Part shown: in pieces, positions 1-64,000 of the stretch
Layout of the letters: each line of letters starts with the position of its first letter
How positions within the stretch are numbered: the first letter of the stretch is position 1
Assembly (NCBI RefSeq): GCF_030398335.1
Contig: NZ_JAOAOP010000006.1
Span: 1-64,000, forward strand
From: Aquibium sp. A9E412
Lineage (GTDB): Bacteria > Pseudomonadota > Alphaproteobacteria > Rhizobiales > Rhizobiaceae
DNA: 64,000 nt
Reading direction: 5' to 3'
Program-made: the position numbers and the translations under genes
The notes under the pieces: generated by a model
Databases searched by the model: none
What the model was told of the DNA's origin: nothing
The model's input: only the letters and a program-made list of their open reading frames with translations

Positions 1-327
1 CGTCGCTCACGCCGGCCGCGCGGCCGTTGCCGAATGTGATGAAGATGCTGTGCGGGCGATCCGCCCGCGTGCGGCGGCGTGAACGATTCGCCCCGCGATT
101 GCGGCCGATCCGGGGCGGCGACGGCGCCGCGCATGGCGGCCGGACTCTCGCCCGCGGTTCGCCGGCGTACCATTGCGGCGAAAATAAGTCATTGGAATGA
201 TTGCAGTTCTTCACGCCGATTGATTTGCTCGCCGCGGTCCGGCGCGCCAGTTTCCGCTCTGTCGACGGCGCGGCAGGTTCCTGCGTCCGGCCGTCGGCCA
301 CAGCAACCAGTGAAGGGAGTACCCGTC
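1..327. other. Unassigned left edge and leader of the first gene
   Basis: I recognise no gene here. A plus-strand frame open from the left edge ends at a TGA at 80-82 and could be the tail of a gene lying outside the window, but its translation is too short to judge. The stretch at 170-210 is locally AT-rich (TTGCGG at 173-178, AATGAT at 196-201, 17-base spacing) and could hold the promoter of the small gene at 328. This is a weak match to the sigma-70 consensus. Confidence 0.3.
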
Positions 328-570
328 ATGAAGAAGCTTCTCGCAACGCTCGCCGCCACCGGCTTTCTCGCGCTGTCGGCGCAGGCCGCCGAGGTCGAGG
401 GCACGGTGCAGTCGGTCGATCCGGCCGCGCGCATGATCGTGATGGAGGACGGCACCGCCTACACCGCCGACGGCGCGGTCGACCTGGAGTCGCTGACGGT
501 CGGCTCCTCGGTCACGCTGACCGTCGACGACGCCTCCGGCACGGTGACGGCGGTCGACACCGGCATGTAA
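328..570 (+). CDS. Small exported DUF1344-like protein
   Basis: An 80-residue protein. It has a clear signal peptide: Lys-Lys at residues 2-3, a hydrophobic core, and a likely cleavage after the AQA near residue 20. The short mature part is acidic and rich in Val and Thr, and it alternates strand-like stretches such as VEGTVQSVD and TVTAVD. This resembles the small periplasmic DUF1344 family of Rhizobiales, whose function is unknown. The start at 328 is chosen because GAAGGGAG lies about 8 bases upstream and the signal peptide begins there; longer versions of the frame have no signal sequence. It stands alone, about 235 bases upstream of sqdB. The family call is from memory of its size and pattern. 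Confidence 0.7.
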   Translation: MKKLLATLAATGFLALSAQAAEVEGTVQSVDPAARMIVMEDGTAYTADGAVDLESLTVGSSVTLTVDDASGTVTAVDTGM

Positions 571-643
571 TCGGCCAGCGCGGGCGGCCGTGCTGCGGCC
601 GTCCGCCTCCTTGCGTCCGGGCGCGTTTCGCGGCATGCAATTT

Positions 644-650
644 CTGTCAC
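644..650 (+). promoter_or_regulatory. Possible PhoB half-site upstream of sqdB
   Basis: CTGTCAC is an exact match to one half of the Pho-box repeat (consensus CTGTCAT/C, second copy 11 bases on). The partner repeat expected at about 655 is poor, so this is a half-site at best. It lies about 155 bases before sqdB. Sulfolipid genes are known to be induced by phosphate limitation, which makes the site plausible but not proven. Confidence 0.3.
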
Positions 651-805
651 AATGCGTCGCTAGACCATGAAGCCGCAAGGCGCGGGGCGGTTTGCGGGCC
701 GCATGGTCGGCCGGGATCGTTCTGCCGCCCGGGGTGAGGCCAGGTGACGCCGCTCGGCGGCAGCATGCGGCCGGCGCCGGATTCGATCAGCAAGGGACCG
801 ATTCG

Positions 806-2026
806 ATGAAGATTGCAGTTCTCGGCGGCGACGGTTTCGTCGGCTGGCCCACCGCGCTCCACCTGTCGGCGGCCGGCCACGAGGTGCACATCGTCGACAA
901 CCTGTCGCGCCGCTGGATCGACACCGAGCTCGGCGTGCAGTCGCTGACGCCGATGGATTCCATCCAGGAGCGCACGCGCATCTGGCACCAGGAGACCGGC
1001 CGGCGCATCCATTTCCACCTGATCGACCTGGCGCGCGACTACGAGGTCTTCAAGGCGTGGCTCGCCGAGACGCGGCCCGAGGCGGTGATCCACTTCGCCG
1101 AGCAGCGCGCCGCGCCCTATTCGATGAAGAGCGACCGGCACAAGAACTACACGGTCAACAACAACGTCAACGCCACGCACAACCTGCTCAACGCGCTGGT
1201 CGAGGTCGATCTCGACGCGCATCTGGTGCATCTCGGCACGATGGGCGTGTACGGCTATTCGAGCGTCGGCGCGGCGATCCCGGAAGGCTACCTGCCGGTC
1301 GGCATCGACACGCTGGCCGGCGAGACGGCGCGCCAGGAGATCCTCTACCCGGCCAATCCCGGCTCCATCTACCACATGACCAAGTGCCTGGATCAGCTCC
1401 TGTTCCAGTTCTACGCCAAGAACGACGGCCTGCGCATCACCGACCTGCACCAGGGCATCGTGTGGGGCACGCACACCGACCAGACCCGGCGGCACGTGCA
1501 GCTCATCAACCGGTTCGACTATGACGGCGACTACGGCACGGTGCTCAACCGCTTCCTGATCCAGGCGGCGATCGGCTACCCGCTCACCGTGCACGGCACC
1601 GGCGGCCAGACGCGCGCCTTCATCCACATCCAGGATTCGGTGCGCTGCATCGAGCTCGCCCTCAGGGAGCCGCCGGCGCGCGGCGACCGTGTCAAGATCT
1701 TCAACCAGATGACCGAGACGCACCGCGTGCGCGACCTGGCCGAGCTCGTCGCGCGGCTGACCGGCGGCAAGGTCGCCTACCTGCCGAACCCGCGCAAGGA
1801 GGCGGCCGAAAACGATCTCGTCGTGCGCAACGACCAGTTCCTGGCGCTCGGCCTCGACCCGATCACGCTAGAGGAGGGGCTGCTGTCGGAGGTCGTCGAC
1901 GTGGCGCGCAAATACGCCTACCGCGTCGACCGCAGCCGCATCCCGGCCGTCTCGGCCTGGACGCGCGACATCGCGCCCACGGTCGAGCGCGACCCGGAGG
2001 GCAAGCGGCTGAAGAGCGTCGGCTGA
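806..2026 (+). CDS. sqdB: UDP-sulfoquinovose synthase SqdB
   Basis: A 406-residue extended short-chain dehydrogenase that makes UDP-sulfoquinovose from UDP-glucose and sulfite, the head-group donor of the membrane sulfolipid SQDG. The N-terminus carries the NAD-binding GGDGFVG at residues 7-13. The active-site region reads LGTMGVYG (Thr145) followed by IYHMTKC with Tyr189 and Lys193, the Thr/Tyr/Lys set of the plant SQD1 family. Length agrees with bacterial SqdB. The ATG at 806 is chosen over upstream in-frame starts because the Rossmann fold begins at once and AAGGGA lies just before it. It is the first gene of a three-gene operon with sqdD (37-base gap) and sqdC, the order described for Rhodobacter sphaeroides sqdBDC. 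No sqdA is present. Confidence 0.93.
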   Translation: MKIAVLGGDGFVGWPTALHLSAAGHEVHIVDNLSRRWIDTELGVQSLTPMDSIQERTRIWHQETGRRIHFHLIDLARDYEVFKAWLAETRPEAVIHFAEQRAAPYSMKSDRHKNYTVNNNVNATHNLLNALVEVDLDAHLVHLGTMGVYGYSSVGAAIPEGYLPVGIDTLAGETARQEILYPANPGSIYHMTKCLDQLLFQFYAKNDGLRITDLHQGIVWGTHTDQTRRHVQLINRFDYDGDYGTVLNRFLIQAAIGYPLTVHGTGGQTRAFIHIQDSVRCIELALREPPARGDRVKIFNQMTETHRVRDLAELVARLTGGKVAYLPNPRKEAAENDLVVRNDQFLALGLDPITLEEGLLSEVVDVARKYAYRVDRSRIPAVSAWTRDIAPTVERDPEGKRLKSVG

Positions 2027-2063
2027 CGGCGGGCATCGCCCGCGCCCGCCGGAGCAAGGCCCC

Positions 2064-2882
2064 GTGTCCGCGTCCCGCCACGCCTATGTGACGCTCGTCA
2101 CCAACGCCGACTACGCGACGGGCGCGCGCGCCCTGGTCAACTCGCTCAAGCTGACGGCGACGGCCGCCGACATCGTCGTCATGCACACCGGCGGCGTCGA
2201 GGCGGCGGCGCTGGCACCGCTCGAGGCGCTCGGCGCGCGGCTCGTCGCGGCCGAGCTGCTGCCGACCTCGGACGCCTTCAACCGGCGCCACGCGCGCGAG
2301 CGGCTGCATGCTGCCGCGCCCTTCACCAAGGGCGGCAAGCCGGCCTTCCACACGCCGCTCGACAATTTCGCCAAGCTCCGGCTGTGGCAGCTCGCGGCCT
2401 ATGAGCGCGTCGTCTTCATCGACGCCGACGCGATCGTGCTGCGCAACATCGACCGGCTGTTCGGCTATCCCGAGTTCTGCGCCGCGCCCAACGTCTACGA
2501 ATCGCTTGCCGACTTCCACCGCATGAACTCCGGCGTCTTCGTCGCCAGGCCCGCGCAGCGCACCTTCGCGGCCATGCTGGAGCGGCTCGACGCGCCGGAC
2601 GCGTTCTGGCGGCGCACCGACCAGACCTTCCTGCAGAGCTTCTTTCCCGACTGGCACGGCCTGCCGGTGTTCTACAACATGCTGCAATATGTCTGGTTCA
2701 ACCTGCCGGCGCTGTGGGACTGGCGCTCGGTGTCGGTGGTGCACTACCAGTACGAGAAGCCGTGGCAGGCGGGCCACGACAAGGCCGACCGGCTGGCGCC
2801 GCTGATCGCGCTGTGGCGCGCCTATCACGACGGCACGGCGATCCCCGACATCGACGCGCTGGCCAACCCCGCGGCGGCATGA
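2064..2882 (+). CDS. sqdD: Glycosyltransferase SqdD (GT8-like)
   Basis: A 272-residue cytoplasmic glycosyltransferase of the glycogenin/GT8 type. Near the N-terminus is YVTLVTNADYATGARAL; the metal- and nucleotide-sugar-binding signature appears as FIDADAIVL around residues 118-126; FNSGVF-type and HYQYEKPW segments follow toward the C-terminus. In R. sphaeroides the equivalent gene is sqdD, thought to transfer sulfoquinovose from its UDP form. The GTG at 2064 is used, with GGAGCAAGG about 5 bases before it. Its stop overlaps the start of the next gene by four bases (ATGA), so the two are probably translationally coupled. The specific role comes from gene order; the fold assignment comes from the sequence. 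Confidence 0.82.
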   Translation: MSASRHAYVTLVTNADYATGARALVNSLKLTATAADIVVMHTGGVEAAALAPLEALGARLVAAELLPTSDAFNRRHARERLHAAAPFTKGGKPAFHTPLDNFAKLRLWQLAAYERVVFIDADAIVLRNIDRLFGYPEFCAAPNVYESLADFHRMNSGVFVARPAQRTFAAMLERLDAPDAFWRRTDQTFLQSFFPDWHGLPVFYNMLQYVWFNLPALWDWRSVSVVHYQYEKPWQAGHDKADRLAPLIALWRAYHDGTAIPDIDALANPAAA

Positions 2883-3781
2883 CCGCGCGGCCCTCCACGC
2901 TGGTCTCCGGCGCGACCGGCCAGGTCGGCCGGTTCCTCGCCGAGGGCCTGGTTGCGGCCGGCCACCGGGTCGTGGCCGCCGGCTGCACGCCGCCCGCGGC
3001 AGGCTTTTTCTCGCCGCCGCTGCCCTTCCGCCCGCTGTCGCTCGCGGCGGCGCCCGACGCGGCGCTGTTTGCCGGCGTCGACGTCTTCGTGCACGCCGCC
3101 TTCGACCACGTGCCGGGGCGCTATCGCGGCGGCGAGGGCGACGACCCGGCCGGCTTCCGCCGCCGCAACCTCGACGGATCGGTGGCACTGTTCGAGGCGG
3201 CGCGCCGCGCCGGGGTCCGTCGGATCGTCTTCCTGTCGAGCCGCGCGGTCTACGGCCGCCAGCCGCCCGGCGCGCCGCTCGCCGAGACGACGCCGCCGGT
3301 GCCCGACACGCTCTACGGCGAGGTCAAGCACGCCGCCGAGACGCGGCTTCTGGCGATGGGCGCCGACGGCGTGGTGCCGGTCGTGCTGCGCGCGACCGGG
3401 GTCTACGGCCCGGCCGGTCCCGGCCGCACGCACAAGTGGCAGGGGCTGTTCGACGACTATCTGGCCGGCGGGGCGGTGGCGCCGCGCGCCGGCACCGAGG
3501 TGCACGGCCGCGACCTCGCCGCGGCGGTGGCGCTGCTCGCCGGGCCGGCGGCCGGGCCGGGCGGCGTGTTCAACGTGTCCGACCTGGTGGTCGACCGGCG
3601 CACGCTGCTCGCCATCGTGCGCGATGCGACCGGCTGCCGCCACGCGCTGCCGCCGGCGGCCGACTGCTCGGCGCTCAACGTGATGGACTGCGCCAGGCTG
3701 CGCGCGGCGGGCTGGCGCCCCGGCGGCCGGCCGCTGCTCGAGCGCACGGTGCGCGCCATGGCGGCGGAGATGGCGCCGTAG
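2879..3781 (+). CDS. sqdC: SqdC-like NAD(P)-dependent epimerase/reductase
   Basis: A 300-residue extended short-chain dehydrogenase. The Rossmann glycine motif SGATGQVG is at residues 9-16, the Ser/Tyr/Lys region reads FLSSRAVYGRQ followed by YGEVKHAAE, and the C-terminal half is the substrate domain of the family. As third gene of sqdBDC it matches SqdC. Loss of SqdC in R. sphaeroides makes cells accumulate sulfoquinovosyl-dihydroxyacetone (established knowledge), so it is thought to be a reductase in or beside the sulfolipid pathway. Its ATG overlaps the sqdD stop (ATGA). A copy of the dispersed palindromic repeat begins at its stop codon. If the operon context were ignored, only 'NAD-dependent epimerase' could be claimed. 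Confidence 0.78.
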   Translation: MTARPSTLVSGATGQVGRFLAEGLVAAGHRVVAAGCTPPAAGFFSPPLPFRPLSLAAAPDAALFAGVDVFVHAAFDHVPGRYRGGEGDDPAGFRRRNLDGSVALFEAARRAGVRRIVFLSSRAVYGRQPPGAPLAETTPPVPDTLYGEVKHAAETRLLAMGADGVVPVVLRATGVYGPAGPGRTHKWQGLFDDYLAGGAVAPRAGTEVHGRDLAAAVALLAGPAAGPGGVFNVSDLVVDRRTLLAIVRDATGCRHALPPAADCSALNVMDCARLRAAGWRPGGRPLLERTVRAMAAEMAP

Positions 3782-3832
3782 TTTACAGGCGAAGCGGCAA
3801 TCCGTTCGCCGCTTGGACCCGCGTCGAGGCCG
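3780..3832 (-). repeat. Dispersed stop-codon palindromic repeat, copy 1
   Basis: A degenerate copy of the intergenic palindrome seen about ten times in the window. It shares the AG of the sqdC TAG stop and keeps the inner arms GGCGAA and TTCGCC, while the outer arms have decayed. It starts the 391-base gene-free interval 3782-4172. The rest of that interval holds a minus-strand terminator (4000-4028), a second repeat copy (4086-4172) and no gene I can recognise. It lies between two convergent genes. Confidence 0.6.
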
Positions 3833-3999
3833 CAAGCTGGGGCCGATCCGCGAGCCTGTGACAGGCAGACCGGCTCGGGCGCACGCGGCGGAGCGAATGC
3901 GCCCGGCAGCGCGGTCGTGTCCCCGGCAAGCCGAGGCGGGGCACCGCTTCGCCGTCGGCAGGCCGCCATCCCGTCTTTGCATGGTGGTCCGCCCGCACG

Positions 4000-4028
4000 A
4001 AAAAGAGCCCGACGAAAAGCCGGGCTCT
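4000..4028 (-). terminator. Rho-independent terminator of the EF-hand gene
   Basis: On the minus strand AGAGCCCG pairs with CGGGCTCT around a 9-base loop and is followed by five T residues. It lies about 145 bases beyond the stop codon at 4173 of the EF-hand gene. There is no T tract on the plus strand, so it should act on minus-strand transcripts only. Confidence 0.75.
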
Positions 4029-4085
4029 CCCGCGGGCCGGCCCGTGCCGGCCGGTGCGCCTTGCCGATGCGCTGGGGCCGACCCG

Positions 4086-4172
4086 CTTTCAGGGGATCGC
4101 AGATCGGCCCCACCTTATTGCTTCGACGCGTTTGCGGACGGCGAACCGGTATCCACTTCGCCGGCAAACGCT
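4086..4172 (-). repeat. Dispersed stop-codon palindromic repeat, copy 2 (full length)
   Basis: A nearly full-length copy. Read on the minus strand it begins with AGCGTTTG directly after the TAA stop of the EF-hand gene, continues through the inner arms around GGCGAAGTGG and TTCGCCGTCC, the closing arm GCAAACGCGTC, and then a tail ending in a TGAAAG-like sequence. The tail (the part around CGATCTGC) is shared with the copies at 40472, 42680 and 60249, so the full element is about 85-90 bases. Confidence 0.8.
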
Positions 4173-5033
4173 TTAGTAGGTCAGGAAGTGGAAGGTGTAG
4201 ACGGGCACCGCCACGACGCCGGCGTCACCGGCTTCGGCGCCCTGCGCATCCTGACCCGCCTGGGCGTCGTCCTGCGCGGTGCCGCCCTCGTCGACCGAAG
4301 CCGTGGTGGTCTGGTCGAGCGGGCGCGACATCGCCTCGCCATACTCCTGCTCGCTGACGGAATCGGAGGCGTCCGCGTCGAGCGCATCGAAGCGGGCGTC
4401 CGCCCATGTCTCGTCACGCTCGGCCGAAGGCCGGGCCGTCCACTCCTCGGTGTCGACCATGCCGTCGTCGTTGGTGTCGAGCGTGTCGAAGGTCATAGCC
4501 GAGCGCTGCGCGGCCTCGTCCTTCGACATCGATTCCATGGTCTGCGGGTTCTCCGCCTCGTCCGGCGACATCCAGACGTAGCGGCGCAGCGCAGAGAACG
4601 GCTCTTCCCGGCCGGCCTCGGTCACCATCGCCTCGCGCACGTTGTCGTAGGAGATCTCGGCCAGCTCGCGGAACTCGTCACGGCTGATCGCCTCGTCCTG
4701 GTTGGCGTCGGCCTCGGCGAAGTTCTCGGCGCTGCGGTCGGCGGCGGCCGACGGCAGGGCACCCGGCGTGCCGGTGCAGTCGAAATACTCGACGCGGGTG
4801 ATGTTGCCGTCGCCGTCCTTGTCGATCGCGCCGAAGCGGGCCTCGATGGCGTCCTGCGCCTCCTGCCTGTTCACCATGCCGTCGCCATCGGCGTCGACCT
4901 TGGTCCAGGCCGCGTCGCAGTACGAACCGGCATCGGCCATGCGGTTGGCGCTGCCGGTGTCCTGGGCGTGGGCGGCGAACGCCGTGCCGCCCATGGCGAG
5001 GGCAACGGCGGTGGTGCGAAGAAGATGAGCCAT
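4173..5033 (-). CDS. Exported EF-hand calcium-binding protein
   Basis: A 286-residue secreted or periplasmic protein with a signal peptide (cleavage near AHA at residue 23) and five EF-hand loops: DADGDGMVNRQE (47-58), DKDGDGNITRVE (71-82), DANQDEAISRDE (109-120), DTNDDGMVDTEE (186-197) and DADASDSVSEQE (219-230). Loops 1, 2 and 4 keep the glycine at position 6; loops 3 and 5 have Glu or Asp there but keep the acidic ligands. This suggests calcium binding or sensing outside the cytoplasm. The final 50 residues are Ala/Asp/Gln-rich low complexity ending in a hydrophobic FHFLTY. The start at 5033 is supported by AAGGGAG just upstream and by the signal peptide; the longer open frame has neither. 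Target unknown. Confidence 0.85.
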   Translation of the reverse strand: MAHLLRTTAVALAMGGTAFAAHAQDTGSANRMADAGSYCDAAWTKVDADGDGMVNRQEAQDAIEARFGAIDKDGDGNITRVEYFDCTGTPGALPSAAADRSAENFAEADANQDEAISRDEFRELAEISYDNVREAMVTEAGREEPFSALRRYVWMSPDEAENPQTMESMSKDEAAQRSAMTFDTLDTNDDGMVDTEEWTARPSAERDETWADARFDALDADASDSVSEQEYGEAMSRPLDQTTTASVDEGGTAQDDAQAGQDAQGAEAGDAGVVAVPVYTFHFLTY

Positions 5034-5143
5034 CCTGTCACTCCCTTGTCCGTTTCGCTCGCGTGCCGGGCACGCGCCCCTCCTGCGGGCCGAAACTGTT
5101 TCGCGGGAGCTGTGTTCCGTGCGGCGACGGACAGTCCGGCCAG

Positions 5144-5167
5144 AAAAAAAAGCGCCGGTGCGGCGCT
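5144..5167 (-). terminator. Rho-independent terminator of the dehydratase operon
   Basis: On the minus strand AGCGCCG pairs with CGGCGCT around a 3-base loop and runs into seven or eight T residues. It starts six bases past the stop codon at 5173, so it ends the alcohol dehydrogenase-dehydratase transcript. Confidence 0.88.
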
Positions 5168-5172
5168 GCGCG

Positions 5173-6390
5173 TCACGGCACCAGCGGGTCGGGGGCCATC
5201 TCCAGATGCAGGCGGTCGCCGTCATAGGGATGCGCCTCGGCCACCGCCTCGTCGAGCTCGACGCCAAGGCCGGGCTCGCCGGAGGGCACGACATGGCCGT
5301 CCTGCCAGACGATCGGCGACTTGAGCAGCGCGGCGTGGAAGCCGTCCCAGGTGCGGATCGATTCCAGGATCAGGAAGTTGGGCAGCGTCACGGCGAGCTG
5401 GATGTTGGCGGCCGCCACCAGCGGGCCGCAATAGCAGTGCGGCGCGATCTGCACGTGATGCGCCTCGGCCATGGCGGCGATCTTCTTGGTCTCCAGGATG
5501 CCGCCCGAGCGGCCGAGATCCGGCTGCAGGATCGCCGCGGCGCCGAGCGCCAGCAGCCGGGCGAACTCGTGCTTGGTCGTCAGCCGCTCGCCGGCGGCGA
5601 TCGGGATCGTCGTCTGCCGCGCCACGGTCGCCATCGCCTCCGGGCTGTCGGGCGGCACCGGCTCCTCGAACCACAGCGGGTCGGCCGGCTCGATGGCGCG
5701 CGCCATGCGCAGCGCGCCGGCCGGCGTGAACTGGCCGTGCGTGCCGAACAGGATGTCGGCCGCCGTGCCGACCGCCTCGCGCACCGCCATCACCATGCGG
5801 GCGGAGAGGTCGATGTCGACGAGCCGCGGCTGGTGGCCGTCGAAGGCGGTGTAGGGGCCGGCGGGGTCGAACTTGACGGCGTCGAAGCCCTGCCGCACGC
5901 AGGCGAGCGCGGCCGCGGCGGCCAGCTCGGGATCGTTGTAGACGTTGCGCTGCGGCGCCTCCGCCTCGTCGGGATAGACGCTGCCGGTTTCCGGGTAGAG
6001 ATAGGTGTAGGAGCGCAGCGTCTCGTGCACGCGGCCGCCGAGCAGCTTGTAGACCGGCCGGCCGGCCTCCTTGCCGACGATGTCCCAGCAGGCCATCTCG
6101 AGCGCCGACACGCAACCCATCATGGCGACGTCGGGCCGCTGGGTGAAGCCGGAGGAATAGGCACGGCGCCAGAACGCCTCGATGTCGTGCGGGTCGCGGC
6201 CGACCAGGTGGCGCGCCGCCACGTCCTCGATCATGCGCGCGGTGACGTGCGGCCCGAAGCTGGCGTTGTAGGCCTCGCCGTAGCCGTGCACGCCGCCGTC
6301 CGTCGTCAGCCGCACGAAGATGAAGTAGCGGCCGCCCGCCTGCGGCGGCGGGTTGCCGACCACCCAGGTCTTCACGTCGGTGATCCTCAT
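5173..6390 (-). CDS. Enolase-superfamily sugar-acid dehydratase (mandelate racemase family)
   Basis: A 405-residue protein of the mandelate racemase/muconate lactonizing family, closest in pattern to sugar-acid dehydratases such as galactonate dehydratase. It has the N-terminal capping domain, then the barrel with KFD (Lys173, Asp175), WFEEP (Glu242/243), AAGERL (Glu268), QPDLGRSGG (Asp291) and IAPHCYCGP (His318), and Glu343 near the C-terminal end. The position that in galactonate dehydratases carries the first metal-ligand Asp (pattern DFHGR) reads FGTHGQ here: the His (218) is kept but the Asp is replaced by Gly216. The substrate cannot be named. It sits 33 bases downstream of an alcohol dehydrogenase gene on the same strand, so the pair may oxidise and dehydrate a sugar or sugar acid. 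The start ATG at 6390 begins with the family's typical MRITDVK. Confidence 0.8.
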   Translation of the reverse strand: MRITDVKTWVVGNPPPQAGGRYFIFVRLTTDGGVHGYGEAYNASFGPHVTARMIEDVAARHLVGRDPHDIEAFWRRAYSSGFTQRPDVAMMGCVSALEMACWDIVGKEAGRPVYKLLGGRVHETLRSYTYLYPETGSVYPDEAEAPQRNVYNDPELAAAAALACVRQGFDAVKFDPAGPYTAFDGHQPRLVDIDLSARMVMAVREAVGTAADILFGTHGQFTPAGALRMARAIEPADPLWFEEPVPPDSPEAMATVARQTTIPIAAGERLTTKHEFARLLALGAAAILQPDLGRSGGILETKKIAAMAEAHHVQIAPHCYCGPLVAAANIQLAVTLPNFLILESIRTWDGFHAALLKSPIVWQDGHVVPSGEPGLGVELDEAVAEAHPYDGDRLHLEMAPDPLVP

Positions 6391-6423
6391 GCCGCAGCTC
6401 CCCCCGCCGCCGGCCAGGCGGCC

Positions 6424-7515
6424 TCAGTCGAACACGATGACGTTGCGCAGCGCGCGGCCGTCCTTGACCGCGGCGATCGCCTCGTTGATCCGGGCGAGAG
6501 GGTAGCGGCCGGTGATCAGCGCGTCGAGTTCGAGGCGGCCGCTGCGGTAGTGCTCCACAAGCCGGGGGATGTCGAGGTCGATGCGCGCCTCGCCCATCTT
6601 GGAGCCGAGGATGCGCTGGTTGCAGGCGGCCAGCGTGGCCGGATCGTATTCGGCCATCACGCCGCTCGGCGGCATGCCGACGACGACGACCGCGCCGTTG
6701 CGCGCGATCAGGCCGAGGGCGCTGTCGAGCGCGGCCTTGGCGCCGACGGCGACGAAGACGTGGTCGACGCCGCGGCCGCCGGTCAGCGCGCGCACCGCAT
6801 CGGCGGCGCTGTCGCGTGCGGGATTGACCGCGTGGTTGGCGCCGAAGCGGCGGGCGGCGGCGAGCTTGTCGTCGGACAGGTCGACGGCGACGACGAGGCC
6901 GGCACCGGCGAGCACGGCGCCCTGCACGCTGTTGAGGCCGACGCCGCCGCAGCCGACAACGGCGACCGTGTCGCCGGGCCTGACGCGCGCCGTGTTCATC
7001 ACCGCGCCGTAGCCGGTGATGACGCCGCAGGCGAGCAGCGAAGCGGGCGCGAAGCCGATGTCGGGCGGGATCGCGACGAGCTGGCTTTCGTGCACCACCA
7101 CCTTCTCGGCGAAGGCGCCGGTGCGCATCGCCTGCACGTAGGTGGCGCCGTTGCCGTCGCCGAGCGGGCTCGTCCGGTCGAGCGCGAACTCCGCCTCGCA
7201 CATCACCGGGCTGTCGCGGCCGCAATAGTGGCAGGCGCCGCACGAGCGGATCAGCGTCACCACCGCGTGGTCGCCGGGCCGCACGCGGCTGACGCCGGCG
7301 CCGGTCGCCGCGACCACGCCGGCCGCCTCGTGGCCGTAGACCGCCGGCAGCGCGCCGCCCCACGCGCCCTCGGCGAAGGCGATGTCGGAGTGGCAGATGG
7401 CGCAGGCGCGGATGTCGACCAGCACCTCGCCAGGCCCGGGCGGCGCCAGCACCAGATCCTCGACGACGAGCGGCGCGCCGAAGGCGCGACAGACGGCGGC
7501 CTTGATGACGGTCAT
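6424..7515 (-). CDS. Zinc-dependent alcohol dehydrogenase (MDR family)
   Basis: A 363-residue medium-chain dehydrogenase. Catalytic zinc ligands are visible in CAICHSD (Cys41) and YGHEAAG (His62, Glu63); the structural zinc loop has Cys92, Cys95, Cys98 and Cys106; the nucleotide-binding GCGGVGL follows near residue 190. It is closest in style to the class III/formaldehyde-type zinc alcohol dehydrogenases, but the substrate is not evident. It is the upstream gene of a two-gene operon with the enolase-superfamily dehydratase. The ATG at 7515 is chosen because the family N-terminus starts there; a longer open frame upstream has no family similarity. It is divergent from the thioesterase gene across about 200 bases. 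Confidence 0.88.
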   Translation of the reverse strand: MTVIKAAVCRAFGAPLVVEDLVLAPPGPGEVLVDIRACAICHSDIAFAEGAWGGALPAVYGHEAAGVVAATGAGVSRVRPGDHAVVTLIRSCGACHYCGRDSPVMCEAEFALDRTSPLGDGNGATYVQAMRTGAFAEKVVVHESQLVAIPPDIGFAPASLLACGVITGYGAVMNTARVRPGDTVAVVGCGGVGLNSVQGAVLAGAGLVVAVDLSDDKLAAARRFGANHAVNPARDSAADAVRALTGGRGVDHVFVAVGAKAALDSALGLIARNGAVVVVGMPPSGVMAEYDPATLAACNQRILGSKMGEARIDLDIPRLVEHYRSGRLELDALITGRYPLARINEAIAAVKDGRALRNVIVFD

Positions 7516-7717
7516 GGGGCGTTTCCCGCGTTGCCGGAACGACAGTAGACCACCGGCCAGCGGCCGTGCATCGGCATTCCGACGTCGGCGCGGCCCGGCG
7601 TGTCGGATTTGCCGCATGCGCCCCGTGCCGCGCGCGCCAGGCCGCCGCGGCGGCGTTGACCGCGGGCCGGCCGGGCGCTACCGGAACGGACCGTCACCGC
7701 CACGTCCGAGGTTCCCC

Positions 7718-8110
7718 ATGCCGCCAGCCCAGTCCAAACCGTCCGGCGAGCTCACGCTGCGCACGCTCGCCATGCCGGGCGACGCCAATGCGGCCGGCGA
7801 CATCTTCGGCGGCTGGGTGATGGCGCAGATGGATCTGGCCTGCGGCATCCGAGCTGCCGAGCGCGCGCGCGGTCGCGTCGTCACGGCGGCGGTCAAGGAG
7901 ATGTCGTTCGCCAAGCCGATGCAGATCGGCGACACGCTGTGCATCTACACCCATGTCGAGCGGGTCGGCCGCACCTCGATGGTGCTCAGGGTCGAGGCCT
8001 GGGCGCAGCGCTACCTGTCCGACGTGATGGAAAAGGTCACCGACGCGGAGTTCGTCATGGTGGCGCTCGACGCCACCGGCAAGCCGAAGCCGGTGCCGCC
8101 GGAGGCGTGA
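7718..8110 (+). CDS. Acyl-CoA thioesterase YciA-like
   Basis: A 130-residue hotdog-fold thioesterase that hydrolyses acyl-CoA. The N-terminal region reads LRTLAMPGDANAAGDIFGG, where the Asn and Asp of the conserved N-x-x-GD-IFGG motif lie at residues 21 and 26. It continues with the central helix WVMAQMDLA and the strand FAKPMQIGD typical of YciA/BACH proteins. Length is normal for the single-domain form. The ATG at 7718 follows GAGGTT, a weak ribosome site. It converges on the CorC-like gene with only four bases between stops. Confidence 0.88.
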   Translation: MPPAQSKPSGELTLRTLAMPGDANAAGDIFGGWVMAQMDLACGIRAAERARGRVVTAAVKEMSFAKPMQIGDTLCIYTHVERVGRTSMVLRVEAWAQRYLSDVMEKVTDAEFVMVALDATGKPKPVPPEA

Positions 8111-8114
8111 GGCC

Positions 8115-9446
8115 TCAGGCGGCCGGCGGGGTGTCGTCGCCGGGCACCGCGCTCTCCGGTGCGCTGCGGCCCGGCGCGGCGATCACCTTGTCGATGCGCC
8201 GGCCGTCGAGATCGACCACCTCGAAATGCCAGCCCAGCGCCTCGATCGTCTCGCCGGCGCGCGGCAGGCGCTGGAACTCGGCGAGCAGGAAGCCGGCGAC
8301 GGTCGTGTAGCTGCGCCGCGCCGGCAGGCGGATGCCGAGATGGTCGGCCATCTCGTCGACCGGCATCGAGCCGGGCAGCAGCCAGGAGCCGTCGGCGCGC
8401 TCGACGATGTCGCGCTCGCCCTCCTCGGCGTCGGCGCGGAAGACGCCGGCGATCGCCTCCAGGATGTCGGCCGGCGTGACGATGCCCTCGAAGTGGCCGT
8501 ACTCGTCGTGCACCAGCGCCATCGGCACCTTGGCCTCGCGCAGGATCGCCAGCACGTCGAGGGCGTCGGCGAAGTCGTGCACGATCGGCGCCTCGGTCAG
8601 AAAGTCGTGCGGGTCGGGATGCTCGCCGGCGAGCAGCGCCGGCAGCAGCTCGCGCAGCCGGATGACGCCCAGCATGGTGTCGATCGAGCCGTCGCCGGCC
8701 GGCAGCAGCGAGTGGCGGGTGTTGCGCAGCGTCGCGCGCACCGTGTCGGGATCGGCCGACAGGTCGACCCAGTCGACCTCGCCGCGCGGCGTCATGATGG
8801 CGCGCGCCTTGCGGTCGCTCAGCCGCATCACGCCGGCGATCATGCGCCGCTCGTCGGTCTCGATCGTGCCGGAGCGCTCGGCCTCGGCGATCAGCGTCTT
8901 GATCTCCTCGTCGGTGACGCGCTGGCTCGAGGTGCGCTCCTGGCCGAGCAGCGCCAGCACCGCGCGGCCGGAGACGTCGAGCAGCCAGACGAGCGGCAGC
9001 GCGATGCGCGACAACAGCGCCATCGCCGGGGCGACGCGCATGGCGATCGCCTCCGGGTCCTTGAGGGCGATCTGCTTGGGCACCAGCTCGCCGATGATCA
9101 GCGCGACATAGGTGATGACGGCGACCACGCCGCCGACGCCGAGCGCGCCGGCGGTCGACGGCGCGAGGCCCTGGGCGGTCAGCCAGTCGGCCAGCCGCTC
9201 GCCGAGCGTGGCACCGGACACCGCACCCGACAGGATGCCGACCAGCGTGATGCCGATCTGCACCGTCGACAGGAAGCGGCCGGGATCGGCCGACAGCGCC
9301 AGCGCGCGGGCGGCGCCGCGCGCGCCCTCGTCCTGGCGTGCCCTGAGCCGCGCCGGGCGGGCCGAAACCACGGCAAGCTCCGACATGGCGAGCAGGCCGT
9401 TGAAGACGATGAGCACGAGCAGGATGAGGATCTCAACGAAGAGCAT
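8115..9446 (-). CDS. CNNM/CorC-type membrane protein (DUF21-CBS-CorC_HlyC)
   Basis: A 443-residue inner-membrane protein with the three-part layout of the hemolysin-C/CorC family. Residues about 1-180 form the DUF21 transmembrane domain with hydrophobic helices starting at MLFVEILILLVLIVF. Residues about 210-330 form a CBS pair (the part around RKARAIMTPRGEVDW is the family signature). Residues about 350-425 form the CorC_HlyC domain, which includes the regulatory GYHTF-like segment near FRADAEEGE. Such proteins are linked to magnesium or cobalt efflux and export; the ion here is not known. ATG at 9446. The same-strand extensin-like gene ends 175 bases upstream of it. Confidence 0.87.
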   Translation of the reverse strand: MLFVEILILLVLIVFNGLLAMSELAVVSARPARLRARQDEGARGAARALALSADPGRFLSTVQIGITLVGILSGAVSGATLGERLADWLTAQGLAPSTAGALGVGGVVAVITYVALIIGELVPKQIALKDPEAIAMRVAPAMALLSRIALPLVWLLDVSGRAVLALLGQERTSSQRVTDEEIKTLIAEAERSGTIETDERRMIAGVMRLSDRKARAIMTPRGEVDWVDLSADPDTVRATLRNTRHSLLPAGDGSIDTMLGVIRLRELLPALLAGEHPDPHDFLTEAPIVHDFADALDVLAILREAKVPMALVHDEYGHFEGIVTPADILEAIAGVFRADAEEGERDIVERADGSWLLPGSMPVDEMADHLGIRLPARRSYTTVAGFLLAEFQRLPRAGETIEALGWHFEVVDLDGRRIDKVIAAPGRSAPESAVPGDDTPPAA

Positions 9447-9621
9447 GGTTCGTCATTACCATGATGCGGAAGGGTGTGAAGCGGTTTTCGCACGACATCA
9501 CGGTCTATCTCATTGATTTTGCCGCATCTATGCTGTGCGGCGCGGTTCCGCCGGCTGCGGCGCGGGCGCGCGCGGCGGCCCGGAACGGCAAGCGGGGGCG
9601 GCGTCCCGCGCCCGGCGCCGC

Positions 9622-10431
9622 TCAGCGGCAGGCGCGATAGCCGTTGCGGCGCTGCTTCAGGTCGAAGTGGAAATGGTCGGCATGGTCGGCGTCGTAGCCG
9701 GGGCCGAGCACGGTGGTGAAGTAGTCGCAGCCGTCGGCGCGCACCGTGTTGAGCAGGCTCTTCTGGCGGAAGGCGAAGAAGCCGGGCCGACGCACGTCGA
9801 TGTCGCGGCCGTTCTTCAATTCGATGCGCATGACGTCGAGCGCGTTGCCGCGCGAGTGCTCGGACGGCGTGCCCGTGCCGCGGATGTTGCGGCAGGAGTA
9901 GCTCGAGCCCTGGTGGATGGTGCCGATGCCCGACAGGTAGCGCAGCCGGGCGGCCGGCGCGAGCTCGTTCTTGGTCCAGCTCGCGAAGCTGAGCGCCATC
10001 TGGCAGGTCAGCGTGGCGGCCGGCTTCATCGCGATGCCGCCCGACAGGCCGCTCACCTCAACGGGATAGTCGACCCGGCAGGCGCCGCCGTCGTTGATCG
10101 GCGCCAGGTCGCGGTAGCGGACGCCGAGGCGCTTGAGCTTGCGGCGGCAGGCGACCTCCTCGCCGGGCATGCGGGCCTGCGAGGCGCGCGGGCTGAACAG
10201 CCGCGGATAGCCCGACAGGAAGGGGTTGGACGGCACCAGCCGCTGCAGGCCGCGCGCCGGAACGGCCGCCGTGCGCGCGCCGACGTCGACGTCCGGCGTC
10301 GGCGACAGCACGTCGCTCGCCGTACAGGCCGACAGCACCAGCCCGCCGCCGACGAGCACGGCAGCCATCGCCGCGCGCCGTCCGCGCCCCTTGAGAGCTC
10401 GCCGCAAACCCGTCCGCACGCCACGCACCAT
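9622..10431 (-). CDS. Extensin-like C-terminal domain lipoprotein
   Basis: A 269-residue predicted lipoprotein. A basic N-terminus leads to a hydrophobic segment and the lipobox LSAC with Cys36. The C-terminal two thirds is the extensin-like C-terminal domain common in Rhizobiales. It has the zinc-type signature SEHSRGNALDV (His192, Asp199) and DHADHFHFDL (His253, His255), arranged as in D-Ala-D-Ala carboxypeptidases of the VanY/LAS type, so a periplasmic peptidoglycan amidase or carboxypeptidase role is plausible but unproven. Five cysteines in the mature domain (95, 118, 143, 180, 235) plus Cys268 may form disulfides. The start at 10431 gives the expected basic lipoprotein signal. Confidence 0.83.
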   Translation of the reverse strand: MVRGVRTGLRRALKGRGRRAAMAAVLVGGGLVLSACTASDVLSPTPDVDVGARTAAVPARGLQRLVPSNPFLSGYPRLFSPRASQARMPGEEVACRRKLKRLGVRYRDLAPINDGGACRVDYPVEVSGLSGGIAMKPAATLTCQMALSFASWTKNELAPAARLRYLSGIGTIHQGSSYSCRNIRGTGTPSEHSRGNALDVMRIELKNGRDIDVRRPGFFAFRQKSLLNTVRADGCDYFTTVLGPGYDADHADHFHFDLKQRRNGYRACR

Positions 10432-10550
10432 CGACCCGTCCCCGGAAAAGGAAGGGCCAGACTAGGCGGCAAACGGTAAAGGAATGCTCAGCGGCGGCGT
10501 TCACCTTTGCGGCCATATTGCGGCACGCGTGGCGGTGCCGGGCGCGGCGC

Positions 10551-10976
10551 TCAGATGCCGAGCGCCTCCAGCCCCTCCTCGAGATAGTCGCTCAGCATCG
10601 GCATGCCGAGCAGGTACTGCGCGGTGCGGCGGTTGCCGCGCTGGCGCGCCTCGTTCACCGCCTCCTGCCAGTCGGCGGCGTCGTAGTCGCCGCGTCCGAC
10701 CCAGGCGATGGCGACCAGCTCGGCCGCCTCGTCGACGTTGAGGTCGTCGACCAGCTCGCGGAACTCCTCCTCCGTCAGGTCCTCCGCCTCCTCCTCGGCG
10801 AGGCCGTCATGGTGGTGCGAATCCTGCGACTGGTCGTCGAGCTCGACCTCGTGCTCCTTGCCGTCCTCGTAGTCGTCGGGCATGTCGGCGCTGATGGCGC
10901 GCGCCTTGAGGATCAGCATGCGCACGGTGTCGGGATCGATGGTCAGGTCCCAGTCTCTGTCGGCGGGCTCGGCCAC
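10551..10976 (-). CDS. DUF3775-like acidic protein
   Basis: A 141-residue, strongly acidic cytoplasmic protein of unknown function, similar in layout to DUF3775 proteins of alphaproteobacteria. An N-terminal part reads DLTIDPDTVRMLILKARA, a central stretch is rich in Glu and Asp with a HHH, and a C-terminal helix pair ends in YLEEGLEAL. I place the start at the GTG at 10976 because GAGGGA lies about 9 bases upstream; the open frame extends to a TTG at 11009 without a better ribosome site. Same strand as the extensin-like gene but separated by about 120 bases. Confidence 0.72.
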   Translation of the reverse strand: MAEPADRDWDLTIDPDTVRMLILKARAISADMPDDYEDGKEHEVELDDQSQDSHHHDGLAEEEAEDLTEEEFRELVDDLNVDEAAELVAIAWVGRGDYDAADWQEAVNEARQRGNRRTAQYLLGMPMLSDYLEEGLEALGI

Positions 10977-11085
10977 GGTGTATTCTCCCTCGCTGGTACG
11001 CCGGGCCAACGCGTCGGCACGGCATTCGCTGCATGGTCGGGCTCATGATTGGCGCCGTCGCCGGCGCCGCGCAAGCCCGTCGCGC

Positions 11086-11973
11086 TCAGGCGGCGCGGCG
11101 GCGGCGCGTCAGCGGCGGCACGACCTCGACGGCCAGGATCGCGGCGAAGATCAGCACGCAGCCGAGCAGGCCGCTCGGCGGCAGCCGCTCGCCGAGGATC
11201 AGCGCGGCGAACAGCGCGGCGAAGACGGCTTCCGTCGACAGGAAGATCGCCGCCTGCGGCGCCGTGGTGTAGCGCTGGCCGACGACCTGCAGGGTGAAGG
11301 CGATGCCGCCGGAGAAGATGCCGGCGAACAGGATCTCCGGCAGCGCGGCGGCGATCGCGGCCGCTGCGACCGGCTCCAGCGCCGCGGCGGCGGCAAGGGC
11401 GATGGCGCCGGTGATCGCGAACTGGGTGACGGCCAGCGTGACCGGCCGGCCGGTGTGGCTGGCGTGGCGGCCGATCAGGATGACCTGGATCGCCCAGAAG
11501 GCGGCGCACAGGATGGTCAGCCAGTCGCCCGGCCGCAGCGCCACCGCGCCGCCGCCCGACAGCAGCCAGATGCCGGCCAGCGCCGACAGGGCGGCCGGCC
11601 ACACCACGGCATGCGGCCACTGGCGGAAGATCAGCACGGCGAAAAACGGCACCATCACCACGTAGAGCCCGGTGAGGAAGCCCGAATTGGTCACCGTCGT
11701 GGTCAGCAGGCCGTATTGCTGCGCCGCCATGCCGGCGAACAGCAGCACGCCGATGACGGCGAAGGCGCGCCAGTCGGCGCGCGTCAGCGGCGCCTCCGCG
11801 CGCCTGGCCTCGGCCAGCGCGAAGGGCAGGATGACGAGCGTGGCGAGGCTGAAGCGCAGGCCGATGAACAGCAGCGGGCCGATCGCGGCCATCGCCGTCG
11901 ACTGCGCGACGAAGCCCATGCCCCAGATGGCGCCGGCCGTCAGAAGCAGCAGATTGGCCCGGTTTCGCGTCAT
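11086..11973 (-). CDS. DMT-family transporter (EamA, two repeats)
   Basis: A 295-residue inner-membrane protein with about ten hydrophobic segments in two EamA repeats. The first starts at NLLLLTAGAIWGMGFVAQS, the second near the middle at LTILCAAFWAIQVILIG. It ends in an Arg-rich cytoplasmic tail (RRRRAA). The drug/metabolite transporter superfamily exports amino acids, nucleosides or drugs. The substrate cannot be read from the sequence. The ATG at 11973 opens with the usual short basic N-terminus. Confidence 0.85.
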   Translation of the reverse strand: MTRNRANLLLLTAGAIWGMGFVAQSTAMAAIGPLLFIGLRFSLATLVILPFALAEARRAEAPLTRADWRAFAVIGVLLFAGMAAQQYGLLTTTVTNSGFLTGLYVVMVPFFAVLIFRQWPHAVVWPAALSALAGIWLLSGGGAVALRPGDWLTILCAAFWAIQVILIGRHASHTGRPVTLAVTQFAITGAIALAAAAALEPVAAAAIAAALPEILFAGIFSGGIAFTLQVVGQRYTTAPQAAIFLSTEAVFAALFAALILGERLPPSGLLGCVLIFAAILAVEVVPPLTRRRRAA

Positions 11974-12180
11974 GCGGAGCCTGCGTGCGCACGGGTTGCG
12001 AAGGCGGCCGGCGGCCGCCGCCGTCCGGTTTAGGCAGCCCGCCGCCTCCAGGCAACCGGCGCGGCTTGGTCCAGCACGCTTCCGTCACGGCAAGTTGATG
12101 CGGGCAGCGGTCCGCCCGGCGCTATCATGGCACCGGCCGCGCCCGCTGCGGCGGGGCGGCCGGCAACAGGGAGGTCAGCC

Positions 12181-12723
12181 ATGCCACGCAGTGCAATCGG
12201 CATCCTCGGCGCGCTGGCGCTCGCCGCGCCGCTCGCAGCCGGCCCCGCCTGGGCGGCCGGCGGCGGCGGTGGCGGCGGCGGCAACGCCGCCACCCAGTGC
12301 ACCAACGGCAAGGTGTGGGATTCACGCCAGCAGAAGTGCGTCGATCCGCAGGACAGCCGCCTCGACACCGAGACGCTCTACGCCGCCGGCCGCGATCTGG
12401 CACGGGCGGAGCGCTACGGCGAGGCGATCCGCGTGCTCAGCCTCGCCGCCGACCGCGGCGATCCGCGCATCCTCAACTATCTCGGCTACGCGCACCGCAA
12501 GCAGGGCCGCGTCCGCGTCGGTCTCGGCTACTATCAGGAGGCGCTGGCGATCGACCCGGACTTCACGCTGGCGCGGGAATATCTGGGCGAGGCCTATCTG
12601 CAGATGGGCGACGTGGCCGCCGCCGAACGGCAGCTCGGCGAGATCGCCGCGCGCTGCGGCACCGGCTGCGCCGAACATGCCGAGCTCGAGCGGCAGATCG
12701 CCGCGCATGTGGCGGGCGGCTGA
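12181..12723 (+). CDS. Exported TPR-repeat protein
   Basis: A 180-residue protein with a signal peptide (cleavage after AWA near residue 25) followed by a run of eight glycines. A short Cys-containing region (QCTNGKVWDSRQQKC) probably closes a disulfide loop. Two to three tetratricopeptide-like helix pairs cover about residues 64-175, for example YAAGRDLARAERYGEAIRVL and YYQEALAIDPDFTLAREYLG. A periplasmic scaffold role is likely. ATG at 12181 follows AGGGAGG. The stop is 18 bases from the stop of the convergent sugar dehydrogenase gene. Confidence 0.8.
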   Translation: MPRSAIGILGALALAAPLAAGPAWAAGGGGGGGGNAATQCTNGKVWDSRQQKCVDPQDSRLDTETLYAAGRDLARAERYGEAIRVLSLAADRGDPRILNYLGYAHRKQGRVRVGLGYYQEALAIDPDFTLAREYLGEAYLQMGDVAAAERQLGEIAARCGTGCAEHAELERQIAAHVAGG

Positions 12724-12741
12724 CGCGGCCGCGGCGCGCGC

Positions 12742-13878
12742 TCAGCCGGCGCGCGTCAGCCGGACGATCTCGCCGTCGGGCTTGTCGCTGAGCAGCCACA
12801 CGGAGCCGTCGGGCGCCACGTCGATGTCGCGGATGCGGCCGAAGGCGCCCTCGAGCAGCCGTTCCTCGCCGATGATCGCGCCGGACGCGTCGCGCTTCAG
12901 CCGGCTGACGAGCTGGTATTTCAGCGCGCCGACCAGCAGGTCGCCGCGCCACTCGGGAAACATCGCGCCGTCGTAGACGACCGCGTCGGACGGTGCGATC
13001 GAGGGGTCCCAGTGGTAGAGCGGCGGGCGGTAGCCGGGCGCCTGGCTGCCGACCCCGATGCGGGCGCCGGAGTAGTGCCGGCCGTAGCTGACCACCGGCC
13101 AGCCGTAATTGCCGCCCGGTGCCGGCCGGTTGACCTCGTCGCCGCCGCGCGCGCCGTGCTCGACCGTCCACAGCGCGTCGGTCACCGGGTCCCACAGCGC
13201 GCCCTGCGGGTTGCGGTGGCCGATCGACCACAGCTCGGGCAGCGCGTCGGCGCGGTCGCGGAAGGGATTGTCCGCCGGCACGCTGCCGTCCGTGGCGATG
13301 CGCAGCACCGAGCCGGCGGCGTCCCGCGCGTCCTGCGCGCGATCCTGCTCGCCGCGGTCGCCGATGGTGACGAAGAGCGTGCCGTCGGGCGCGACGACGA
13401 GGCGCGACCCGAAATGCCGGCCCGACCCGGTCTTGCGCGGCATGGAATAGATCACCCTGACGTCATCGAGCCGCGGCCGGCCGTCCTCCTGTACCAGGCG
13501 GGCGCGCGCCACCGCGGTGCCGGCGCCGCCGTCGCCCGGCTCGGCATAGGCGAGGAAGACGGTGCCGGAGCGGGCGAAGTCACCGGCCACGGCGACGTCG
13601 AGCAGGCCGCCCTGGCCGGTGGCGGCGACCGGCGGCACGCCGGCGACGGGCTCCGACAGGAGGCCGTCGCGGAACAGCCGCAGCCGGCCCGGCCGCTCGG
13701 TCACCAGCGCGGCACCGTCCGGCAGGAAGGCGAGACCCCAGGGATGGGCGAGCCCGTCGGCCAGGATCTCGGCTTCGAGCGTCACGGCCTCGCTGCGGAA
13801 GGTCTGCGCCGCGGCGTGCGGCGCGGCGAGGCCGAGGCCGGCGGCGAGCGCCAGAACGGCGGCAAACGGCATGGGCAT
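12742..13878 (-). CDS. Periplasmic PQQ-dependent sugar dehydrogenase (aldose sugar dehydrogenase-like)
   Basis: A 378-residue exported six-bladed propeller of the soluble glucose/aldose sugar dehydrogenase family (YliI/Asd type), which oxidises aldoses with pyrroloquinoline quinone. It has a signal peptide ending near AAAQ. Family landmarks include AHPWGLAFLPDG, the GSGRHFGSRLV segment, the calcium-site region ITIGDRGEQDRAQD, IGHRNPQGA with the conserved His/Arg, and VEHGARGGDEVN near the C-terminal third. The ATG at 13878 is preceded by GAGGAGGAG seven bases away; a longer open frame upstream lacks a signal peptide. It is divergent from greA. Confidence 0.9.
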   Translation of the reverse strand: MPMPFAAVLALAAGLGLAAPHAAAQTFRSEAVTLEAEILADGLAHPWGLAFLPDGAALVTERPGRLRLFRDGLLSEPVAGVPPVAATGQGGLLDVAVAGDFARSGTVFLAYAEPGDGGAGTAVARARLVQEDGRPRLDDVRVIYSMPRKTGSGRHFGSRLVVAPDGTLFVTIGDRGEQDRAQDARDAAGSVLRIATDGSVPADNPFRDRADALPELWSIGHRNPQGALWDPVTDALWTVEHGARGGDEVNRPAPGGNYGWPVVSYGRHYSGARIGVGSQAPGYRPPLYHWDPSIAPSDAVVYDGAMFPEWRGDLLVGALKYQLVSRLKRDASGAIIGEERLLEGAFGRIRDIDVAPDGSVWLLSDKPDGEIVRLTRAG

Positions 13879-14003
13879 GGCGGTTCTCCTCCTCACCTTC
13901 GGCGAGATAGGACGGCGCCGCCGCGCCACAAGACCGGCGGCGCACGGGCGGCCGGACCGGATGCCGCAGGCCGCGAAATTTGTCGTGAAATTGCGTATGG
14001 AAC

Positions 14004-14012
14004 TGGTATATT
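14004..14012 (+). promoter_or_regulatory. Extended -10 promoter for greA
   Basis: TGGTATATT is a TG-N-TATATT extended -10 element, standing out in an otherwise GC-rich stretch. A good -35 at proper spacing is not present, which is acceptable for an extended -10 promoter. The predicted start, around 14018-14020, lies only about 10 bases before the leader terminator at 14028. Strand and distance fit greA, whose ATG is at 14136. Confidence 0.5.
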
Positions 14013-14027
14013 CAGGGCGGTTTGCTC

Positions 14028-14072
14028 GAAAACGGTTCCGTTGGCGGACGCTGTCGGACCGTTTTCTTTTTT
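14028..14072 (+). terminator. Terminator in the greA leader (attenuator candidate)
   Basis: GAAAACGGT, one bulged T and CCG pair with CGGACCGTTTTC around a 14-base loop, and six T residues follow (14067-14072). No plus-strand gene lies upstream: the neighbour at 13878 is divergent. The terminator therefore sits in the 5' leader of greA, 64 bases before its start. A leader ending here would give a short RNA of about 50 nucleotides. Confidence 0.75.
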
Positions 14073-14135
14073 GTGTCTTGTCTTCACCGCCGGCGGCACT
14101 TCGGGCCGGCGCAAAGCCAGGAAAGGTTGAGTGAC

Positions 14136-14609
14136 ATGAACAAGGTCCCGATGACCCAGGGGGGCTTCGAATCGCTGAAGGAGGAGCTGCGCTGGCGCCA
14201 GCAGGAAGAGCGGCCGCGTATCATCGAGGCGATCGCCGAGGCGCGGGCGCATGGGGATCTGTCGGAGAACGCCGAATACCACTCGGCCAAGGAAGCGCAG
14301 AGCCACAACGAGGGCCGCATCGGCGAGCTCGAGGACCTGATCGCACGCGCCGAGGTGATCGACGTGTCGAAGCTGTCGGGCTCCAGCGTCAAGTTCGGCG
14401 CCACGGTGGTGCTCGTCGACGAGGACACCGAGGAAGAAAAGACCTACCAGATCGTCGGCGACCAGGAGGCCGACGTGAAGTCGGGCCGCATCTCCATCTC
14501 CTCGCCCATCGCACGGGCGCTGATCGGCAAGGAGGTCGGCGATTCCGTCGAGGTCAACGCGCCGGGCGGCGCGCGCGGCTACGAGATCGTCAAGGTGCAG
14601 TGGGGCTGA
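14136..14609 (+). CDS. greA: Transcription elongation factor GreA
   Basis: A 157-residue GreA, which enters the secondary channel of RNA polymerase and stimulates cleavage of backtracked RNA. The N-terminal coiled coil spans residues 1-75. Its tip carries [11 protein letters not shown], with the acidic pair at the position that supports catalysis, preceded by [14 protein letters not shown]. The C-terminal FKBP-like domain (80-157) contains [20 protein letters not shown]. Length is standard (about 158). ATG at 14136 follows AAAGGTTGAG. Its leader contains an extended -10 and a strong terminator, so GreA may be controlled by early termination. Confidence 0.97.
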
Positions 14610-14633
14610 GGCCCGCCGCGGCAGCGCCGACCG

Positions 14634-15638
14634 TCAGTCCCCCGCAAGCAGGGCCTCCGCCGTCTCCAGCACCTGCTCGGGCGTGATCGTCCGGCCGGCC
14701 GGCACGGCCGCGCGGCGCGAGACGGGCGCCAGGCCGGGATCGTCGGGCAGGGCGCTCAGCGTCGCGCAGCGCCGGCCGACCGGCCCGGTCAGGCCGGGCC
14801 GTGTCGCCAGGAACAGCGCCACCGTCGGCACGTCGAGCGCGGTCGCCAGATGCGTCAGCCCGGTGTCGACGCCGATCGCCAGCCGCGCGCCGGCGATGTG
14901 GCCGGCCAGCGCGGCGAGATCGGTCTTCGGCAGCACCACGGTTTCCGGCACCGCGGCGGCGATCGCCGCGGCGGTGGCGCGCTCGGCGTCGTCGGCATAG
15001 GTGGTGACCGGCGTCAGGCCACGCTCGACCAGGCCGCGCGCCGTCCGCGCCCAGGCGGCGTCGGGCCATTTCTTGCTCTGCCAGGTGGTGCCGTGCAGCA
15101 GGAAGGCGCGGTCGCCATTGCCGCGCGCCGGCATGCGCGGCGCAGCGAGGCCGTAGCGCACCGTGTCGAGATCCGGCCGGTAGCCGAGCGCCTGGCCGAA
15201 CAGCAGCCGCGTGCGGGCGATGGCGTGCAGCCGGCGCGGCACGGCGTGGCGCTCGGCATAGAGCGGCGCGATCCAGCCCTCGCGGGCGCTGGCGCGGTCG
15301 AATCCGGCGACCGGCGCGCCGGCCAGGCGCGCCAGCAGCGCGCTCTTCATCAGCCCCTGGGCGTCGAGCACGCGGTCGTAGCCCGCCGCCTTCAGCCGGC
15401 GGCGCAGATCGCCGACGGCGCTGCGCGTCGCCGCGTCGAGCGGCCGGCGGCGCCAGCGCCGCATCGCGACCGGGATGGCGGTGCCGATGCCGGGATGCAG
15501 CGCGACAAGCGGCGCGAACGGCGCCTCGACCAGCCAGTCGATCGCCAGCCCCTCGACCGCCGCCAGCGCATCGGTGACGGCCGGGAAGGTGTGGATGACG
15601 TCGCCCATCGACGACGTCTTGACGAGAAGCAGCCTCAC
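14634..15638 (-). CDS. waaC: LPS heptosyltransferase I WaaC
   Basis: A 334-residue GT9 glycosyltransferase that adds the first L-glycero-D-manno-heptose to Kdo of the LPS inner core, at the cytoplasmic face of the inner membrane. It opens with [19 protein letters not shown], the classic WaaC N-terminus with the catalytic-region Asp13. The C-terminal donor-binding half has LLHGTTWQSKKWP and GVDTGLTHLATAL. The start is the GTG at 15638, overlapping the waaF stop by four bases (GTGA). It is the last gene of the hldD-waaF-waaC operon. Some ambiguity between heptosyltransferase I and II always remains without alignment, but KTSSMGDVIHT is typical of type I. Confidence 0.9.
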   Translation of the reverse strand: MRLLLVKTSSMGDVIHTFPAVTDALAAVEGLAIDWLVEAPFAPLVALHPGIGTAIPVAMRRWRRRPLDAATRSAVGDLRRRLKAAGYDRVLDAQGLMKSALLARLAGAPVAGFDRASAREGWIAPLYAERHAVPRRLHAIARTRLLFGQALGYRPDLDTVRYGLAAPRMPARGNGDRAFLLHGTTWQSKKWPDAAWARTARGLVERGLTPVTTYADDAERATAAAIAAAVPETVVLPKTDLAALAGHIAGARLAIGVDTGLTHLATALDVPTVALFLATRPGLTGPVGRRCATLSALPDDPGLAPVSRRAAVPAGRTITPEQVLETAEALLAGD

Positions 15639-16639
15639 GGCGCCGCGGCCGGGACGAGCCGGTCGACGGCGGCCAGCACGCGCTCGACCGCGAGCCGGTT
15701 CATGCAGTCGGTGTGGCCGAGCGGGCACTCGCGGCGGTGGCAGGGCGAGCAGTCGAGCGCCAGCGTGACCAGCTCGCGGCGCGCCGTCAGCGGCGGCGTG
15801 TTGGCCGGCGAGGTCGAGCCGTAGATCGCCACCACCGGCACGCCGACGGCGGCGGCGATATGCATCAGGCCGCTGTCGTTGGTCACCGCCACGCGGGCAC
15901 CGGCGATCAGGTCGACGGCGTCCTCCAGCCGCGTTCGGCCGGCCAGATCGATCGCCCGCGGCGCCGCGGCGGCGATCTCGGCCGTCACCGGGCGGTCGCG
16001 CGGCGAGCCGAGCAGGACGACCGGCAGGCCGCGCGCGGCGAGCCGCTCGGCGAGCGCGGCGTAGCTGGCCGCCGGCCAGCGCTTCGACGGGCCGAACTCG
16101 GCCCCCGGCATGAAGGCGGCGTAGCCGCCCGCCGTCAGCCCGTGCGCGGCCAGCAGCGCCGCTTGGTTGTCGCCGTCGACCGCGAGCCGCGGATGGCGCA
16201 GCGCGGCGTCGCCGGCGAGCGTGGCGAAGGCCTGCGCGGTCTTGCGCTTCATCGCCTCGGGCAGCGGCACGATGTCGTTGAGGAGCCCGTAGCGCATCTC
16301 GCGGCGGTGGCCGGTGCGCACGGGGATGCCGGCGAAGAAGGGCACCAGCGCCGACTTCCAGCTGCCCGGCAGCACATAGGCGCGGTCGTAGCGGCCGGCC
16401 AGCGCGCGGCCGAGCCGGCGGCGGGCGGCGAGCGCGAGCCGGCCGCGCGCGAAGGGCGCCTCGAGGCCCTCGCGCACCTGCGGCATGCGCGCGACCAGCG
16501 GCTTGGCCCAGGCCGGCGCCAGCACGTCGATCGCGGCGTCCGGCCAGCGCTCCTTGAGCGCGGCGAACAGGCACTGCGCCATCACCATGTCGCCGACCCA
16601 GGCGGGCCCGATCACCAGGATCGACGGTGCTTCAGCCAT
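15635..16639 (-). CDS. waaF: LPS heptosyltransferase II WaaF
   Basis: A 334-residue GT9 enzyme that adds the second heptose to the LPS inner core. Residues 6-24 read [17 protein letters not shown], the WaaF N-terminal pattern. The middle carries [15 protein letters not shown], where WaaC proteins have HGTTWQ-KKWP, and [21 protein letters not shown] follows. Four cysteines near the C-terminus (the region [16 protein letters not shown]) match the usual WaaF ending. The ATG at 16639 lies inside the 3' end of hldD, overlapping it by 28 bases, which implies translational coupling. Confidence 0.93.
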
Positions 16640-17562
16640 TCCACATAGTCCGTCACGCCCGCGCGCACGTCGCGGAAGGCGCCGTTGTAGCCGGCCCGGC
16701 GCAGGCGGCCGATGTCGGCCTGCGTGAAGCTCTGGTAGCGGTCCTTCAGGTGGTCGGGAAAGTCGATGTACTCGACGGCGCCGCGCCCGGTCGCCGCGAT
16801 GACGCTCTCGGCGACGCTGCGAAACGGCTCGGCGCGGCCGGTGCCGCAGTTGAAGATGCCGCTCGCCCCGCCGTTGAGGAACCACAGGTTGACGTCGGCG
16901 ACGTCGGCGACGTGGACGAAGTCGCGGCTCTGCTCGCCGGGGCCGTAGCCGTCATGGGCGCCGAACAGCTTCGGGTTCTCGCCGGCCGTCACCTGGTTGA
17001 ACAGGTGGAAGGCGACCGAGGCCATCGCGCCCTTGTGGTCCTCGCGCGGGCCGTAGACGTTGAAATAGCGCAGGCCGACGACCTGCGACTGGCCCTCGAT
17101 CAGCGCGACGCGGCGCACATAGTCGTCGAACAGCTTCTTGGAATAGCCGTAGACGTTGAGCGGGCGCTCCAGCGCCGGCTCTTCGGCGAACGCCTCGCTG
17201 GCGCCGTAGACGGCGGCCGAGGAGGCGTAGAGGAAGGGCACCCGCGCCTTCAGGCAGAAGTGCAGCAGCGCCTTCGAGTAGGCGTAGTTGACCTCCATCA
17301 TGTAGCGGCCGTTCCACTCGGTGGTCGCCGAGCAGGCGCCCTGGTGGAACACCGCCTCGACCGGGCCGACGGCGGAGCGGCCGACGCGCGCGAGAAAGGC
17401 GTCCTTGTCCTCGTAGTCGGCGATTGACAGGTCGGCCAGGTTGCGGAACTTGGTGCCGTCGGTCAGGTCGTCGACGACGAGAATGTCGTCGCGGCCGGCC
17501 GCGTTGAGCGCGGCCACGATGTTGCTGCCGATCATGCCCGCGCCGCCGGTGACGACGATCAT
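16612..17562 (-). CDS. hldD: ADP-L-glycero-D-manno-heptose 6-epimerase HldD
   Basis: A 316-residue SDR enzyme that converts ADP-D-glycero- to ADP-L-glycero-D-manno-heptose, the last step of the LPS heptose donor pathway. It has [11 protein letters not shown] at residues 4-14 (NADP binding), [13 protein letters not shown], the catalytic [14 protein letters not shown] (Tyr and Lys in Y-x-x-x-K) and a C-terminal substrate domain. The ATG at 17562 starts MIVVTGGAG directly. It heads a minus-strand operon with waaF and waaC and is divergent from hldE across 111 bases, so one control region probably serves the whole pathway. Confidence 0.96.
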
Positions 17563-17673
17563 TGTCCGTTCCCCATGTGAAGCCGCGCGCCCTTATAATG
17601 AAGCCGTCGGGGGCTGTCGACCGAACGGTGGCCGCGGTTGCGCGCTGCCGCGTTGCGGTATATCGGCAGGTCC

Positions 17674-19185
17674 ATGAGCGACACGCCAGGTCCATCGCTG
17701 CCGCAGGACGGCGGGCCGACCGCCGACCTCGCCCGGCGTTTCGCCGGGCTGAAGGTGCTGGTGGCCGGCGACTTCATCCTCGACCGCTTCGTCAACGGCA
17801 CCATCGAGCGCATCTCGCCGGAGGCGCCGATCCCGGTGCTGCACGGGCGCGGCGAGAGCGCCGCGCTGGGCGGCGCCGGCAATGTGGTGGCCAACGTGAC
17901 GGCGCTCGGCGCGCAGGCGCTGCCGGTCGCCGCCATCGGCGACGACGCGGCCGCCCGGCGCATCCTGGCGCTGCTCGGCGAGCGCGGCGTCGCGGCCGAC
18001 GGGCTTTTCTCCAGCCGCGGCCGCATGACGCCCTGCAAGAGCCGTTTCAGCGCGCTCAACCAGCAGGTGCTGCGCTTCGACGAGGAGGAGGTGCGCGCGC
18101 TGGCGCCGGACGAGCGCGAGACGGTGCTGGCGCGCTTCGACGCGGCGCTGGCCGGCGCCGACATCGTCATCCTGTCCGACTACGGCAAGGGCATGCTGGC
18201 CGACGGCATGGCGGCGGCGCTGATCGCGCGGGCGCGCGCGGCCGGCCGGCCGGTGCTCGTCGACCCCAAGGGCGGCGACTATGCGCGCTACGCCGGCGCC
18301 ACCGCGGTGACGCCCAACCGCAAGGAGCTCGGCGAGGCGGTCGGCCGTCCCGTGCACGGCGATGCGGAGATCGCCGCCGCCGGCCAGGCGCTGATCGCCG
18401 CGCACGGCTTCTCCTTCGTGCTCGCCACGCGCAGCGAGAAGGGCATGAGCGTGATCGAGGCGGACGGCGCGCGCCACATCGCCACCGAGGCGCGCGAGGT
18501 GTTCGACGTGTCGGGCGCCGGCGACACGGTGGTGGCGTCCTTCGCGCTGGCGCTGGCGGCGGGCTACGAGCGCGGCGCGGCCGCCGCGCTCGCCAACGCG
18601 GCGGCCGGCGTCGTCGTCGGCAAGCGCGGCACCGCGCAGCTCACCGTCGACGAGCTGACGGCGGCGCTGTCGCGCACGCACGATCCGGCCGGCGCGGCCG
18701 AGCAGGTGGTCAATGCCGACGCGGCGGCGCGCCTGGTCGCCGCCTGGCGGCGCGAGGGGCTGACGGTCGGCTTCACCAATGGCTGCTTCGACATCCTGCA
18801 TGCCGGCCACGTGTCGCTGCTGCAGAGCGCCCGGCGCGCCTGCGACCGGCTGGTGGTCGGCCTCAACAGCGACGCCTCGGTGCGCCGGCTGAAGGGCGCG
18901 GGGCGGCCGGTCAACGGCGAGCGCGACCGCGCCTTCGTGCTGGCCGGCCTGGCCGCGGTCGATCTGGTGGTGGTGTTCGGCGAGGACACGCCGCTCGCGC
19001 TGATCCGCCGGCTCGACCCGGACCTTCTGGTCAAGGGCGCCGACTACACGCCGGAGACGGTGGTGGGGGCCGACCACGTGACGGCGCGCGGCGGCCGGGT
19101 GATGCTGGTCGACCTCGTCGGCGGCCGCAGCACGACCGCCACCATCGACCGGCTGACGGCGTTGCGGGACGCACCGGTGGCATGA
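17674..19185 (+). CDS. hldE: Bifunctional heptose-7-phosphate kinase / heptose-1-phosphate adenylyltransferase HldE
   Basis: A 503-residue fusion. The N-terminal PfkB-type kinase (about 1-340) includes the GNVVANVTALG segment and the anion hole DVSGAGDTVVASFALAL. The C-terminal nucleotidyltransferase (about 365-503) has VGFTNGCFDILHAGHVSLL (HxGH) and LVGGRSTTATI. It phosphorylates D-glycero-D-manno-heptose 7-phosphate and later adenylates heptose 1-phosphate. The two-domain form and order are standard. The ATG at 17674 is preceded only by GCAGG, a weak ribosome site; the longer open frame upstream shows no family similarity. It starts the plus-strand operon hldE-gmhA-gmhB-glycosyltransferases, each junction overlapping. 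Confidence 0.96.
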   Translation: MSDTPGPSLPQDGGPTADLARRFAGLKVLVAGDFILDRFVNGTIERISPEAPIPVLHGRGESAALGGAGNVVANVTALGAQALPVAAIGDDAAARRILALLGERGVAADGLFSSRGRMTPCKSRFSALNQQVLRFDEEEVRALAPDERETVLARFDAALAGADIVILSDYGKGMLADGMAAALIARARAAGRPVLVDPKGGDYARYAGATAVTPNRKELGEAVGRPVHGDAEIAAAGQALIAAHGFSFVLATRSEKGMSVIEADGARHIATEAREVFDVSGAGDTVVASFALALAAGYERGAAAALANAAAGVVVGKRGTAQLTVDELTAALSRTHDPAGAAEQVVNADAAARLVAAWRREGLTVGFTNGCFDILHAGHVSLLQSARRACDRLVVGLNSDASVRRLKGAGRPVNGERDRAFVLAGLAAVDLVVVFGEDTPLALIRRLDPDLLVKGADYTPETVVGADHVTARGGRVMLVDLVGGRSTTATIDRLTALRDAPVA

Positions 19186-19763
19186 GCGGGACCGCGCTTT
19201 CGGCCTATCTCGCCCGCTCGGCCGATCTCCTGTCGGCGATGGCTGGCGACGATGCGCTCGCCGCCGGCATGACGGCGGCGACGGAGGCCGTGGCGACGGC
19301 GCTCGCCGCCGGGCGGGCGCTTCTGGTGTGCGGCAATGGCGGCTCGGCGAGCGATGCCGAGCACATCGCCGGCGAGCTGGTCGGCCGCTTCCTCAAGGAG
19401 CGCAGGGCCTACAACGTGGTGGCGCTGTCCGCCAACCCGGCCGTGCTGACGGCGCTCGGCAACGATTACGGCTTCGACAGCGTCTATGCCCGGCAGGTCG
19501 AGGCGCATGGCGCGCCCGGCGGCGTGCTGCTCGCCATCTCGACCAGCGGCAACTCGGCCAACATCGTCGCGGCGGCCGAGAAGGCGCGCGCCGTCGGCAT
19601 GACGGTCGTCGGGCTGACGGGCGCCGGCGGCGGCGCGCTGGCGCCGCTGTGCGACATCCTGCTCGCCGTGCCCGCGCGCGAGACGCCGCTCGTCCAGCAG
19701 GGGCATCTGTGCCTCTACCACCATCTGTGCGGGATGGTGGAGACGCGGCTCTGCGATGGCTGA
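19182..19763 (+). CDS. gmhA: Phosphoheptose isomerase GmhA
   Basis: A 193-residue SIS-domain isomerase that converts sedoheptulose 7-phosphate to D-glycero-D-manno-heptose 7-phosphate, the entry step of LPS heptose synthesis. It has CGNGGSASDAEHIAGELVG (phosphate site and first zinc ligands His and Glu), AISTSGNSANI (second phosphate loop) and LVQQGHLCLYHHLC (Gln and His ligands). Length is standard. Its ATG overlaps the hldE stop by four bases (ATGA). Confidence 0.95.
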   Translation: MSGTALSAYLARSADLLSAMAGDDALAAGMTAATEAVATALAAGRALLVCGNGGSASDAEHIAGELVGRFLKERRAYNVVALSANPAVLTALGNDYGFDSVYARQVEAHGAPGGVLLAISTSGNSANIVAAAEKARAVGMTVVGLTGAGGGALAPLCDILLAVPARETPLVQQGHLCLYHHLCGMVETRLCDG

Positions 19764-20394
19764 GGCGGCGGGCGGGCTCGCGCGGCCGGCCGCGCTGGTC
19801 GAGCCGGGGCTGTGGGTCGACCGGCGCGTTTCCGGCGAAGCCCTGCGCGGCCGTCGGGCGCTGTTCGTCGACCGCGACGGCACGCTGATCGTCGACACCG
19901 GCTATCCGCGTCGGCCCGAGGAGGTGGCGCTGCGCCCGGCGATGCTGCCGGTGCTGAAGGCGGCCGCGGCGGCCGGCATGCCGGTCGTCGTCGTCACCAA
20001 CCAGTCGGGCATCGCCCGCGGTCTGCTCGGCTGGGCCGAGTTCGCGGCCGTCGACGCACGCATGCACGCGCTGCTCGCCGGGCACGGCATCGCCGTCGCC
20101 ATGGTGCTCGCCTGCGCCTATCACGAGAGCGGCACGGGGCCGCTGCACGCGGTCGACCACCCGATGCGCAAGCCCAATCCGGGCATGCTCCTGCGTGCGG
20201 CCGAGGCGGGCGGGCTGGTGCTCGCCGGCTCGCTGATGATCGGCGACAAACACGACGACGTTGAGGCCGGCCGGCGCGCCGGCGTCGGCCGCGCCCTGCG
20301 CATCGCCGAGGACGGCCGCTTCGTGCCGGGCGGGGCGGGCGCGCCGCTGACGGCGGCCGAACTGGCCGCCACGCTCGCGGCGCCCGGGCGATGA
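19756..20394 (+). CDS. gmhB: Heptose 1,7-bisphosphate phosphatase GmhB (Zn-site variant)
   Basis: A 212-residue HAD phosphatase that removes the 7-phosphate of heptose 1,7-bisphosphate. Motif I reads FVDRDGTL with nucleophile Asp39 and Asp41; motif II is VTNQSG; the acidic motif is MIGDKHDDV. GmhB of E. coli binds structural zinc through C-x-H and C-x-C. Here the first pair survives as CAYH (Cys120, His123) but the second pair is absent, replaced by the segment HAVDHPMRKP. About 30 extra N-terminal residues precede the HAD core. The start ATG overlaps the gmhA stop by eight bases. The operon position makes the GmhB role likely. The related histidinol-phosphate phosphatases are the main alternative. 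Confidence 0.88.
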   Translation: MAEAAGGLARPAALVEPGLWVDRRVSGEALRGRRALFVDRDGTLIVDTGYPRRPEEVALRPAMLPVLKAAAAAGMPVVVVTNQSGIARGLLGWAEFAAVDARMHALLAGHGIAVAMVLACAYHESGTGPLHAVDHPMRKPNPGMLLRAAEAGGLVLAGSLMIGDKHDDVEAGRRAGVGRALRIAEDGRFVPGGAGAPLTAAELAATLAAPGR

Positions 20395-21155
20395 GCGCGG
20401 CGCGCCCCAGCCTCGGCGCGATCGTCATCGCGCGCGACGAGGAGGACGACATCGCCGACTGTCTCGCCGCGCTCGCCTTCTGCGACGAGATCGTCGTCGT
20501 CGACGGCGGCAGCCGCGACCGCACCGTGGCGCTCGCCGAGGCCGCCGGCGCCCGGGTGACCGTGCGCGCCGACTGGGCCGGCTTCGGCATCCAGAAGCAG
20601 CGCGCGCTCGACCTCGCCACCACCGACTGGGTGCTGTCGGTCGATGCCGACGAGCGCGTCGGCGCGGGGCTTGCCGGCGAGATCCGCGCGGCGATCGCGT
20701 CCGGCCGGCACGACGGCTACCGGCTCGACCGGCTGTCGATGTTCCTCGGCCGCTTCATGCGGCACGGCGGCTGGCATCCCGACCGCATCCTGCGGCTGGC
20801 GCGGCGCGAGCGCTGCCGCTTCACCGACGCCATCGTGCACGAGGCGCTGCTGGTCGACGGCAGCGTCGGCGATCTCGCCGAACCGCTGATCCACTACAGC
20901 TACCGCGACATCGACGACGTGCTGACCAAGCTGCGCGCCTATGCGCTCGCCTCGGCCGCGGTGCGGCGCCGGCGCGGCAGGCGCGGCGGGCTGGCCTCGG
21001 CGCTGCTGCGCGCCCATGTCGCCTTCCTCAAGGCCTATCTGCTGCAGGCCGGCTTTCGCGACGGCCGGCACGGGCTGGTGGCGGCGATCTTCCGCGCCGA
21101 GGAGACCTTCTGGCGCTATCTCGCCGTCGGCTGGGAGAGGGGCGGGGAGACATGA
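20391..21155 (+). CDS. Family 2 glycosyltransferase, LPS core (WaaE-like)
   Basis: A 254-residue GT2 enzyme. The N-terminal GT-A fold begins LGAIVIARDEEDDIADCL, with VVDGGSRDRT at about residues 35-44 and the metal-binding SVDADERV near 81-88. The C-terminal part (HYSYRDIDDVLTKLRAYA) is typical of the WaaE/KdtX group, which transfers a hexose to inner-core heptose. It probably decorates the core made by the neighbouring genes. ATGA overlap with gmhB and again with the next gene, so it is translated as part of the same operon. The acceptor sugar is not known. Confidence 0.85.
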   Translation: MSAARPSLGAIVIARDEEDDIADCLAALAFCDEIVVVDGGSRDRTVALAEAAGARVTVRADWAGFGIQKQRALDLATTDWVLSVDADERVGAGLAGEIRAAIASGRHDGYRLDRLSMFLGRFMRHGGWHPDRILRLARRERCRFTDAIVHEALLVDGSVGDLAEPLIHYSYRDIDDVLTKLRAYALASAAVRRRRGRRGGLASALLRAHVAFLKAYLLQAGFRDGRHGLVAAIFRAEETFWRYLAVGWERGGET

Positions 21156-22264
21156 GGCTCGCCATCGTGCGGCGCCGCTTCGCCTCGGCCGGCGGCGCCG
21201 AGCGCTTCATCGCCAACACCAGCCAGGGCCTGGCGGCGGCCGGCATCGACGTCACGCTGGTCTCCGAGGACGTCGGCACGACGGCTGCGCCCGACCAGGC
21301 CTGGCTCCGGCTGAAGCGGGCGCATGGCGGGCGGGCGCGGCGCTACCGCAAGTTCCAGAAGGCGGCCGGCCGCGCCCTGCGCGGCGGCGGCTTCGACCTG
21401 GTGCAGAGCCACGAGCGCATCCTGGAGGCCGACATCTTCCGCGCCGGCGACGGCGTGCACGCGGCCTGGCTCGAGCGGCTGGCGCGCGAGCGAGCGGCCT
21501 GGCGGCGGCCGTTGCTGGCGCTCGACGCCTTCCACGAGCTGCTGACGAAGACGGAAAGGCGCATGGCGCGCGACACCGACATGGTGTTCGTCGCCAACAG
21601 CCGCATGGTGGCGCGCGAGATCGCCGACTGGCTGGCGGTGCCGGCGCACCGGCTGCGCGTCATCGAGAACGGCGTCGACCTGGCGCATTTCCGGCCGCCC
21701 GAGGCGGGCGGCAAGGCGGCGGCGCGCGCCGCCCTCGGCCTCGACCCCGAGGCGCCGCTCGTCGCCTTCGTCGGCTCCGGCTTCGAGCGCAAGGGCGCCT
21801 TCGCGCTGGTCGAGGCGCTGGCGCTGCCGGCGCTCGCCGGGGTGCACCTGGCGATCGCCGGTCGCGACAAGCGGGCGCGCCGGCTCGCCCGGCTGGTGCG
21901 CCGGCGCGGCCTCGGCGGGCGCGTGCGCCTGCTCGGCGCCATGGCCGACGTGCGCCCGGTGCTGCACGCCGCCGACATGCTCGCCCTGCCGACGCTCTAT
22001 GATCCGATGCCGAACGCCGCCATCGAGGCGATCGCCTGCGGCCTGCCCGTCGTCACCACGGCCGACGCCGGCGTCGGCGAGCTCGTCGTGCGCTACGGCG
22101 CCGGCGCGGTCGCCAGCCGCGCGGCCGACGACCTGGCCGCGGCGCTGGCTGCCGTGCTCGCCTCGCTCGCGGACCGGCGGGTGGGCGCGGCGGCGCTGCG
22201 CGGGCGCTTCGATCTCGGCCGCACGACGCGGCTCTGGCTCGACCTCTACCGGGAGCTGGCATGA
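21152..22264 (+). CDS. Family 4 glycosyltransferase, WaaG-like
   Basis: A 370-residue GT-B enzyme. The acceptor-side opening RLAIVRRRFASAGGAERFI resembles WaaG/RfaG core glucosyltransferases. The donor side has VAFVGSGFERKGAFALVEAL and the E-x7-E motif region PMPNAAIEAIACGLPVVTT. It likely adds a hexose in the LPS core. Start and stop both overlap neighbours by four bases (ATGA), as throughout this operon. The specific linkage cannot be assigned. Confidence 0.85.
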   Translation: MRLAIVRRRFASAGGAERFIANTSQGLAAAGIDVTLVSEDVGTTAAPDQAWLRLKRAHGGRARRYRKFQKAAGRALRGGGFDLVQSHERILEADIFRAGDGVHAAWLERLARERAAWRRPLLALDAFHELLTKTERRMARDTDMVFVANSRMVAREIADWLAVPAHRLRVIENGVDLAHFRPPEAGGKAAARAALGLDPEAPLVAFVGSGFERKGAFALVEALALPALAGVHLAIAGRDKRARRLARLVRRRGLGGRVRLLGAMADVRPVLHAADMLALPTLYDPMPNAAIEAIACGLPVVTTADAGVGELVVRYGAGAVASRAADDLAAALAAVLASLADRRVGAAALRGRFDLGRTTRLWLDLYRELA

Positions 22265-23373
22265 CCGCCGACCACCGCTACCGCATCCTGCACACCGAGG
22301 CCTCGCGCGGCTGGGGCGGGCAGGAGATCCGCATCCTCACCGAGGCGGCCACCTTCCAGGACGCCGGGCACGCCGTGCATCTGGTCTGCCCGGCCGACAG
22401 CGACATCTTCGCCGCCGCGCCCGACTACGGCATCGCGTGCACGGCGCTGCCGATCGGCCGCAAGCGGCCGGCCGGGCTCGCCGCCATGCGCCGCTTCCTG
22501 GCCGCCTGGCGGCCCGACGTGGTCAACCCGCATTCCAGCACCGACCACTGGCTGGCCGCGCTCGCCCGCCTGACGCTGGCGCATCGCCCGGCGATCGTGC
22601 GCACGCGGCACATCTCGACACCGGTCTCGCGCGGCCGGGCGACGCGCTGGCTCTACAATCGCGGCGCCGAGTTCGTGATGACGACGAGCCAGTCGATCGT
22701 CGACAGCCTGACCGGCGACGGCTTCCTGCCGGCCGGCCGCATCGCGGCGGTGCCGACCGGCATCGACACCGACACCTTCCGCCCCGGCGACCGGGCCGCC
22801 GCGCGCCGCGCCGTCGGCCTGCCGGCGGACGCCTTCGTCTTCGCCATCGTCGCCACGCTGCGCTCGTGGAAGGGGCATGCCTATCTGATCGAGGCGCTGG
22901 CCCGGCTCGACCATCCCGGCGCGATGCTGGTGATCGTCGGCGACGGGCCGCAGGAGGCGGCGCTGCGCGAGCTCATCGCGCGGCACGGCCTGGCGCAGCG
23001 CGTGGTGATGACCGGGCGGCAGGCCGACGTGGTGCCCTATCTGCAGGCCGCCGACGTCTTCGCGCTGCCGAGCTATGCCAACGAGGGGGTGCCGCAGGCG
23101 ATGCTGCAGGCGATGGCCTGCGAGACGCCGCTGCTCGGCTGCCCGACGGGCGGCATCCCCGAGCTGACGCAGGGGCTGACGGCGGCCACCCTGGTGCCGC
23201 CGCAGGACGCCGCGGCGCTGGCCGCGGCGATGCGGGCGATGATCGCCGGGCCGGCACCGGCCGAGGCGCTGCACGCGCTGCGCGCGCGCGTCGTCGCGCG
23301 CTATTCGCGCGCGGTGATGTACGACAAGGCGCTGGCCGCCTTCCGCTTCGCCGTCACTGCCAGTCGAGGTTGA
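22261..23373 (+). CDS. Family 4 glycosyltransferase, LPS cluster
   Basis: A 370-residue GT-B enzyme that begins YRILHTEASRGWGGQEIRIL, a variant of the GT4 loop. The donor-binding half includes FAIVATLRSWKGHAYLIEAL, the DVFALPSYANEGVPQAMLQ segment and TPLLGCPTGGIPEL. Last gene of the plus-strand LPS operon. Its 3' end runs 20 bases into the 3' end of the oppositely directed FkbM methyltransferase gene. Not obviously a paralogue of the preceding GT4, so the two probably build different positions of the core. Confidence 0.85.
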   Translation: MTADHRYRILHTEASRGWGGQEIRILTEAATFQDAGHAVHLVCPADSDIFAAAPDYGIACTALPIGRKRPAGLAAMRRFLAAWRPDVVNPHSSTDHWLAALARLTLAHRPAIVRTRHISTPVSRGRATRWLYNRGAEFVMTTSQSIVDSLTGDGFLPAGRIAAVPTGIDTDTFRPGDRAAARRAVGLPADAFVFAIVATLRSWKGHAYLIEALARLDHPGAMLVIVGDGPQEAALRELIARHGLAQRVVMTGRQADVVPYLQAADVFALPSYANEGVPQAMLQAMACETPLLGCPTGGIPELTQGLTAATLVPPQDAAALAAAMRAMIAGPAPAEALHALRARVVARYSRAVMYDKALAAFRFAVTASRG

Positions 23374-24010
23374 CGTTGGCGACGCCGAGCGCGTCGAGGC
23401 GCCGGCGGATCGCTTCGATCCGGGCGGCGAAGTCGGGCGAGAACTTTTCGTGCGTCTCCACCAGCACATGGCCGATGCGCCGGTCGTGGCGTGCCGCGAG
23501 CATGGCTTCGAGCACCGGCACCTCCGCACCCTCGATGTCGAGCTTCAGCACGTCGACAGGGCGCCCGAGCGATGCGATGAAGGCGAACAGATCGACGACC
23601 GGCACCGTCGCCGTGTCGCCGCCGGCATGCACGTCGCGGCGGTAGAGCGACGAGGAGATGGTGCCGTCGAGGCCGCCCGACATGCGGTGCAGCACCATCT
23701 CGCCCGCCGCGTCCGACACGGCGGCGGCGTGGATGGTGAGCCCCGGCCGATCGCCCAGCCTGCGCTCGAGCGCGGCGCGCGCGTCGGGGTCCGGCTCGAA
23801 GGCGTGCACGGTGTAGCCCTTGTCGAGAAACAGCCGCGACACGTCGCCGACATTGGCGCCGCAGTCGACCATCAGCCCGCCGTCGGGCAGGCCGCGGATG
23901 AAGCGGCGCGCCTGCCAGATCGCGGCGTGGCGCGCGCCCTTGCGGCGGCGGTAGAGATGCCATTTCAGCCAGGCAAGCCAGTAGGGTTCGGTGAGCTTGT
24001 TCGCTCCCAT
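23354..24010 (-). CDS. FkbM-family methyltransferase
   Basis: A 218-residue SAM-dependent methyltransferase. Motif I reads LMVDCGANVGDVSRLF (SAM-binding D-x-G-x-N-x-G) at about 47-62, followed by HAFEPDPDAR and the FkbM signature DVLKLDIEGAEVPVLEAM near 155-172, then VLVETHEKF. FkbM proteins O-methylate sugars or related substrates. Beside an LPS core cluster, methylation of a surface glycan sugar is a sensible guess. Its stop overlaps the convergent glycosyltransferase stop by 20 bases. Confidence 0.88.
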   Translation of the reverse strand: MGANKLTEPYWLAWLKWHLYRRRKGARHAAIWQARRFIRGLPDGGLMVDCGANVGDVSRLFLDKGYTVHAFEPDPDARAALERRLGDRPGLTIHAAAVSDAAGEMVLHRMSGGLDGTISSSLYRRDVHAGGDTATVPVVDLFAFIASLGRPVDVLKLDIEGAEVPVLEAMLAARHDRRIGHVLVETHEKFSPDFAARIEAIRRRLDALGVANVNLDWQ

Positions 24011-24023
24011 GCGCCCGCTGCCG

Positions 24024-24509
24024 TCAGGCCGGCTGATCGGGAATGGCGACCAGCCCGACGTCCTTGACCTGGCGGATGGTCAGCGCCGTGCGCACCGTGT
24101 CGACGTTCGGCGTCGAGGTCAGCTCCTCGATGACGAAGCCCTGGAAGGTCGACAGGTCGGTGGCCACGCAGTGCAGCAGGAAGTCGGAATCGCCCGACAC
24201 CATCCAGGCGCGGCGCACGATCGGCCACTGACGGGTGCGCTCGGCGAAGATCTTCAGCTCGGCCTCCGACTGCAGGTGCAGGCCGATCAGGCAAAAGGCG
24301 ACGACGTCGTAGCCGAGCGCCGGGCTGTTGAGCAGCGCCCGGTAGCCGCGGATGATGCCCGCCTCCTCGAGCCGCTTGACCCGGCGCAGGCAGGGCGGGG
24401 CGGAGATGCCGACGCGGCGCGACAGCTCGACATTGGTGATGCGCCCGTCGTCCTGCAGCTCCTTGAGAATCTTCCAGTCGATCGCGTCGAGGTCGGCTTT
24501 GAGCGGCAT
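24024..24509 (-). CDS. Lrp/AsnC-family transcriptional regulator
   Basis: A 161-residue regulator. The N-terminal winged helix begins LDAIDWKILKELQDDGRITNV, with the recognition helix region SRRVGISAPPCLRRVKRLEE. The C-terminal RAM/AsnC domain starts near residue 70. It is a typical feast/famine regulator and may bind an amino acid. It lies divergent from trxB across about 250 bases and ends 13 bases upstream of the FkbM gene on the same strand. The target genes are unknown. Confidence 0.9.
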   Translation of the reverse strand: MPLKADLDAIDWKILKELQDDGRITNVELSRRVGISAPPCLRRVKRLEEAGIIRGYRALLNSPALGYDVVAFCLIGLHLQSEAELKIFAERTRQWPIVRRAWMVSGDSDFLLHCVATDLSTFQGFVIEELTSTPNVDTVRTALTIRQVKDVGLVAIPDQPA

Positions 24510-24759
24510 GGGCTCCTCGTGGGTCGGTGCGGCGGGCGACTCGCTTCCTGCCGGCGAGGCAAGGCTATGGCAAGCGCGCGGCCAAGCAAAGCGCGTTGCA
24601 TCGGCGGCGCGTGCGCGGCATGCTGGGCCGCGTCTGCCGCAGCGGAAACCGGCTGTGCGAAAAGGCGCAGTTGCCTTGCACAGGAGGGGACGGAATACTT
24701 AGATCGAGGGCGGCCGCTTTGCGCCGCCGGCCGCTTCCGCTTGATAAAGGACGAGACCC

Positions 24760-25734
24760 ATGACCAGCCGCCACGCGCCCGTGATCATCATCGGATCGGG
24801 CCCCGCCGGCTACACCGCCGCGATCTACGCCGCCCGCGCGATGCTCGAGCCGCTGCTGATCACCGGCCTGGAACAGGGCGGCCAGCTCACCATCACCACC
24901 GACGTGGAGAACTATCCTGGTTTCGCCGACGTCATCCAGGGTCCGTGGCTGATGGAGCAGATGGCCAAGCAGGCCGAGCATGTCGGCACCGAGATCGTGC
25001 ACGACACGGTGACGGCGGTCGATCTCGAGCGGCGGCCGTTCCGGCTGACCGCCGATTCGGGCGCCGAATACACCTGCGACGCGCTGATCATCGCCACAGG
25101 CGCCAAGGCGAAGTGGCTCGGCCTGCCATCGGAGCAGACCTATATGGGCTTCGGCGTGTCGGCCTGCGCCACCTGCGACGGCTTCTTCTACCGCGGCAAG
25201 GACGTGGTGGTCGTCGGCGGCGGCAACACGGCGGTCGAGGAGGCGCTCTACCTGTCGAACCTGGCGCGCAGCGTCACGCTGATCCACCGCCGCGACACCC
25301 TGCGCGCCGAGCGCATCCTGCAGGAGCGGCTGCTCAAGAAGGACAACATCAAGGTCGTGTGGGACACGGTGGTCGAGGAGATCCTCGGCGCGCCGGGCAA
25401 GCCGCCGATGCCGGCCTCGGCCAACGGCGTGCGGGTCAAGAACGCCAAGACCGGCGCGGTCACCGACATCGCCACCGACGGCGTCTTCGTCGCCATCGGC
25501 CACGCGCCGTCGGTCGAGCTGTTCGTCGGCAAGCTGAAGCAGAAGCCGAGCGGCTATCTGTGGACGGCGCCCGATTCCACGGCGACCGACGTGCCGGGCG
25601 TGTTCGCCGCCGGGGACGTGACCGACGAGACCTATCGCCAGGCGGTCACCGCGGCGGGACTCGGCTGCATGGCCGCGCTCGAGGCGGAAAAATATCTCGC
25701 GGGACTGGAGACGGTTCGCGTGGCTGCCGAGTAG
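24760..25734 (+). CDS. trxB: Thioredoxin reductase TrxB
   Basis: A 324-residue low-molecular-weight thioredoxin-disulfide reductase that transfers electrons from NADPH through FAD to thioredoxin. FAD binding is at GSGPAGYTA (12-20), the redox pair CATC at Cys136 and Cys139, NADPH binding at GGGNTAVEEA (153-162), and the second FAD segment at VFAAGDVTDETYRQAVTAAG. Length is standard. The ATG at 24760 follows AAAGGACGAG. It is followed 20 bases later by an LsrB-type regulator gene, a pairing known in Rhizobiales that links redox control and cell-envelope regulation. Confidence 0.97.
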   Translation: MTSRHAPVIIIGSGPAGYTAAIYAARAMLEPLLITGLEQGGQLTITTDVENYPGFADVIQGPWLMEQMAKQAEHVGTEIVHDTVTAVDLERRPFRLTADSGAEYTCDALIIATGAKAKWLGLPSEQTYMGFGVSACATCDGFFYRGKDVVVVGGGNTAVEEALYLSNLARSVTLIHRRDTLRAERILQERLLKKDNIKVVWDTVVEEILGAPGKPPMPASANGVRVKNAKTGAVTDIATDGVFVAIGHAPSVELFVGKLKQKPSGYLWTAPDSTATDVPGVFAAGDVTDETYRQAVTAAGLGCMAALEAEKYLAGLETVRVAAE

Positions 25735-25754
25735 CACGAGGCGGCTGAAAAACC

Positions 25755-26651
25755 ATGGCATTCGACTGGGACAAGCTTCGCGTGTTTCACGCCGCGGCGG
25801 AGGCCGGCTCGTTCACCCATGCGGCCGAGTCGCTGCATCTGTCGCAGTCGGCGATCTCGCGCCAGGTGAGCGCGCTCGAGAAGGACGTCGGCGTGCCGTT
25901 GTTCCACCGCCACGCGCGCGGCCTGGTGCTGACCGAGCAGGGCGAAATGCTCTACCGCACGGCGCATGACGTGCTGATGAAGCTCGAGAGCGTCAAGATG
26001 CGGCTGCTCGAGGCCAAGGACCGGCCATCGGGCATGCTCAAGGTCAGCACCACCGTCGGGCTGGGCACCGGCTGGCTGACCGAGCGCATCCCCGAGTTCG
26101 TCGACCTCTACCCCGACATCCAGCTCGAGCTCATCCTCGCCAACGAGGAGCTCGACCTGACCATGCGCCAGGCCGACTGCGCCATCCGCATGCGCCAGCC
26201 GCAGCAGCCCGACCTGATCCAGCGCAAGCTGTTCACCGTGCACTTCCACCTCTATGCCTCGCCGGGCTACGTCAACCGGCACGGCAAGCCGACCTCGGTC
26301 GCCGATCTCGACCGCCACCGCATCGTCACCTTCGGCGAATCGGTGCCGGTGCATCTGAGCGACATGAACTGGCTGGAGACGGCCGGCCGGCCGGAAGGCA
26401 GCAAGCGGATCGCCACCCTGCAGATCAACAACATCCTGTCGATCAAGATCGCCGTGCAGCGCGGCGCCGGCATCGCCATGCTGCCGGACTACATGGTCGG
26501 CAAGGACGACGGCCTGGTGCAACTCCTGCCGGAGACCGAGGTGCCGTCCTTCGACACCTACTTCTGCTATCCCGACGCGATGAAGCACCAGGTGAAGCTG
26601 CACGTTTTCCGCGATTTCCTGCTTTCCAAGTCGCGCACCTGGACGTTTTGA
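25755..26651 (+). CDS. lsrB: LysR-type regulator, LsrB/VtlR orthologue
   Basis: A 298-residue LysR regulator. The N-terminal helix-turn-helix reads FDWDKLRVFHAAAEAGSFTH with LHLSQSAISRQVSALE. The effector domain includes MRQADCAIRMRQPQQPDLIQ and PSFDTYFCYPDAMK, phrases I recognise from LsrB of Sinorhizobium and VtlR of Brucella/Agrobacterium. Those regulators control LPS, oxidative stress and the AbcR small RNAs. Position after trxB and before an AbcR-like sRNA supports the call. Only two cysteines are present, Cys142 and Cys271. The segment near 230-245 (SIKIAVQRGAGIAMLPDY), where I recall a redox-active Cys in S. meliloti LsrB, has none. ATG at 25755 with a weak upstream ribosome site; it may be co-transcribed with trxB. 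Confidence 0.9.
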   Translation: MAFDWDKLRVFHAAAEAGSFTHAAESLHLSQSAISRQVSALEKDVGVPLFHRHARGLVLTEQGEMLYRTAHDVLMKLESVKMRLLEAKDRPSGMLKVSTTVGLGTGWLTERIPEFVDLYPDIQLELILANEELDLTMRQADCAIRMRQPQQPDLIQRKLFTVHFHLYASPGYVNRHGKPTSVADLDRHRIVTFGESVPVHLSDMNWLETAGRPEGSKRIATLQINNILSIKIAVQRGAGIAMLPDYMVGKDDGLVQLLPETEVPSFDTYFCYPDAMKHQVKLHVFRDFLLSKSRTWTF

Positions 26652-26694
26652 AGGCAATGGCCGCCCAACAGGCAGCCATGCACTTTGCGCATAG

Positions 26695-26705
26695 GTGCAA
26701 TGCAC
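26695..26705. promoter_or_regulatory. Palindrome, possible LsrB site upstream of the sRNA
   Basis: GTGCAATGCAC is a perfect palindrome (5-base arms around one A) located about 48-58 bases before the predicted start of the sRNA and just upstream of a -35-like TTGTTA at 26717-26722. That is a normal place for a LysR-type activator. In Brucella and Agrobacterium VtlR activates abcR genes directly, so this could be the operator. The match is positional; I do not claim a known consensus. Confidence 0.4.
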
Positions 26706-26751
26706 GCCACGCTGCTTGTTATTTGAGCAAAGAACGCTCATATCAGAGCCA

Positions 26752-26865
26752 TCTCGTGAGCGTGTTCTCCTCCCATTAACGCTCGCGAGTGTTCCCCTCT
26801 GGAGGTTTCGCCTTACAGGCACTTCCAATCTTGAGCCGGATCTTCGCGATCCGGCTCTTTTTTTT
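26752..26865 (+). ncRNA. abcR: AbcR-like (alpha-r15) trans-acting small RNA
   Basis: A predicted RNA of about 113 nucleotides immediately after lsrB. A first hairpin pairs 26753-26762 with 26780-26789 (ten pairs, one of them G-T). Its 17-base loop exposes TTCTCCTCCC, an anti-Shine-Dalgarno sequence. A second pyrimidine motif TGTTCCCCTC (26790-26799) lies in a likely unpaired stretch, and a strong terminator closes the RNA. This two-motif layout is that of AbcR1/AbcR2 of Rhizobiales, Hfq-dependent sRNAs that block ribosome binding on many ABC-transporter mRNAs. A promoter-like TTGTTA (26717) and TATCAG (26741) with an 18-base gap predict a start near 26752. The neighbouring LsrB/VtlR gene is the known activator in relatives. 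Only one copy is visible here. Confidence 0.75.
26833..26865 (+). terminator. Terminator of the AbcR-like sRNA
   Basis: GAGCCGGATC pairs perfectly with GATCCGGCTC around a 5-base loop (TTCGC), followed by eight T residues (26858-26865). This is the strongest intrinsic terminator in the window. No open reading frame ends near it, and the lsrB stop is about 180 bases upstream. Confidence 0.93.
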
Positions 26866-26927
26866 GCCTGCGCCCACGCGACGCCGGCCGGTTCGCTTGT
26901 CCGGCCGGGCTGGCGCCGCCCCGCCCG

Positions 26928-27013
26928 TCACGGATTTGCCGACCGGCTCCGGCTCGTTGCCGTTCGCGCGCTTTGCGGACCGCGAAGCGGTGTCCACCGC
27001 GCCAGAAAACGCT
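26928..27013 (-). repeat. Dispersed stop-codon palindromic repeat, decayed copy
   Basis: A degenerate long copy. The tail part is recognisable as TCACGGATTTGC with CCGGCTC, and the core as TTTGCGGACCGCGAAGCGGTG followed at the end by AAAACGCT. Unlike most copies it does not touch a stop codon: it lies about 115 bases past the stop of the EF-G-like gene. Together with the sRNA it accounts for most of the 476-base interval between lsrB and that gene. I see no gene in the remainder. Confidence 0.6.
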
Positions 27014-27127
27014 CTCGCCCGCGACGGCGGAAGGCCGGCCGCGGCCTTCCGGCGGCATCGCGTCTCGTCTCGGCGATCTCGCCGCCTGGTTGCGGGCGTC
27101 GGGTGCGCCCGGCCTGAGCGCGGCGTG

Positions 27128-29176
27128 CTACGCCGCCTTGCCGGCCGCGCTCATCGCCAGGTCGGCATGACGGCCGACGAGCTCGGCCATGTGGTCGAAG
27201 CGGGCGCTGTAGCTCGCCACGCCGGCCGTCGCCGAGCGGAGCTCGACGATCAGGTCGCCGATCTCGGCCTGCGGCAGCATCGCCTCCACCACGTCCCAGC
27301 CGGGCCAGCCGGGTCGCGCGTCGAAGCCGAGGATCTGGCCGCGGCGCTGCGGCACGATCGCCGTCACCTTGGCGGTGGCGTCGGAGGGCGTGTAGATCTC
27401 GACCTTGAGCACCGGCTCCAGCAGCACCGGCGAGCATGCCGCCATTCCTTCCTTCATCGCCAGCCGCGCCGCCATCTGGAAGGCCATGTCGGAGGAATCG
27501 ACCGTGTGGTACGACCCGTCCGCCAGGTTGACGGCGATGTCGACGACCGGAAAGCCGAGCGGCCCCGCCTTGAGATAGTCGCGCACGCCGGCCTCGACGG
27601 AGGGGATGTACTGCTTCGGCACGACGCCGCCGGTGATGGTGTCGGTGAACTCGATGCCGGCGCCGCGCGGCAAAGGCTTGATGTCGAGCACCACGTCGCC
27701 GAACTGGCCGTGGCCGCCCGACTGCTTCTTGTGGCGGCCGCGCTGGGTGGTGCCCTTGCGGATCGTCTCGCGGTAGGGGACGCCGGGCGGCTGCGATTCC
27801 ACCGGGATCTGGTACTTGCCCTCGAGCCGCTCCTGCACGACGCGCAGATGCATCTCGCCGTGGCCCGACAGCACCGTCTCGCCGCTGTCCTGGTTCTGCT
27901 CGAGCGACAGCGAGGCGTCCTCCTCGAGCAGCTTGTGCAGGGCGGCCGACAGCTTGACCTCGTCCTTGCGCTCCTTCGGCCGCAGCGCGACGGCGTAGAC
28001 CGGCTGCGGCGGGGCGAGCGGCGCCAGCGCGGCGATGCCGCCCCTGGCGGTGGTCAGCGTGTCGCCGGTGGCGATGGCGTCGAGCTTGCCGAGCGCGACC
28101 GTCTCGCCGGTCTCGGCATGCGTGCGCTTGGTCTGCTCCTTGCCGAGCAGGGTGTACAGGCCGGAAACCTTGCCGCTCGCGCCGGCGGCGTGAAGCTCGG
28201 TCGCGTCGGCGACGCTGCCGGCCAGCACGCGCGCCACCGACAGCTTGCCGCCATGCGGCGTGTGGATCGTCTTGACGACCTGCAGCACCGCGTCGTCGCC
28301 GGCCTCGAGGCCGAGGCGGGCGCGCGTCGCCTCGACGTCGGGCGCGTCGTGGCGGATCGCCTTGAGCAGGCGCAGCACGCCGTGGCCCTTCTCCGCCGCG
28401 CCGATCAGCACCGGCGTGACGGAGCCGTCGCGCAGGTCGGCGGCGAGATCGTCGAACACCGCGTCGCGCGCCGGCTCGATCTCCTCCAGAAGCTGCTCCA
28501 TCAGCGCGTCGTCGTGGTCGGCCAGCGTCTCCAGCATCGAGAAGCGGGCCTCGACCTGGCGCGCCTTGTCGTCGTCCGGCGTCTCGGTGATCTCGCTCGG
28601 CGCGTGCTCGCGATAGACGTAGGCGCGCTCCAGCGCCAGGTCGATCGAGCCGACGACGATGCCGTCCTTGCGCAGCGGGATCTGGCGCAGCAGCAGCGGC
28701 GTGGCGCTCGTCGCCTGCAGCATCTTCAGCGTGTCGCGCACCGCGGCGTCGGACTTGTCGATCTTGTTGAGAAACAGGATGCGCGGCACGCCGAGCGCGT
28801 CGAGCCGGCGCATGATGAGCTGCAGGGCCGGCATCTTCTTCTCGTCGGCCTCGACCACGACCACGGCGACGTCGCTGGCGGCCAGCACGGGCTCGGCCTC
28901 GAAGGCGAACTCGACCGAGCCGGGGCAGTCGACGAAGGTGATGCTGTCGTCCATGAAGTCGGTCGTGGCGACCGTCGCCTCGGTGCTCATGGCGTGCGCG
29001 CGCGCCTCCGGCGCATGATCGCCGACCGTGCCGCCGGAGCCGACGGCGTTCTGCCGCGCGATGGCGCCGGTGCGCGCCAGGATGGCCTCGAGAAGCGTCG
29101 TCTTGCCGCTGGCGAAGGGACCGACAATGGCGACGCATTTCGGTCCCGAGCGCCTGCCTCCGGCGCGTGTGCCCAT
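27128..29176 (-). CDS. EF-G-like translational GTPase (EF-G2 type paralogue)
   Basis: A 682-residue protein with the five-domain layout of elongation factor G but divergent GTPase motifs. The P-loop is GPFASGKT (19-26) where true EF-G has a GHVDHGKT-like or AHIDAGKT-like sequence; G3 is DCPG (83-86); G4 is NKID (137-140). The switch I region is short and different (STEATVATTDF). Domain IV includes GTTQRGRHKKQSGGHGQFGD, and domain V runs to the end. Such 'EF-G-like' proteins occur besides the normal fusA in many alphaproteobacteria; their role (ribosome recycling, stress, or none in elongation) is not settled. ATG at 29176. It stands alone and is not next to rpsL/tuf genes, which also argues against being the main EF-G. 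Confidence 0.87.
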   Translation of the reverse strand: MGTRAGGRRSGPKCVAIVGPFASGKTTLLEAILARTGAIARQNAVGSGGTVGDHAPEARAHAMSTEATVATTDFMDDSITFVDCPGSVEFAFEAEPVLAASDVAVVVVEADEKKMPALQLIMRRLDALGVPRILFLNKIDKSDAAVRDTLKMLQATSATPLLLRQIPLRKDGIVVGSIDLALERAYVYREHAPSEITETPDDDKARQVEARFSMLETLADHDDALMEQLLEEIEPARDAVFDDLAADLRDGSVTPVLIGAAEKGHGVLRLLKAIRHDAPDVEATRARLGLEAGDDAVLQVVKTIHTPHGGKLSVARVLAGSVADATELHAAGASGKVSGLYTLLGKEQTKRTHAETGETVALGKLDAIATGDTLTTARGGIAALAPLAPPQPVYAVALRPKERKDEVKLSAALHKLLEEDASLSLEQNQDSGETVLSGHGEMHLRVVQERLEGKYQIPVESQPPGVPYRETIRKGTTQRGRHKKQSGGHGQFGDVVLDIKPLPRGAGIEFTDTITGGVVPKQYIPSVEAGVRDYLKAGPLGFPVVDIAVNLADGSYHTVDSSDMAFQMAARLAMKEGMAACSPVLLEPVLKVEIYTPSDATAKVTAIVPQRRGQILGFDARPGWPGWDVVEAMLPQAEIGDLIVELRSATAGVASYSARFDHMAELVGRHADLAMSAAGKAA

Positions 29177-29297
29177 GATCCCGACCTCCTCTCACGTGCT
29201 CCCATGAGCGGCGGCCGGCCTGCGGCCGTCGCGCGGGCGCGCGCCTCTTGCCGGACGCGCTGCCGAGACCATCGTCACACGGCTTTCACGAACGGGC

Positions 29298-29333
29298 AAG
29301 GGGCGAGATTCGCGCCCGCGACTCTCGCCCCTT
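29298..29333 (-). terminator. Hairpin downstream of the aspartate aminotransferase
   Basis: AAGGGGCGAGA and TCTCGCCCCTT form an 11-base-pair perfect stem around a 14-base loop, starting about 30 bases past the stop of the minus-strand aminotransferase gene. There is no T tract after it, so it may act as an mRNA 3' end stabiliser or a weak terminator rather than a classic intrinsic one. Confidence 0.45.
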
Positions 29334-29363
29334 CAAGGTCGGACCGGTGGCCTTTGCCGGGCG

Positions 29364-30572
<1,209 letters not shown>

Positions 30573-30729
30573 TCAACTCCTCGAGGATGTGCGCCCGACG
30601 GGCGCGGGCGGGCCTGTAATGTCCGATCGCCGGGCGAATCGCAAGGCCGGCGCGGCGTTAACGGCCGGGCAAGCCTTCCAGTGGCAGGATGACGGGCGTA
30701 CGCCCTGAGACGAACCGGAACCGCCCGCC

Positions 30730-31665
30730 GTGTCGCGCAGCGTGGGATTGGCACACATCATCCGCCAGGACGACGGCACCTCGGTCGGCGTGTGGGGCGT
30801 CTATACGCTGAAGAGCGCCTTCCAGCCGATCTTCGCCTTCGACGCCGAGGGGCGGCTTGCGATCGCCGCCTTCGAGGGGCTGATCCGACCGTTCCGCGAC
30901 GGCGAGCGGGTGTCGCCGGGCACCTTCTTCTGCAACGTGCCGGCGCCCGACCGGCTGCATGTCGAGACGCTGACGCGCACGCTGCACCTGCTCAACGCCG
31001 GCGCCTGCCTCGATCCGGCGACTGATCTGTTCGTCAATTTCGACCCGTCGCTGTTCTGCGACCGGGCGGTCAGCGACAAGGCGCTGCGCGACATGCGCCT
31101 GGTGCTGCACGAGGCCGGCATCGCGCCCGAGCGCGTGGTGTGCGAGGTGACCGAGCAGACCTCGCAGTCGGAGGCCGCGCTCGGCGCCTTCGTGCAGGCG
31201 CTCAGGGCGCACGGCTTCCGCATCGCCGTCGACGACTACGGCGCGGAGCACTCCGACATCCATCGCATCAAGGAGCTGCGGCCCGACATCGTCAAGTTCG
31301 ACGCCCAGTGGATCACCCGGCTGATGGAATCGGGGCCGGGCTTCGGGCTGTTGTCGGCGATGGTCGCCGAGTTCAAGGGGCGCGGGATCGCCACCGTCTT
31401 CGAGGGCATCGAGGAGGGCTGGCAGCTCGACCTGGCCGCCCGCGCCGGCGCGGCGATGGTGCAGGGCTACGTGCTGGCGCGCCCCGAACTGGCGCCGACC
31501 GGTTTCGCCGTGTTCCGCGCGGCGCGTGAAACGCCGCCCGAAAGACGGCCCGCCGAGCGCCCGCAGCCGCCCGTGCCGGAACGGGTCGGGGCTGCCGCCG
31601 GATTCGGCGATGCGGCCGCGCGCACCGCGCCGCGCGGCCGCGTCTTCGGCCGGCGCGGCGGCTGA
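30730..31665 (+). CDS. EAL-domain protein, catalytic residues kept
   Basis: A 311-residue single EAL domain without a sensor or membrane part. Residues expected for c-di-GMP phosphodiesterase are all present: Glu49 in FEGLIR (the EAL motif, here EGL), Asn103 in FVNFDPS, Glu139 in CEVTE, Asp168-Asp169 in VDDYG, Lys189 in IVKFD, Glu225 in FEGIEE and Gln245 in VQGYVLARP. Activity is therefore likely. The last 55 residues are Pro/Arg/Ala-rich and probably disordered. The start is the GTG at 30730. It is followed after two bases by a degenerate EAL paralogue of near-identical residue spacing, so the pair is co-translated. Confidence 0.87.
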   Translation: MSRSVGLAHIIRQDDGTSVGVWGVYTLKSAFQPIFAFDAEGRLAIAAFEGLIRPFRDGERVSPGTFFCNVPAPDRLHVETLTRTLHLLNAGACLDPATDLFVNFDPSLFCDRAVSDKALRDMRLVLHEAGIAPERVVCEVTEQTSQSEAALGAFVQALRAHGFRIAVDDYGAEHSDIHRIKELRPDIVKFDAQWITRLMESGPGFGLLSAMVAEFKGRGIATVFEGIEEGWQLDLAARAGAAMVQGYVLARPELAPTGFAVFRAARETPPERRPAERPQPPVPERVGAAAGFGDAAARTAPRGRVFGRRGG

Positions 31666-31667
31666 GC

Positions 31668-32513
31668 ATGGCCGACGTGGCGCGCGTGGAGCAGGCGATC
31701 TTCGTCGACGAGATCGGCCTCGCCTATGCCCGGCTCGGCGCGGCGGTGGTCAAGACCGCGTTCGCCCCGGTGCTGGCGGTGCGGCCCGAAGGCCTGGTGC
31801 CGGTCGCGGTGGAGGGGCAGGCGCACATCGTCGCCGACGGGCGCACGGTCGCGGCGACGGCCCTTCTTGCCGCGCTCGACGCGCCGGAGCGCCGGTTCCT
31901 GGCCACGCTGTGGCAGACGCTGCACGTGCGCAACCACGGCCATCTCGGCGTCGAGGGGCTGGGGCTGTTCCTGCGCTACGCGCTCGACGCCGGGGCGGGA
32001 CCGGACCCGGCGCTGCGCGACCTGCGCCTGCTCGCCGGGCACATGGCCGAGGCCGGCGTCGAGCCGGCACGCACGGTGTGCGAACTGACCGGCATGGCCG
32101 GCCTCGCGCCCGACGACGAGGCGATGCTGGTCGAGGCCGTGCGCGCCCACGGCCTGGCGCTGGCGCTCGGCGCCGACGGCCCGGCCGAGCGCATGCCGGC
32201 GCTGATCGCGCGGCTGCGGCCGGACCTGGTGCGGCTCGACGGTGGCTGGCTGGCGCGGCTCGACGGCGTGGCGCCGGCGCTGCGCATGCTGGGCACGCTG
32301 GTCGCCATGCTGCAGGACGACGGCGCCGAGGTGCTGGTCGACGCGATCGCCACGCCGCGCCAGCTTGCCACCGCGCTCGACTGCGGCGCCGACCTCGTCT
32401 GCGGTCCGCTGTTCGGCCCGGCGCGGCCGGCCGGCGCGCTGTTCGATCCCGCGCCGCGCGATCCGCAGGCGCTCGTCGATCCGTCGTCGGCGGCCGTCCG
32501 CCGGCGGTCCTGA
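31668..32513 (+). CDS. Degenerate EAL-domain paralogue (probable pseudo-enzyme)
   Basis: A 281-residue protein collinear with the preceding EAL protein, but with most catalytic positions lost at the same residue numbers. The EAL motif is now EGQ (Glu49 kept). The Asn103 position is gone. Glu139 is kept in CELTG. Asp168-Asp169 became Gly-Ala, Lys189 became Arg, Glu225 became Asp, and Gln245 became Cys (LVCGPLFGP). It should not hydrolyse c-di-GMP and may be a c-di-GMP-independent partner or regulator of its neighbour. ATG at 31668, two bases after the upstream stop. The reading frame is intact and of normal composition, so it does not look like a decaying pseudogene. Confidence 0.8.
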   Translation: MADVARVEQAIFVDEIGLAYARLGAAVVKTAFAPVLAVRPEGLVPVAVEGQAHIVADGRTVAATALLAALDAPERRFLATLWQTLHVRNHGHLGVEGLGLFLRYALDAGAGPDPALRDLRLLAGHMAEAGVEPARTVCELTGMAGLAPDDEAMLVEAVRAHGLALALGADGPAERMPALIARLRPDLVRLDGGWLARLDGVAPALRMLGTLVAMLQDDGAEVLVDAIATPRQLATALDCGADLVCGPLFGPARPAGALFDPAPRDPQALVDPSSAAVRRRS

Positions 32514-32596
32514 CGCCTTGCGCGGCCGCTTCGGCGGCCCTTCGCCTGCTCCTCCCGAAGGCTGCCCGCGTCGCCGCGGCGATGTGGCCGGCCGCG

Positions 32597-32614
32597 CTGT
32601 CATTCGACCGTTAC
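32597..32614 (+). promoter_or_regulatory. Pho box upstream of ugpB
   Basis: CTGTCAT, a 4-base spacer and CCGTTAC form a two-repeat PhoB site. The first repeat is exact and the second matches 5 of 7 positions, with the correct 11-base period. It lies 55 bases before the ugpB start. The ugp operon is a known PhoB target in Sinorhizobium and E. coli, so phosphate starvation should induce this transporter. Confidence 0.72.
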
Positions 32615-32669
32615 ACAGCCCCGGCATGAAACGGCCTCCATTCACCGAGGATGGCAACGGGAGATTCCG

Positions 32670-33977
32670 ATGACACTCAGCAAACTGATGATGGCCGCGG
32701 CGCTGGCCGGCGTGGCGCTTCCCGCGAACGCCCAGGACAGGACCGAGATCCAGTGGTGGCACGCCATGGGCGGCGCGCTCGGCGAGAAGGTCGAGGCGAT
32801 CGCGGCCGGCTTCAACGAGAGCCAGGACGCCTTCCAGGTGGTGCCCGTCTACAAGGGCAACTACACCGAGACGATGACCGCCGCGATCGCCGCCTTCCGC
32901 GCCGGCGAGCAGCCGCACGTCGTGCAGGTGTTCGAGGTCGGCACCGCGACGATGATGGCCGCCGAAGGCGCGGTCAAGCCGGTGCACGAGATGATGGCCG
33001 AGGCCGACGTCGCGTGGAACGCGGAGGCTTATCTGCCGGCCGTGCGCAGCTACTATTCGACGCCCGCGGGCGAGCTGCTGTCGCTGCCGTTCAACTCGTC
33101 CTCGCCGGTCATGTGGTACAACAAGGACCTGCTCGACCGGGTCGGCGCCGACGTGCCGCGGACCTGGGACGACGTCTTCGCCGTCGCCGACAAGCTGCAG
33201 GCCGACGGCCACGAATGCGCCATCTCGTTCGGCTGGCAGTCGTGGACGATGATCGAGAACTATCTCGCCTGGCACGACCAGCCGATCGGCACGCGCGAGA
33301 ACGGCTTCGCCGGCTTCGACACCGAGCTGGTGTTCGACGAGGCGGAGGGGCTGACGGCGCTGCTGCAGCGCATCGCCGACAGCCAGGAGCAGGGCACCTT
33401 CAAGTATGGCGGCCGGCGCGGCGACAGCCTGCCGCTGTTCACCAGCGGCGAATGCGCGATGTGGATCAACTCCTCCGCCTACTATGCCGACATGCAGCAG
33501 CAGGCCGAGTTCGCCTTCGGCCAGACGATGCTGCCGCTCGACACCGAGACGGCCGAGGCGCCGCAGAACTCGATCATCGGCGGTGCCACGCTGTGGGTCC
33601 TGTCGGGCCACGAGGGCGAGGACTACCAGGGCGTCGCGGAGTTCTTCAACCACATGAGCTCGCCCGAGGTGCAGGCCGACTGGCACCAGTCGACCGGCTA
33701 TGTGCCGATCACCACCGCCGCCTACGAGCTGGCCAGGGAGCAGGGCTTCTACGAGGAGAACCCGGGCACCGACACGGCGATCCGGCAGCTCTCGCTCAAC
33801 GAGCCGACGGAGAACTCGCGCGGCCTGCGCTTCGGCAACTTCGTCCAGATCCGCGACGTGATCAACGAGGAGCTGGAGGAGCTGTGGTCGGGCAACAAGA
33901 CGGCCGAGGAGGCGCTGTCGGCGGCCGCCGAGCGCGGCAACGCGCTGCTGCGCGAGTTCCAGAGCGCCAACCAGTAG
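32670..33977 (+). CDS. ugpB: sn-Glycerol-3-phosphate ABC transporter, binding protein UgpB
   Basis: A 435-residue periplasmic binding protein with a signal peptide (cleavage after ANA near residue 21). The mature N-terminus [21 protein letters not shown] and the segments [26 protein letters not shown] and [10 protein letters not shown]-like [12 protein letters not shown] are characteristic of UgpB, which binds glycerol-3-phosphate and glycerophosphodiesters. ATG at 32670 follows GGGAGA. First gene of ugpBAEC and preceded by a Pho box. A stable hairpin lies between ugpB and ugpA, which would favour more binding protein than permease. Confidence 0.95.
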
Positions 33978-33994
33978 CGGCATGATGCGCCGTC

Positions 33995-34016
33995 GGCCGC
34001 TCCCCGCGGGGCGGCC
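33995..34016 (+). promoter_or_regulatory. Intercistronic hairpin between ugpB and ugpA
   Basis: GGCCGC, a bulged T and CCCC pair with GGGG and CGGCC around a 2-base turn, 17 bases after the ugpB stop. There is no T tract. Hairpins here commonly protect the binding-protein mRNA from 3' decay in ABC transporter operons. The region is very GC-rich, so a chance hairpin is possible. Confidence 0.4.
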
Positions 34017-34101
34017 GGCGGCCGCATGGCGGGCCGGCGGCGGCCGGTCCGCCGTGCCGGCCCCTGGCCCCCAACGCCGCAGCCCGGAGCCCGGAGCCCC
34101 C

Positions 34102-34986
34102 GTGCGCACCAAGAACGTCACCTTCAAGAGCCCGTGGCTGCCCTATCTGCTGGTGGCGCCGCAGCTCCTCATCACCGCCGTCTTCTTCCTGTGGCCGGCG
34201 AGCCAGGCGATCTACCAGTCGGTGCTGCGCCAGGACGCCTTCGGCCTGCGCACCGAGTTCGTCGGCCTCGCCAACTTCCGCCGGCTGTTCGCCGATCCGC
34301 TCTATTTCGACGCCTTCGTCACGACGGTCGTCTTCAGCGCGCTGGTCACCGGCATCTCGATGCTGGCGGCGCTCGTTCTGGCGATCATGGCCGACCGCGT
34401 GCTGCGCGGCGCGCTCGCCTACCGCACGCTGCTGATCTGGCCCTATGCCGTGGCGCCGGCGGTGGCCGGCGTGTTGTGGTGGTTCCTGTTCAACCCGACC
34501 ATCGGACTGGTCGCCTACGCGCTCGACGTGCTCGGCTACGAGTGGAACCACTTCGTCGACGGCACCGACGCCATGGCGCTGATCGTCATTGCGGCCGCCT
34601 GGCGGCAGGTCAGCTACAACTTCCTGTTCTTCCTCGCCGGGCTGCAGGCGATCCCGCGCTCGCTCATCGAGGCGGCGGCGATCGACGGCGCGGGTCCGCT
34701 GCGGCGCTTCCTCACCATCCAGCTTCCGCTCTTGTCGCCCACCGTGTTCTTCCTGATGGTCGTCAACGTCGTCTACGCCTTCTTCGAGACCTTCGGCATC
34801 GTGCACGCCACGACGCGCGGCGGGCCGGGCAACGACACCGTCATCCTGGTCTACAAGGTCTGGCGCGACGCCTTCGAGGGGCTCAACCTCGGCGCCTCGG
34901 CGGCGCAGTCGGTGGTGCTGATGGTCATCGTCATCGCCCTGACGGCGATCCAGTTCCGCTTCATCGAGCGGCGGGTGGAATACTGA
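34102..34986 (+). CDS. ugpA: Glycerol-3-phosphate ABC transporter permease UgpA
   Basis: A 294-residue inner-membrane permease with six predicted helices, starting around [21 protein letters not shown]. The cytoplasmic coupling loop [20 protein letters not shown] (EAA motif) is near residues 193-212. Length matches UgpA (about 293). I choose the GTG at 34102 ([10 protein letters not shown]), preceded by GGAG, rather than the in-frame ATG at 33982, because the extra 40 residues would be Pro/Arg-rich linker sequence unlike the family. The stop overlaps the ugpE start by one base. Confidence 0.93.
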
Positions 34987-35831
34987 TGATCGAGCGCCGG
35001 CCGCTTCTCAGCCTGATCACGCACGGCACGCTGGTGCTCGGCGCGGCGATCTTCGCCTTTCCCATCTGGCTCGCCTTCGTGGCGTCCACCCACACCGGGC
35101 GCGAGGTCAACCGCGGCCTGTCGCTTTTGCCCGGCGACCGGATGTGGGAGAACTACGCGACGGTGCTCGGCGACGGCCTGTCGACGGCCGGCGCGCCGCC
35201 GATCGGGCTGATGCTGTTCAACTCGACCGTCATGGCGCTGGCGATCGCGCTCGGCAAGATCGCCATCTCGCTGTTGTCGACCTTCGCCATCGTCTACTTC
35301 CGCTTCCCCTTCCGCGTGCTCGCCTTCTGGACGATCTTCATCACGCTGATGCTGCCGGTCGAGGTGCGCATCCTGCCGACCTTCGAGGTGGTGGCCGATC
35401 TCGGCCTGCTCAACAGCTATGCCGGCCTGTCGATCCCGCTGATCGCCTCGGCGACCGCGACCTTCCTGTTCCGCCAGTTCTTCATGACCGTGCCGGACGA
35501 GCTGGCCGAGGCGGCGCGCATCGACGGCGCCGGGCCGATGCGCTTCTTCCGCGACATCCTGCTGCCGCTGTCGCGCACCAACCTGGCGGCGCTGTTCGTC
35601 ATCCTCTTCATCTATGGCTGGAACCAGTATCTGTGGCCGCTGCTCGTGACCACCGACGAGGGCTACTACACCGTCGTCATGGGCATCCAGCGCATGGCCA
35701 ACAGCGGCGACCAGCTTCCGCAGTGGCACCTCATCATGGCGACCGCCATCCTGGCGATGCTGCCGCCGGTGGCGGTCATCGTCGCCATGCAGCGGCTGTT
35801 CGTCAAAGGACTGGTCGAGACCGAGAAATAG
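34986..35831 (+). CDS. ugpE: Glycerol-3-phosphate ABC transporter permease UgpE
   Basis: A 281-residue inner-membrane permease with six predicted helices; [18 protein letters not shown] begins the first. The EAA loop reads [20 protein letters not shown] near residues 178-197, followed by [27 protein letters not shown], typical of UgpE. Its ATG shares one base with the ugpA stop (TGATG). Confidence 0.94.
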
Positions 35832-35844
35832 CGAAGGCAGAACG

Positions 35845-36940
<1,096 letters not shown>

Positions 36941-36942
<2 letters not shown>

Positions 36943-36995
36943 CGCGTTCCAAGGCGACGTGGATGCCGGTTCGCCGTGCGGAGACGCGCCAGGAC
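36941..36995 (-). repeat. Dispersed stop-codon palindromic repeat after ugpC
   Basis: Begins with AGCGCGTTCC sharing the AG of the ugpC TAG stop. The inner arms are GGCGAC and TTCGCC (one mismatch), and the closing arm is GGAGACGCG. It resembles the copies after sqdC, the Uma2 gene and pseudoazurin in being short, without the tail. Confidence 0.7.
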
Positions 36996-37086
36996 GAATG
37001 TTGGCGCCGCCCTCCAGTTCACGAAACGGCGGCTCGGCTCGTCGTCGTGGCGTGCCAGCGGACGGCCTCGTGGCACGGCGCCGGCG

Positions 37087-37317
37087 TCACTCGGCGGCGA
37101 TGCGCATCGTCGCTCCGGAGGCGCCGGGCGCGGCCCATGCGTCGCCGCTTTCCAGCACCTCGTTGAGCAGGTCGACATCGACGAAGAAGAGCCGCGACAG
37201 GACGACGTCGATGCCGTCGCGCGGCACGCCGCGCGCCGTCAGGTGGTCGATGGCGGTGGCGATGTGGCGGCGCTCGGTGAGGCGCCGCTTGATGCAGTTC
37301 GTGCTCGGCTGGCGCAT
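37087..37317 (-). CDS. Small conserved-looking protein of unknown function
   Basis: A 76-residue protein I do not recognise. It starts MRQPSTNCIKRRLTERRHIA, has a basic N-terminal half with an ATAIDHLTARGVPRDGIDVV helix-like stretch, and an acidic C-terminal half with FFVDVDLLNEVLESGDAW. The regular mix of charged and hydrophobic residues and a good ribosome site (AGGGAG about 7 bases before the ATG at 37317) support a real gene. No signal peptide or membrane helix. It stands alone on the minus strand between ugpC and a lytic transglycosylase. Confidence 0.6.
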   Translation of the reverse strand: MRQPSTNCIKRRLTERRHIATAIDHLTARGVPRDGIDVVLSRLFFVDVDLLNEVLESGDAWAAPGASGATMRIAAE

Positions 37318-37591
37318 GATGGTCTCCCTGTTGCCGTTTTTTGTCGACGCGCTTGCAACGCGGACCGGAACGGGCCGGAAAACGCGGCGGCACGACGCGG
37401 GAAAACGGGAAGACCGCACGAGCGGCGGTCGGGACGCGAATCACCCGCCTTCATTATGAAGCCCGACGCCGGTGGCGCAAGCGTCGCGGCCGGCATTGCC
37501 GGACCGCTGCGAGCCGGCACCGTCGCGGCGCCGCCTCACTGCTGACACTTTCGCGCCGGCATGGCTGGGGGCGGGGCGCGAGGAGAGGGAC

Positions 37592-38137
37592 ATGCCGACA
37601 AGACCCGCCGTCGCGGCGCTGCTCGCCGCGTTTGCCGCAGGCTGCAGCGCGACGCAGGAGACGGCCGGCCAGGCCGCGCCGGCGGTCGCCGCGGCGCCCG
37701 CGGCCTCGCCACTCGAGGCGATGATCGACCGTCACGCCGCCGCCTACGGCCTGCCGGCCGATCTCGTGCACCGGGTCGTGCGGCGCGAGAGCAATTACGA
37801 CCCCGCCGCCTACAACGCCGGCAACTGGGGGCTGATGCAGATCCGCCACGGCACGGCGCGCACCATGGGCTACCGCGGCCCGGCGGAGGGCCTGCTCGAT
37901 CCCGAGACCAATCTCACCTATGCGGTGAAGTATCTGCGCGGTGCCTGGCTGGTCGCCGGCGGCGACGCCGACCGGGCGATCCGGCTCTACCAGCGCGGCT
38001 ACTACTACGACGCCAAGCGCAAGGGGCTGCTTGTCGAGACAGGCCTGCGCCCGCCGCCGGACGGCGCCGCCGCGCCGGTCGCCGCCTTCGCCGGGCCGAC
38101 GCCCGGCGGTCCCGCCGGCAGGCCCGTGCTGCCGTGA
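37592..38137 (+). CDS. Lytic transglycosylase SLT-domain lipoprotein
   Basis: A 181-residue lipoprotein with lipobox AAGC (Cys18). The SLT domain follows: catalytic Glu66 in VVRRESNYDP, then GNWGLMQIRHGTARTMGY and the NLTYAVKYLRGAW helix. This enzyme cleaves peptidoglycan glycan strands with 1,6-anhydro-ring formation. The domain is followed by a short Pro/Gly-rich tail. ATG at 37592 with AGGAGAGGGA upstream. Sequence before 37592 in the frame is Arg/Ser-rich and not part of the protein. Confidence 0.9.
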   Translation: MPTRPAVAALLAAFAAGCSATQETAGQAAPAVAAAPAASPLEAMIDRHAAAYGLPADLVHRVVRRESNYDPAAYNAGNWGLMQIRHGTARTMGYRGPAEGLLDPETNLTYAVKYLRGAWLVAGGDADRAIRLYQRGYYYDAKRKGLLVETGLRPPPDGAAAPVAAFAGPTPGGPAGRPVLP

Positions 38138-38285
38138 CCGTGCGCCGCCTGCCGTTCGCGTCGCGCATGACGCGGCCGGCCGGCGCAGCGGGTGGCGAGC
38201 CGCGGCAAAGCTGCTATAAGCGGCGCGACCGCGCGCCGCGCCGCCATGCGTGCCGCGCCTTTCGCCGACACGACGGACGACGACC

Positions 38286-39311
38286 ATGAACGAGGCGCCG
38301 CGCGCACCGCAGATGACGCAAGCGGCCGGCGATGCCCCGCCGGCGATCGTCGCGCGCGGCCTGGTCAAGCGCTTCGGCGACCTGACCGCCGTCGACGGCA
38401 TCGACCTCGACGTGCCGCGCGGCATGATCTTCGCCATTCTGGGGCCGAACGGCGCCGGCAAGACGACGCTGATGCGCATGCTGGCGACGCTGTCGCGGCC
38501 CGACGCCGGCTCGGCCCGCATCATGGGCCACGATCTCGTCGCGAATCCGGACGCCGTGCGCGCGGCGATCGCCATGACCGGCCAGTTCGCCTCGCTCGAC
38601 GAGGACCTGACCGGACGCGAGAACCTGGTGCTCCTGGCGCGGCTGTGGGGCTTCCGCGGCCGCCGGGCGCGGGCGCGCGCCGACGCGCTGCTCGCCGCCT
38701 TCGAGTTGGCGCCGGCGGCCGGCAAGCAGGTCAAGGACTATTCCGGCGGCATGCGCCGGCGGCTCGACATCGCCGCCTCGCTGATCGTCACGCCGGGCGT
38801 GCTGTTCCTCGACGAGCCGACCACCGGGCTCGATCCCAAGGCGCGCCAGGGCGTGTGGCGCATGATCCGCGGCCTGGCCGGTTCCGGCGTCACCATCCTG
38901 CTCACCACGCAGTATCTCGAGGAGGCCGACCAGCTCGCCGCGCGCATCGCCGTCATCGACCACGGCCGCAAGATCGCCGAGGGCACGAGCCGCGAGCTCA
39001 AGGCGGCGACCGGCTCGGGCTTCCTGCACGTGGCGCTGGCCGATCCCGCGCAGCGCGAGGCCGCCGCGCGGCTGCTTGCCGCCAGGCTCGGCGCCGAGGC
39101 GACGCCGAGCGTCGAGGGAGCCGAGCTGTCGGTGATGGCCGGCTCGGCGGAGGCCGCCAGCGCGGCGATCGCCGCGCTGATTGCCGAGGGCATCGCGCTG
39201 TCCGACTTCTCGCTCGGCCAGCCGAGCCTCGACAGCGTGTTCTTCGCGCTCACCGGCCATCCGGCGGAGCCGGGCGGCGGTGCGGGGGAGAACGGAGGGC
39301 AGGCGACATGA
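38286..39311 (+). CDS. ABC transporter ATP-binding protein (DrrA type)
   Basis: A 341-residue ATPase of the antibiotic/polyketide exporter subgroup. Walker A is GPNGAGKTTLMRML, the signature YSGGMRRRLDIAASL, Walker B VLFLDEPTTGLDPKAR, and the H-loop TTQYLEEADQL. The C-terminal ~80 residues form the DUF4162-like domain seen in DrrA/NodI-like proteins. It overlaps the permease gene by four bases (ATGA), giving a two-gene exporter. Substrate unknown. The ATG at 38286 has no strong ribosome site; a second ATG lies 11 codons on. Confidence 0.9.
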   Translation: MNEAPRAPQMTQAAGDAPPAIVARGLVKRFGDLTAVDGIDLDVPRGMIFAILGPNGAGKTTLMRMLATLSRPDAGSARIMGHDLVANPDAVRAAIAMTGQFASLDEDLTGRENLVLLARLWGFRGRRARARADALLAAFELAPAAGKQVKDYSGGMRRRLDIAASLIVTPGVLFLDEPTTGLDPKARQGVWRMIRGLAGSGVTILLTTQYLEEADQLAARIAVIDHGRKIAEGTSRELKAATGSGFLHVALADPAQREAAARLLAARLGAEATPSVEGAELSVMAGSAEAASAAIAALIAEGIALSDFSLGQPSLDSVFFALTGHPAEPGGGAGENGGQAT

Positions 39312-40120
39312 GCGCGAACGCACCCGGCGGCATGGCCGCCCTCGAGCGGGTCGAGCGGCCGCGGCCGCCCTCGGCGTTCTCCAATGCGCTGGTCTTCGGC
39401 TGGCGGGCGGTGCTGAAGTTCAAGCACGTGCCCGAGCAGCTCTTCGACCTGGTGATGACGCCGCTCATGTTCACGCTGCTGTTCACCTTCGTGTTCGGCG
39501 GCGCGCTGGCCGGCTCGACCGACAACTACCTGCAGTACTTCCTGCCCGGCATCCTGGTGCAGACGGTCGTCTTCAACGCCGTCTACTCCGGCATGGGGCT
39601 GTCGACCGATCTCGGCAAGGGGCTGTTCGACCGCTTCCGCTCGCTGCCCATCTGGCCGCTGGCGCCGTTCGCCGGGCTGATGGTCGGCGACGTGCTGCGC
39701 CACCTGATCGCCGGCGCCATCATCCTGGCCGTCGGCCTGGCGCTCGGCTACCGGCCGGAGGCGGGGTTTCTCGGCGTCGCCGCCGCCTTCGCGGTGCTGG
39801 TGGCGATCGGCTTCGGCGTCGGCTGGATCTTCATCGTGCTCGGCCTGCTGATCCGCACGCCGACGACGGTGATGACGGTCGGCTTCACCTTCATCTTCCC
39901 GGTCGTGTTCGCCTCCAACATCATGGTCGAGCCGCAGACCATGCCCGACTGGCTGCGCGCCTTCGTCGAGGTCAACCCCGTGTCGCTGATGACGACGGCG
40001 CTGCGCGGGCTGATGGGCGGCGGCGCGACATGGGGCGAGATCGGCCTGGCGCTGCTGGCGCCGGCGGTGCTGACGGCCGCGCTCGCGCCGACCACGCTGT
40101 GGCTCTACATGCGGCGCTGA
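39308..40120 (+). CDS. ABC-2 type transporter permease (DrrB type)
   Basis: A 270-residue inner-membrane protein with six predicted helices and the ABC-2 signature region NPVSLMTTALRGLMGG before the last helix. The N-terminal 25 residues are cytoplasmic. It pairs with the preceding DrrA-type ATPase. Likely function is drug, lipid or polysaccharide export; nothing here tells which. Confidence 0.9.
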   Translation: MSANAPGGMAALERVERPRPPSAFSNALVFGWRAVLKFKHVPEQLFDLVMTPLMFTLLFTFVFGGALAGSTDNYLQYFLPGILVQTVVFNAVYSGMGLSTDLGKGLFDRFRSLPIWPLAPFAGLMVGDVLRHLIAGAIILAVGLALGYRPEAGFLGVAAAFAVLVAIGFGVGWIFIVLGLLIRTPTTVMTVGFTFIFPVVFASNIMVEPQTMPDWLRAFVEVNPVSLMTTALRGLMGGGATWGEIGLALLAPAVLTAALAPTTLWLYMRR

Positions 40121-40227
40121 GGCGCCGAAGGGCGGAGGATGCGGGCGCTTCGGCGCGCGGCGGCGGGAACCAAGCGCGGCGGCGCGGATTGTTCCCGTTT
40201 CGGCCGACAACCCGATCGGATGCCGCC

Positions 40228-40464
40228 ATGACCTCGATCCGCACCCACATCGCCTTCGCGCTCGCGCCGAGTGTCTTCGCCGTGCTCTACGGGGCCGGGA
40301 CGCTCGTCGTGCTCTGCCTGCCGAGGCTCGCCGACCATTCCGCCCGGCTGCTGCCCAACGCGATGCTCGTCGCCTTCTTCGCCACGCCGCCGATCGCCTA
40401 TGCGCTGGCGCCACGGCTGCGGGCCCGCAGCGCCGGCCCGCCGCCGCGGAACGACCGGCGCTAG
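40228..40464 (+). CDS. Small inner-membrane protein, two helices
   Basis: A 78-residue protein I do not recognise. Two hydrophobic segments (about residues 8-30 and 44-63) are separated by a short loop with PRLADHSARLLP, and the tail is basic (RLRARS...RNDRR), so both ends are probably cytoplasmic. The ATG at 40228 follows a weak GGA site. A tandem pair of the dispersed repeats begins directly at its stop codon. Confidence 0.6.
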   Translation: MTSIRTHIAFALAPSVFAVLYGAGTLVVLCLPRLADHSARLLPNAMLVAFFATPPIAYALAPRLRARSAGPPPRNDRR

Positions 40465-40611
40465 AGCCGTTCTGCGTTTCACGGAATCGCAGACCGGCTC
40501 TAACTCATTGTTTTCGCGCGTTTCCGAACGGCGAACCGGTTTCCACTTCGCCTGGAAACGCTATAAATCGCCTCCAGGCGAAGCGCACACCGCTTCGCCG
40601 TCCGGAAACGG
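40465..40611. repeat. Head-to-head pair of dispersed palindromic repeats
   Basis: Two copies face each other. The first (about 40472-40563) is full-length and reads tail to core on the plus strand, ending in GGAAACGCT. The second (40569-40611) is a short core in the opposite sense, with inner arms GGCGAAGCG and CGCTTCGCC. The left tail itself folds: AGAGCCG at 40463-40469 pairs with CGGCTCT at 40496-40502. The whole fills most of the gap between the small membrane protein and yqeY. Confidence 0.8.
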
Positions 40612-40679
40612 GCGCAGCCAAGCGGATCGGCCCGGCGTGCGTCGAAAGGGCGTGGGTGCCTGCGGCGCGGGCGGGGCGG

Positions 40680-41129
40680 CTACTGCAGCAGGTTCTTGAC
40701 GATGCCGCTCGCCTTGCCGAAATCCATGCGGCCGGGGAACTTCTCCTTCAGCGCGTTCATGCAGCGGCCCATGTCGCGCAGCCCGTCGGCGCCGACCTCG
40801 TGCACCACCTGGGCGCAGGCGCGCTTGACGTCCTCCTCGGCCAGCGGCCGCGGCAGGAAGTCGCGGATGATGGCGATCTCCTCGCGCTCCTGCTCGGCGA
40901 GCTCGAGGCGGTTGCTCTCCTCGAACGCCTTGGCGGATTCCTGGCGCTGCTTCACCATCTTCGACAGGATCGCCATGATCTCCTCGTCGCTGACGGGATC
41001 CTTGCCGGCGCCGCGGTTGGCGATGTCGCGGTCGCGGATGGCGGTCTGCACCAGGCGCAGGGTCGAGATGCGCCGTTTGTCCTGCGATTTCAAAGCTTCC
41101 CTAAGGGCCTGTGCGATGGTGTCGCGCAT
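40680..41129 (-). CDS. yqeY: GatB/YqeY domain protein
   Basis: A 149-residue protein of the YqeY family, related to the tRNA-binding tail domain of GatB. It opens with DTIAQALREALKSQDKRRISTLRLVQTAI. The middle is a helical bundle with VSDEEIMAILSKMVKQRQES, and the C-terminal GatB-like subdomain runs DMGRCMNALKEKFPGRMDFGKASGIVKNLL. The ATG at 41129 with GGAGACGAGACGCC upstream is preferred over a longer in-frame start. Divergent from carA, as is common in this order. Confidence 0.92.
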   Translation of the reverse strand: MRDTIAQALREALKSQDKRRISTLRLVQTAIRDRDIANRGAGKDPVSDEEIMAILSKMVKQRQESAKAFEESNRLELAEQEREEIAIIRDFLPRPLAEEDVKRACAQVVHEVGADGLRDMGRCMNALKEKFPGRMDFGKASGIVKNLLQ

Positions 41130-41217
41130 GGCGTCTCGTCTCCTGTCGCAGTCGCGAACAATAGCGCCGGCCCAAAGCCGACGCAAACCGTTTCTGCCGC
41201 GTTAAGTCATTGGTTTT

Positions 41218-41241
41218 GCTGTGCATATCATTTCGCACAGC
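41218..41241 (+). promoter_or_regulatory. Inverted repeat in the yqeY-carA control region
   Basis: GCTGTGC and GCACAGC are perfect 7-base arms around a 10-base AT-rich centre containing TATCAT. The arrangement looks like an operator over a -10 region, or a short hairpin in the carA leader. It sits in the 309-base divergent interval 41130-41438, about 200 bases before carA. I see nothing else definite there and no obvious pyrimidine attenuator. Confidence 0.4.
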
Positions 41242-41438
41242 GTACAAAGGCGGTCATTGACCGCCATCCTGCCATCGCCTATTGTCCGCCGCCTGCATGG
41301 GCCTGTTGAACACGGCAAGCCGCTGTCGCCGATCGGGGCAGCGCGCTATTCGCCGCGCCATATGGCCCCGAAATGGCCGCATTTCAAGGGCCGACGCGGA
41401 AGCGTGCAGGAAGCGTGCAAGACAGCGGAGCGATCGTC

Positions 41439-42647
41439 ATGGCCACCACCACCGCGCCCTGGGGCGCCATCAAGCCGACCGCCCTCCTGGTGCTGGCCGA
41501 CGGCACCGTGATCGAGGGCGCCGGCCTCGGCGCCGCGGGCAGGGCGGTCGGCGAGGTGTGCTTCAACACCGCGCTGACCGGCTACCAGGAGATCCTGACC
41601 GACCCCTCCTACACCGGGCAGATCGTCACCTTCACCTTTCCGCATATCGGCAATGTCGGCGCCAACGAGGAGGACGTCGAGGACCTCGTGCCCGCGGCGC
41701 GCACCGGCGCGGTCGGCGCCGTCTTCCGCGCCTCGGTCACCGAACCGTCCAACTACCGCTCGGCCGATCATCTCGACGCCTGGCTGAAACGCCGCGGCGT
41801 CGTCGCCATGAGCGGCATCGACACGCGCGCGCTCACCGCGCTGGTGCGCGAGAAGGGGGCGCAGAACGCGGTCATCGCGCACGATCCCGAGGGCCGCTTC
41901 GACGTCGAGGCGCTCAAGGCGGAGGCGCGCGACTGGCCGGGCCTGGTCGGCATGGACCTGGCGGCGGGCGTGTCGTGCGGCCAGTCGACGCCGTGGAGCG
42001 AGACGCCCTGGGTGTGGAACGAAGGCTACGGCGCGGGCGCGGCCGGCGAGCCGGCCATGCACATCGTCGCCGTCGACTACGGCACCAAGCGCAACATCCT
42101 GCGCCTGCTCGCCGGGCTCGGCGCGCGCGTCACCGTGGTGCCGGCAACGGCGAGCGCCGACGACATCCTGGCGCTGTCGCCGGACGGCGTCTTCCTGTCG
42201 AACGGGCCGGGCGATCCCGCGGCCACGGCCGCCTATGCCGTGCCGGTGATCCGCGCGCTGCTCGAGGCCGACGTGCCGCTCTTCGGCATCTGCCTCGGCC
42301 ACCAGCTCCTGGCGCTGGCGCTCGGCGGCAGGACAGTGAAGATGCATCAGGGCCACCACGGCGCCAACCATCCGGTGAAGGACTTCACCACCGGCAAGGT
42401 GGAGATCGTGTCGATGAACCACGGCTTCGCCGTCGATGCCGACAGCCTGCCGGCCGGGGTCGAGCAGACGCACGTGTCGCTGTTCGACGGCTCGAACTGC
42501 GGCATCGCGCTCGCCGGCCGGCCGGTCTTTTCCGTGCAGCATCACCCGGAGGCCTCGCCGGGACCGCAGGATTCGCACTACCTGTTCCGCCGCTTCGCCA
42601 ACCTGATCCGCGCCCGCAAGGGCGAGCCGGCGCTGGCCGAGCGCTGA
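41439..42647 (+). CDS. carA: Carbamoyl-phosphate synthase small subunit CarA
   Basis: A 402-residue glutaminase subunit that delivers ammonia to CarB for carbamoyl phosphate, used in arginine and pyrimidine synthesis. The N-terminal domain shows VCFNTALTGYQEILTDPSYTGQIVTF in pieces. The class I amidotransferase half has the nucleophile in FGICLGHQLLALALG, and the His and Glu in SVQHHPEASPGP. Length is normal. ATG at 41439 with GGAG upstream. carB lies about 3 kb further on, after two minus-strand genes. Confidence 0.97.
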   Translation: MATTTAPWGAIKPTALLVLADGTVIEGAGLGAAGRAVGEVCFNTALTGYQEILTDPSYTGQIVTFTFPHIGNVGANEEDVEDLVPAARTGAVGAVFRASVTEPSNYRSADHLDAWLKRRGVVAMSGIDTRALTALVREKGAQNAVIAHDPEGRFDVEALKAEARDWPGLVGMDLAAGVSCGQSTPWSETPWVWNEGYGAGAAGEPAMHIVAVDYGTKRNILRLLAGLGARVTVVPATASADDILALSPDGVFLSNGPGDPAATAAYAVPVIRALLEADVPLFGICLGHQLLALALGGRTVKMHQGHHGANHPVKDFTTGKVEIVSMNHGFAVDADSLPAGVEQTHVSLFDGSNCGIALAGRPVFSVQHHPEASPGPQDSHYLFRRFANLIRARKGEPALAER

Positions 42648-42679
42648 GGCGCCGCCCCGCCGGGGCCCTGACGCACGAA

Positions 42680-42767
42680 AGCGTTTGCAGGGGAAGTGGA
42701 AACCGGTTCGCCGTTCGCAAACGCGTCAAGACAACACCCTGGAGCCGGGCTGCGGTTCCGTGAAAGG
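42680..42767 (-). repeat. Dispersed palindromic repeat after carA, full length
   Basis: In the sense seen after most genes: AGCGTTTGCAG, inner arms GGGGAAGTGG and TTCGCCG, closing arm GCAAACGCGTCAAGACAA, then the tail ending TGAAAGGCAG. It starts 32 bases after the carA stop. It lies in the 182-base gap to the TadG-like gene, in which I see nothing else. Confidence 0.82.
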
Positions 42768-42829
42768 CAGATCGGCGCGACGGGCGGCCCGCGGGCCGCC
42801 CTTCGTCCGTTCCTGCCCGGCCGCGCGCC

Positions 42830-44401
42830 TCAGGAGGCGATGCGCAGGCGCACGATGCCGTCCCTGATGCGCTCGAACACCTCGTCGAGCTGGCTGCGCG
42901 AGGGCGTGTCGAAATAGTGCAGCGGGCTCGAGGCGCACTCCTTGAGCATGCTGCCGGTCTCCACGTCGGGCTCCTCGAGGCGGATCGTGTAGATCTCCAC
43001 CCCGTCGGCCTTGGCGTTGCGGCAGGCGGCCAGCGTCTTGTCGTTCATCAGCTTGGTGGTCGTCGAGGAACCGCCGGCGCCGATGCCGAGCCGCCCGTCG
43101 ACCAGATAGCCGAAGCTCGAATAGGACGAGCCGAGCTTGTTGCCGCGGTTGCCGAACACGTTCGAGCCGTCGGTCAGCACGATCATGATCTTCTCGACGC
43201 CGCTGTCTTCGGCGATGCCCTCGGAGAAGGGCTCGTGCGGCGACAGGACCCGCATGCCCCAGGCGACGCCTTCCATGATGTTGGTGGTGCCGCGCGCCTC
43301 AAGCGCCTTGACCCGCTTCTTCAGCAGCCCGTAGTCGCTGGTCAGCGGGGTGATCGGCTGGGTGTCGCAGCCGTGGCCCGGCCCCTTGCCGTGATCGTAG
43401 TCGGTGTCCGGGCGGTTCCAGCTTCCGCCGCCGACCAGATCGACGAGGCCGTACTTCAGCAGCTTCTTCAGCGTGCCCTTCGCCGTCTTGTCGAGCGGGT
43501 CGGCGTCGGAGTCGATGTAGCTGTTGCGGTAGCGGTCCTCGTCGTCCGGCTCGTCGATCGCGAAGGCGGGCACGAACAGGCTCGCCTTGTCGTTCTTCTG
43601 GGCCGGCGTGTCGGCGACGTCGTGGGCGCCCTTCTTGGACGGCTCGCGCGTTTCGACGCAGCCTTTCCATTCCTGGCCGAGATGGTGGTAGACCTCGAAC
43701 CGGCTGAGGCCGGGCACCAGCTCCGTCTGCGGCATGTCGCTCCTGCCATGGACGTCGAGCCAGTCGGCGCCGGTGTCCTTGACGACCTTGCCCTTCTCGT
43801 CGAACGCGGGTCCGAACTGCGGCCCGACATTGACGAAGGTGGCGAACGGCACGAGCGAGAATTTCAGCCGGTCCCTGTCCTTGATCTGGTCCGACATGTC
43901 GTCGATCAGACCGTAGACCGCGTCCTTCATGGCCGTCAGCTTGCCGCCGGCCATCGAGCCGGTGGTGTCGAGGACCAGCGAGATCTCGTAGGCGGCATAG
44001 GCGATGTCGGCCGAGGCGGCCGCCTTGACCGGCCAGAAGTCGTAGCCGAACAGCCCGCCGAAGGCCATCGCCGCGCGCGTGTCGGCCTCCAGCGTCACCG
44101 CCGTGCCGTCGCGCAGCACCTTCAGATTGGTGTAGGCAGGCACCAGATTGCCGCCGATGAAGGTGTTGGCGATCGCCCGCGCGTCCTTGTCGGACAGATC
44201 TTCGCCTTCCCGCGCCACGGCCAGAACCGCGGCGTCCATGGCCGCCTGCAGCTCCTGCTTGGTGCGGCTGATGGTTGACAGGTCCACCATGACGCCGGCG
44301 CTCATCACCAGCGGCACGGCCACCACGGAAGCGAGGAGGCCGAAATTGCCGCGACTGTCGGTGGCGAACCGGCGCATGCCCCATTTCGATGCGCACTTCA
44401 T
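42830..44401 (-). CDS. TadG-like pilus-assembly/vWA-domain membrane protein
   Basis: A 523-residue protein. An N-terminal cytoplasmic stretch is followed by one transmembrane helix (LLASVVAVPLVMSAGVMV, about 22-39), the TadE/TadG-type N-anchor that begins with RGNFG. The rest is periplasmic. A von Willebrand A domain starts near residue 139 with the MIDAS motif DTTGSM (Asp145, Ser149) and continues to the end with IMIVLTDGSN. Such proteins take part in Flp/Tad pili or envelope adhesion. No other tad genes are in the window, so this may be an orphan. The ATG at 44401 follows GGAGAG. Confidence 0.82.
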   Translation of the reverse strand: MKCASKWGMRRFATDSRGNFGLLASVVAVPLVMSAGVMVDLSTISRTKQELQAAMDAAVLAVAREGEDLSDKDARAIANTFIGGNLVPAYTNLKVLRDGTAVTLEADTRAAMAFGGLFGYDFWPVKAAASADIAYAAYEISLVLDTTGSMAGGKLTAMKDAVYGLIDDMSDQIKDRDRLKFSLVPFATFVNVGPQFGPAFDEKGKVVKDTGADWLDVHGRSDMPQTELVPGLSRFEVYHHLGQEWKGCVETREPSKKGAHDVADTPAQKNDKASLFVPAFAIDEPDDEDRYRNSYIDSDADPLDKTAKGTLKKLLKYGLVDLVGGGSWNRPDTDYDHGKGPGHGCDTQPITPLTSDYGLLKKRVKALEARGTTNIMEGVAWGMRVLSPHEPFSEGIAEDSGVEKIMIVLTDGSNVFGNRGNKLGSSYSSFGYLVDGRLGIGAGGSSTTTKLMNDKTLAACRNAKADGVEIYTIRLEEPDVETGSMLKECASSPLHYFDTPSRSQLDEVFERIRDGIVRLRIAS

Positions 44402-44531
44402 CGCACTCTCCGGTTTACGAGGTGCCGGAGAGCCTAGCCGACCCGGTTTAAGATCCGTCTAAGGCGGTGCGCGCGAATTGAGCGGCGGCGTTAACGCGCG
44501 CTTTGCGATGCGGCGCGCCGCCCGCCCGCCG

Positions 44532-45420
44532 TCAGACGTCGCCGCCGAAGGTGTCGCAGGCCGCCGGATCGCCGGCTTTGAGGCCGCGCGCGAACCAGCG
44601 GCGGCGTTGTGCCGAGGTGCCGTGGTTGAAGCTGTCGGGCACGACGTAGCCCTGGCTGCGGCGCTGCAGCGTGTCGTCGCCGATCTGGGTCGCCGCGTTG
44701 AGCGCCTCGTCGATATCGCCGGCCTCCAGGAGGCCGTTGCGCGCGGTGTGGTGCGCCCACACCCCGGCGAAGCAGTCGGCCTGCAGTTCGACGCGCACCG
44801 ACAGCGCATTCGCCTCGGCCGGCGCCAGCTCGCGCCGCATCGCGTTGAAGCGCGGCAGGATGCCGGTCAGGTTCTGCACGTGGTGACCGACCTCGTGCGC
44901 CACCACGTAGGCCTGCGCGAAATCGCCGGCGGCGCGGAAGCGGCTGGCGAGCTCGTCGAAGAAGGCGAGGTCGAGATAGACCCGCCGGTCGCCCGGGCAG
45001 TAGAACGGCCCGGCCGCCGCCGAAGCGAAGCCGCAGGCCGACGAGACGCTGCCGGCGAACAGCACCAGCCGCGGCTCCTCGTAGTCGGCGCCCTGCCGCG
45101 CGAACAGGCCGTTCCAGACATCCTCGGTCTCGGCCAGCACCACGGCGACGAAGCGGTGCATCTCCTCCTCGGCCGGCGAGGCGGCCGGCGTGCCGCCCGG
45201 CGCCGTGATCTCCGGCCCTTCGGCCAAGGATGGCGGCGGGGTCGATGCCGACGGCGCGCAGCGCGAAGAAGGCGACGACGAGGATGACGAGGCCCGACAG
45301 GCTCAGCCCGCCGGCCCGGCCGCCACCCGGCAGCGGCAGCCGGCCGCCGCGGCCAAGGCGGATGCGCCGGCCGCGCCGGTCCTCGACATTGCTGCTCTGC
45401 CGCCGTCCCCGCCAGCGCAT
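44532..45420 (-). pseudogene. ypfJ: YpfJ-family neutral zinc metallopeptidase, single-base frameshift
   Basis: The gene is split between two frames. From the ATG at 45420 (with GAGAGG upstream) the first frame encodes MRWRGRRQSSNVEDRRG, a Gly/Arg-rich linker and a transmembrane helix (LVILVVAFFALRAVGI), the standard YpfJ N-terminus. At about 45225-45231 similarity continues in the +1 frame through LAEGPEITAPGG to the metalloprotease core, with zinc motif HEVGHH, the segment ELQADCFAGVW, and the stop at 44532. Removing one base in the ATCCTTG stretch restores one protein of about 295 residues, the family length. The downstream frame has a possible TTG start at 45227, which would give a form without membrane anchor. 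This may be a real mutation, a sequencing error or, less likely, programmed frameshifting. Confidence 0.82.
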
Positions 45421-45688
45421 GGGCGCGTTCCTCTCTCCCTCGGGCGCGCTCACTCTAGCGCGCGGCGGCAGCGCGCGCATGGGCAAAAACCGGCCGCCCG
45501 GCACCGGCCGGCGGCCGCGCGGCCGCCGTCCACCGGTCCGGCATGTGCATGCGGCAATTTCCGGGGTTCCGTCGGCGCGGTCTCTCGCCTATAAGCCCCG
45601 CCTAGCCTGACGTCAGACCCCTCTTGCGCACCGGCCGGGCAAGCCCGCTCCGGCGGCACGCGCAAGGCGCATCCGAAGCGGACCTCCC

Positions 45689-49180
<3,492 letters not shown>

Positions 49181-49520
49181 GCCGCCGGCGGCCGATCGCG
49201 GCGACACGACGGGCCGGCGGGCGACGCGCGCGACGGACCCTCGCGCGCGCCGTGCCGGCGGCCGGCCCTTGACTTTCGCGGCCGCGTTGTCCACCTCAGT
49301 TGGTATGTGTGCAGCGACCGACCTTCTGCGAATGCTCAATCGGGTGTGTCCCATCGCGGGACACTGACCCCCGGCCGGTCGCGTCGCGCCCCGGTCGAGG
49401 GGCGATAGCCGCAGCCCGCGAGCGGGCCGGACGGCACAACGGGCGACATTCCCACCAAACCAGAGAAAACGGCACGGGCACCGCACGCGGCGGTGCCGGC
49501 GAGCATGAGGAGGTCCAGCG
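49181..49520. other. Gap between carB and rnk, with a palindrome
   Basis: This 340-base interval has no gene I can support. Its first 80 bases are extremely GC-rich. TTGACT at 49269-49274 could be a -35 element. GTGTCCC and GGGACAC (49346-49352 and 49358-49364) are perfect 7-base arms around a 5-base centre; the surrounding sequence GGGACACTGACCCCC looks like the end of an insertion sequence, but no transposase remnant is visible. A short frame from 49304 could encode only 19 residues and is not convincing. Confidence 0.4.
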
Positions 49521-49958
49521 ATGGGCCCCGCGGCGAACAGAGGGCGCAAGCCCGCCATCACCATCACCCGGACGGATCACGACCGCCTGACGCGGCTCGC
49601 CGAAGCCGCGGCCGAGCGCAACGCGGCGGTCGCCGACACGCTGTTCGCCGAGCTCGACCGGGCGCGCGTCGTCGACGACGCGCGGATCGGCGCCGACGTC
49701 GTGCGGATGGGCTCGACCGTGCGCTTCTCCAGCGACACGGGCGAGGACCGCACCGTGCGCCTGGTCTTCCCCGGCGAGGCCGACATCGCGGCCGGCCGCA
49801 TCTCGATCCTGACGCCGATCGGCGCCGCGCTGATCGGCCTCAAGGCCGGTCAGTCGATCGACTGGACGGCGCGCGACGGCCGCGGCCACCGGCTCACCGT
49901 CGAGGACGTGACGCCGGCCGCCAACGCGCCGGCCGAGGCGTCCGGCGGCGCGTCATGA
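49521..49958 (+). CDS. Rnk-like GreA/GreB-fold protein (first of two)
   Basis: A 145-residue protein similar to Rnk, the regulator of nucleoside diphosphate kinase. It lacks a long coiled coil; residues 10-50 form a short helical part (ITITRTDHDRLTRLAEAAAE) and residues 60-125 the FKBP-like Gre C-terminal fold, with TVRLVFPGEADIAAGRISIL and SPIGAALIGLKAGQ-like LTPIGAALIGLKAGQSI. Such proteins can bind RNA polymerase without cleavage activity. ATG at 49521 with GAGGAGGT upstream. Followed 147 bases later by a second member. Confidence 0.87.
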   Translation: MGPAANRGRKPAITITRTDHDRLTRLAEAAAERNAAVADTLFAELDRARVVDDARIGADVVRMGSTVRFSSDTGEDRTVRLVFPGEADIAAGRISILTPIGAALIGLKAGQSIDWTARDGRGHRLTVEDVTPAANAPAEASGGAS

Positions 49959-50105
49959 TCCACCGTGCCGCCTTCTGCCGTCTGACGCTGTTCGGAGGCT
50001 GCCTCATCGCAGGATCCTAGCCCCTGCGCCGCGCCCGCGGCCAGGGGATCTCTCCATTGTCGTACCACCTGCAACCGCTCTGTCTCGGGGCGATGGAGAC
50101 CTGCG

Positions 50106-50639
50106 ATGTCGGACACCACCTGCATCCTCACCGCCAAGGATTTCACCATTCTGGAAGTCATGCTCGAGCGCCGGCTCGGGCGCGACGATCCGATGACGCC
50201 GCTGCTGCGGCACAAGCTCGACGGCGCCCGCGTGGTGCTGCACGACGACGTGCCGCCGACGGTCGCCACGCTGAGCAGCCGCGTCGTGTTCAGCGTCGAC
50301 GGCCGCGAGCCCGACACGCGGGTCTTGGCGCATGACCGCGTGGAGGGGCCGGTCGGCCTGCTGCTGCCGATCACCACCGCCCGCGGGCTCGCCCTGCTCG
50401 GGCTCGGCGAAGGCCAGTTCTGCGACATCCCCGGCCATGACGGGCACGGCGAGCGCGTCCATCTGGAGCAGGTGCTCTACCAGCCGGAGGCCGCACGGCG
50501 CATCCGTGCCGCCGAAGCCCGGCTCGCCGCCGCGCGCACCGGCCGGCCGGCGCTGCGCCTGGTGCACGACACCGCGCCGGCGCACCACGCCGCCGCGCCG
50601 TTCGGCGGCCCCGACGAGCCCGGCCCTTCGGCCGCCTGA
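50106..50639 (+). CDS. Second Rnk-like GreA/GreB-fold protein, diverged
   Basis: A 177-residue protein that shares the layout of its neighbour: TAKDFTILEVMLERRLGRDD as the short helical part, then a Gre/FKBP-like domain with TVATLSSRVVFSVDGREPDTRVLAHD and the loop ARGLALLGLGEGQF. A C-terminal extension (about 125-177) is helical and Ala/Arg-rich, and ends in a Pro/Gly-rich tail. It seems a diverged tandem duplicate. Function unknown; competition with GreA for RNA polymerase is one possibility. Confidence 0.75.
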   Translation: MSDTTCILTAKDFTILEVMLERRLGRDDPMTPLLRHKLDGARVVLHDDVPPTVATLSSRVVFSVDGREPDTRVLAHDRVEGPVGLLLPITTARGLALLGLGEGQFCDIPGHDGHGERVHLEQVLYQPEAARRIRAAEARLAAARTGRPALRLVHDTAPAHHAAAPFGGPDEPGPSAA

Positions 50640-50744
50640 GGCGCTGCCCGGCGCGGCCGAAGCCGTCCCCGCGACCCAGCCCGACGTCATGCGAAGGACC
50701 GGCCGGCGCCTGCCCGGCCGGCCGCATCCACGAGAGAGGAAACG

Positions 50745-51998
50745 ATGAGAATACTGGTGTGCGGCGGCGGCGTCGTGGGGGTGACCACCGCGTATTACCT
50801 GGCCCGGCAGGGCCACGAGGTCGAGGTGATCGAACGCCGCGAGGGGCCGGCCGAGGAGACGAGCTTCGCCAATGCGGGCCAGGTCTCGCCCGGCTATTCG
50901 GCGCCGTGGGCGGCGCCGGGCGTGCCGCTCAAGGCGCTGCGCTGGCTGACCATGCGGCACGGCCCGCTGGTCATCCGGCCGCGCCTCGACCCGGCGATGT
51001 GGGGCTGGCTGCTGCGCATGCTCGGCAACTGCACGAGCGCGCGCTACGCGCTCAACAAGGCGCGCATGGTGCCGCTCGCCGAGTACAGCCGCGACCGGCT
51101 GCGCGAGCTGCGCGCCGATGCCGGCATCGCCTATGACGAGGGCAGCGGCGGCACGCTGCAGCTCTTCCGCACGCAGAAGCAGCTCGATTCGGTGGGCGGC
51201 GACGTCGCCGTGCTGCGCCAGATCGGCGTGCCGCATGCGGTGCTCGACCGGGCCGGCTGCATCGCCGCCGAACCGGCGCTCGCCCATGCGGCGGCGGACT
51301 TCGTCGGCGGCCTGCGGCTGCCGGGCGACGAGACCGGCGACTGCCGGATGTTCACGCAGCGGCTGGCGGCGGTCGCCGCGCTGATCGGCGTGCGCTTCAC
51401 CTACGACACCGAGGTGCGTGCCATCACCGCCTCGGGCGGCGCGGTGAGCGGCGCGGTCACCTCGCGCGGGCCGCGCGAGGCCGACGCCTGCGTGGTGGCG
51501 CTCGGCAGCCACTCGCCGGCCATGGTCGCCGGCTTCGGCCTGCGCCTGCCGATCTGCCCGGTGAAGGGCTATTCGCTGACCATGCCGGTCGCCGATCCGG
51601 AGCGGGCGCCCGTCTCCACGATCATGGACGAGACCTACAAGACCGCCATCACGCGGCTCGGCCGGCGCATCCGCGTCGGCGGCACCGCCGAGCTCGCCGG
51701 CTTCGACCCGCGGCTGCGCGCCGACCGCCGCGCCGCGCTCGAGCACTCCTTCGCCGCGCTGTTCCCGCATGGCGGCCGGCTCGACGAGGCGTCGTTCTGG
51801 ACCGGCTTCCGGCCGATGACGCCGGACGGCCCGCCGATCATCGGCGAAACGCCGGTGCGCGGGCTCTATCTCAACACCGGCCACGGCACGCTCGGCTGGA
51901 CCATGGCGTGCGGCTCGGCGCGCGTTTTGAGCGACATCATCGGCGGCCGCGCGCCGGAGATCGACGTCAGCGGTCTCGCCCTGACGCGCTACGCCTGA
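50745..51998 (+). CDS. dadA: D-amino acid dehydrogenase DadA
   Basis: A 417-residue FAD-dependent oxidoreductase that deaminates D-amino acids, chiefly D-alanine, feeding electrons to the respiratory chain at the inner membrane. It opens with [22 protein letters not shown] (FAD dinucleotide fold, shown in pieces as GGGVVG), then [21 protein letters not shown], the hallmark of Dad[20 protein letters not shown] and [15 protein letters not shown] close the FAD site. ATG at 50745 follows AGAGAGGAAACG. No alanine racemase gene is adjacent. Confidence 0.94.
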
Positions 51999-52146
51999 GC
52001 CGGGGCGGTCGCCCGCCGGGCCCGAGGGGCTTGGCGGGCGGCGCGGCCGCGCCCATATCGGCAGCCTGTGCAATGCGGGCAAAGCCGCGGCCGACGGTGG
52101 CGCGGCGCGGCCGGCCGGCGTATAGCGGTGGTGGAGACAGCAGCCT

Positions 52147-54069
52147 ATGCGCTTTTCGCCCCAGTTCCTCGACGACATCCGAGACCGCGTGCCGATCGCC
52201 GACGTGGTCGGCACGCGCGTGACCTGGGACCGGCGCAAGACGAGCACCTCGCGCGGCGACTACTGGGCGTGCTGTCCCTTCCACGGCGAGAACACGCCGA
52301 GCTTCCACTGCGAGAACCGCAAGGGCCGCTACCACTGCTTCGGCTGCGGCGTGTCGGGCGATCACTTCAAGTTCCTGATGGAGCTCGACGGGCTGAGCTT
52401 TCCCGAGGCGGTGGAGCGCGTCGCCGACATGGCCGGGGTGGCGCTGCCGGCGCGCGATCCCGAGGCGGAGAAGCGGGCCCGGGAGCGCGCCACGCTGACC
52501 GACGTCATGGAGATGGCGACGCGCTTCTTCGAGGCGAGCCTGCAGGGCCAGGCCGGCGCCCAGGCGCGCGCCTATCTGCGCGGCCGCGGCCTGTCGTCGG
52601 CCACCCAGCAGACCTTCCGGCTCGGCTTCGCGCCCGACAGCCGCAACGCGCTGAAGGCGCATCTGGCCGACAAGGGCGTGCCGCGCGAGCAGATCGAGGC
52701 CTGCGGCCTGGTCGTCGCCGGGCCGGACATCGCCGTGTCCTACGACCGCTTCCGCGACCGGGTGATGTTTCCCATCGAGGACCCGCGCGGGCGGGTGATC
52801 GCCTTCGGCGGCCGGGCCATGTCGCCCGACATTCCGGCCAAGTACATCAATTCCAACGAGACCGAACTCTTCCACAAGGGCCGCGTGCTCTACAACCACG
52901 CGCGCGCCCGCCAGGCGGTCGCGCGCGGCGCCACGCTGGTCGCCGTTGAGGGCTACATGGACGTGATCGCGCTCGCCCAGGCCGGCTTCGCCTCCGCCGT
53001 GGCGCCGCTCGGCACGGCGCTGACCGAGACGCAGCTCGACATGATGTGGCGCGCCGCCGGCGAGCCGGTGCTGTGCTTCGACGGCGATCAGGCGGGGCTG
53101 CGCGCGGCATGGCGGGCGGCCGACCTGGCGCTGCCGCTTTTGCAGCCCGGCCGCTCGGTGCGCTTCGCGCTGCTGCCGGAGGGGCGCGACCCCGACGATC
53201 TGGTGCGCGAGGAGGGCGCGGAGGCATTCTCCGCGGTGCTCGCCGAGGCGCGGCCGCTGGCCGATCTGATCTGGTCGCGCGAGACCGCCGGCGGCGTGTA
53301 CGACACGCCGGAGCGGCGCGCGGCGCTCGAGGCGCGGCTCAAGGCGGTGGTCGGCACCATCCGCGACGAGAGCCTGCGCCGGCACTACGGCCAGGACATG
53401 CGCGAGCGGCTGCACGCCTTCTTCGGTCCCGTGCGGTCGCCGCGCGGCGAGGGCCGCCGGCCGGGTCCGGGCGGGCAGGGGCAGCCGGCGCGCGGCGGCG
53501 GGCCGGCCGGCCGACTGGCGGTGACCGACAGCCTGGCGCGCTCGGCGCTGGTCAAGGCGGCGGGCGGCGTGATGCCGCTGCGCGAGACGGCGATCCTGGT
53601 GACGCTGGTCAATCATCCCGGCCTGCTCGACGAGCATTTCGACGCCTTCGAGCGGCTGCATCTCACGCATGGCGACCTGCGCCGGCTGCACGCCGCCGTG
53701 CTCGACGTGACGGCGCATCAGCCGGGCGCCGGCCGCGAGGCGCTGGTCGGCGCGCTCGCGGCCGCCGGTCTCGAGGCGGTCTGGCAGCGGGCGGAGGGCC
53801 AGGTGCGGCGCAGCAACCTGTGGTCGGCGCTGGCCGACGCCGCGCTCGAGGACGCGCGCGAAAGCTTCCTGCAGGCGTTGCACTTGCACCAAAGCGCCGG
53901 GTCTCTACATAAGGAGCTCAAGGCGGCCGAGCTGGCGTTGGCCAGCGACCCGACCGAGGAAAACTATCGCCACCTTGTCGAGATCCAGGCGCAGATGCGC
54001 GACGTGCAGGCGACCGAGGCCCTCGTGGAAGGGTTCGGGGTGCTGTCCGGCAGGAGCGCGCGCAACTGA
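52147..54069 (+). CDS. dnaG: DNA primase DnaG
   Basis: A 640-residue primase that makes RNA primers for replication. The N-terminal zinc ribbon has CCPFHGENTPSFHCENRKG in parts, with Cys, His, then YHCFGCG (two Cys). The RNA polymerase/TOPRIM core includes FPIEDPRGRVIAFGGRAM and VEGYMDVIALAQAG, where Glu is catalytic, and CFDGDQAG supplies the acidic D-x-D. The C-terminal helicase-interaction domain covers about 440-640 and is Gly/Pro-rich at its start. It is followed by rpoD, the common dnaG-rpoD order. Confidence 0.97.
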   Translation: MRFSPQFLDDIRDRVPIADVVGTRVTWDRRKTSTSRGDYWACCPFHGENTPSFHCENRKGRYHCFGCGVSGDHFKFLMELDGLSFPEAVERVADMAGVALPARDPEAEKRARERATLTDVMEMATRFFEASLQGQAGAQARAYLRGRGLSSATQQTFRLGFAPDSRNALKAHLADKGVPREQIEACGLVVAGPDIAVSYDRFRDRVMFPIEDPRGRVIAFGGRAMSPDIPAKYINSNETELFHKGRVLYNHARARQAVARGATLVAVEGYMDVIALAQAGFASAVAPLGTALTETQLDMMWRAAGEPVLCFDGDQAGLRAAWRAADLALPLLQPGRSVRFALLPEGRDPDDLVREEGAEAFSAVLAEARPLADLIWSRETAGGVYDTPERRAALEARLKAVVGTIRDESLRRHYGQDMRERLHAFFGPVRSPRGEGRRPGPGGQGQPARGGGPAGRLAVTDSLARSALVKAAGGVMPLRETAILVTLVNHPGLLDEHFDAFERLHLTHGDLRRLHAAVLDVTAHQPGAGREALVGALAAAGLEAVWQRAEGQVRRSNLWSALADAALEDARESFLQALHLHQSAGSLHKELKAAELALASDPTEENYRHLVEIQAQMRDVQATEALVEGFGVLSGRSARN

Positions 54070-54401
54070 CGGCGGGCGCGGCTGTGGCGAAGGGGCCGGT
54101 GATTCGCGATTTTCGCCCGAATCATGGCACAGGCTGTTGACCTGGCGCGCGATTGCCGGAATCAAAAAACGATTCGAGCGCGGTGCGGCGGGCGTGGCAG
54201 CCCGGCGACCGGCTCTGACGGGGCGGATTTGCGCGGCGGCACGGCATGGACGGGGCGGATGCGCCGCCTACATGCGACGGTTAATCGGGCCTTAAGGCCG
54301 GCCCGGTAGAGCGCTCGGACGGCTGGGGCCGTCGGCGCCTCATGTGTTTGCGGCGCGCGGGCGCCGGTGGTCCGCCCGAGGCGGCTTGGAGACGAAGAAG
54401 C
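54070..54401 (+). other. dnaG-rpoD intergenic region with probable rpoD promoter
   Basis: A 332-base interval without a gene. TTGACC at 54137-54142 with AATCAA 17 bases on (54160-54165) is a fair sigma-70-type promoter for rpoD, about 240 bases before its start. GATTCG and CGAATC arms (54093-54115 region) could end dnaG transcripts, but there is no T tract. No terminator strong enough to uncouple dnaG and rpoD is visible. Confidence 0.35.
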
Positions 54402-56408
<2,007 letters not shown>

Positions 56409-56446
56409 GCGCGGCGCGGGCCCGGCCCGGCATCCATCGAAACGAG

Positions 56447-56479
56447 AAGGCCCGGCCGGTTCGCTCCCGCCGGGCCTTT
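56447..56479 (+). terminator. Terminator after rpoD
   Basis: AAGGCCCGGC pairs perfectly with GCCGGGCCTT around a 12-base loop, 38 bases past the rpoD stop. The T tract is weak (TTTCCCTT). The stem also reads on the minus strand with an AAGG/CCTT end, so it may serve the convergent cupin gene as well. Confidence 0.7.
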
Positions 56480-56495
56480 CCCTTGTGCGCCGGCG

Positions 56496-56891
56496 CTACT
56501 CGGTCGTGCGGCCGTCGAAGTGCTCGTGCGCGGCGTCGGCGTCCGCCTTGGTCGCGTGCACGGTGCCCTCGACATGCTCGGGCGGGCCGTAGAGCGTGTA
56601 GAGCCGCAGCGGCTCGCTGCCCGTGTTGACCACGTTGTGGCGCGCCCCGGCCGGCACGACGATGCCGCTGTCGGCGTGCACCGGCGTGGCGACGCCGTCG
56701 ATGGTCACCTCGCCGGCACCTTCCTCGATGCGGAAGAACTGGTCGCGATCCTCGTGCACCTCGGCGCCGATCTCGTCGCCCGGCTGCAGCGTCATCAGGA
56801 CGAGCTGCAGGTAGCGGCCGGTGTAGAGCTCGCGGCGGAAGTCGCCGTTGTCCTCGGTCAGTTTCTCGATGTCGTCGACAAAGCCCTTCAT
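56496..56891 (-). CDS. Single-domain cupin protein
   Basis: A 131-residue RmlC-like cupin. Motif 1 reads [20 protein letters not shown] with the His/Glu metal-binding set (His47 region), and motif 2 reads [27 protein letters not shown], with His84 as the second metal ligand. An unusual run of His/Asp/Glu ([16 protein letters not shown]) ends the protein. Function not known; many such cupins are sugar or polyamine sensing or sulfur-metabolism proteins. The ATG at 56891 follows GGAGAG. Confidence 0.82.
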
Positions 56892-57061
56892 GGCGTCTCT
56901 CCGTGGATCGTGGTCCGTTGCTTGCCCGGGCATCTGGCCTGGGCGGGCCGGCACGACAATGATTCAGGTCAAGACCGGGCCGCACGCATGGAGGCCGGCG
57001 CCTGCAACCACTCGGCGACCGGTCGCGTGACAGCCATCCGGCGCGCTGCTATCTTTTTTCC

Positions 57062-57637
57062 ATGACCATCCGCGTCACCCACGCCGCCGACGGGCTCGCG
57101 CGCCGCGCCTTCACCGTGAAGGACGTGCTGCGCATGGTCGAGGCCGGCATCATCGGTCATGACGAGCGCTTCGAGCTGATCGGCGGGGAGATCGTGCCCA
57201 TGTCGCCGAAGGGCATCCGCCACGAGCGGTTCAAGCAGTGGGTCATGGAGCAGTTGGTCCGCGGCCTGCCGGACCACCTCAAGACCATTCCCGAGACGAC
57301 GTTCTACCTGTCCGAGGACACTTTCCTGGAGCCGGATTTCGTCGTCTATCCGGCCGAAGGCGGGCTCGAGAGCCTGTCGCCCGGGACCTGCCTGCTCGCC
57401 ATCGAGATCGCCGATTCCTCGCTCGCCTACGATCTCGGCCGCAAGGCGCGGCTCTATGCCGAGTTCGCCATCGGCGAGCTGTGGGTGTTCGACGTCAACG
57501 ACCTGAAGGCGACGGTGCACCGCGATCCCGCCGACGGCCGCTACCGCAGCGTCGAGACGCACGGCTTCGACGCCACGCTGACCGCAAAGCGCTCGGCCGA
57601 TGTCGCGCTCGACCTGTCCGGGTACCCGGCACGCTAA
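57062..57637 (+). CDS. Uma2-family endonuclease-fold protein
   Basis: A 191-residue member of the Uma2/DUF820 family, which has a PD-(D/E)xK-type fold. It shows the N-terminal FTVKDVLRMVEAGIIGHDERFELIGGEI, then the active-site-like EPDFVVYP (acidic residue with Asp) and LAIEIADSSLAYDLGRKARLYAE. The family is widespread in Cyanobacteria and found irregularly elsewhere; catalytic activity is often not demonstrated. It stands between the cupin and YjbQ genes. A repeat starts one base past its TAA stop. Confidence 0.87.
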   Translation: MTIRVTHAADGLARRAFTVKDVLRMVEAGIIGHDERFELIGGEIVPMSPKGIRHERFKQWVMEQLVRGLPDHLKTIPETTFYLSEDTFLEPDFVVYPAEGGLESLSPGTCLLAIEIADSSLAYDLGRKARLYAEFAIGELWVFDVNDLKATVHRDPADGRYRSVETHGFDATLTAKRSADVALDLSGYPAR

Positions 57638-57638
57638 A

Positions 57639-57690
57639 AGTGCTTCCAGGCGAAGTGGACACCGGTTCGCCTTGCGCGGACGCCTCACCG
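57639..57690 (-). repeat. Dispersed stop-codon palindromic repeat after the Uma2 gene
   Basis: AGTGCTTCCAGG begins one base past the Uma2 TAA stop. The inner arms are GGCGAAGTGG and TTCGCC, and the closing arm is degenerate (GCGGACGCC). The element runs almost to the ribosome site of yjbQ. Confidence 0.75.
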
Positions 57691-57705
57691 GCCATCGGAG
57701 CATGC

Positions 57706-58128
57706 ATGACGATCGACCGCCTGACCATCGCGACCGACGGGCCGGGGCTCTACGAGTTCACCGACCGGGCGCTCGGCTTCGTGCGCCAGGCCGGCGCCGA
57801 GGAGGGCCTGCTGACGGTCTTCGTGCGCCACACCTCGTGCTCTCTCCTCATCCAGGAGAACGCCGATCCCGACGTGCGGCGCGACCTCGACGCCTTCTTC
57901 CGCCGTCTCGTGCCGCCGGCCGACGACGCGGCGATGGGCTGGCTGACGCACCGCGCGGAAGGCCCCGACGACATGCCCGCACACATCAAGGCGGCGCTGA
58001 CGGCCGTTTCGCTGTCGATCCCGGTGGCCGGCGGCCGGCCGCTGCTCGGCATCTGGCAGGGGCTCTACCTGTTCGAGCACCGCACGCGGCCGCACCGCCG
58101 CGAGGTGGTGCTGCATCTGGCGGGGTAG
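57706..58128 (+). CDS. YjbQ/UPF0047 protein, secondary thiamine-phosphate synthase type
   Basis: A 140-residue protein. The family signature VFVRHTSCSLLIQENADPDVRRDL is present in parts (VRHTSCS and ENADPDV), and the C-terminal half has PVAGGRPLLGIWQGLYLFEHRT. YjbQ was identified by its ability to replace thiamine-phosphate synthase in E. coli, but its native role is not certain. An ATG at 57702 is out of frame; the ATG at 57706 with GGAG upstream gives the family length. Confidence 0.9.
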   Translation: MTIDRLTIATDGPGLYEFTDRALGFVRQAGAEEGLLTVFVRHTSCSLLIQENADPDVRRDLDAFFRRLVPPADDAAMGWLTHRAEGPDDMPAHIKAALTAVSLSIPVAGGRPLLGIWQGLYLFEHRTRPHRREVVLHLAG

Positions 58129-58172
58129 GGCGGGGCGACGCGGAAACCGCTTCCAGAAGACGGAGCGCGGGC

Positions 58173-58640
58173 TCAGCGCGGCGTGTCGCCGCCGGCCTTC
58201 ACGAAGCGCTCGAAGGCGGCCAGCGTCTCGCTGCTGACATGGTGCTCGATGCCCTCGGCGTCGCGCAGCGCCGTCGCCTCGCTGACGCCGAGCGCGCGCA
58301 GGAAGGCCTCGACGATCTGGTGACGGCGGCGCGAGCGCTCGGCCAGCGCCCGGCCGGCGTCGGTCAGGAAGATGCCGCGATAGGGCCGGCGCACGATCAG
58401 CCCGTCCTCGGCCAGCCGCTTCAGCATCTTGGCCACCGTCGGCTGGGCGACGCCGAGACGGCGCGCCACGTCGACCTGGCGCGCCTCGCCATAGGCGTCG
58501 ATGAAGTCGGCGATCAGCTCGACATAGTCCTCGGTCAGCTCGGTGCTGCGCGCCTTGCGCGCCTTGCGGAAGCCGGCGGCGTGGCTTTCCGCGTCGATCA
58601 GCACGGTCTGGTCGTCGGGCTTGCGCGCCGGTCGGCTCAT
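58173..58640 (-). CDS. mntR: Manganese-responsive regulator MntR
   Basis: A 155-residue DtxR-family repressor, the same length as E. coli MntR. The winged helix includes [31 protein letters not shown]. The metal-binding dimerisation part has [19 protein letters not shown] and [20 protein letters not shown], with the His and Glu ligands. The open frame extends to an ATG at 58673, but the ATG at 58640 (MSRPARKP) has GGGAG about nine bases upstream and matches the family start. It probably represses an mntH- or sitABCD-type uptake gene; none is in the window. Confidence 0.93.
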
Positions 58641-58765
58641 GTCCTTCGCTCCCGGCTCGTCGCGGTCGAACATTTTTCCATCGCGAAAACTGTATGCCGT
58701 CGGCTAAGAAACATGTCAAACGTTGAGACGCGACCGGGCATCGTGCCCGGCCGCGTGCCCCGCGC

Positions 58766-59320
58766 TCAGTCGTGCGCGGCGCCGTTCGAGCCGCCCATGC
58801 CGCCCATGCCGCCCATCGCGCGCACCGGGAAGGTGAGCTCGAGGGTGCCTGCCGTCTCGAAGGTGAGGCTGCCGGCGACGCTCTCGCCGGCCACCGCCGG
58901 CGCGGCGAGGTCCATCAGCATCAGGTGGTAGGAGCCGGGCTTGAGCGCCACGCTCTCGCCAGGCGCGATCGCGATGCCGTCCTCGACCGGACGCATGGTC
59001 ATCACGCCCTTGTCGTCGACGGCCATCGTGTGGATTTCCGTGCGTCCGGCGATCTCGGCCGAGGCGCCGACCAGCCGGTCGGCCGCCGCGCCGGTGTTGC
59101 GCACGACGAGATAGCCGGCGGCCACCCGGGCGCCCTCCGGCGTGGCGCGCACCCACGGCGCCTCGATGACGAGGTCGCCGAGCCGCAGCTCCTCGGCCGA
59201 CAGCGGTGCGGCCGCCGCGGCGAGGAGCGCCAGGGCGCCGAGCGCGCGCGAGAGGCCGCGCCGGGCCGAAGCGCGCGCGGGCGTGATCGTGGACAGGGTG
59301 GTCGTGGGAATCGGTGTCAT
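58766..59320 (-). CDS. PCu(A)C-type periplasmic copper chaperone
   Basis: A 184-residue exported protein. A long basic N-terminus leads to a signal segment ending near SAEE. The mature part is the PCu(A)C domain, with the copper ligands in EIHTMAVDDKGVMTM (His97, Met107/109) and GSYHLMLM (His132, Met134/136). PCu(A)C proteins carry Cu(I) to cytochrome oxidase and other copper enzymes. The C-terminus has a Met-Gly repeat (GGMGGMGG) and a terminal His, an unusual potential extra copper site. It is 90 bases downstream of the Cys-rich protein gene on the same strand, so they probably form an operon. Confidence 0.9.
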   Translation of the reverse strand: MTPIPTTTLSTITPARASARRGLSRALGALALLAAAAAPLSAEELRLGDLVIEAPWVRATPEGARVAAGYLVVRNTGAAADRLVGASAEIAGRTEIHTMAVDDKGVMTMRPVEDGIAIAPGESVALKPGSYHLMLMDLAAPAVAGESVAGSLTFETAGTLELTFPVRAMGGMGGMGGSNGAAHD

Positions 59321-59410
59321 GGGATCGTCTCCGTCTGCGGCCGGCGGTGCCGTCTCGGCATGCGCGCGGGGCCGCGTCGTCCAGGAATTGCGTGAAGCGG
59401 TTGCGTGCGC

Positions 59411-59791
59411 TCAGGCCCGGCCGGGCGGCGGGCGCGGCAGGGCCGGGTCGTGCTCCGGCCTCCGGTCGCGCACGACACGGCGGGCTGGCGCCGGCAGCGC
59501 GAGGCGCGCGGCCGGCGGCCATGCGGCGGCAGCGGTGGCGCCGTCGGCGGCAAGGGGCGCGCTGCAGCCGGCCACGCAGCAGCCCGCCTGGCAGCAGTCG
59601 GCGTGTGGCTGCGGTGCGCCGTCGCCCGCGCCGCGGCCGGAGCCGTCGAGGCACAGCGGATTGCCGAAGGCATCGAGCAGCGGGCCGGCCGGTGCGGCCG
59701 CACCGGCCGTCGCACCGACCAGTTGCGCCACGACGAAGACGGCCGCGAGGAAGCCCGCCAGTCTGCGCACCATGCCTGCGGCTCGTCTCAC
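59411..59791 (-). CDS. Exported Cys-rich protein, DUF2946-like
   Basis: A 126-residue protein. A basic N-terminus (MRRAAGMVRR) and a hydrophobic helix (LAGFLAAVFVVAQLVG) form a signal peptide or anchor. The mature part has a Cys-rich patch: Cys47 in PLCLDGSG, His63 and then CCQAGCCVAGC (Cys66, 67, 71, 72, 76). The C-terminus is Pro/Arg-rich. The pattern resembles DUF2946-type proteins, which are often near copper genes, so metal binding is likely. The start is taken as the GTG at 59791, because AGGAG lies seven bases upstream. It shares a divergent control region with the DUF1858 gene, where a TTG-N8-CAA box lies. Confidence 0.65.
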   Translation of the reverse strand: MRRAAGMVRRLAGFLAAVFVVAQLVGATAGAAAPAGPLLDAFGNPLCLDGSGRGAGDGAPQPHADCCQAGCCVAGCSAPLAADGATAAAAWPPAARLALPAPARRVVRDRRPEHDPALPRPPPGRA

Positions 59792-59876
59792 ATGTGGTCT
59801 CCTGTTCGCCGCGAGTCTAGGCCGTTGCCGGCGGCAGCGGAAGCGCGCGCCCTGTCGCACCGGCCGGCGACGCCGC

Positions 59877-59890
59877 TTGAAGTTGCGCAA
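59877..59890. promoter_or_regulatory. TTG-N8-CAA box (Fnr/NnrR type) between Cys-rich and DUF1858 genes
   Basis: TTGAAGTTGCGCAA fits the Crp/Fnr-family pattern TTG-N8-CAA. The right half-site reads TTGCG on the other strand. It lies 66 bases before the DUF1858 start and 86 bases before the start of the divergent Cys-rich gene, so it could serve either or both. It is the first of three such boxes in 3.6 kb. Confidence 0.5.
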
Positions 59891-59956
59891 GCACAAAGAC
59901 GCCGGCGGTCTGCTGCGGCATCAATCGGGCTTCGCACAGACGAGGCCAGAACCGCC

Positions 59957-60175
59957 GTGAGACAGCCGCGCCACATCGACCCCGACATGCCGCTCGAGAC
60001 GATCATGCGGCGCTGGCCCGCCACGGTGGCGGTGATGATCCGCCACCGCATGCTGTGCATCGGCTGCCCGATCACGCCGTTCCACACCATCGTCGACGCC
60101 TGCCGCGAGCACGGCATCGACGAGGACGCCTTCGCCGCGGAACTCCTGGAGGCGATCGCCAAGGAAGCGGCCTGA
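59957..60175 (+). CDS. DUF1858-domain small protein
   Basis: A 72-residue DUF1858 protein. The domain motif appears as [33 protein letters not shown], with the CIGC Cys pair at about 34-37 followed by an [14 protein letters not shown] helix. DUF1858 domains resemble ones found in hybrid-cluster and nitrogen-oxide-related proteins and may bind a ligand or redox partner. The start is the GTG at 59957. A TTG-N8-CAA box lies upstream. Its neighbours are nitrogen-oxide and copper genes. Confidence 0.85.
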
Positions 60176-60248
60176 ACGGGCCATCGGCTTCCGGATCGCG
60201 ATTCCGGCTGCGCGGCCGACAACAGCGGAATGGCGTCGCGCCGTCCTG

Positions 60249-60335
60249 CTTTCACCGAATCGCAGACCGTCTGCAAATCGTTGTCTTGACGCGTTTGCGG
60301 ACGGCGATCCGGTTTCCACTTCGCCTGGAAACGCT
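60249..60335 (-). repeat. Dispersed stop-codon palindromic repeat after nnrR, full length
   Basis: Read on the minus strand it starts AGCGTTTCCAGG directly after the TAG stop of the Crp/Fnr-type gene. The inner arms are GGCGAAGTGG and ATCGCCGTCC, the closing arm GCAAACGCGTCAAGACAA, then the tail with CTGCGATTCGGTGAAAG. This is one of the best-preserved full-length copies. Confidence 0.85.
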
Positions 60336-61037
60336 CTACTCGCGCTCGCGGCTCTCGGCGATCAGCATCAGCCGGTGCGGGTCGACCACGACGACGCGGC
60401 GGCGTCCGCTCGACACGAGGCCGCGGCTTTCCCATGCCGACAGGAGCCGGCTGACCGTGTGCAGCGTCGCGCCGGTCATCTCGGCGATGTCCTGGCGGGT
60501 GATCGGGAAGTCGATCTCGATGCCGTCCTCGGTGCGCCGCCCGGTCTGGTTGACGAGCCGCAGCAGCGCGTGCGCGACGCGCTGCTCGACCTGCTCGGTC
60601 GACATCTCCACAACGCGCGTGTGCGCGTCCTGCAGCCGGCCGCCCACGGTCTTGTAGGTGTTGGCGCCGAGCGCGGGGTGGCGGGTCGACAGCTCGGCCC
60701 ACTGCGCCGTCGGCCAGGCCAGGATGACGCAGTCGGCCGCGGCGATGGCTGTCGCCGGATAGGTGGTGCGGCCGAGCGCGGCGGCGATGCCGAAGATCTC
60801 GCCCTCGCTGATGTAGCGCACCGTGACCTGCTGGCCCTCCGGCGTGGTGCGCACCACGCGGATGTGGCCGTCGAGCAGCACGAAGAAGGAGTGCGCCTCG
60901 CCGTCCTGCTCGAACACGGTCGCGCCGCGCGGCTGACGCAGCGCCCGCGCCCGCTGCAGCAGGTCGGCCAGTTCCTCCGTCGCCATGCCGGCAAACGGGG
61001 GCAGGTCGCGGATCAGCGACGGGTCGAGTGCGGCCAT
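60336..61037 (-). CDS. nnrR: Crp/Fnr-family regulator, NnrR-like
   Basis: A 233-residue regulator. The N-terminal cyclic-nucleotide-binding-like fold is present ([23 protein letters not shown] and [11 protein letters not shown]), with the helix-turn-helix at about 178-205 ([21 protein letters not shown]). There is only one cysteine (Cys103), so it cannot carry an Fnr-type iron-sulfur cluster. In the recognition helix, His193 stands where Fnr has Glu209, while Ser196 and Arg197 are kept. It is most like the Dnr/NnrR nitric-oxide-responsive group. The perfect palindrome with core TTGCG-N4-CGCAA upstream of its start, shared with pseudoazurin, suggests autoregulation. NnrR identity rests on neighbourhood and missing Fe-S ligands. 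Confidence 0.8.
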
Positions 61038-61093
61038 GCGCGTCTCCTTGCGGGCGGCCGGCGTTGGCCGGTCGCAAGGGCGGTTTCTAACGC

Positions 61094-61115
61094 GAGTTTG
61101 CGCGACCGCAAACTC
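61094..61115. promoter_or_regulatory. Perfect NnrR-type palindrome between nnrR and pseudoazurin
   Basis: GAGTTTGCG and CGCAAACTC are perfect 9-base arms around a 4-base centre. The core TTGCG-N4-CGCAA (61098-61111) is the form I recall for NnrR sites in denitrifying alphaproteobacteria. It lies 57 bases before the nnrR start and about 73 bases before the pseudoazurin start, so it can act on both divergent promoters. Confidence 0.75.
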
Positions 61116-61187
61116 CCCCGCCGCGCATCGCTCTATGCAAGGGCCAACGGCTCACGCCGCAACCGTCGAACAGGAAAGGACACGACG

Positions 61188-61628
61188 ATGAAACGCCTTC
61201 TTCTGCTAGCTGCCGGCGCCATGATCGCCTTCGCCGGAGCCGCCCAGGCCGAGGAGCACGTCATCAAGATGCTCAACAAGGGCGAAAAGGGCGTCATGGT
61301 GTTCGAGCCCGACTTCGTGCGCGCCGCGCCCGGCGACACGGTGCGCTTCGTGCCGACCGACAAGGGCCATAACGCCGAGACCATCAAGGGCATGGTCCCC
61401 GACGGCGGCGAGACCTTCAAGGGCAAGTTCAACGAGGAGGTGGTCGTCACCGTCGACGCCGAAGGCGTCTACGGCGTCAAATGCGCGCCGCACTATGCCA
61501 TGGGCATGGTCGCGCTGATCGCCGTCGGCGAGCCTGTCAATGCCGACGCCGCCGAAGCGGTCAAGCATCCCGGCAAGGCCAAGACCGTGTTCGCCGACCT
61601 GTTCGGTCGCGAGGTGGCGCAGAACTGA
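61188..61628 (+). CDS. Pseudoazurin
   Basis: A 146-residue periplasmic blue copper protein, the usual electron donor to copper nitrite reductase. It has a signal peptide (cleavage after AQA, residue 21). The four copper ligands are His61, Cys99, His102 and Met107 (in KGHNAET and [10 protein letters not shown]). With 21 residues removed these are His40, Cys78, His81 and Met86, exactly the known numbering for pseudoazurins. The ATG at 61188 follows AGGAAAGGA. Preceded by the NnrR-type palindrome. A repeat begins directly after the TGA stop. Confidence 0.97.
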
Positions 61629-61685
61629 AGCGTTTGCGGGCGAAGCGGCCACCGCTTCGCCGTCCGGGAAACGCAGCAAGACAGG
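61629..61685 (-). repeat. Dispersed stop-codon palindromic repeat after pseudoazurin
   Basis: AGCGTTTGCGGG begins directly after the pseudoazurin TGA. The inner arms GGCGAAGCGG and CCGCTTCGCC form a perfect 10-base-pair stem, closed by GGGAAACGC. The tail is lost. In the rest of the 270-base gap to nnrS, TTGCCGCA and TGCGGCAA (about 61749-61777) form a looser inverted repeat. I see no TTG-N8-CAA box in this gap. Confidence 0.8.
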
Positions 61686-61901
61686 GGGCGTCGCCGACCT
61701 GCGGTTCGACGAGCGGCAGGCGGCTTTGCAGCGCCATCGCGGCGCGGTTGCCGCAGCCGCGCCGCGCGATGCGGCAATGATGCGGCAAGGGGGGCGCCGG
61801 GCGGGCGGACGAGGGGTCCGCCCGGCTGCCCCTTTCCCGTTCGCCCGGGCCGCCACGGGCGGTCCGCCGGTCCTTCGCACGCGACCATGAAAGGCCCCGC
61901 G

Positions 61902-63080
61902 ATGTCCGATACCTCCCGCCGCGCCGCCGGTCCCGCCATCCTGTCCTACGGCTTCCGGCCGTTCTTCCTGGCCGGCTCGGCCTATGCCGGGCTGGCCATC
62001 CTTCTGTGGCTGCCCGTCCATTTCGGCGTCGCGCCGGCTCCCGGCGTCTTCCTGCCGGTCGACTGGCATGTGCACGAGATGCTGTTCGGCTACCTCACCG
62101 CCGTGATCGCGGGGTTCCTGCTGACGGCGATCCCCAACTGGACGGGCCGGCTGCCGGTGCGCGGCCTGCCGCTGCTGGCGCTGGTGCTTCTATGGGCCGC
62201 CGGACGCGGCGCCATCGTCTTCGCCGCGCCGCTCGGCTGGCTCGCGACGGCCGTCGTCGACAGCGCCTTCCTGGCGGCACTGGTGGCCGCCGCGGCGCGC
62301 GAGATCGTCGCCGGGCGCAACTGGCGCAACCTCAAGGTGCTGCTGCCGCTCGCCGTGCTGCTCGCCGCCAACGTGCTGTTCCACCTCGAGGTGCGGCGTT
62401 ACGGCGTTGCCGACATGGCGCCGCGGCTCGGCCTGTCGGCCGCCGTGGTGCTGCTCGCGGTGATCGGCGGGCGCATCGTGCCGAGCTTCACGCGCAACTG
62501 GCTGGTGCGCGAGAATCCGGGCCGACTGCCGGTTCCCTTCGGCCGCTTCGACGTGGCGGCGATCGCGCTCACCGTCGGCGGCCTCGGCGCCTGGACGGTG
62601 GCGCCGGATCATGCGGTCTCGGCCGCGCTGCTGGCCGCCGCAGCGCTGGTGCAGGCGCTGCGCCTGGCGCGCTGGGCGGGACACCGCACCGGGCGCGATC
62701 CGCTGGTCGCCATCCTGCATGCCGCCTATGCCTTCGTGCCGCTGGGGCTGGCGCTGCTGGCGCTGTCGATCGCGCTGCCGCAGGTCGCGCCGCGCGCGGC
62801 CGGCGTCCACGCGCTCGCCGGCGCGATCGGCGCCATGACGCTTGCGGTGATGGTGCGCGCCACGCTCGGCCACACCGGCCAGGCGCTTGCCGCCGGACCG
62901 GCCGCGCGCGCCATCTTCGCTGCGATCCTTCTGGCCGGGCTCGCCCGGGTGACGGCGGCCTTCGTGCCCGAGCCGTGGCTCATGCATCTGGCCGGCACGG
63001 CCTGGGGGGCGGCGTTTGCCGGCTTCGCGCTCGCCTTCGGCGGCGCGCTGGTGTCGCCGCGCCGCGAAAGGGCCGTCTGA
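61902..63080 (+). CDS. nnrS: NnrS-family heme-copper membrane protein
   Basis: A 392-residue inner-membrane protein with about twelve hydrophobic helices. The N-terminal SYGFRPFFLAGSAYAGLAI and the DWHVHEMLFGYLTAVIAGFLLTAIPNWTGR region carry the family's conserved His and Trp/Gly pattern. NnrS proteins are heme- and copper-containing and protect cells during nitric oxide stress and denitrification. An in-frame ATG at 61887 gives five more residues, but the ATG at 61902 has AAAGG about eight bases upstream and is preferred. It may be transcribed with pseudoazurin. Confidence 0.92.
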   Translation: MSDTSRRAAGPAILSYGFRPFFLAGSAYAGLAILLWLPVHFGVAPAPGVFLPVDWHVHEMLFGYLTAVIAGFLLTAIPNWTGRLPVRGLPLLALVLLWAAGRGAIVFAAPLGWLATAVVDSAFLAALVAAAAREIVAGRNWRNLKVLLPLAVLLAANVLFHLEVRRYGVADMAPRLGLSAAVVLLAVIGGRIVPSFTRNWLVRENPGRLPVPFGRFDVAAIALTVGGLGAWTVAPDHAVSAALLAAAALVQALRLARWAGHRTGRDPLVAILHAAYAFVPLGLALLALSIALPQVAPRAAGVHALAGAIGAMTLAVMVRATLGHTGQALAAGPAARAIFAAILLAGLARVTAAFVPEPWLMHLAGTAWGAAFAGFALAFGGALVSPRRERAV

Positions 63081-63125
63081 CCGGCCGGCCCGCGACGCGG
63101 AACGGCGCCGGGCCCGGCGACCGGC

Positions 63126-63398
63126 TCAGCGCGACAGCGCGCTCTCGTTCCTGAGGAAATCGAACCGCGCCGCGTTCGGGCAGAAGTCCGGCGCGGCGTC
63201 CACCGTGGTGCCCGCGCTGGCGGCGAGCCAGTCCGTGCAGGCCGCCTCCGCGCGGCAGGCCAGGCAGGCGCGCGAGGCCTGCGCCAGGGTCAGGCCCAGG
63301 CGGTCGTTGGCGAGCATCGCCGCGTCGACCCCGCAGCGCTCCATCATGGCGCCCATCTTGCGGGCGTGGTCCTCGATCCGGCGTGTCAGCGTGCTCAC
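63126..63398 (-). CDS. Small Cys-rich DUF6455-like protein
   Basis: A 90-residue cytoplasmic protein. Cysteines lie at 22, 45, 48, 54 and 73, giving CGVDAAML, ACLACRAEAACTDWL and FCPNAARFDFLR, arranged like a small metal or iron-sulfur site. I recall similar proteins (DUF6455) beside denitrification genes in alphaproteobacteria; their role is unknown. The start is the GTG at 63398, with AGGAGG upstream. It is downstream of nirV on the same strand, but has its own TTG-N8-CAA box 57 bases before the start. Confidence 0.8.
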   Translation of the reverse strand: MSTLTRRIEDHARKMGAMMERCGVDAAMLANDRLGLTLAQASRACLACRAEAACTDWLAASAGTTVDAAPDFCPNAARFDFLRNESALSR

Positions 63399-63454
63399 GG
63401 GCGGTCCTCCTGTTTGCCACCGGCCATCCTAGCGTCGGGCGGCCGGCGGCGACG

Positions 63455-63468
63455 TTGCGCTGGATCAA
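63455..63468. promoter_or_regulatory. TTG-N8-CAA box upstream of the DUF6455-like gene
   Basis: TTGCGCTGGATCAA combines a TTGCG half-site with an Fnr-like ATCAA half-site. It overlaps the last codon and stop of nirV and lies 57 bases before the DUF6455-like start, the distance seen for the other two boxes. It is part coding sequence, so conservation for protein reasons cannot be excluded. Confidence 0.5.
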
Positions 63469-64000
63469 ACCGCCGGCTCTTCGGCCTGCGCGCCGGTCAG
63501 CCGGCCCCACAGCAGGGCGAACCGCGCCAGCGGGCCGGGCTCGCGCACGAGCCGGAAGCCGAGATGCTCGGGCGGCGTGCCGACGGCGCAGCCGCCGCTC
63601 TTGCCGTCGCGGATGAAGCGCGACATGTAGGCGCGGTGCCGGCCCTCGGCGATGCGCACACCGCAGTTCTCGAGCGTGGCCCGGGTTTCGGCTTCGCCGA
63701 CGAGCGTGACGCGCCGGTAGCAGGTCGAGGTCCATTCCCAGACATTGCCGGCCAGATCGACGACGCCCTTCTCGTTGGCGCCGAAGCGGCCGCGCGGCTG
63801 CGGCGGCGCGGCCGGCGCGCCGGTCGTTCCCTCGGCGCGGTAGCGGGCGAGCCAGGCCGAGGCCGGGTTGTCGGCGTCGCCGGCCCCGTCCCACAGGTCG
63901 CCGACGAAGCGGGTTCCGGCGGCGTGCGCCCATTCCGCCGCGCTCGGCAGGCGCCAGGTCCGGCCGGTCTGGCGCGAGTACCACGCGGCATAGGCCTCCG
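63465..64000 (-). CDS. nirV: NirV-like formylglycine-generating-enzyme-family protein, 5' end outside the window
   Basis: The last 177 codons of a minus-strand gene cut by the right edge; no start codon is inside the window. The translation has the SUMF1/FGE-sulfatase fold signature: WRLPSAAEWAHAAGTRF, then FGANEKGVVDLAGNVWEWTSTCY, and the closing HLGFRLVREP. NirV proteins belong to this family and lie directly downstream of nirK, the copper nitrite reductase gene, in many denitrifiers. The neighbours NnrS, pseudoazurin and NnrR support the NirV call. Given transcription direction, nirK should be just to the right of the window. An FGE-like enzyme of another pathway is the alternative. Confidence 0.85.
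   Translation of the reverse strand, partial: EAYAAWYSRQTGRTWRLPSAAEWAHAAGTRFVGDLWDGAGDADNPASAWLARYRAEGTTGAPAAPPQPRGRFGANEKGVVDLAGNVWEWTSTCYRRVTLVGEAETRATLENCGVRIAEGRHRAYMSRFIRDGKSGGCAVGTPPEHLGFRLVREPGPLARFALLWGRLTGAQAEEPAV

Follow-up and report, generated by a model that had tools for sequence, protein, structure and literature searches.

A conserved terminator-like hairpin in the leader of greA in Rhizobiaceae and its probable role as a transcription attenuator

The greA leader of Aquibium

The greA gene of Aquibium sp. A9E412 (14136..14609, + strand), whose product, the transcription factor GreA, carries the Pfam domains PF03449 (GreA_GreB_N) and PF01272 (GreA_GreB), lies in the window, i.e. 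the whole stretch of 64,000 nucleotides analysed here, and its upstream neighbour is a divergently oriented gene for a glucose/sorbosone dehydrogenase (GSDH, PF07995; 12742..13929, − strand). The host assembly (G000) measures 4.28 Mb and the nearest greA relatives are found in Mesorhizobium, Rhizobium, Ensifer and related genera. Downstream of greA, between 14634 and 19763, several frames resemble heptosyltransferase and heptose-synthesis genes of lipopolysaccharide (LPS) formation, as judged by eye.

The leader between the two divergent genes, all of it read on the + strand, contains a -35-like hexamer GTGAAA (13985..13990), spaced 16 nt 5' of TATATT, and the extended -10 element TGGTATATT (14004..14012), recognised both from the sequence and by a scan for sigma-70-like sites, which found the greA promoter alone in 12000-17000 (shuffle mean 0.0). 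Transcription would start at about 14019, 7 nt 3' of the -10 element, and 9 nt further downstream begins a hairpin (14028..14066) whose stem of 15 pairs consists of 12 outer pairs with one bulge and 3 inner pairs; it was found by folding with flanks and is kept across Rhizobiaceae. Its left arm contains the core GGTTCCG (14034..14040), conserved in the comparison of Rhizobiaceae leaders, and its right arm is followed by a tract of six Ts (14067..14072), so that a transcript ending there would be a leader RNA of about 54 nt (14019..14072). From the T tract it is 63 nt to the ATG of greA at 14136, and this stretch holds the likely ribosome binding site GGAAAGG (14120..14126). The arrangement given in the preliminary description, an extended -10 element followed by a hairpin and six Ts before greA, is thus present, with the stem length and distance stated here. 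The open reading frame list shows the greA frame to be open upstream as well, as far as a TTG start at 14022.

Folded with its flanks, the hairpin has an energy of -21.2 kcal/mol (z -2.66), and 3 of 200 shuffled sequences were equally stable. A simple scan found two terminator-like sites in 5 kb with 1.3 expected; as such sites are not rare in the DNA of the window, the single site before greA proves little. The hairpin of the window taken alone is only modestly above chance, and it is its conservation that constitutes the decisive evidence.

Conservation and structure of the leader hairpin in Rhizobiaceae

The greA loci gathered comprise 127 from the family, with some overlap among collections, and others from the order, class and phylum; a GreA relative is encoded in 307 of the 308 collected loci, the exception being L002. 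When the greA leaders of relatives were compared, as had been proposed earlier, the hairpin and T tract recurred in 121 of the 127 Rhizobiaceae loci, a count that includes L217, where the copy sits farther upstream of greA; a few of the loci that bear the element, for example L224, L225 and L227, are strongly diverged in sequence. Among the six loci without it, L050 is a contig that ends 21 nt before greA, and in the other five (L220, L221, L222, L223 and L228) the leader terminator is absent. L220, L222 and L223 belong to small genomes of 1.2-1.5 Mb, and in L220 and L228 carB lies close upstream; the small genomes L173 and L217-L219 retain the element.

With fixed criteria, a terminator-like signal was scored in 112 of 117 unique Rhizobiaceae leaders, compared with 4 of 117 antisense strands and 179 of 702 shuffled sequences, and since about a quarter of the shuffled leaders score, this test is not very strict. 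Outside Rhizobiaceae the same criteria gave 64 of 178 leaders versus 15 of 178 antisense strands and 132 of 1068 shuffles. The same scanner recovers the known GraL terminator of E. coli.

An alignment of 70 Rhizobiaceae leaders shows no variation in the TA of the -10 element or in the first G of the left arm, and hardly any in GGTTCCG and the T tract. The -35 position is occupied by GTGAAA in many leaders of the family and by TGGAAA or TGGCAA in another clade, and an enrichment of G and A is seen 10-12 nt 5' of the ATG. Over 111 unique leaders, information content amounts to 1.70 bits per base in the left arm, a value inflated by the anchoring of the alignment on this motif, and to 0.22 between promoter and stem and 0.19 before the ribosome binding site.

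The position of the hairpin is tied to the promoter. Measured in 101 leaders, the left arm follows the -10 element at a median of 27 nt (quartiles 26-28; 24-30 nt in 92 of them). Its spacing to the ATG is more variable (quartiles 78-99, standard deviation 14.6), which argues that the hairpin is positioned by the start of transcription and not by the gene. In addition, 92 of 106 leaders had their best promoter-like score upstream of the hairpin and 8 had it downstream, the two sides being tied in 6. In the window itself, the best score between the T tract and the ATG is 4, as against 11 on the 5' side of the hairpin, so that a major promoter at 14073-14135, named earlier as a case that would speak against a terminator in the leader, has no support in the sequence. 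If transcription is taken to start a few bases after the -10 element, the RNAs predicted to end at the terminator have a median of 53 nt (86 leaders).

When 95 distinct hairpins were folded singly, the stem mostly had 13-15 pairs and the paired positions of the outer and upper stem changed together, although the pairs counted in this way were chosen by the energy model and hence lean towards pairing. In clade-wise alignments, each pair was kept in 37-46 of 46, 30 of 30 and 8-10 of 10 sequences, and the RNAalifold consensus of the largest clade was weak (-2.7 kcal/mol). On two mixed-clade alignments (A1 and A2), RNAalifold found no common structure, apparently because extra bases shift the right arm in some clades; the model built from A2 was without pairs. 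An exact stem pattern followed by a T run had one match each in 6 of 41 genomes, five of which adjoin greA while that of G028 does not, and being exact it misses most Rhizobiaceae members; a shorter stem pattern without the T run was not specific, with four matches in G000 compared with seven for the control.

The strong conservation of the stem core could also be expected of a symmetric DNA operator bound by a repressor. The fourth core base is T in 92 of the 95 hairpins, even though it is unpaired in 34 of them, and it forms a T-G combination in 31 of 95; the frequency of such G-U pairs, together with a bulge in one clade, a variable right arm and the strand specificity of the signal, leaves an operator hardly credible. 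Likewise, as the predicted 5' end is some 10 nt away, the hairpin might shield the greA mRNA or tune its translation with no terminator involved. The T tract is retained directly after the stem in Rhizobiaceae, the ribosome binding site lies outside the hairpin, and pairing between the T tract and the ribosome binding site gave no signal above shuffles (39 of 86 leaders), and we consider this explanation very improbable.

Upstream neighbours and the relation to carB

One alternative to a terminator acting on greA is a hairpin that serves as the 3' terminator of the upstream unit, ancestrally carAB, and was left in front of greA. Outside Rhizobiaceae (L114-L308: order, class and phylum), carB directly precedes greA in 152 of 179 loci and the hairpin starts at a median of 33 nt after the carB stop, within 23 nt in 23 of 51 cases, so that many of these hairpins, hugging the stop codon as they do, resemble ordinary carB terminators; moreover, some Rhizobiaceae loci have co-oriented upstream neighbours. 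The situation in Rhizobiaceae speaks against this explanation. In the window, the upstream neighbour is the divergent GSDH gene, in line with the earlier statement that no transcript other than that of greA can be affected by the terminator, and in Rhizobiaceae loci with carB nearby there are at least 81 nt between carB and the hairpin, with a promoter in between. Six loci of the family have 1.35-2.2 kb between carB and the hairpin, and there the hairpin stands beside greA. A terminator of an upstream unit is thus quite improbable, and the divergent neighbour in the window and the distance to carB in the family do not fit a carAB 3' terminator. A carB terminator may have been the source from which the leader hairpin arose.

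For 118 unique leaders, the closest upstream gene was sought within 600 nt by a survey that recognised only seven kinds of gene, so that unrecognised genes may lie nearer in some of them; it returned GSDH in 20 leaders and radical SAM in 17 (both divergent), MFS in 10 (6 divergent and 4 co-oriented), TPR in 23, Tle1-like in 7, carB in 11 and other or unknown genes in 30. The element is retained in all 43 leaders with a recognised divergent neighbour, in 9 of 11 with carB and in 26 of 30 with an unknown neighbour. The leader element persists through changes of the upstream gene.

In the carB-greA gap of L195, an order-level locus, a second inverted repeat (GGTTCCGG...CCGGACC) follows the carB-adjacent hairpin and lies nearer to greA, and is perhaps a distant relative of the Rhizobiaceae element.

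A putative attenuator and its relation to known leaders

The element looks like a partial intrinsic terminator placed immediately downstream of the predicted start site, and its form together with its conservation suggests that the signal very probably terminates transcription. The best explanation for the leader as a whole is a promoter-proximal transcription attenuator of greA, to which we assign a probability of about 0.78. RNA polymerase would start near 14019 and make about 54 nt of RNA, a fraction of the complexes would release the short leader RNA at the intrinsic terminator (14028-14072), and the remaining complexes would read through into greA. As judged from the sequences, many greA transcripts in Rhizobiaceae, which comprise soil-dwelling and symbiotic bacteria, probably end early in this manner.

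As to how such an attenuator might be controlled, no antiterminator emerged from pairing of the 5' part, the stretch from the predicted start to the stem, with the left arm (36 of 82 leaders above the shuffled mean). A conserved leader peptide overlapping the hairpin was rejected as a candidate: although 77 of 86 leaders contain start codons, the place and length of the frames are inconsistent among the 45 listed. Given that neither an antiterminator nor a leader peptide was found, control, if any, would more probably lie with a factor that targets RNA polymerase or the left arm as it is being transcribed, a ribosome- or ligand-driven switch being the less probable option. With no alternative pairing and no conserved short open reading frame, the nearest general model is the rimP-leader, in which a terminator of conserved stem sequence likewise stands alone, no alternative structure being visible; it precedes another gene and has another stem motif (PMC2965389).

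Attenuators before greA were reported in 2010 from Proteobacteria to bacilli/Firmicutes, the greA/rnk family ranking seventh (PMC2965389). The greA- and rnk-leaders of Naville and Gautheret share with the leader described here a premature terminator before greA that occurs recurrently, but their figure depicts Enterobacteria, Pseudomonas, Yersinia and bacilli, each with an antiterminator, whereas in Rhizobiaceae we found none (PMC2965389). An alphaproteobacterial greA-leader was not met in the passages of PMC2965389, nor was a greA leader in the main-text passages of PMC3616915, PMC2873474, PMC3738593, PMC2245857, PMC5596092 and PMC7717549, and in the literature searched we found no description of the alphaproteobacterial element as a greA attenuator. 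The class of greA-leader attenuators is already known, and the family-wide element of Rhizobiaceae is probably a new member of it.

The best-studied counterpart is found in E. coli, where the GraL RNAs from the promoter P1 are 49-59 nt long and about one third of the greA transcripts pass the GraL terminator (PMC6829880). Without GreA, a greA-lacZ fusion is about 3.5-fold more active and GraL about 4-fold less abundant; the GreA mutant D41A does not repress (PMC6829880). The mechanism of this feedback is unsolved; it needs the leader and active GreA, is seen in vivo only and is suspected to depend on a missing factor (PMC6829880). In both lineages, the terminator lies between greA's own promoter and the start codon, near the start site, and the RNA is of similar length (about 50 nt for GraL, a predicted median of 53 nt in Rhizobiaceae); in E. 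coli MG1655, read by coordinates, the gene upstream of greA (dacB) is divergent as well. The stem of GraL, compared by eye, is unrelated to that of Rhizobiaceae and shares no core with it, and a DNA similarity search did not detect E. coli greA. The proposed analogue of GraL in an alphaproteobacterium thus holds up with respect to position and near-equal predicted RNA length, with a stem of unrelated sequence. GreA-dependent termination, two overlapping promoters and action in trans have been demonstrated in E. coli only (PMC6829880).

By analogy with E. coli, the attenuator might set the level of GreA itself, with GreA favouring termination; such feedback is the likeliest purpose of the element, and we regard it as plausible at somewhat below even odds. 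More tentatively still, we speculate that Rhizobiaceae possess a GreA-controlled attenuator that arose independently of that of Enterobacteria, with the same layout and RNA length, an unrelated stem and no antiterminator, and in which the emerging RNA might be recognised sequence-specifically at the left arm GGUUCCG, the reader being NusA, polymerase carrying GreA or some other factor. If true, self-limitation of GreA through early termination would have been arrived at more than once. A leader that shares the layout of GraL but not its sequence can show which features matter (distance to the promoter, terminator strength, left-arm motif) and which are accidental, and rhizobia or agrobacteria, being genetically tractable, would allow GreA self-control to be tested in another lineage.

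A trace of the element may already exist in the small RNA literature. The S. meliloti candidate sm23, reported in 2008, lies next to SMc01218 in a divergent region of 292 nt where a promoter and a terminator are predicted; it points into this gene and was undetected by microarray (PMC2573895). As lpsB is SMc01219 (PMC8406287), and greA neighbours lpsB in the same orientation among the LPS genes of Sinorhizobium (PMC3788101), SMc01218 is probably greA, and sm23 is probably the S. meliloti version of the greA leader element, which would give it a specific functional reading; it was, however, listed as an independent sRNA and not as a greA attenuator (PMC2573895). The prediction of sm23 as an sRNA (PMC2573895), together with the fact that GraL acts in trans too (PMC6829880), could be taken to indicate a separate trans-acting sRNA gene with its own terminator, greA being expressed by read-through or from another promoter. 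Conservation of the RNA beyond the hairpin is low (the 0.22 bits per base given above) and there is scant promoter-like sequence between the T tract and greA, which makes a separate sRNA gene rather unlikely as an explanation in place of the attenuator, although the two roles are not mutually exclusive. Rfam at its gathering score returned no match at the leader of the window or in 20 Rhizobiaceae loci; elsewhere in the window, the alphaproteobacterial sRNA family ar15 (RF02345) was matched at 26751-26862 on the + strand with 50.3 bits.

Follow-up and report, generated by a model that had tools for sequence, protein, structure and literature searches.

The locus downstream of lsrB in Aquibium sp. 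A9E412 raises the question of whether the DNA that follows this gene encodes a small regulatory RNA of its own and, if so, to which type of the AbcR family the RNA belongs and whether it is the only one in the genome. The whole 64,000-bp stretch that was analysed is referred to here as the window. The preliminary description of this DNA had proposed an AbcR-type RNA paired with the regulator gene lsrB/vtlR, and the covariance model, motifs, synteny, promoter box and conservation all bore this proposal out.

The small RNA and its neighbouring genes

We searched the whole 64-kb window with the Rfam covariance model RF02345 (ar15, the AbcR family), a check which the preliminary description had itself suggested, and obtained a match at 26751–26862 on the forward strand (50.3 bits against a gathering threshold of 40; E 2.7e-7 for the whole window) that spans model positions 1–112, the full length. 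The predicted RNA runs from 26750 to 26865 (+), ending within the U tract, and scored 124 bits with a covariance model built from the clade. The start given earlier, 26652, is the first base past the end of lsrB (26651), and the RNA itself begins at about 26750, 99 nt from the lsrB end and on the same strand. Its fold energy was −50.7 kcal/mol compared with a mean of −27.0 for shuffled sequences (z −7.3), and 0 of 200 shuffles were equally stable.

The fold showed the three stem-loops of the ar15 layout, the last of which is an intrinsic terminator. Stem-loop 1 (26753–26789, +) has a 15-nt loop on a stem formed by 26753–26763 and 26779–26789, with one U–G pair; the hairpin with a motif in its loop was there as first described, although its stem is of 11 rather than 10 bp. 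Motif 1, or aSD1, CUCCUCCC (26767–26774, +; equivalent to CTCCTCCC), is located in this loop, while motif 2, or aSD2, UGUUCCCCUC (26790–26799, +; equivalent to TGTTCCCCTC), occupies the linker 3′ of stem-loop 1 and includes the aSD2 of Sinorhizobium meliloti, UUCCCCUC. Both target-binding motifs of the two-motif AbcR layout were accordingly present, as had been claimed, and neither was paired, M1/aSD1 lying within loop 1 and M2/aSD2 within the linker. Stem-loop 2 (26800–26827, +) was recovered in the fold and is part of the Rfam ar15 structure, and the terminator (26833–26865, +) consists of the perfect 10-bp stem (26833–26857) and the eight Ts noted before.

The lsrB/vtlR orthologue (25755–26651, +) encodes a LysR-type regulator of 298 aa with the Pfam domains HTH_1 and LysR_substrate, which showed 80–89% protein identity, or near, to the lsrB-position homologues in 80 genomes. 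Directly 5′ of it lies trxB, encoding thioredoxin reductase (24760–25734, +; TIGR01292, 398 bits, above the cut-off). The gene order is lrp-trxB-lsrB-abcR, which places the RNA beside lsrB/vtlR and downstream of trxB, as in the AbcR1 subtype; the same trxB-lsrB order is found in Agrobacterium tumefaciens (PMC7486931). The window LsrB has two cysteines, Cys142 and Cys271, which are 129 residues apart, and since this spacing equals that of C144 and C273, the conserved pair in A. tumefaciens LsrB (PMC11975290), a redox input via the window LsrB is plausible, as judged from cysteine spacing rather than from a residue alignment to the A. tumefaciens protein. Convergent with the small RNA is a gene for an EF-G-like translational GTPase (27128–29176, −; NF009379, 1007 bits), a neighbour outside the system.

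Promoter, LsrB box and conservation in relatives

A perfect LsrB/VtlR box, GCATAGGTGCAAT (GCAT-N3-TG-N3-T), was detected at 26689–26701 (+), which corresponds to −61 to −49 of the predicted start at 26750; the published LsrB consensus is the same and lies at −61 to −49 of S. meliloti abcR1 (PMC8844928). It is followed by the sigma-70 core CTTGTT-N17-TCATAT, so that the box and core arrangement of the AbcR1 subtype is complete. The −35 element CTTGTT (26715–26720, +; alpha consensus CTTGAC) belongs to a conserved column block of 79 aligned copies, and in the −10 element TCATAT (26738–26743, +), after a 17-nt spacer, CATAT is nearly or fully invariant among the same copies. In the 64-kb window, 5 matches to the box were found in total against 4.3 expected, with only the one at 26689 correctly positioned; the other matches were rejected as real sites because the total is at chance level.

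For the comparison with relatives we took, from named genomes of Nitratireductor, Chelativorans, Mesorhizobium, Aquamicrobium and Aminobacter, the 80 nearest homologues of lsrB. Exact motif 2 was present within 900 nt downstream of lsrB in 62 of the 80, motif 1 being usually 23–25 nt 5′ of it, and the fetched downstream flanks held 78 exact motif-2 copies in all. The LsrB box precedes 65 of these 78 copies, nearly always 98–103 nt 5′ of motif 2, with about 0.024 occurrences expected per 150 nt; several of the remaining 13 carry one-base departures from the box at the same place. Among 46 non-redundant aligned copies, motif 1 was invariant (46/46) and identical to S. meliloti aSD1, while the equal invariance of motif 2 is by construction, because the copies were selected by it. 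Of 79 folds, 77 left motif 1 unpaired and 68 the first six bases of motif 2. Two-sided (compensatory) changes were seen at 5 of the 6 consensus pairs in the core helix of stem 1; for the whole structure, 7 pairs had two-sided changes in the 46 relatives and 0 of 500 shuffles reached the observed covariation. On this evidence, the window RNA is a well-formed and complete AbcR1-type member of the known AbcR family, in the expected place and with the expected promoter.

In Mesorhizobium and Aminobacter loci such as L076–L104, the RNA was often found about 0.4–0.9 kb downstream of lsrB with its motifs intact. The Mesorhizobium loci do contain the RNA, in contrast with a 2017 survey of one strain, M. 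huakuii 7653R, in which AbcR1/2 were stated as not discovered (PMC5596092).

Two other readings of the locus bear on these data. An AbcR2-type copy would belong to the same RNA family and share the motifs, and Sinorhizobium AbcR2 is also near lsrB (PMC8844928); we nevertheless regard this assignment as very unlikely, as no such motif was seen in AbcR2 promoters (PMC8844928), and the window RNA has a perfect box at the AbcR1 position. In three tandem loci of other genomes in the family (L002, L008 and L009) the box was found at the lsrB-proximal copy and not at the distal one, and in two others (L003 and L004) the strict pattern was matched by neither copy. It is because the box sits at the AbcR1 position, and marks only the lsrB-proximal copy in the former three, that we assign the window RNA to the AbcR1 type. 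It is equally hard to credit, if not slightly harder, that the stretch represents no more than the 3′ untranslated end of a trxB-lsrB operon with its terminator and has no transcript of its own. The RNA does begin 99 nt past lsrB on the same strand, and its terminator could also end the lsrB mRNA, but a conserved promoter and LsrB box stand between the two, the covariance model spans the whole RNA, and the distance of about 0.4–0.9 kb in many Mesorhizobium relatives, motifs intact, indicates that the RNA is independent of the lsrB tail.

Copy number in the genome and in the clade

The Rfam model gave one ar15 match in the 4.28-Mb genome (98.8% complete), and with the clade-built model the next-best place in the genome scored 25.3 bits against 124 bits for the window RNA. 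The earlier remark that one copy is visible thus holds genome-wide with both models, neither of which found a tandem AbcR pair (two adjacent ar15 copies) in this 98.8% complete genome. The sites L112 and L113 (25.3 and 21.3 bits) were considered as a second, diverged copy and rejected, as they match mainly in the terminator, are unrecognised by Rfam and have neither motif. L112 (contig C76 of the same genome, 38911–38998, −) is intergenic and scored 25 bits with the clade model; a strong terminator there is preceded by runs of ACUCCCACC and CCCCCC. It may represent a different C-rich small RNA or no more than a terminator, and is not ar15 by Rfam.

The clade model was also used to search 199 genomes of the family. 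A single match at E 1e-6 or better was found in 54 of the 68 genomes with a strong match (at least 90 bits), a tally made under strict filters by which diverged copies may be missed. The preliminary description had stated that usually two tandem copies are found, which is true for Sinorhizobium and Agrobacterium but not for this clade, where one copy is the norm; hence, nothing unusual has been lost in the window genome, and tandem AbcR pairs should not be taken for the general rule. When relatives were scanned with Rfam, tandem pairs turned up in other genera of this family (e.g., genomes G029, G009, G011 and G003). Another genome of the family, G014, had six ar15 matches over three contigs, C17, C20 and C42, with four of them on C20. 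In Mesorhizobium sp. L-8-3, three full tandem ar15 copies follow lsrB about 270–300 nt apart (L068, 3996–4677), the second and third without a strict LsrB box.

We tentatively suggest, as something that may or may not prove right, that the Nitratireductor/Chelativorans/Mesorhizobium-like branch has an AbcR network in which the LsrB redox regulator is the sole input, without the RpoH1-driven AbcR2 arm. If so, one RNA would carry the entire transporter-repression programme. The locus offers a clean natural single-copy LsrB-AbcR1 circuit that could be tested without a redundant paralogue.

Targets, proposed mechanism and known systems

For 55 binding-protein genes, members of five Pfam families, the leader (−30 to +15) was examined for complementarity to the two motifs, and so were those of 30 short-chain dehydrogenase (SDR) genes and 30 LysR genes, the controls from the same genome. 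These families served as samples, and the choice of start codons depended in part on the strength of the ribosome site, which inflates every group equally. Stretches of 7 or more contiguous bases complementary to either motif were present in 27 of the 55 binding-protein leaders, compared with 3 of the 60 controls. By raw motif-1 complementarity the binding-protein genes stood apart from each of the two control sets. Their leaders paired with motif 1 better than those of SDR genes did (p 0.008), with 0 of 200 permuted motifs separating the two as well. When ribosome-site strength was regressed out, the motif-1 advantage over SDR genes became marginal (p = 0.10), and the binding-protein leaders had no motif-2 advantage over SDR genes; motif 2 was therefore rejected as a discriminator of transporter leaders. 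The preference of motif 1 for these leaders is mostly due to their strong ribosome sites.

The best predicted targets among the binding-protein genes were those in loci L153, L127 and L170. The gene ugpB, named earlier as a likely target, ranked only 33rd of the 55, with no more than 6 contiguous complementary bases and duplex energies of −12.4 (motif 1) and −12.8 kcal/mol (motif 2), and was dropped as a special target.

The marginal preference after correction could point to a general anti-Shine-Dalgarno RNA or sponge with no liking for ABC-transporter mRNAs. We consider such a role unlikely, since ABC-transporter mRNAs abound in the regulons of S. meliloti, Agrobacterium and Brucella (PMC8844928, PMC7486931, PMC5461406), and the raw complementarity of motif 1 sets the binding-protein genes apart from both controls, no permuted motif doing as well against the SDR genes. 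The results agree with an anti-Shine-Dalgarno mode of repression acting on transporter genes that are strongly translated, but do not prove specificity.

We are highly confident in a single-copy, trans-acting AbcR1-type RNA that would be activated by LsrB/VtlR and would repress, with the help of Hfq, mainly the mRNAs of ABC-transporter binding proteins. By analogy with the characterised relatives in S. meliloti, A. tumefaciens and Brucella (PMC8844928, PMC5461406, PMC7486931), LsrB/VtlR, the product of the directly upstream gene, would bind the box at −61 to −49 and activate the sigma-70 promoter, with transcription starting near 26750 and stopping at the RNA's own terminator to give a transcript of about 116 nt. 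This RNA would expose two C-rich anti-Shine-Dalgarno motifs, one in the first hairpin loop, the other in the linker, and, together with Hfq (an hfq gene is present in the genome, 108 bits), could pair with the ribosome-binding sites of its targets, reducing the translation and stability of those mRNAs. Activation by LsrB is probable on the same analogy; the LsrB dependence of abcR copies varies between species and between studies, S. meliloti AbcR1 being LsrB-independent in one report (PMC7486931) and LsrB-dependent in another (PMC8844928).

Among known systems, S. meliloti AbcR1 (SmelC412, smrC16; RF02345 ar15) belongs to the same Rfam family as the window RNA, has identical aSD1 and aSD2, and likewise adjoins lsrB with an LsrB box at −61 to −49 (PMC8844928). 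However, S. meliloti has tandem AbcR1/AbcR2 and a third homologue elsewhere (PMC7143759), whereas the RNA described here is the sole copy. A. tumefaciens AbcR1 also has lsrB/vtlR directly upstream with trxB before it, and shares with the window RNA the two target-binding modules M1 and M2; it is VtlR-activated in that species (PMC7486931), in which a tandem AbcR2 is present, unlike in the window genome. In Brucella, a second, unlinked AbcR1 lies on chromosome II (PMC5461406), compared with the single copy here. The VtlR-activated copy of Brucella abortus, AbcR2, carries M1 CUCCCA and M2 GUUCCC, both of which are also found in the window RNA, and is likewise the single VtlR-controlled AbcR on its chromosome.
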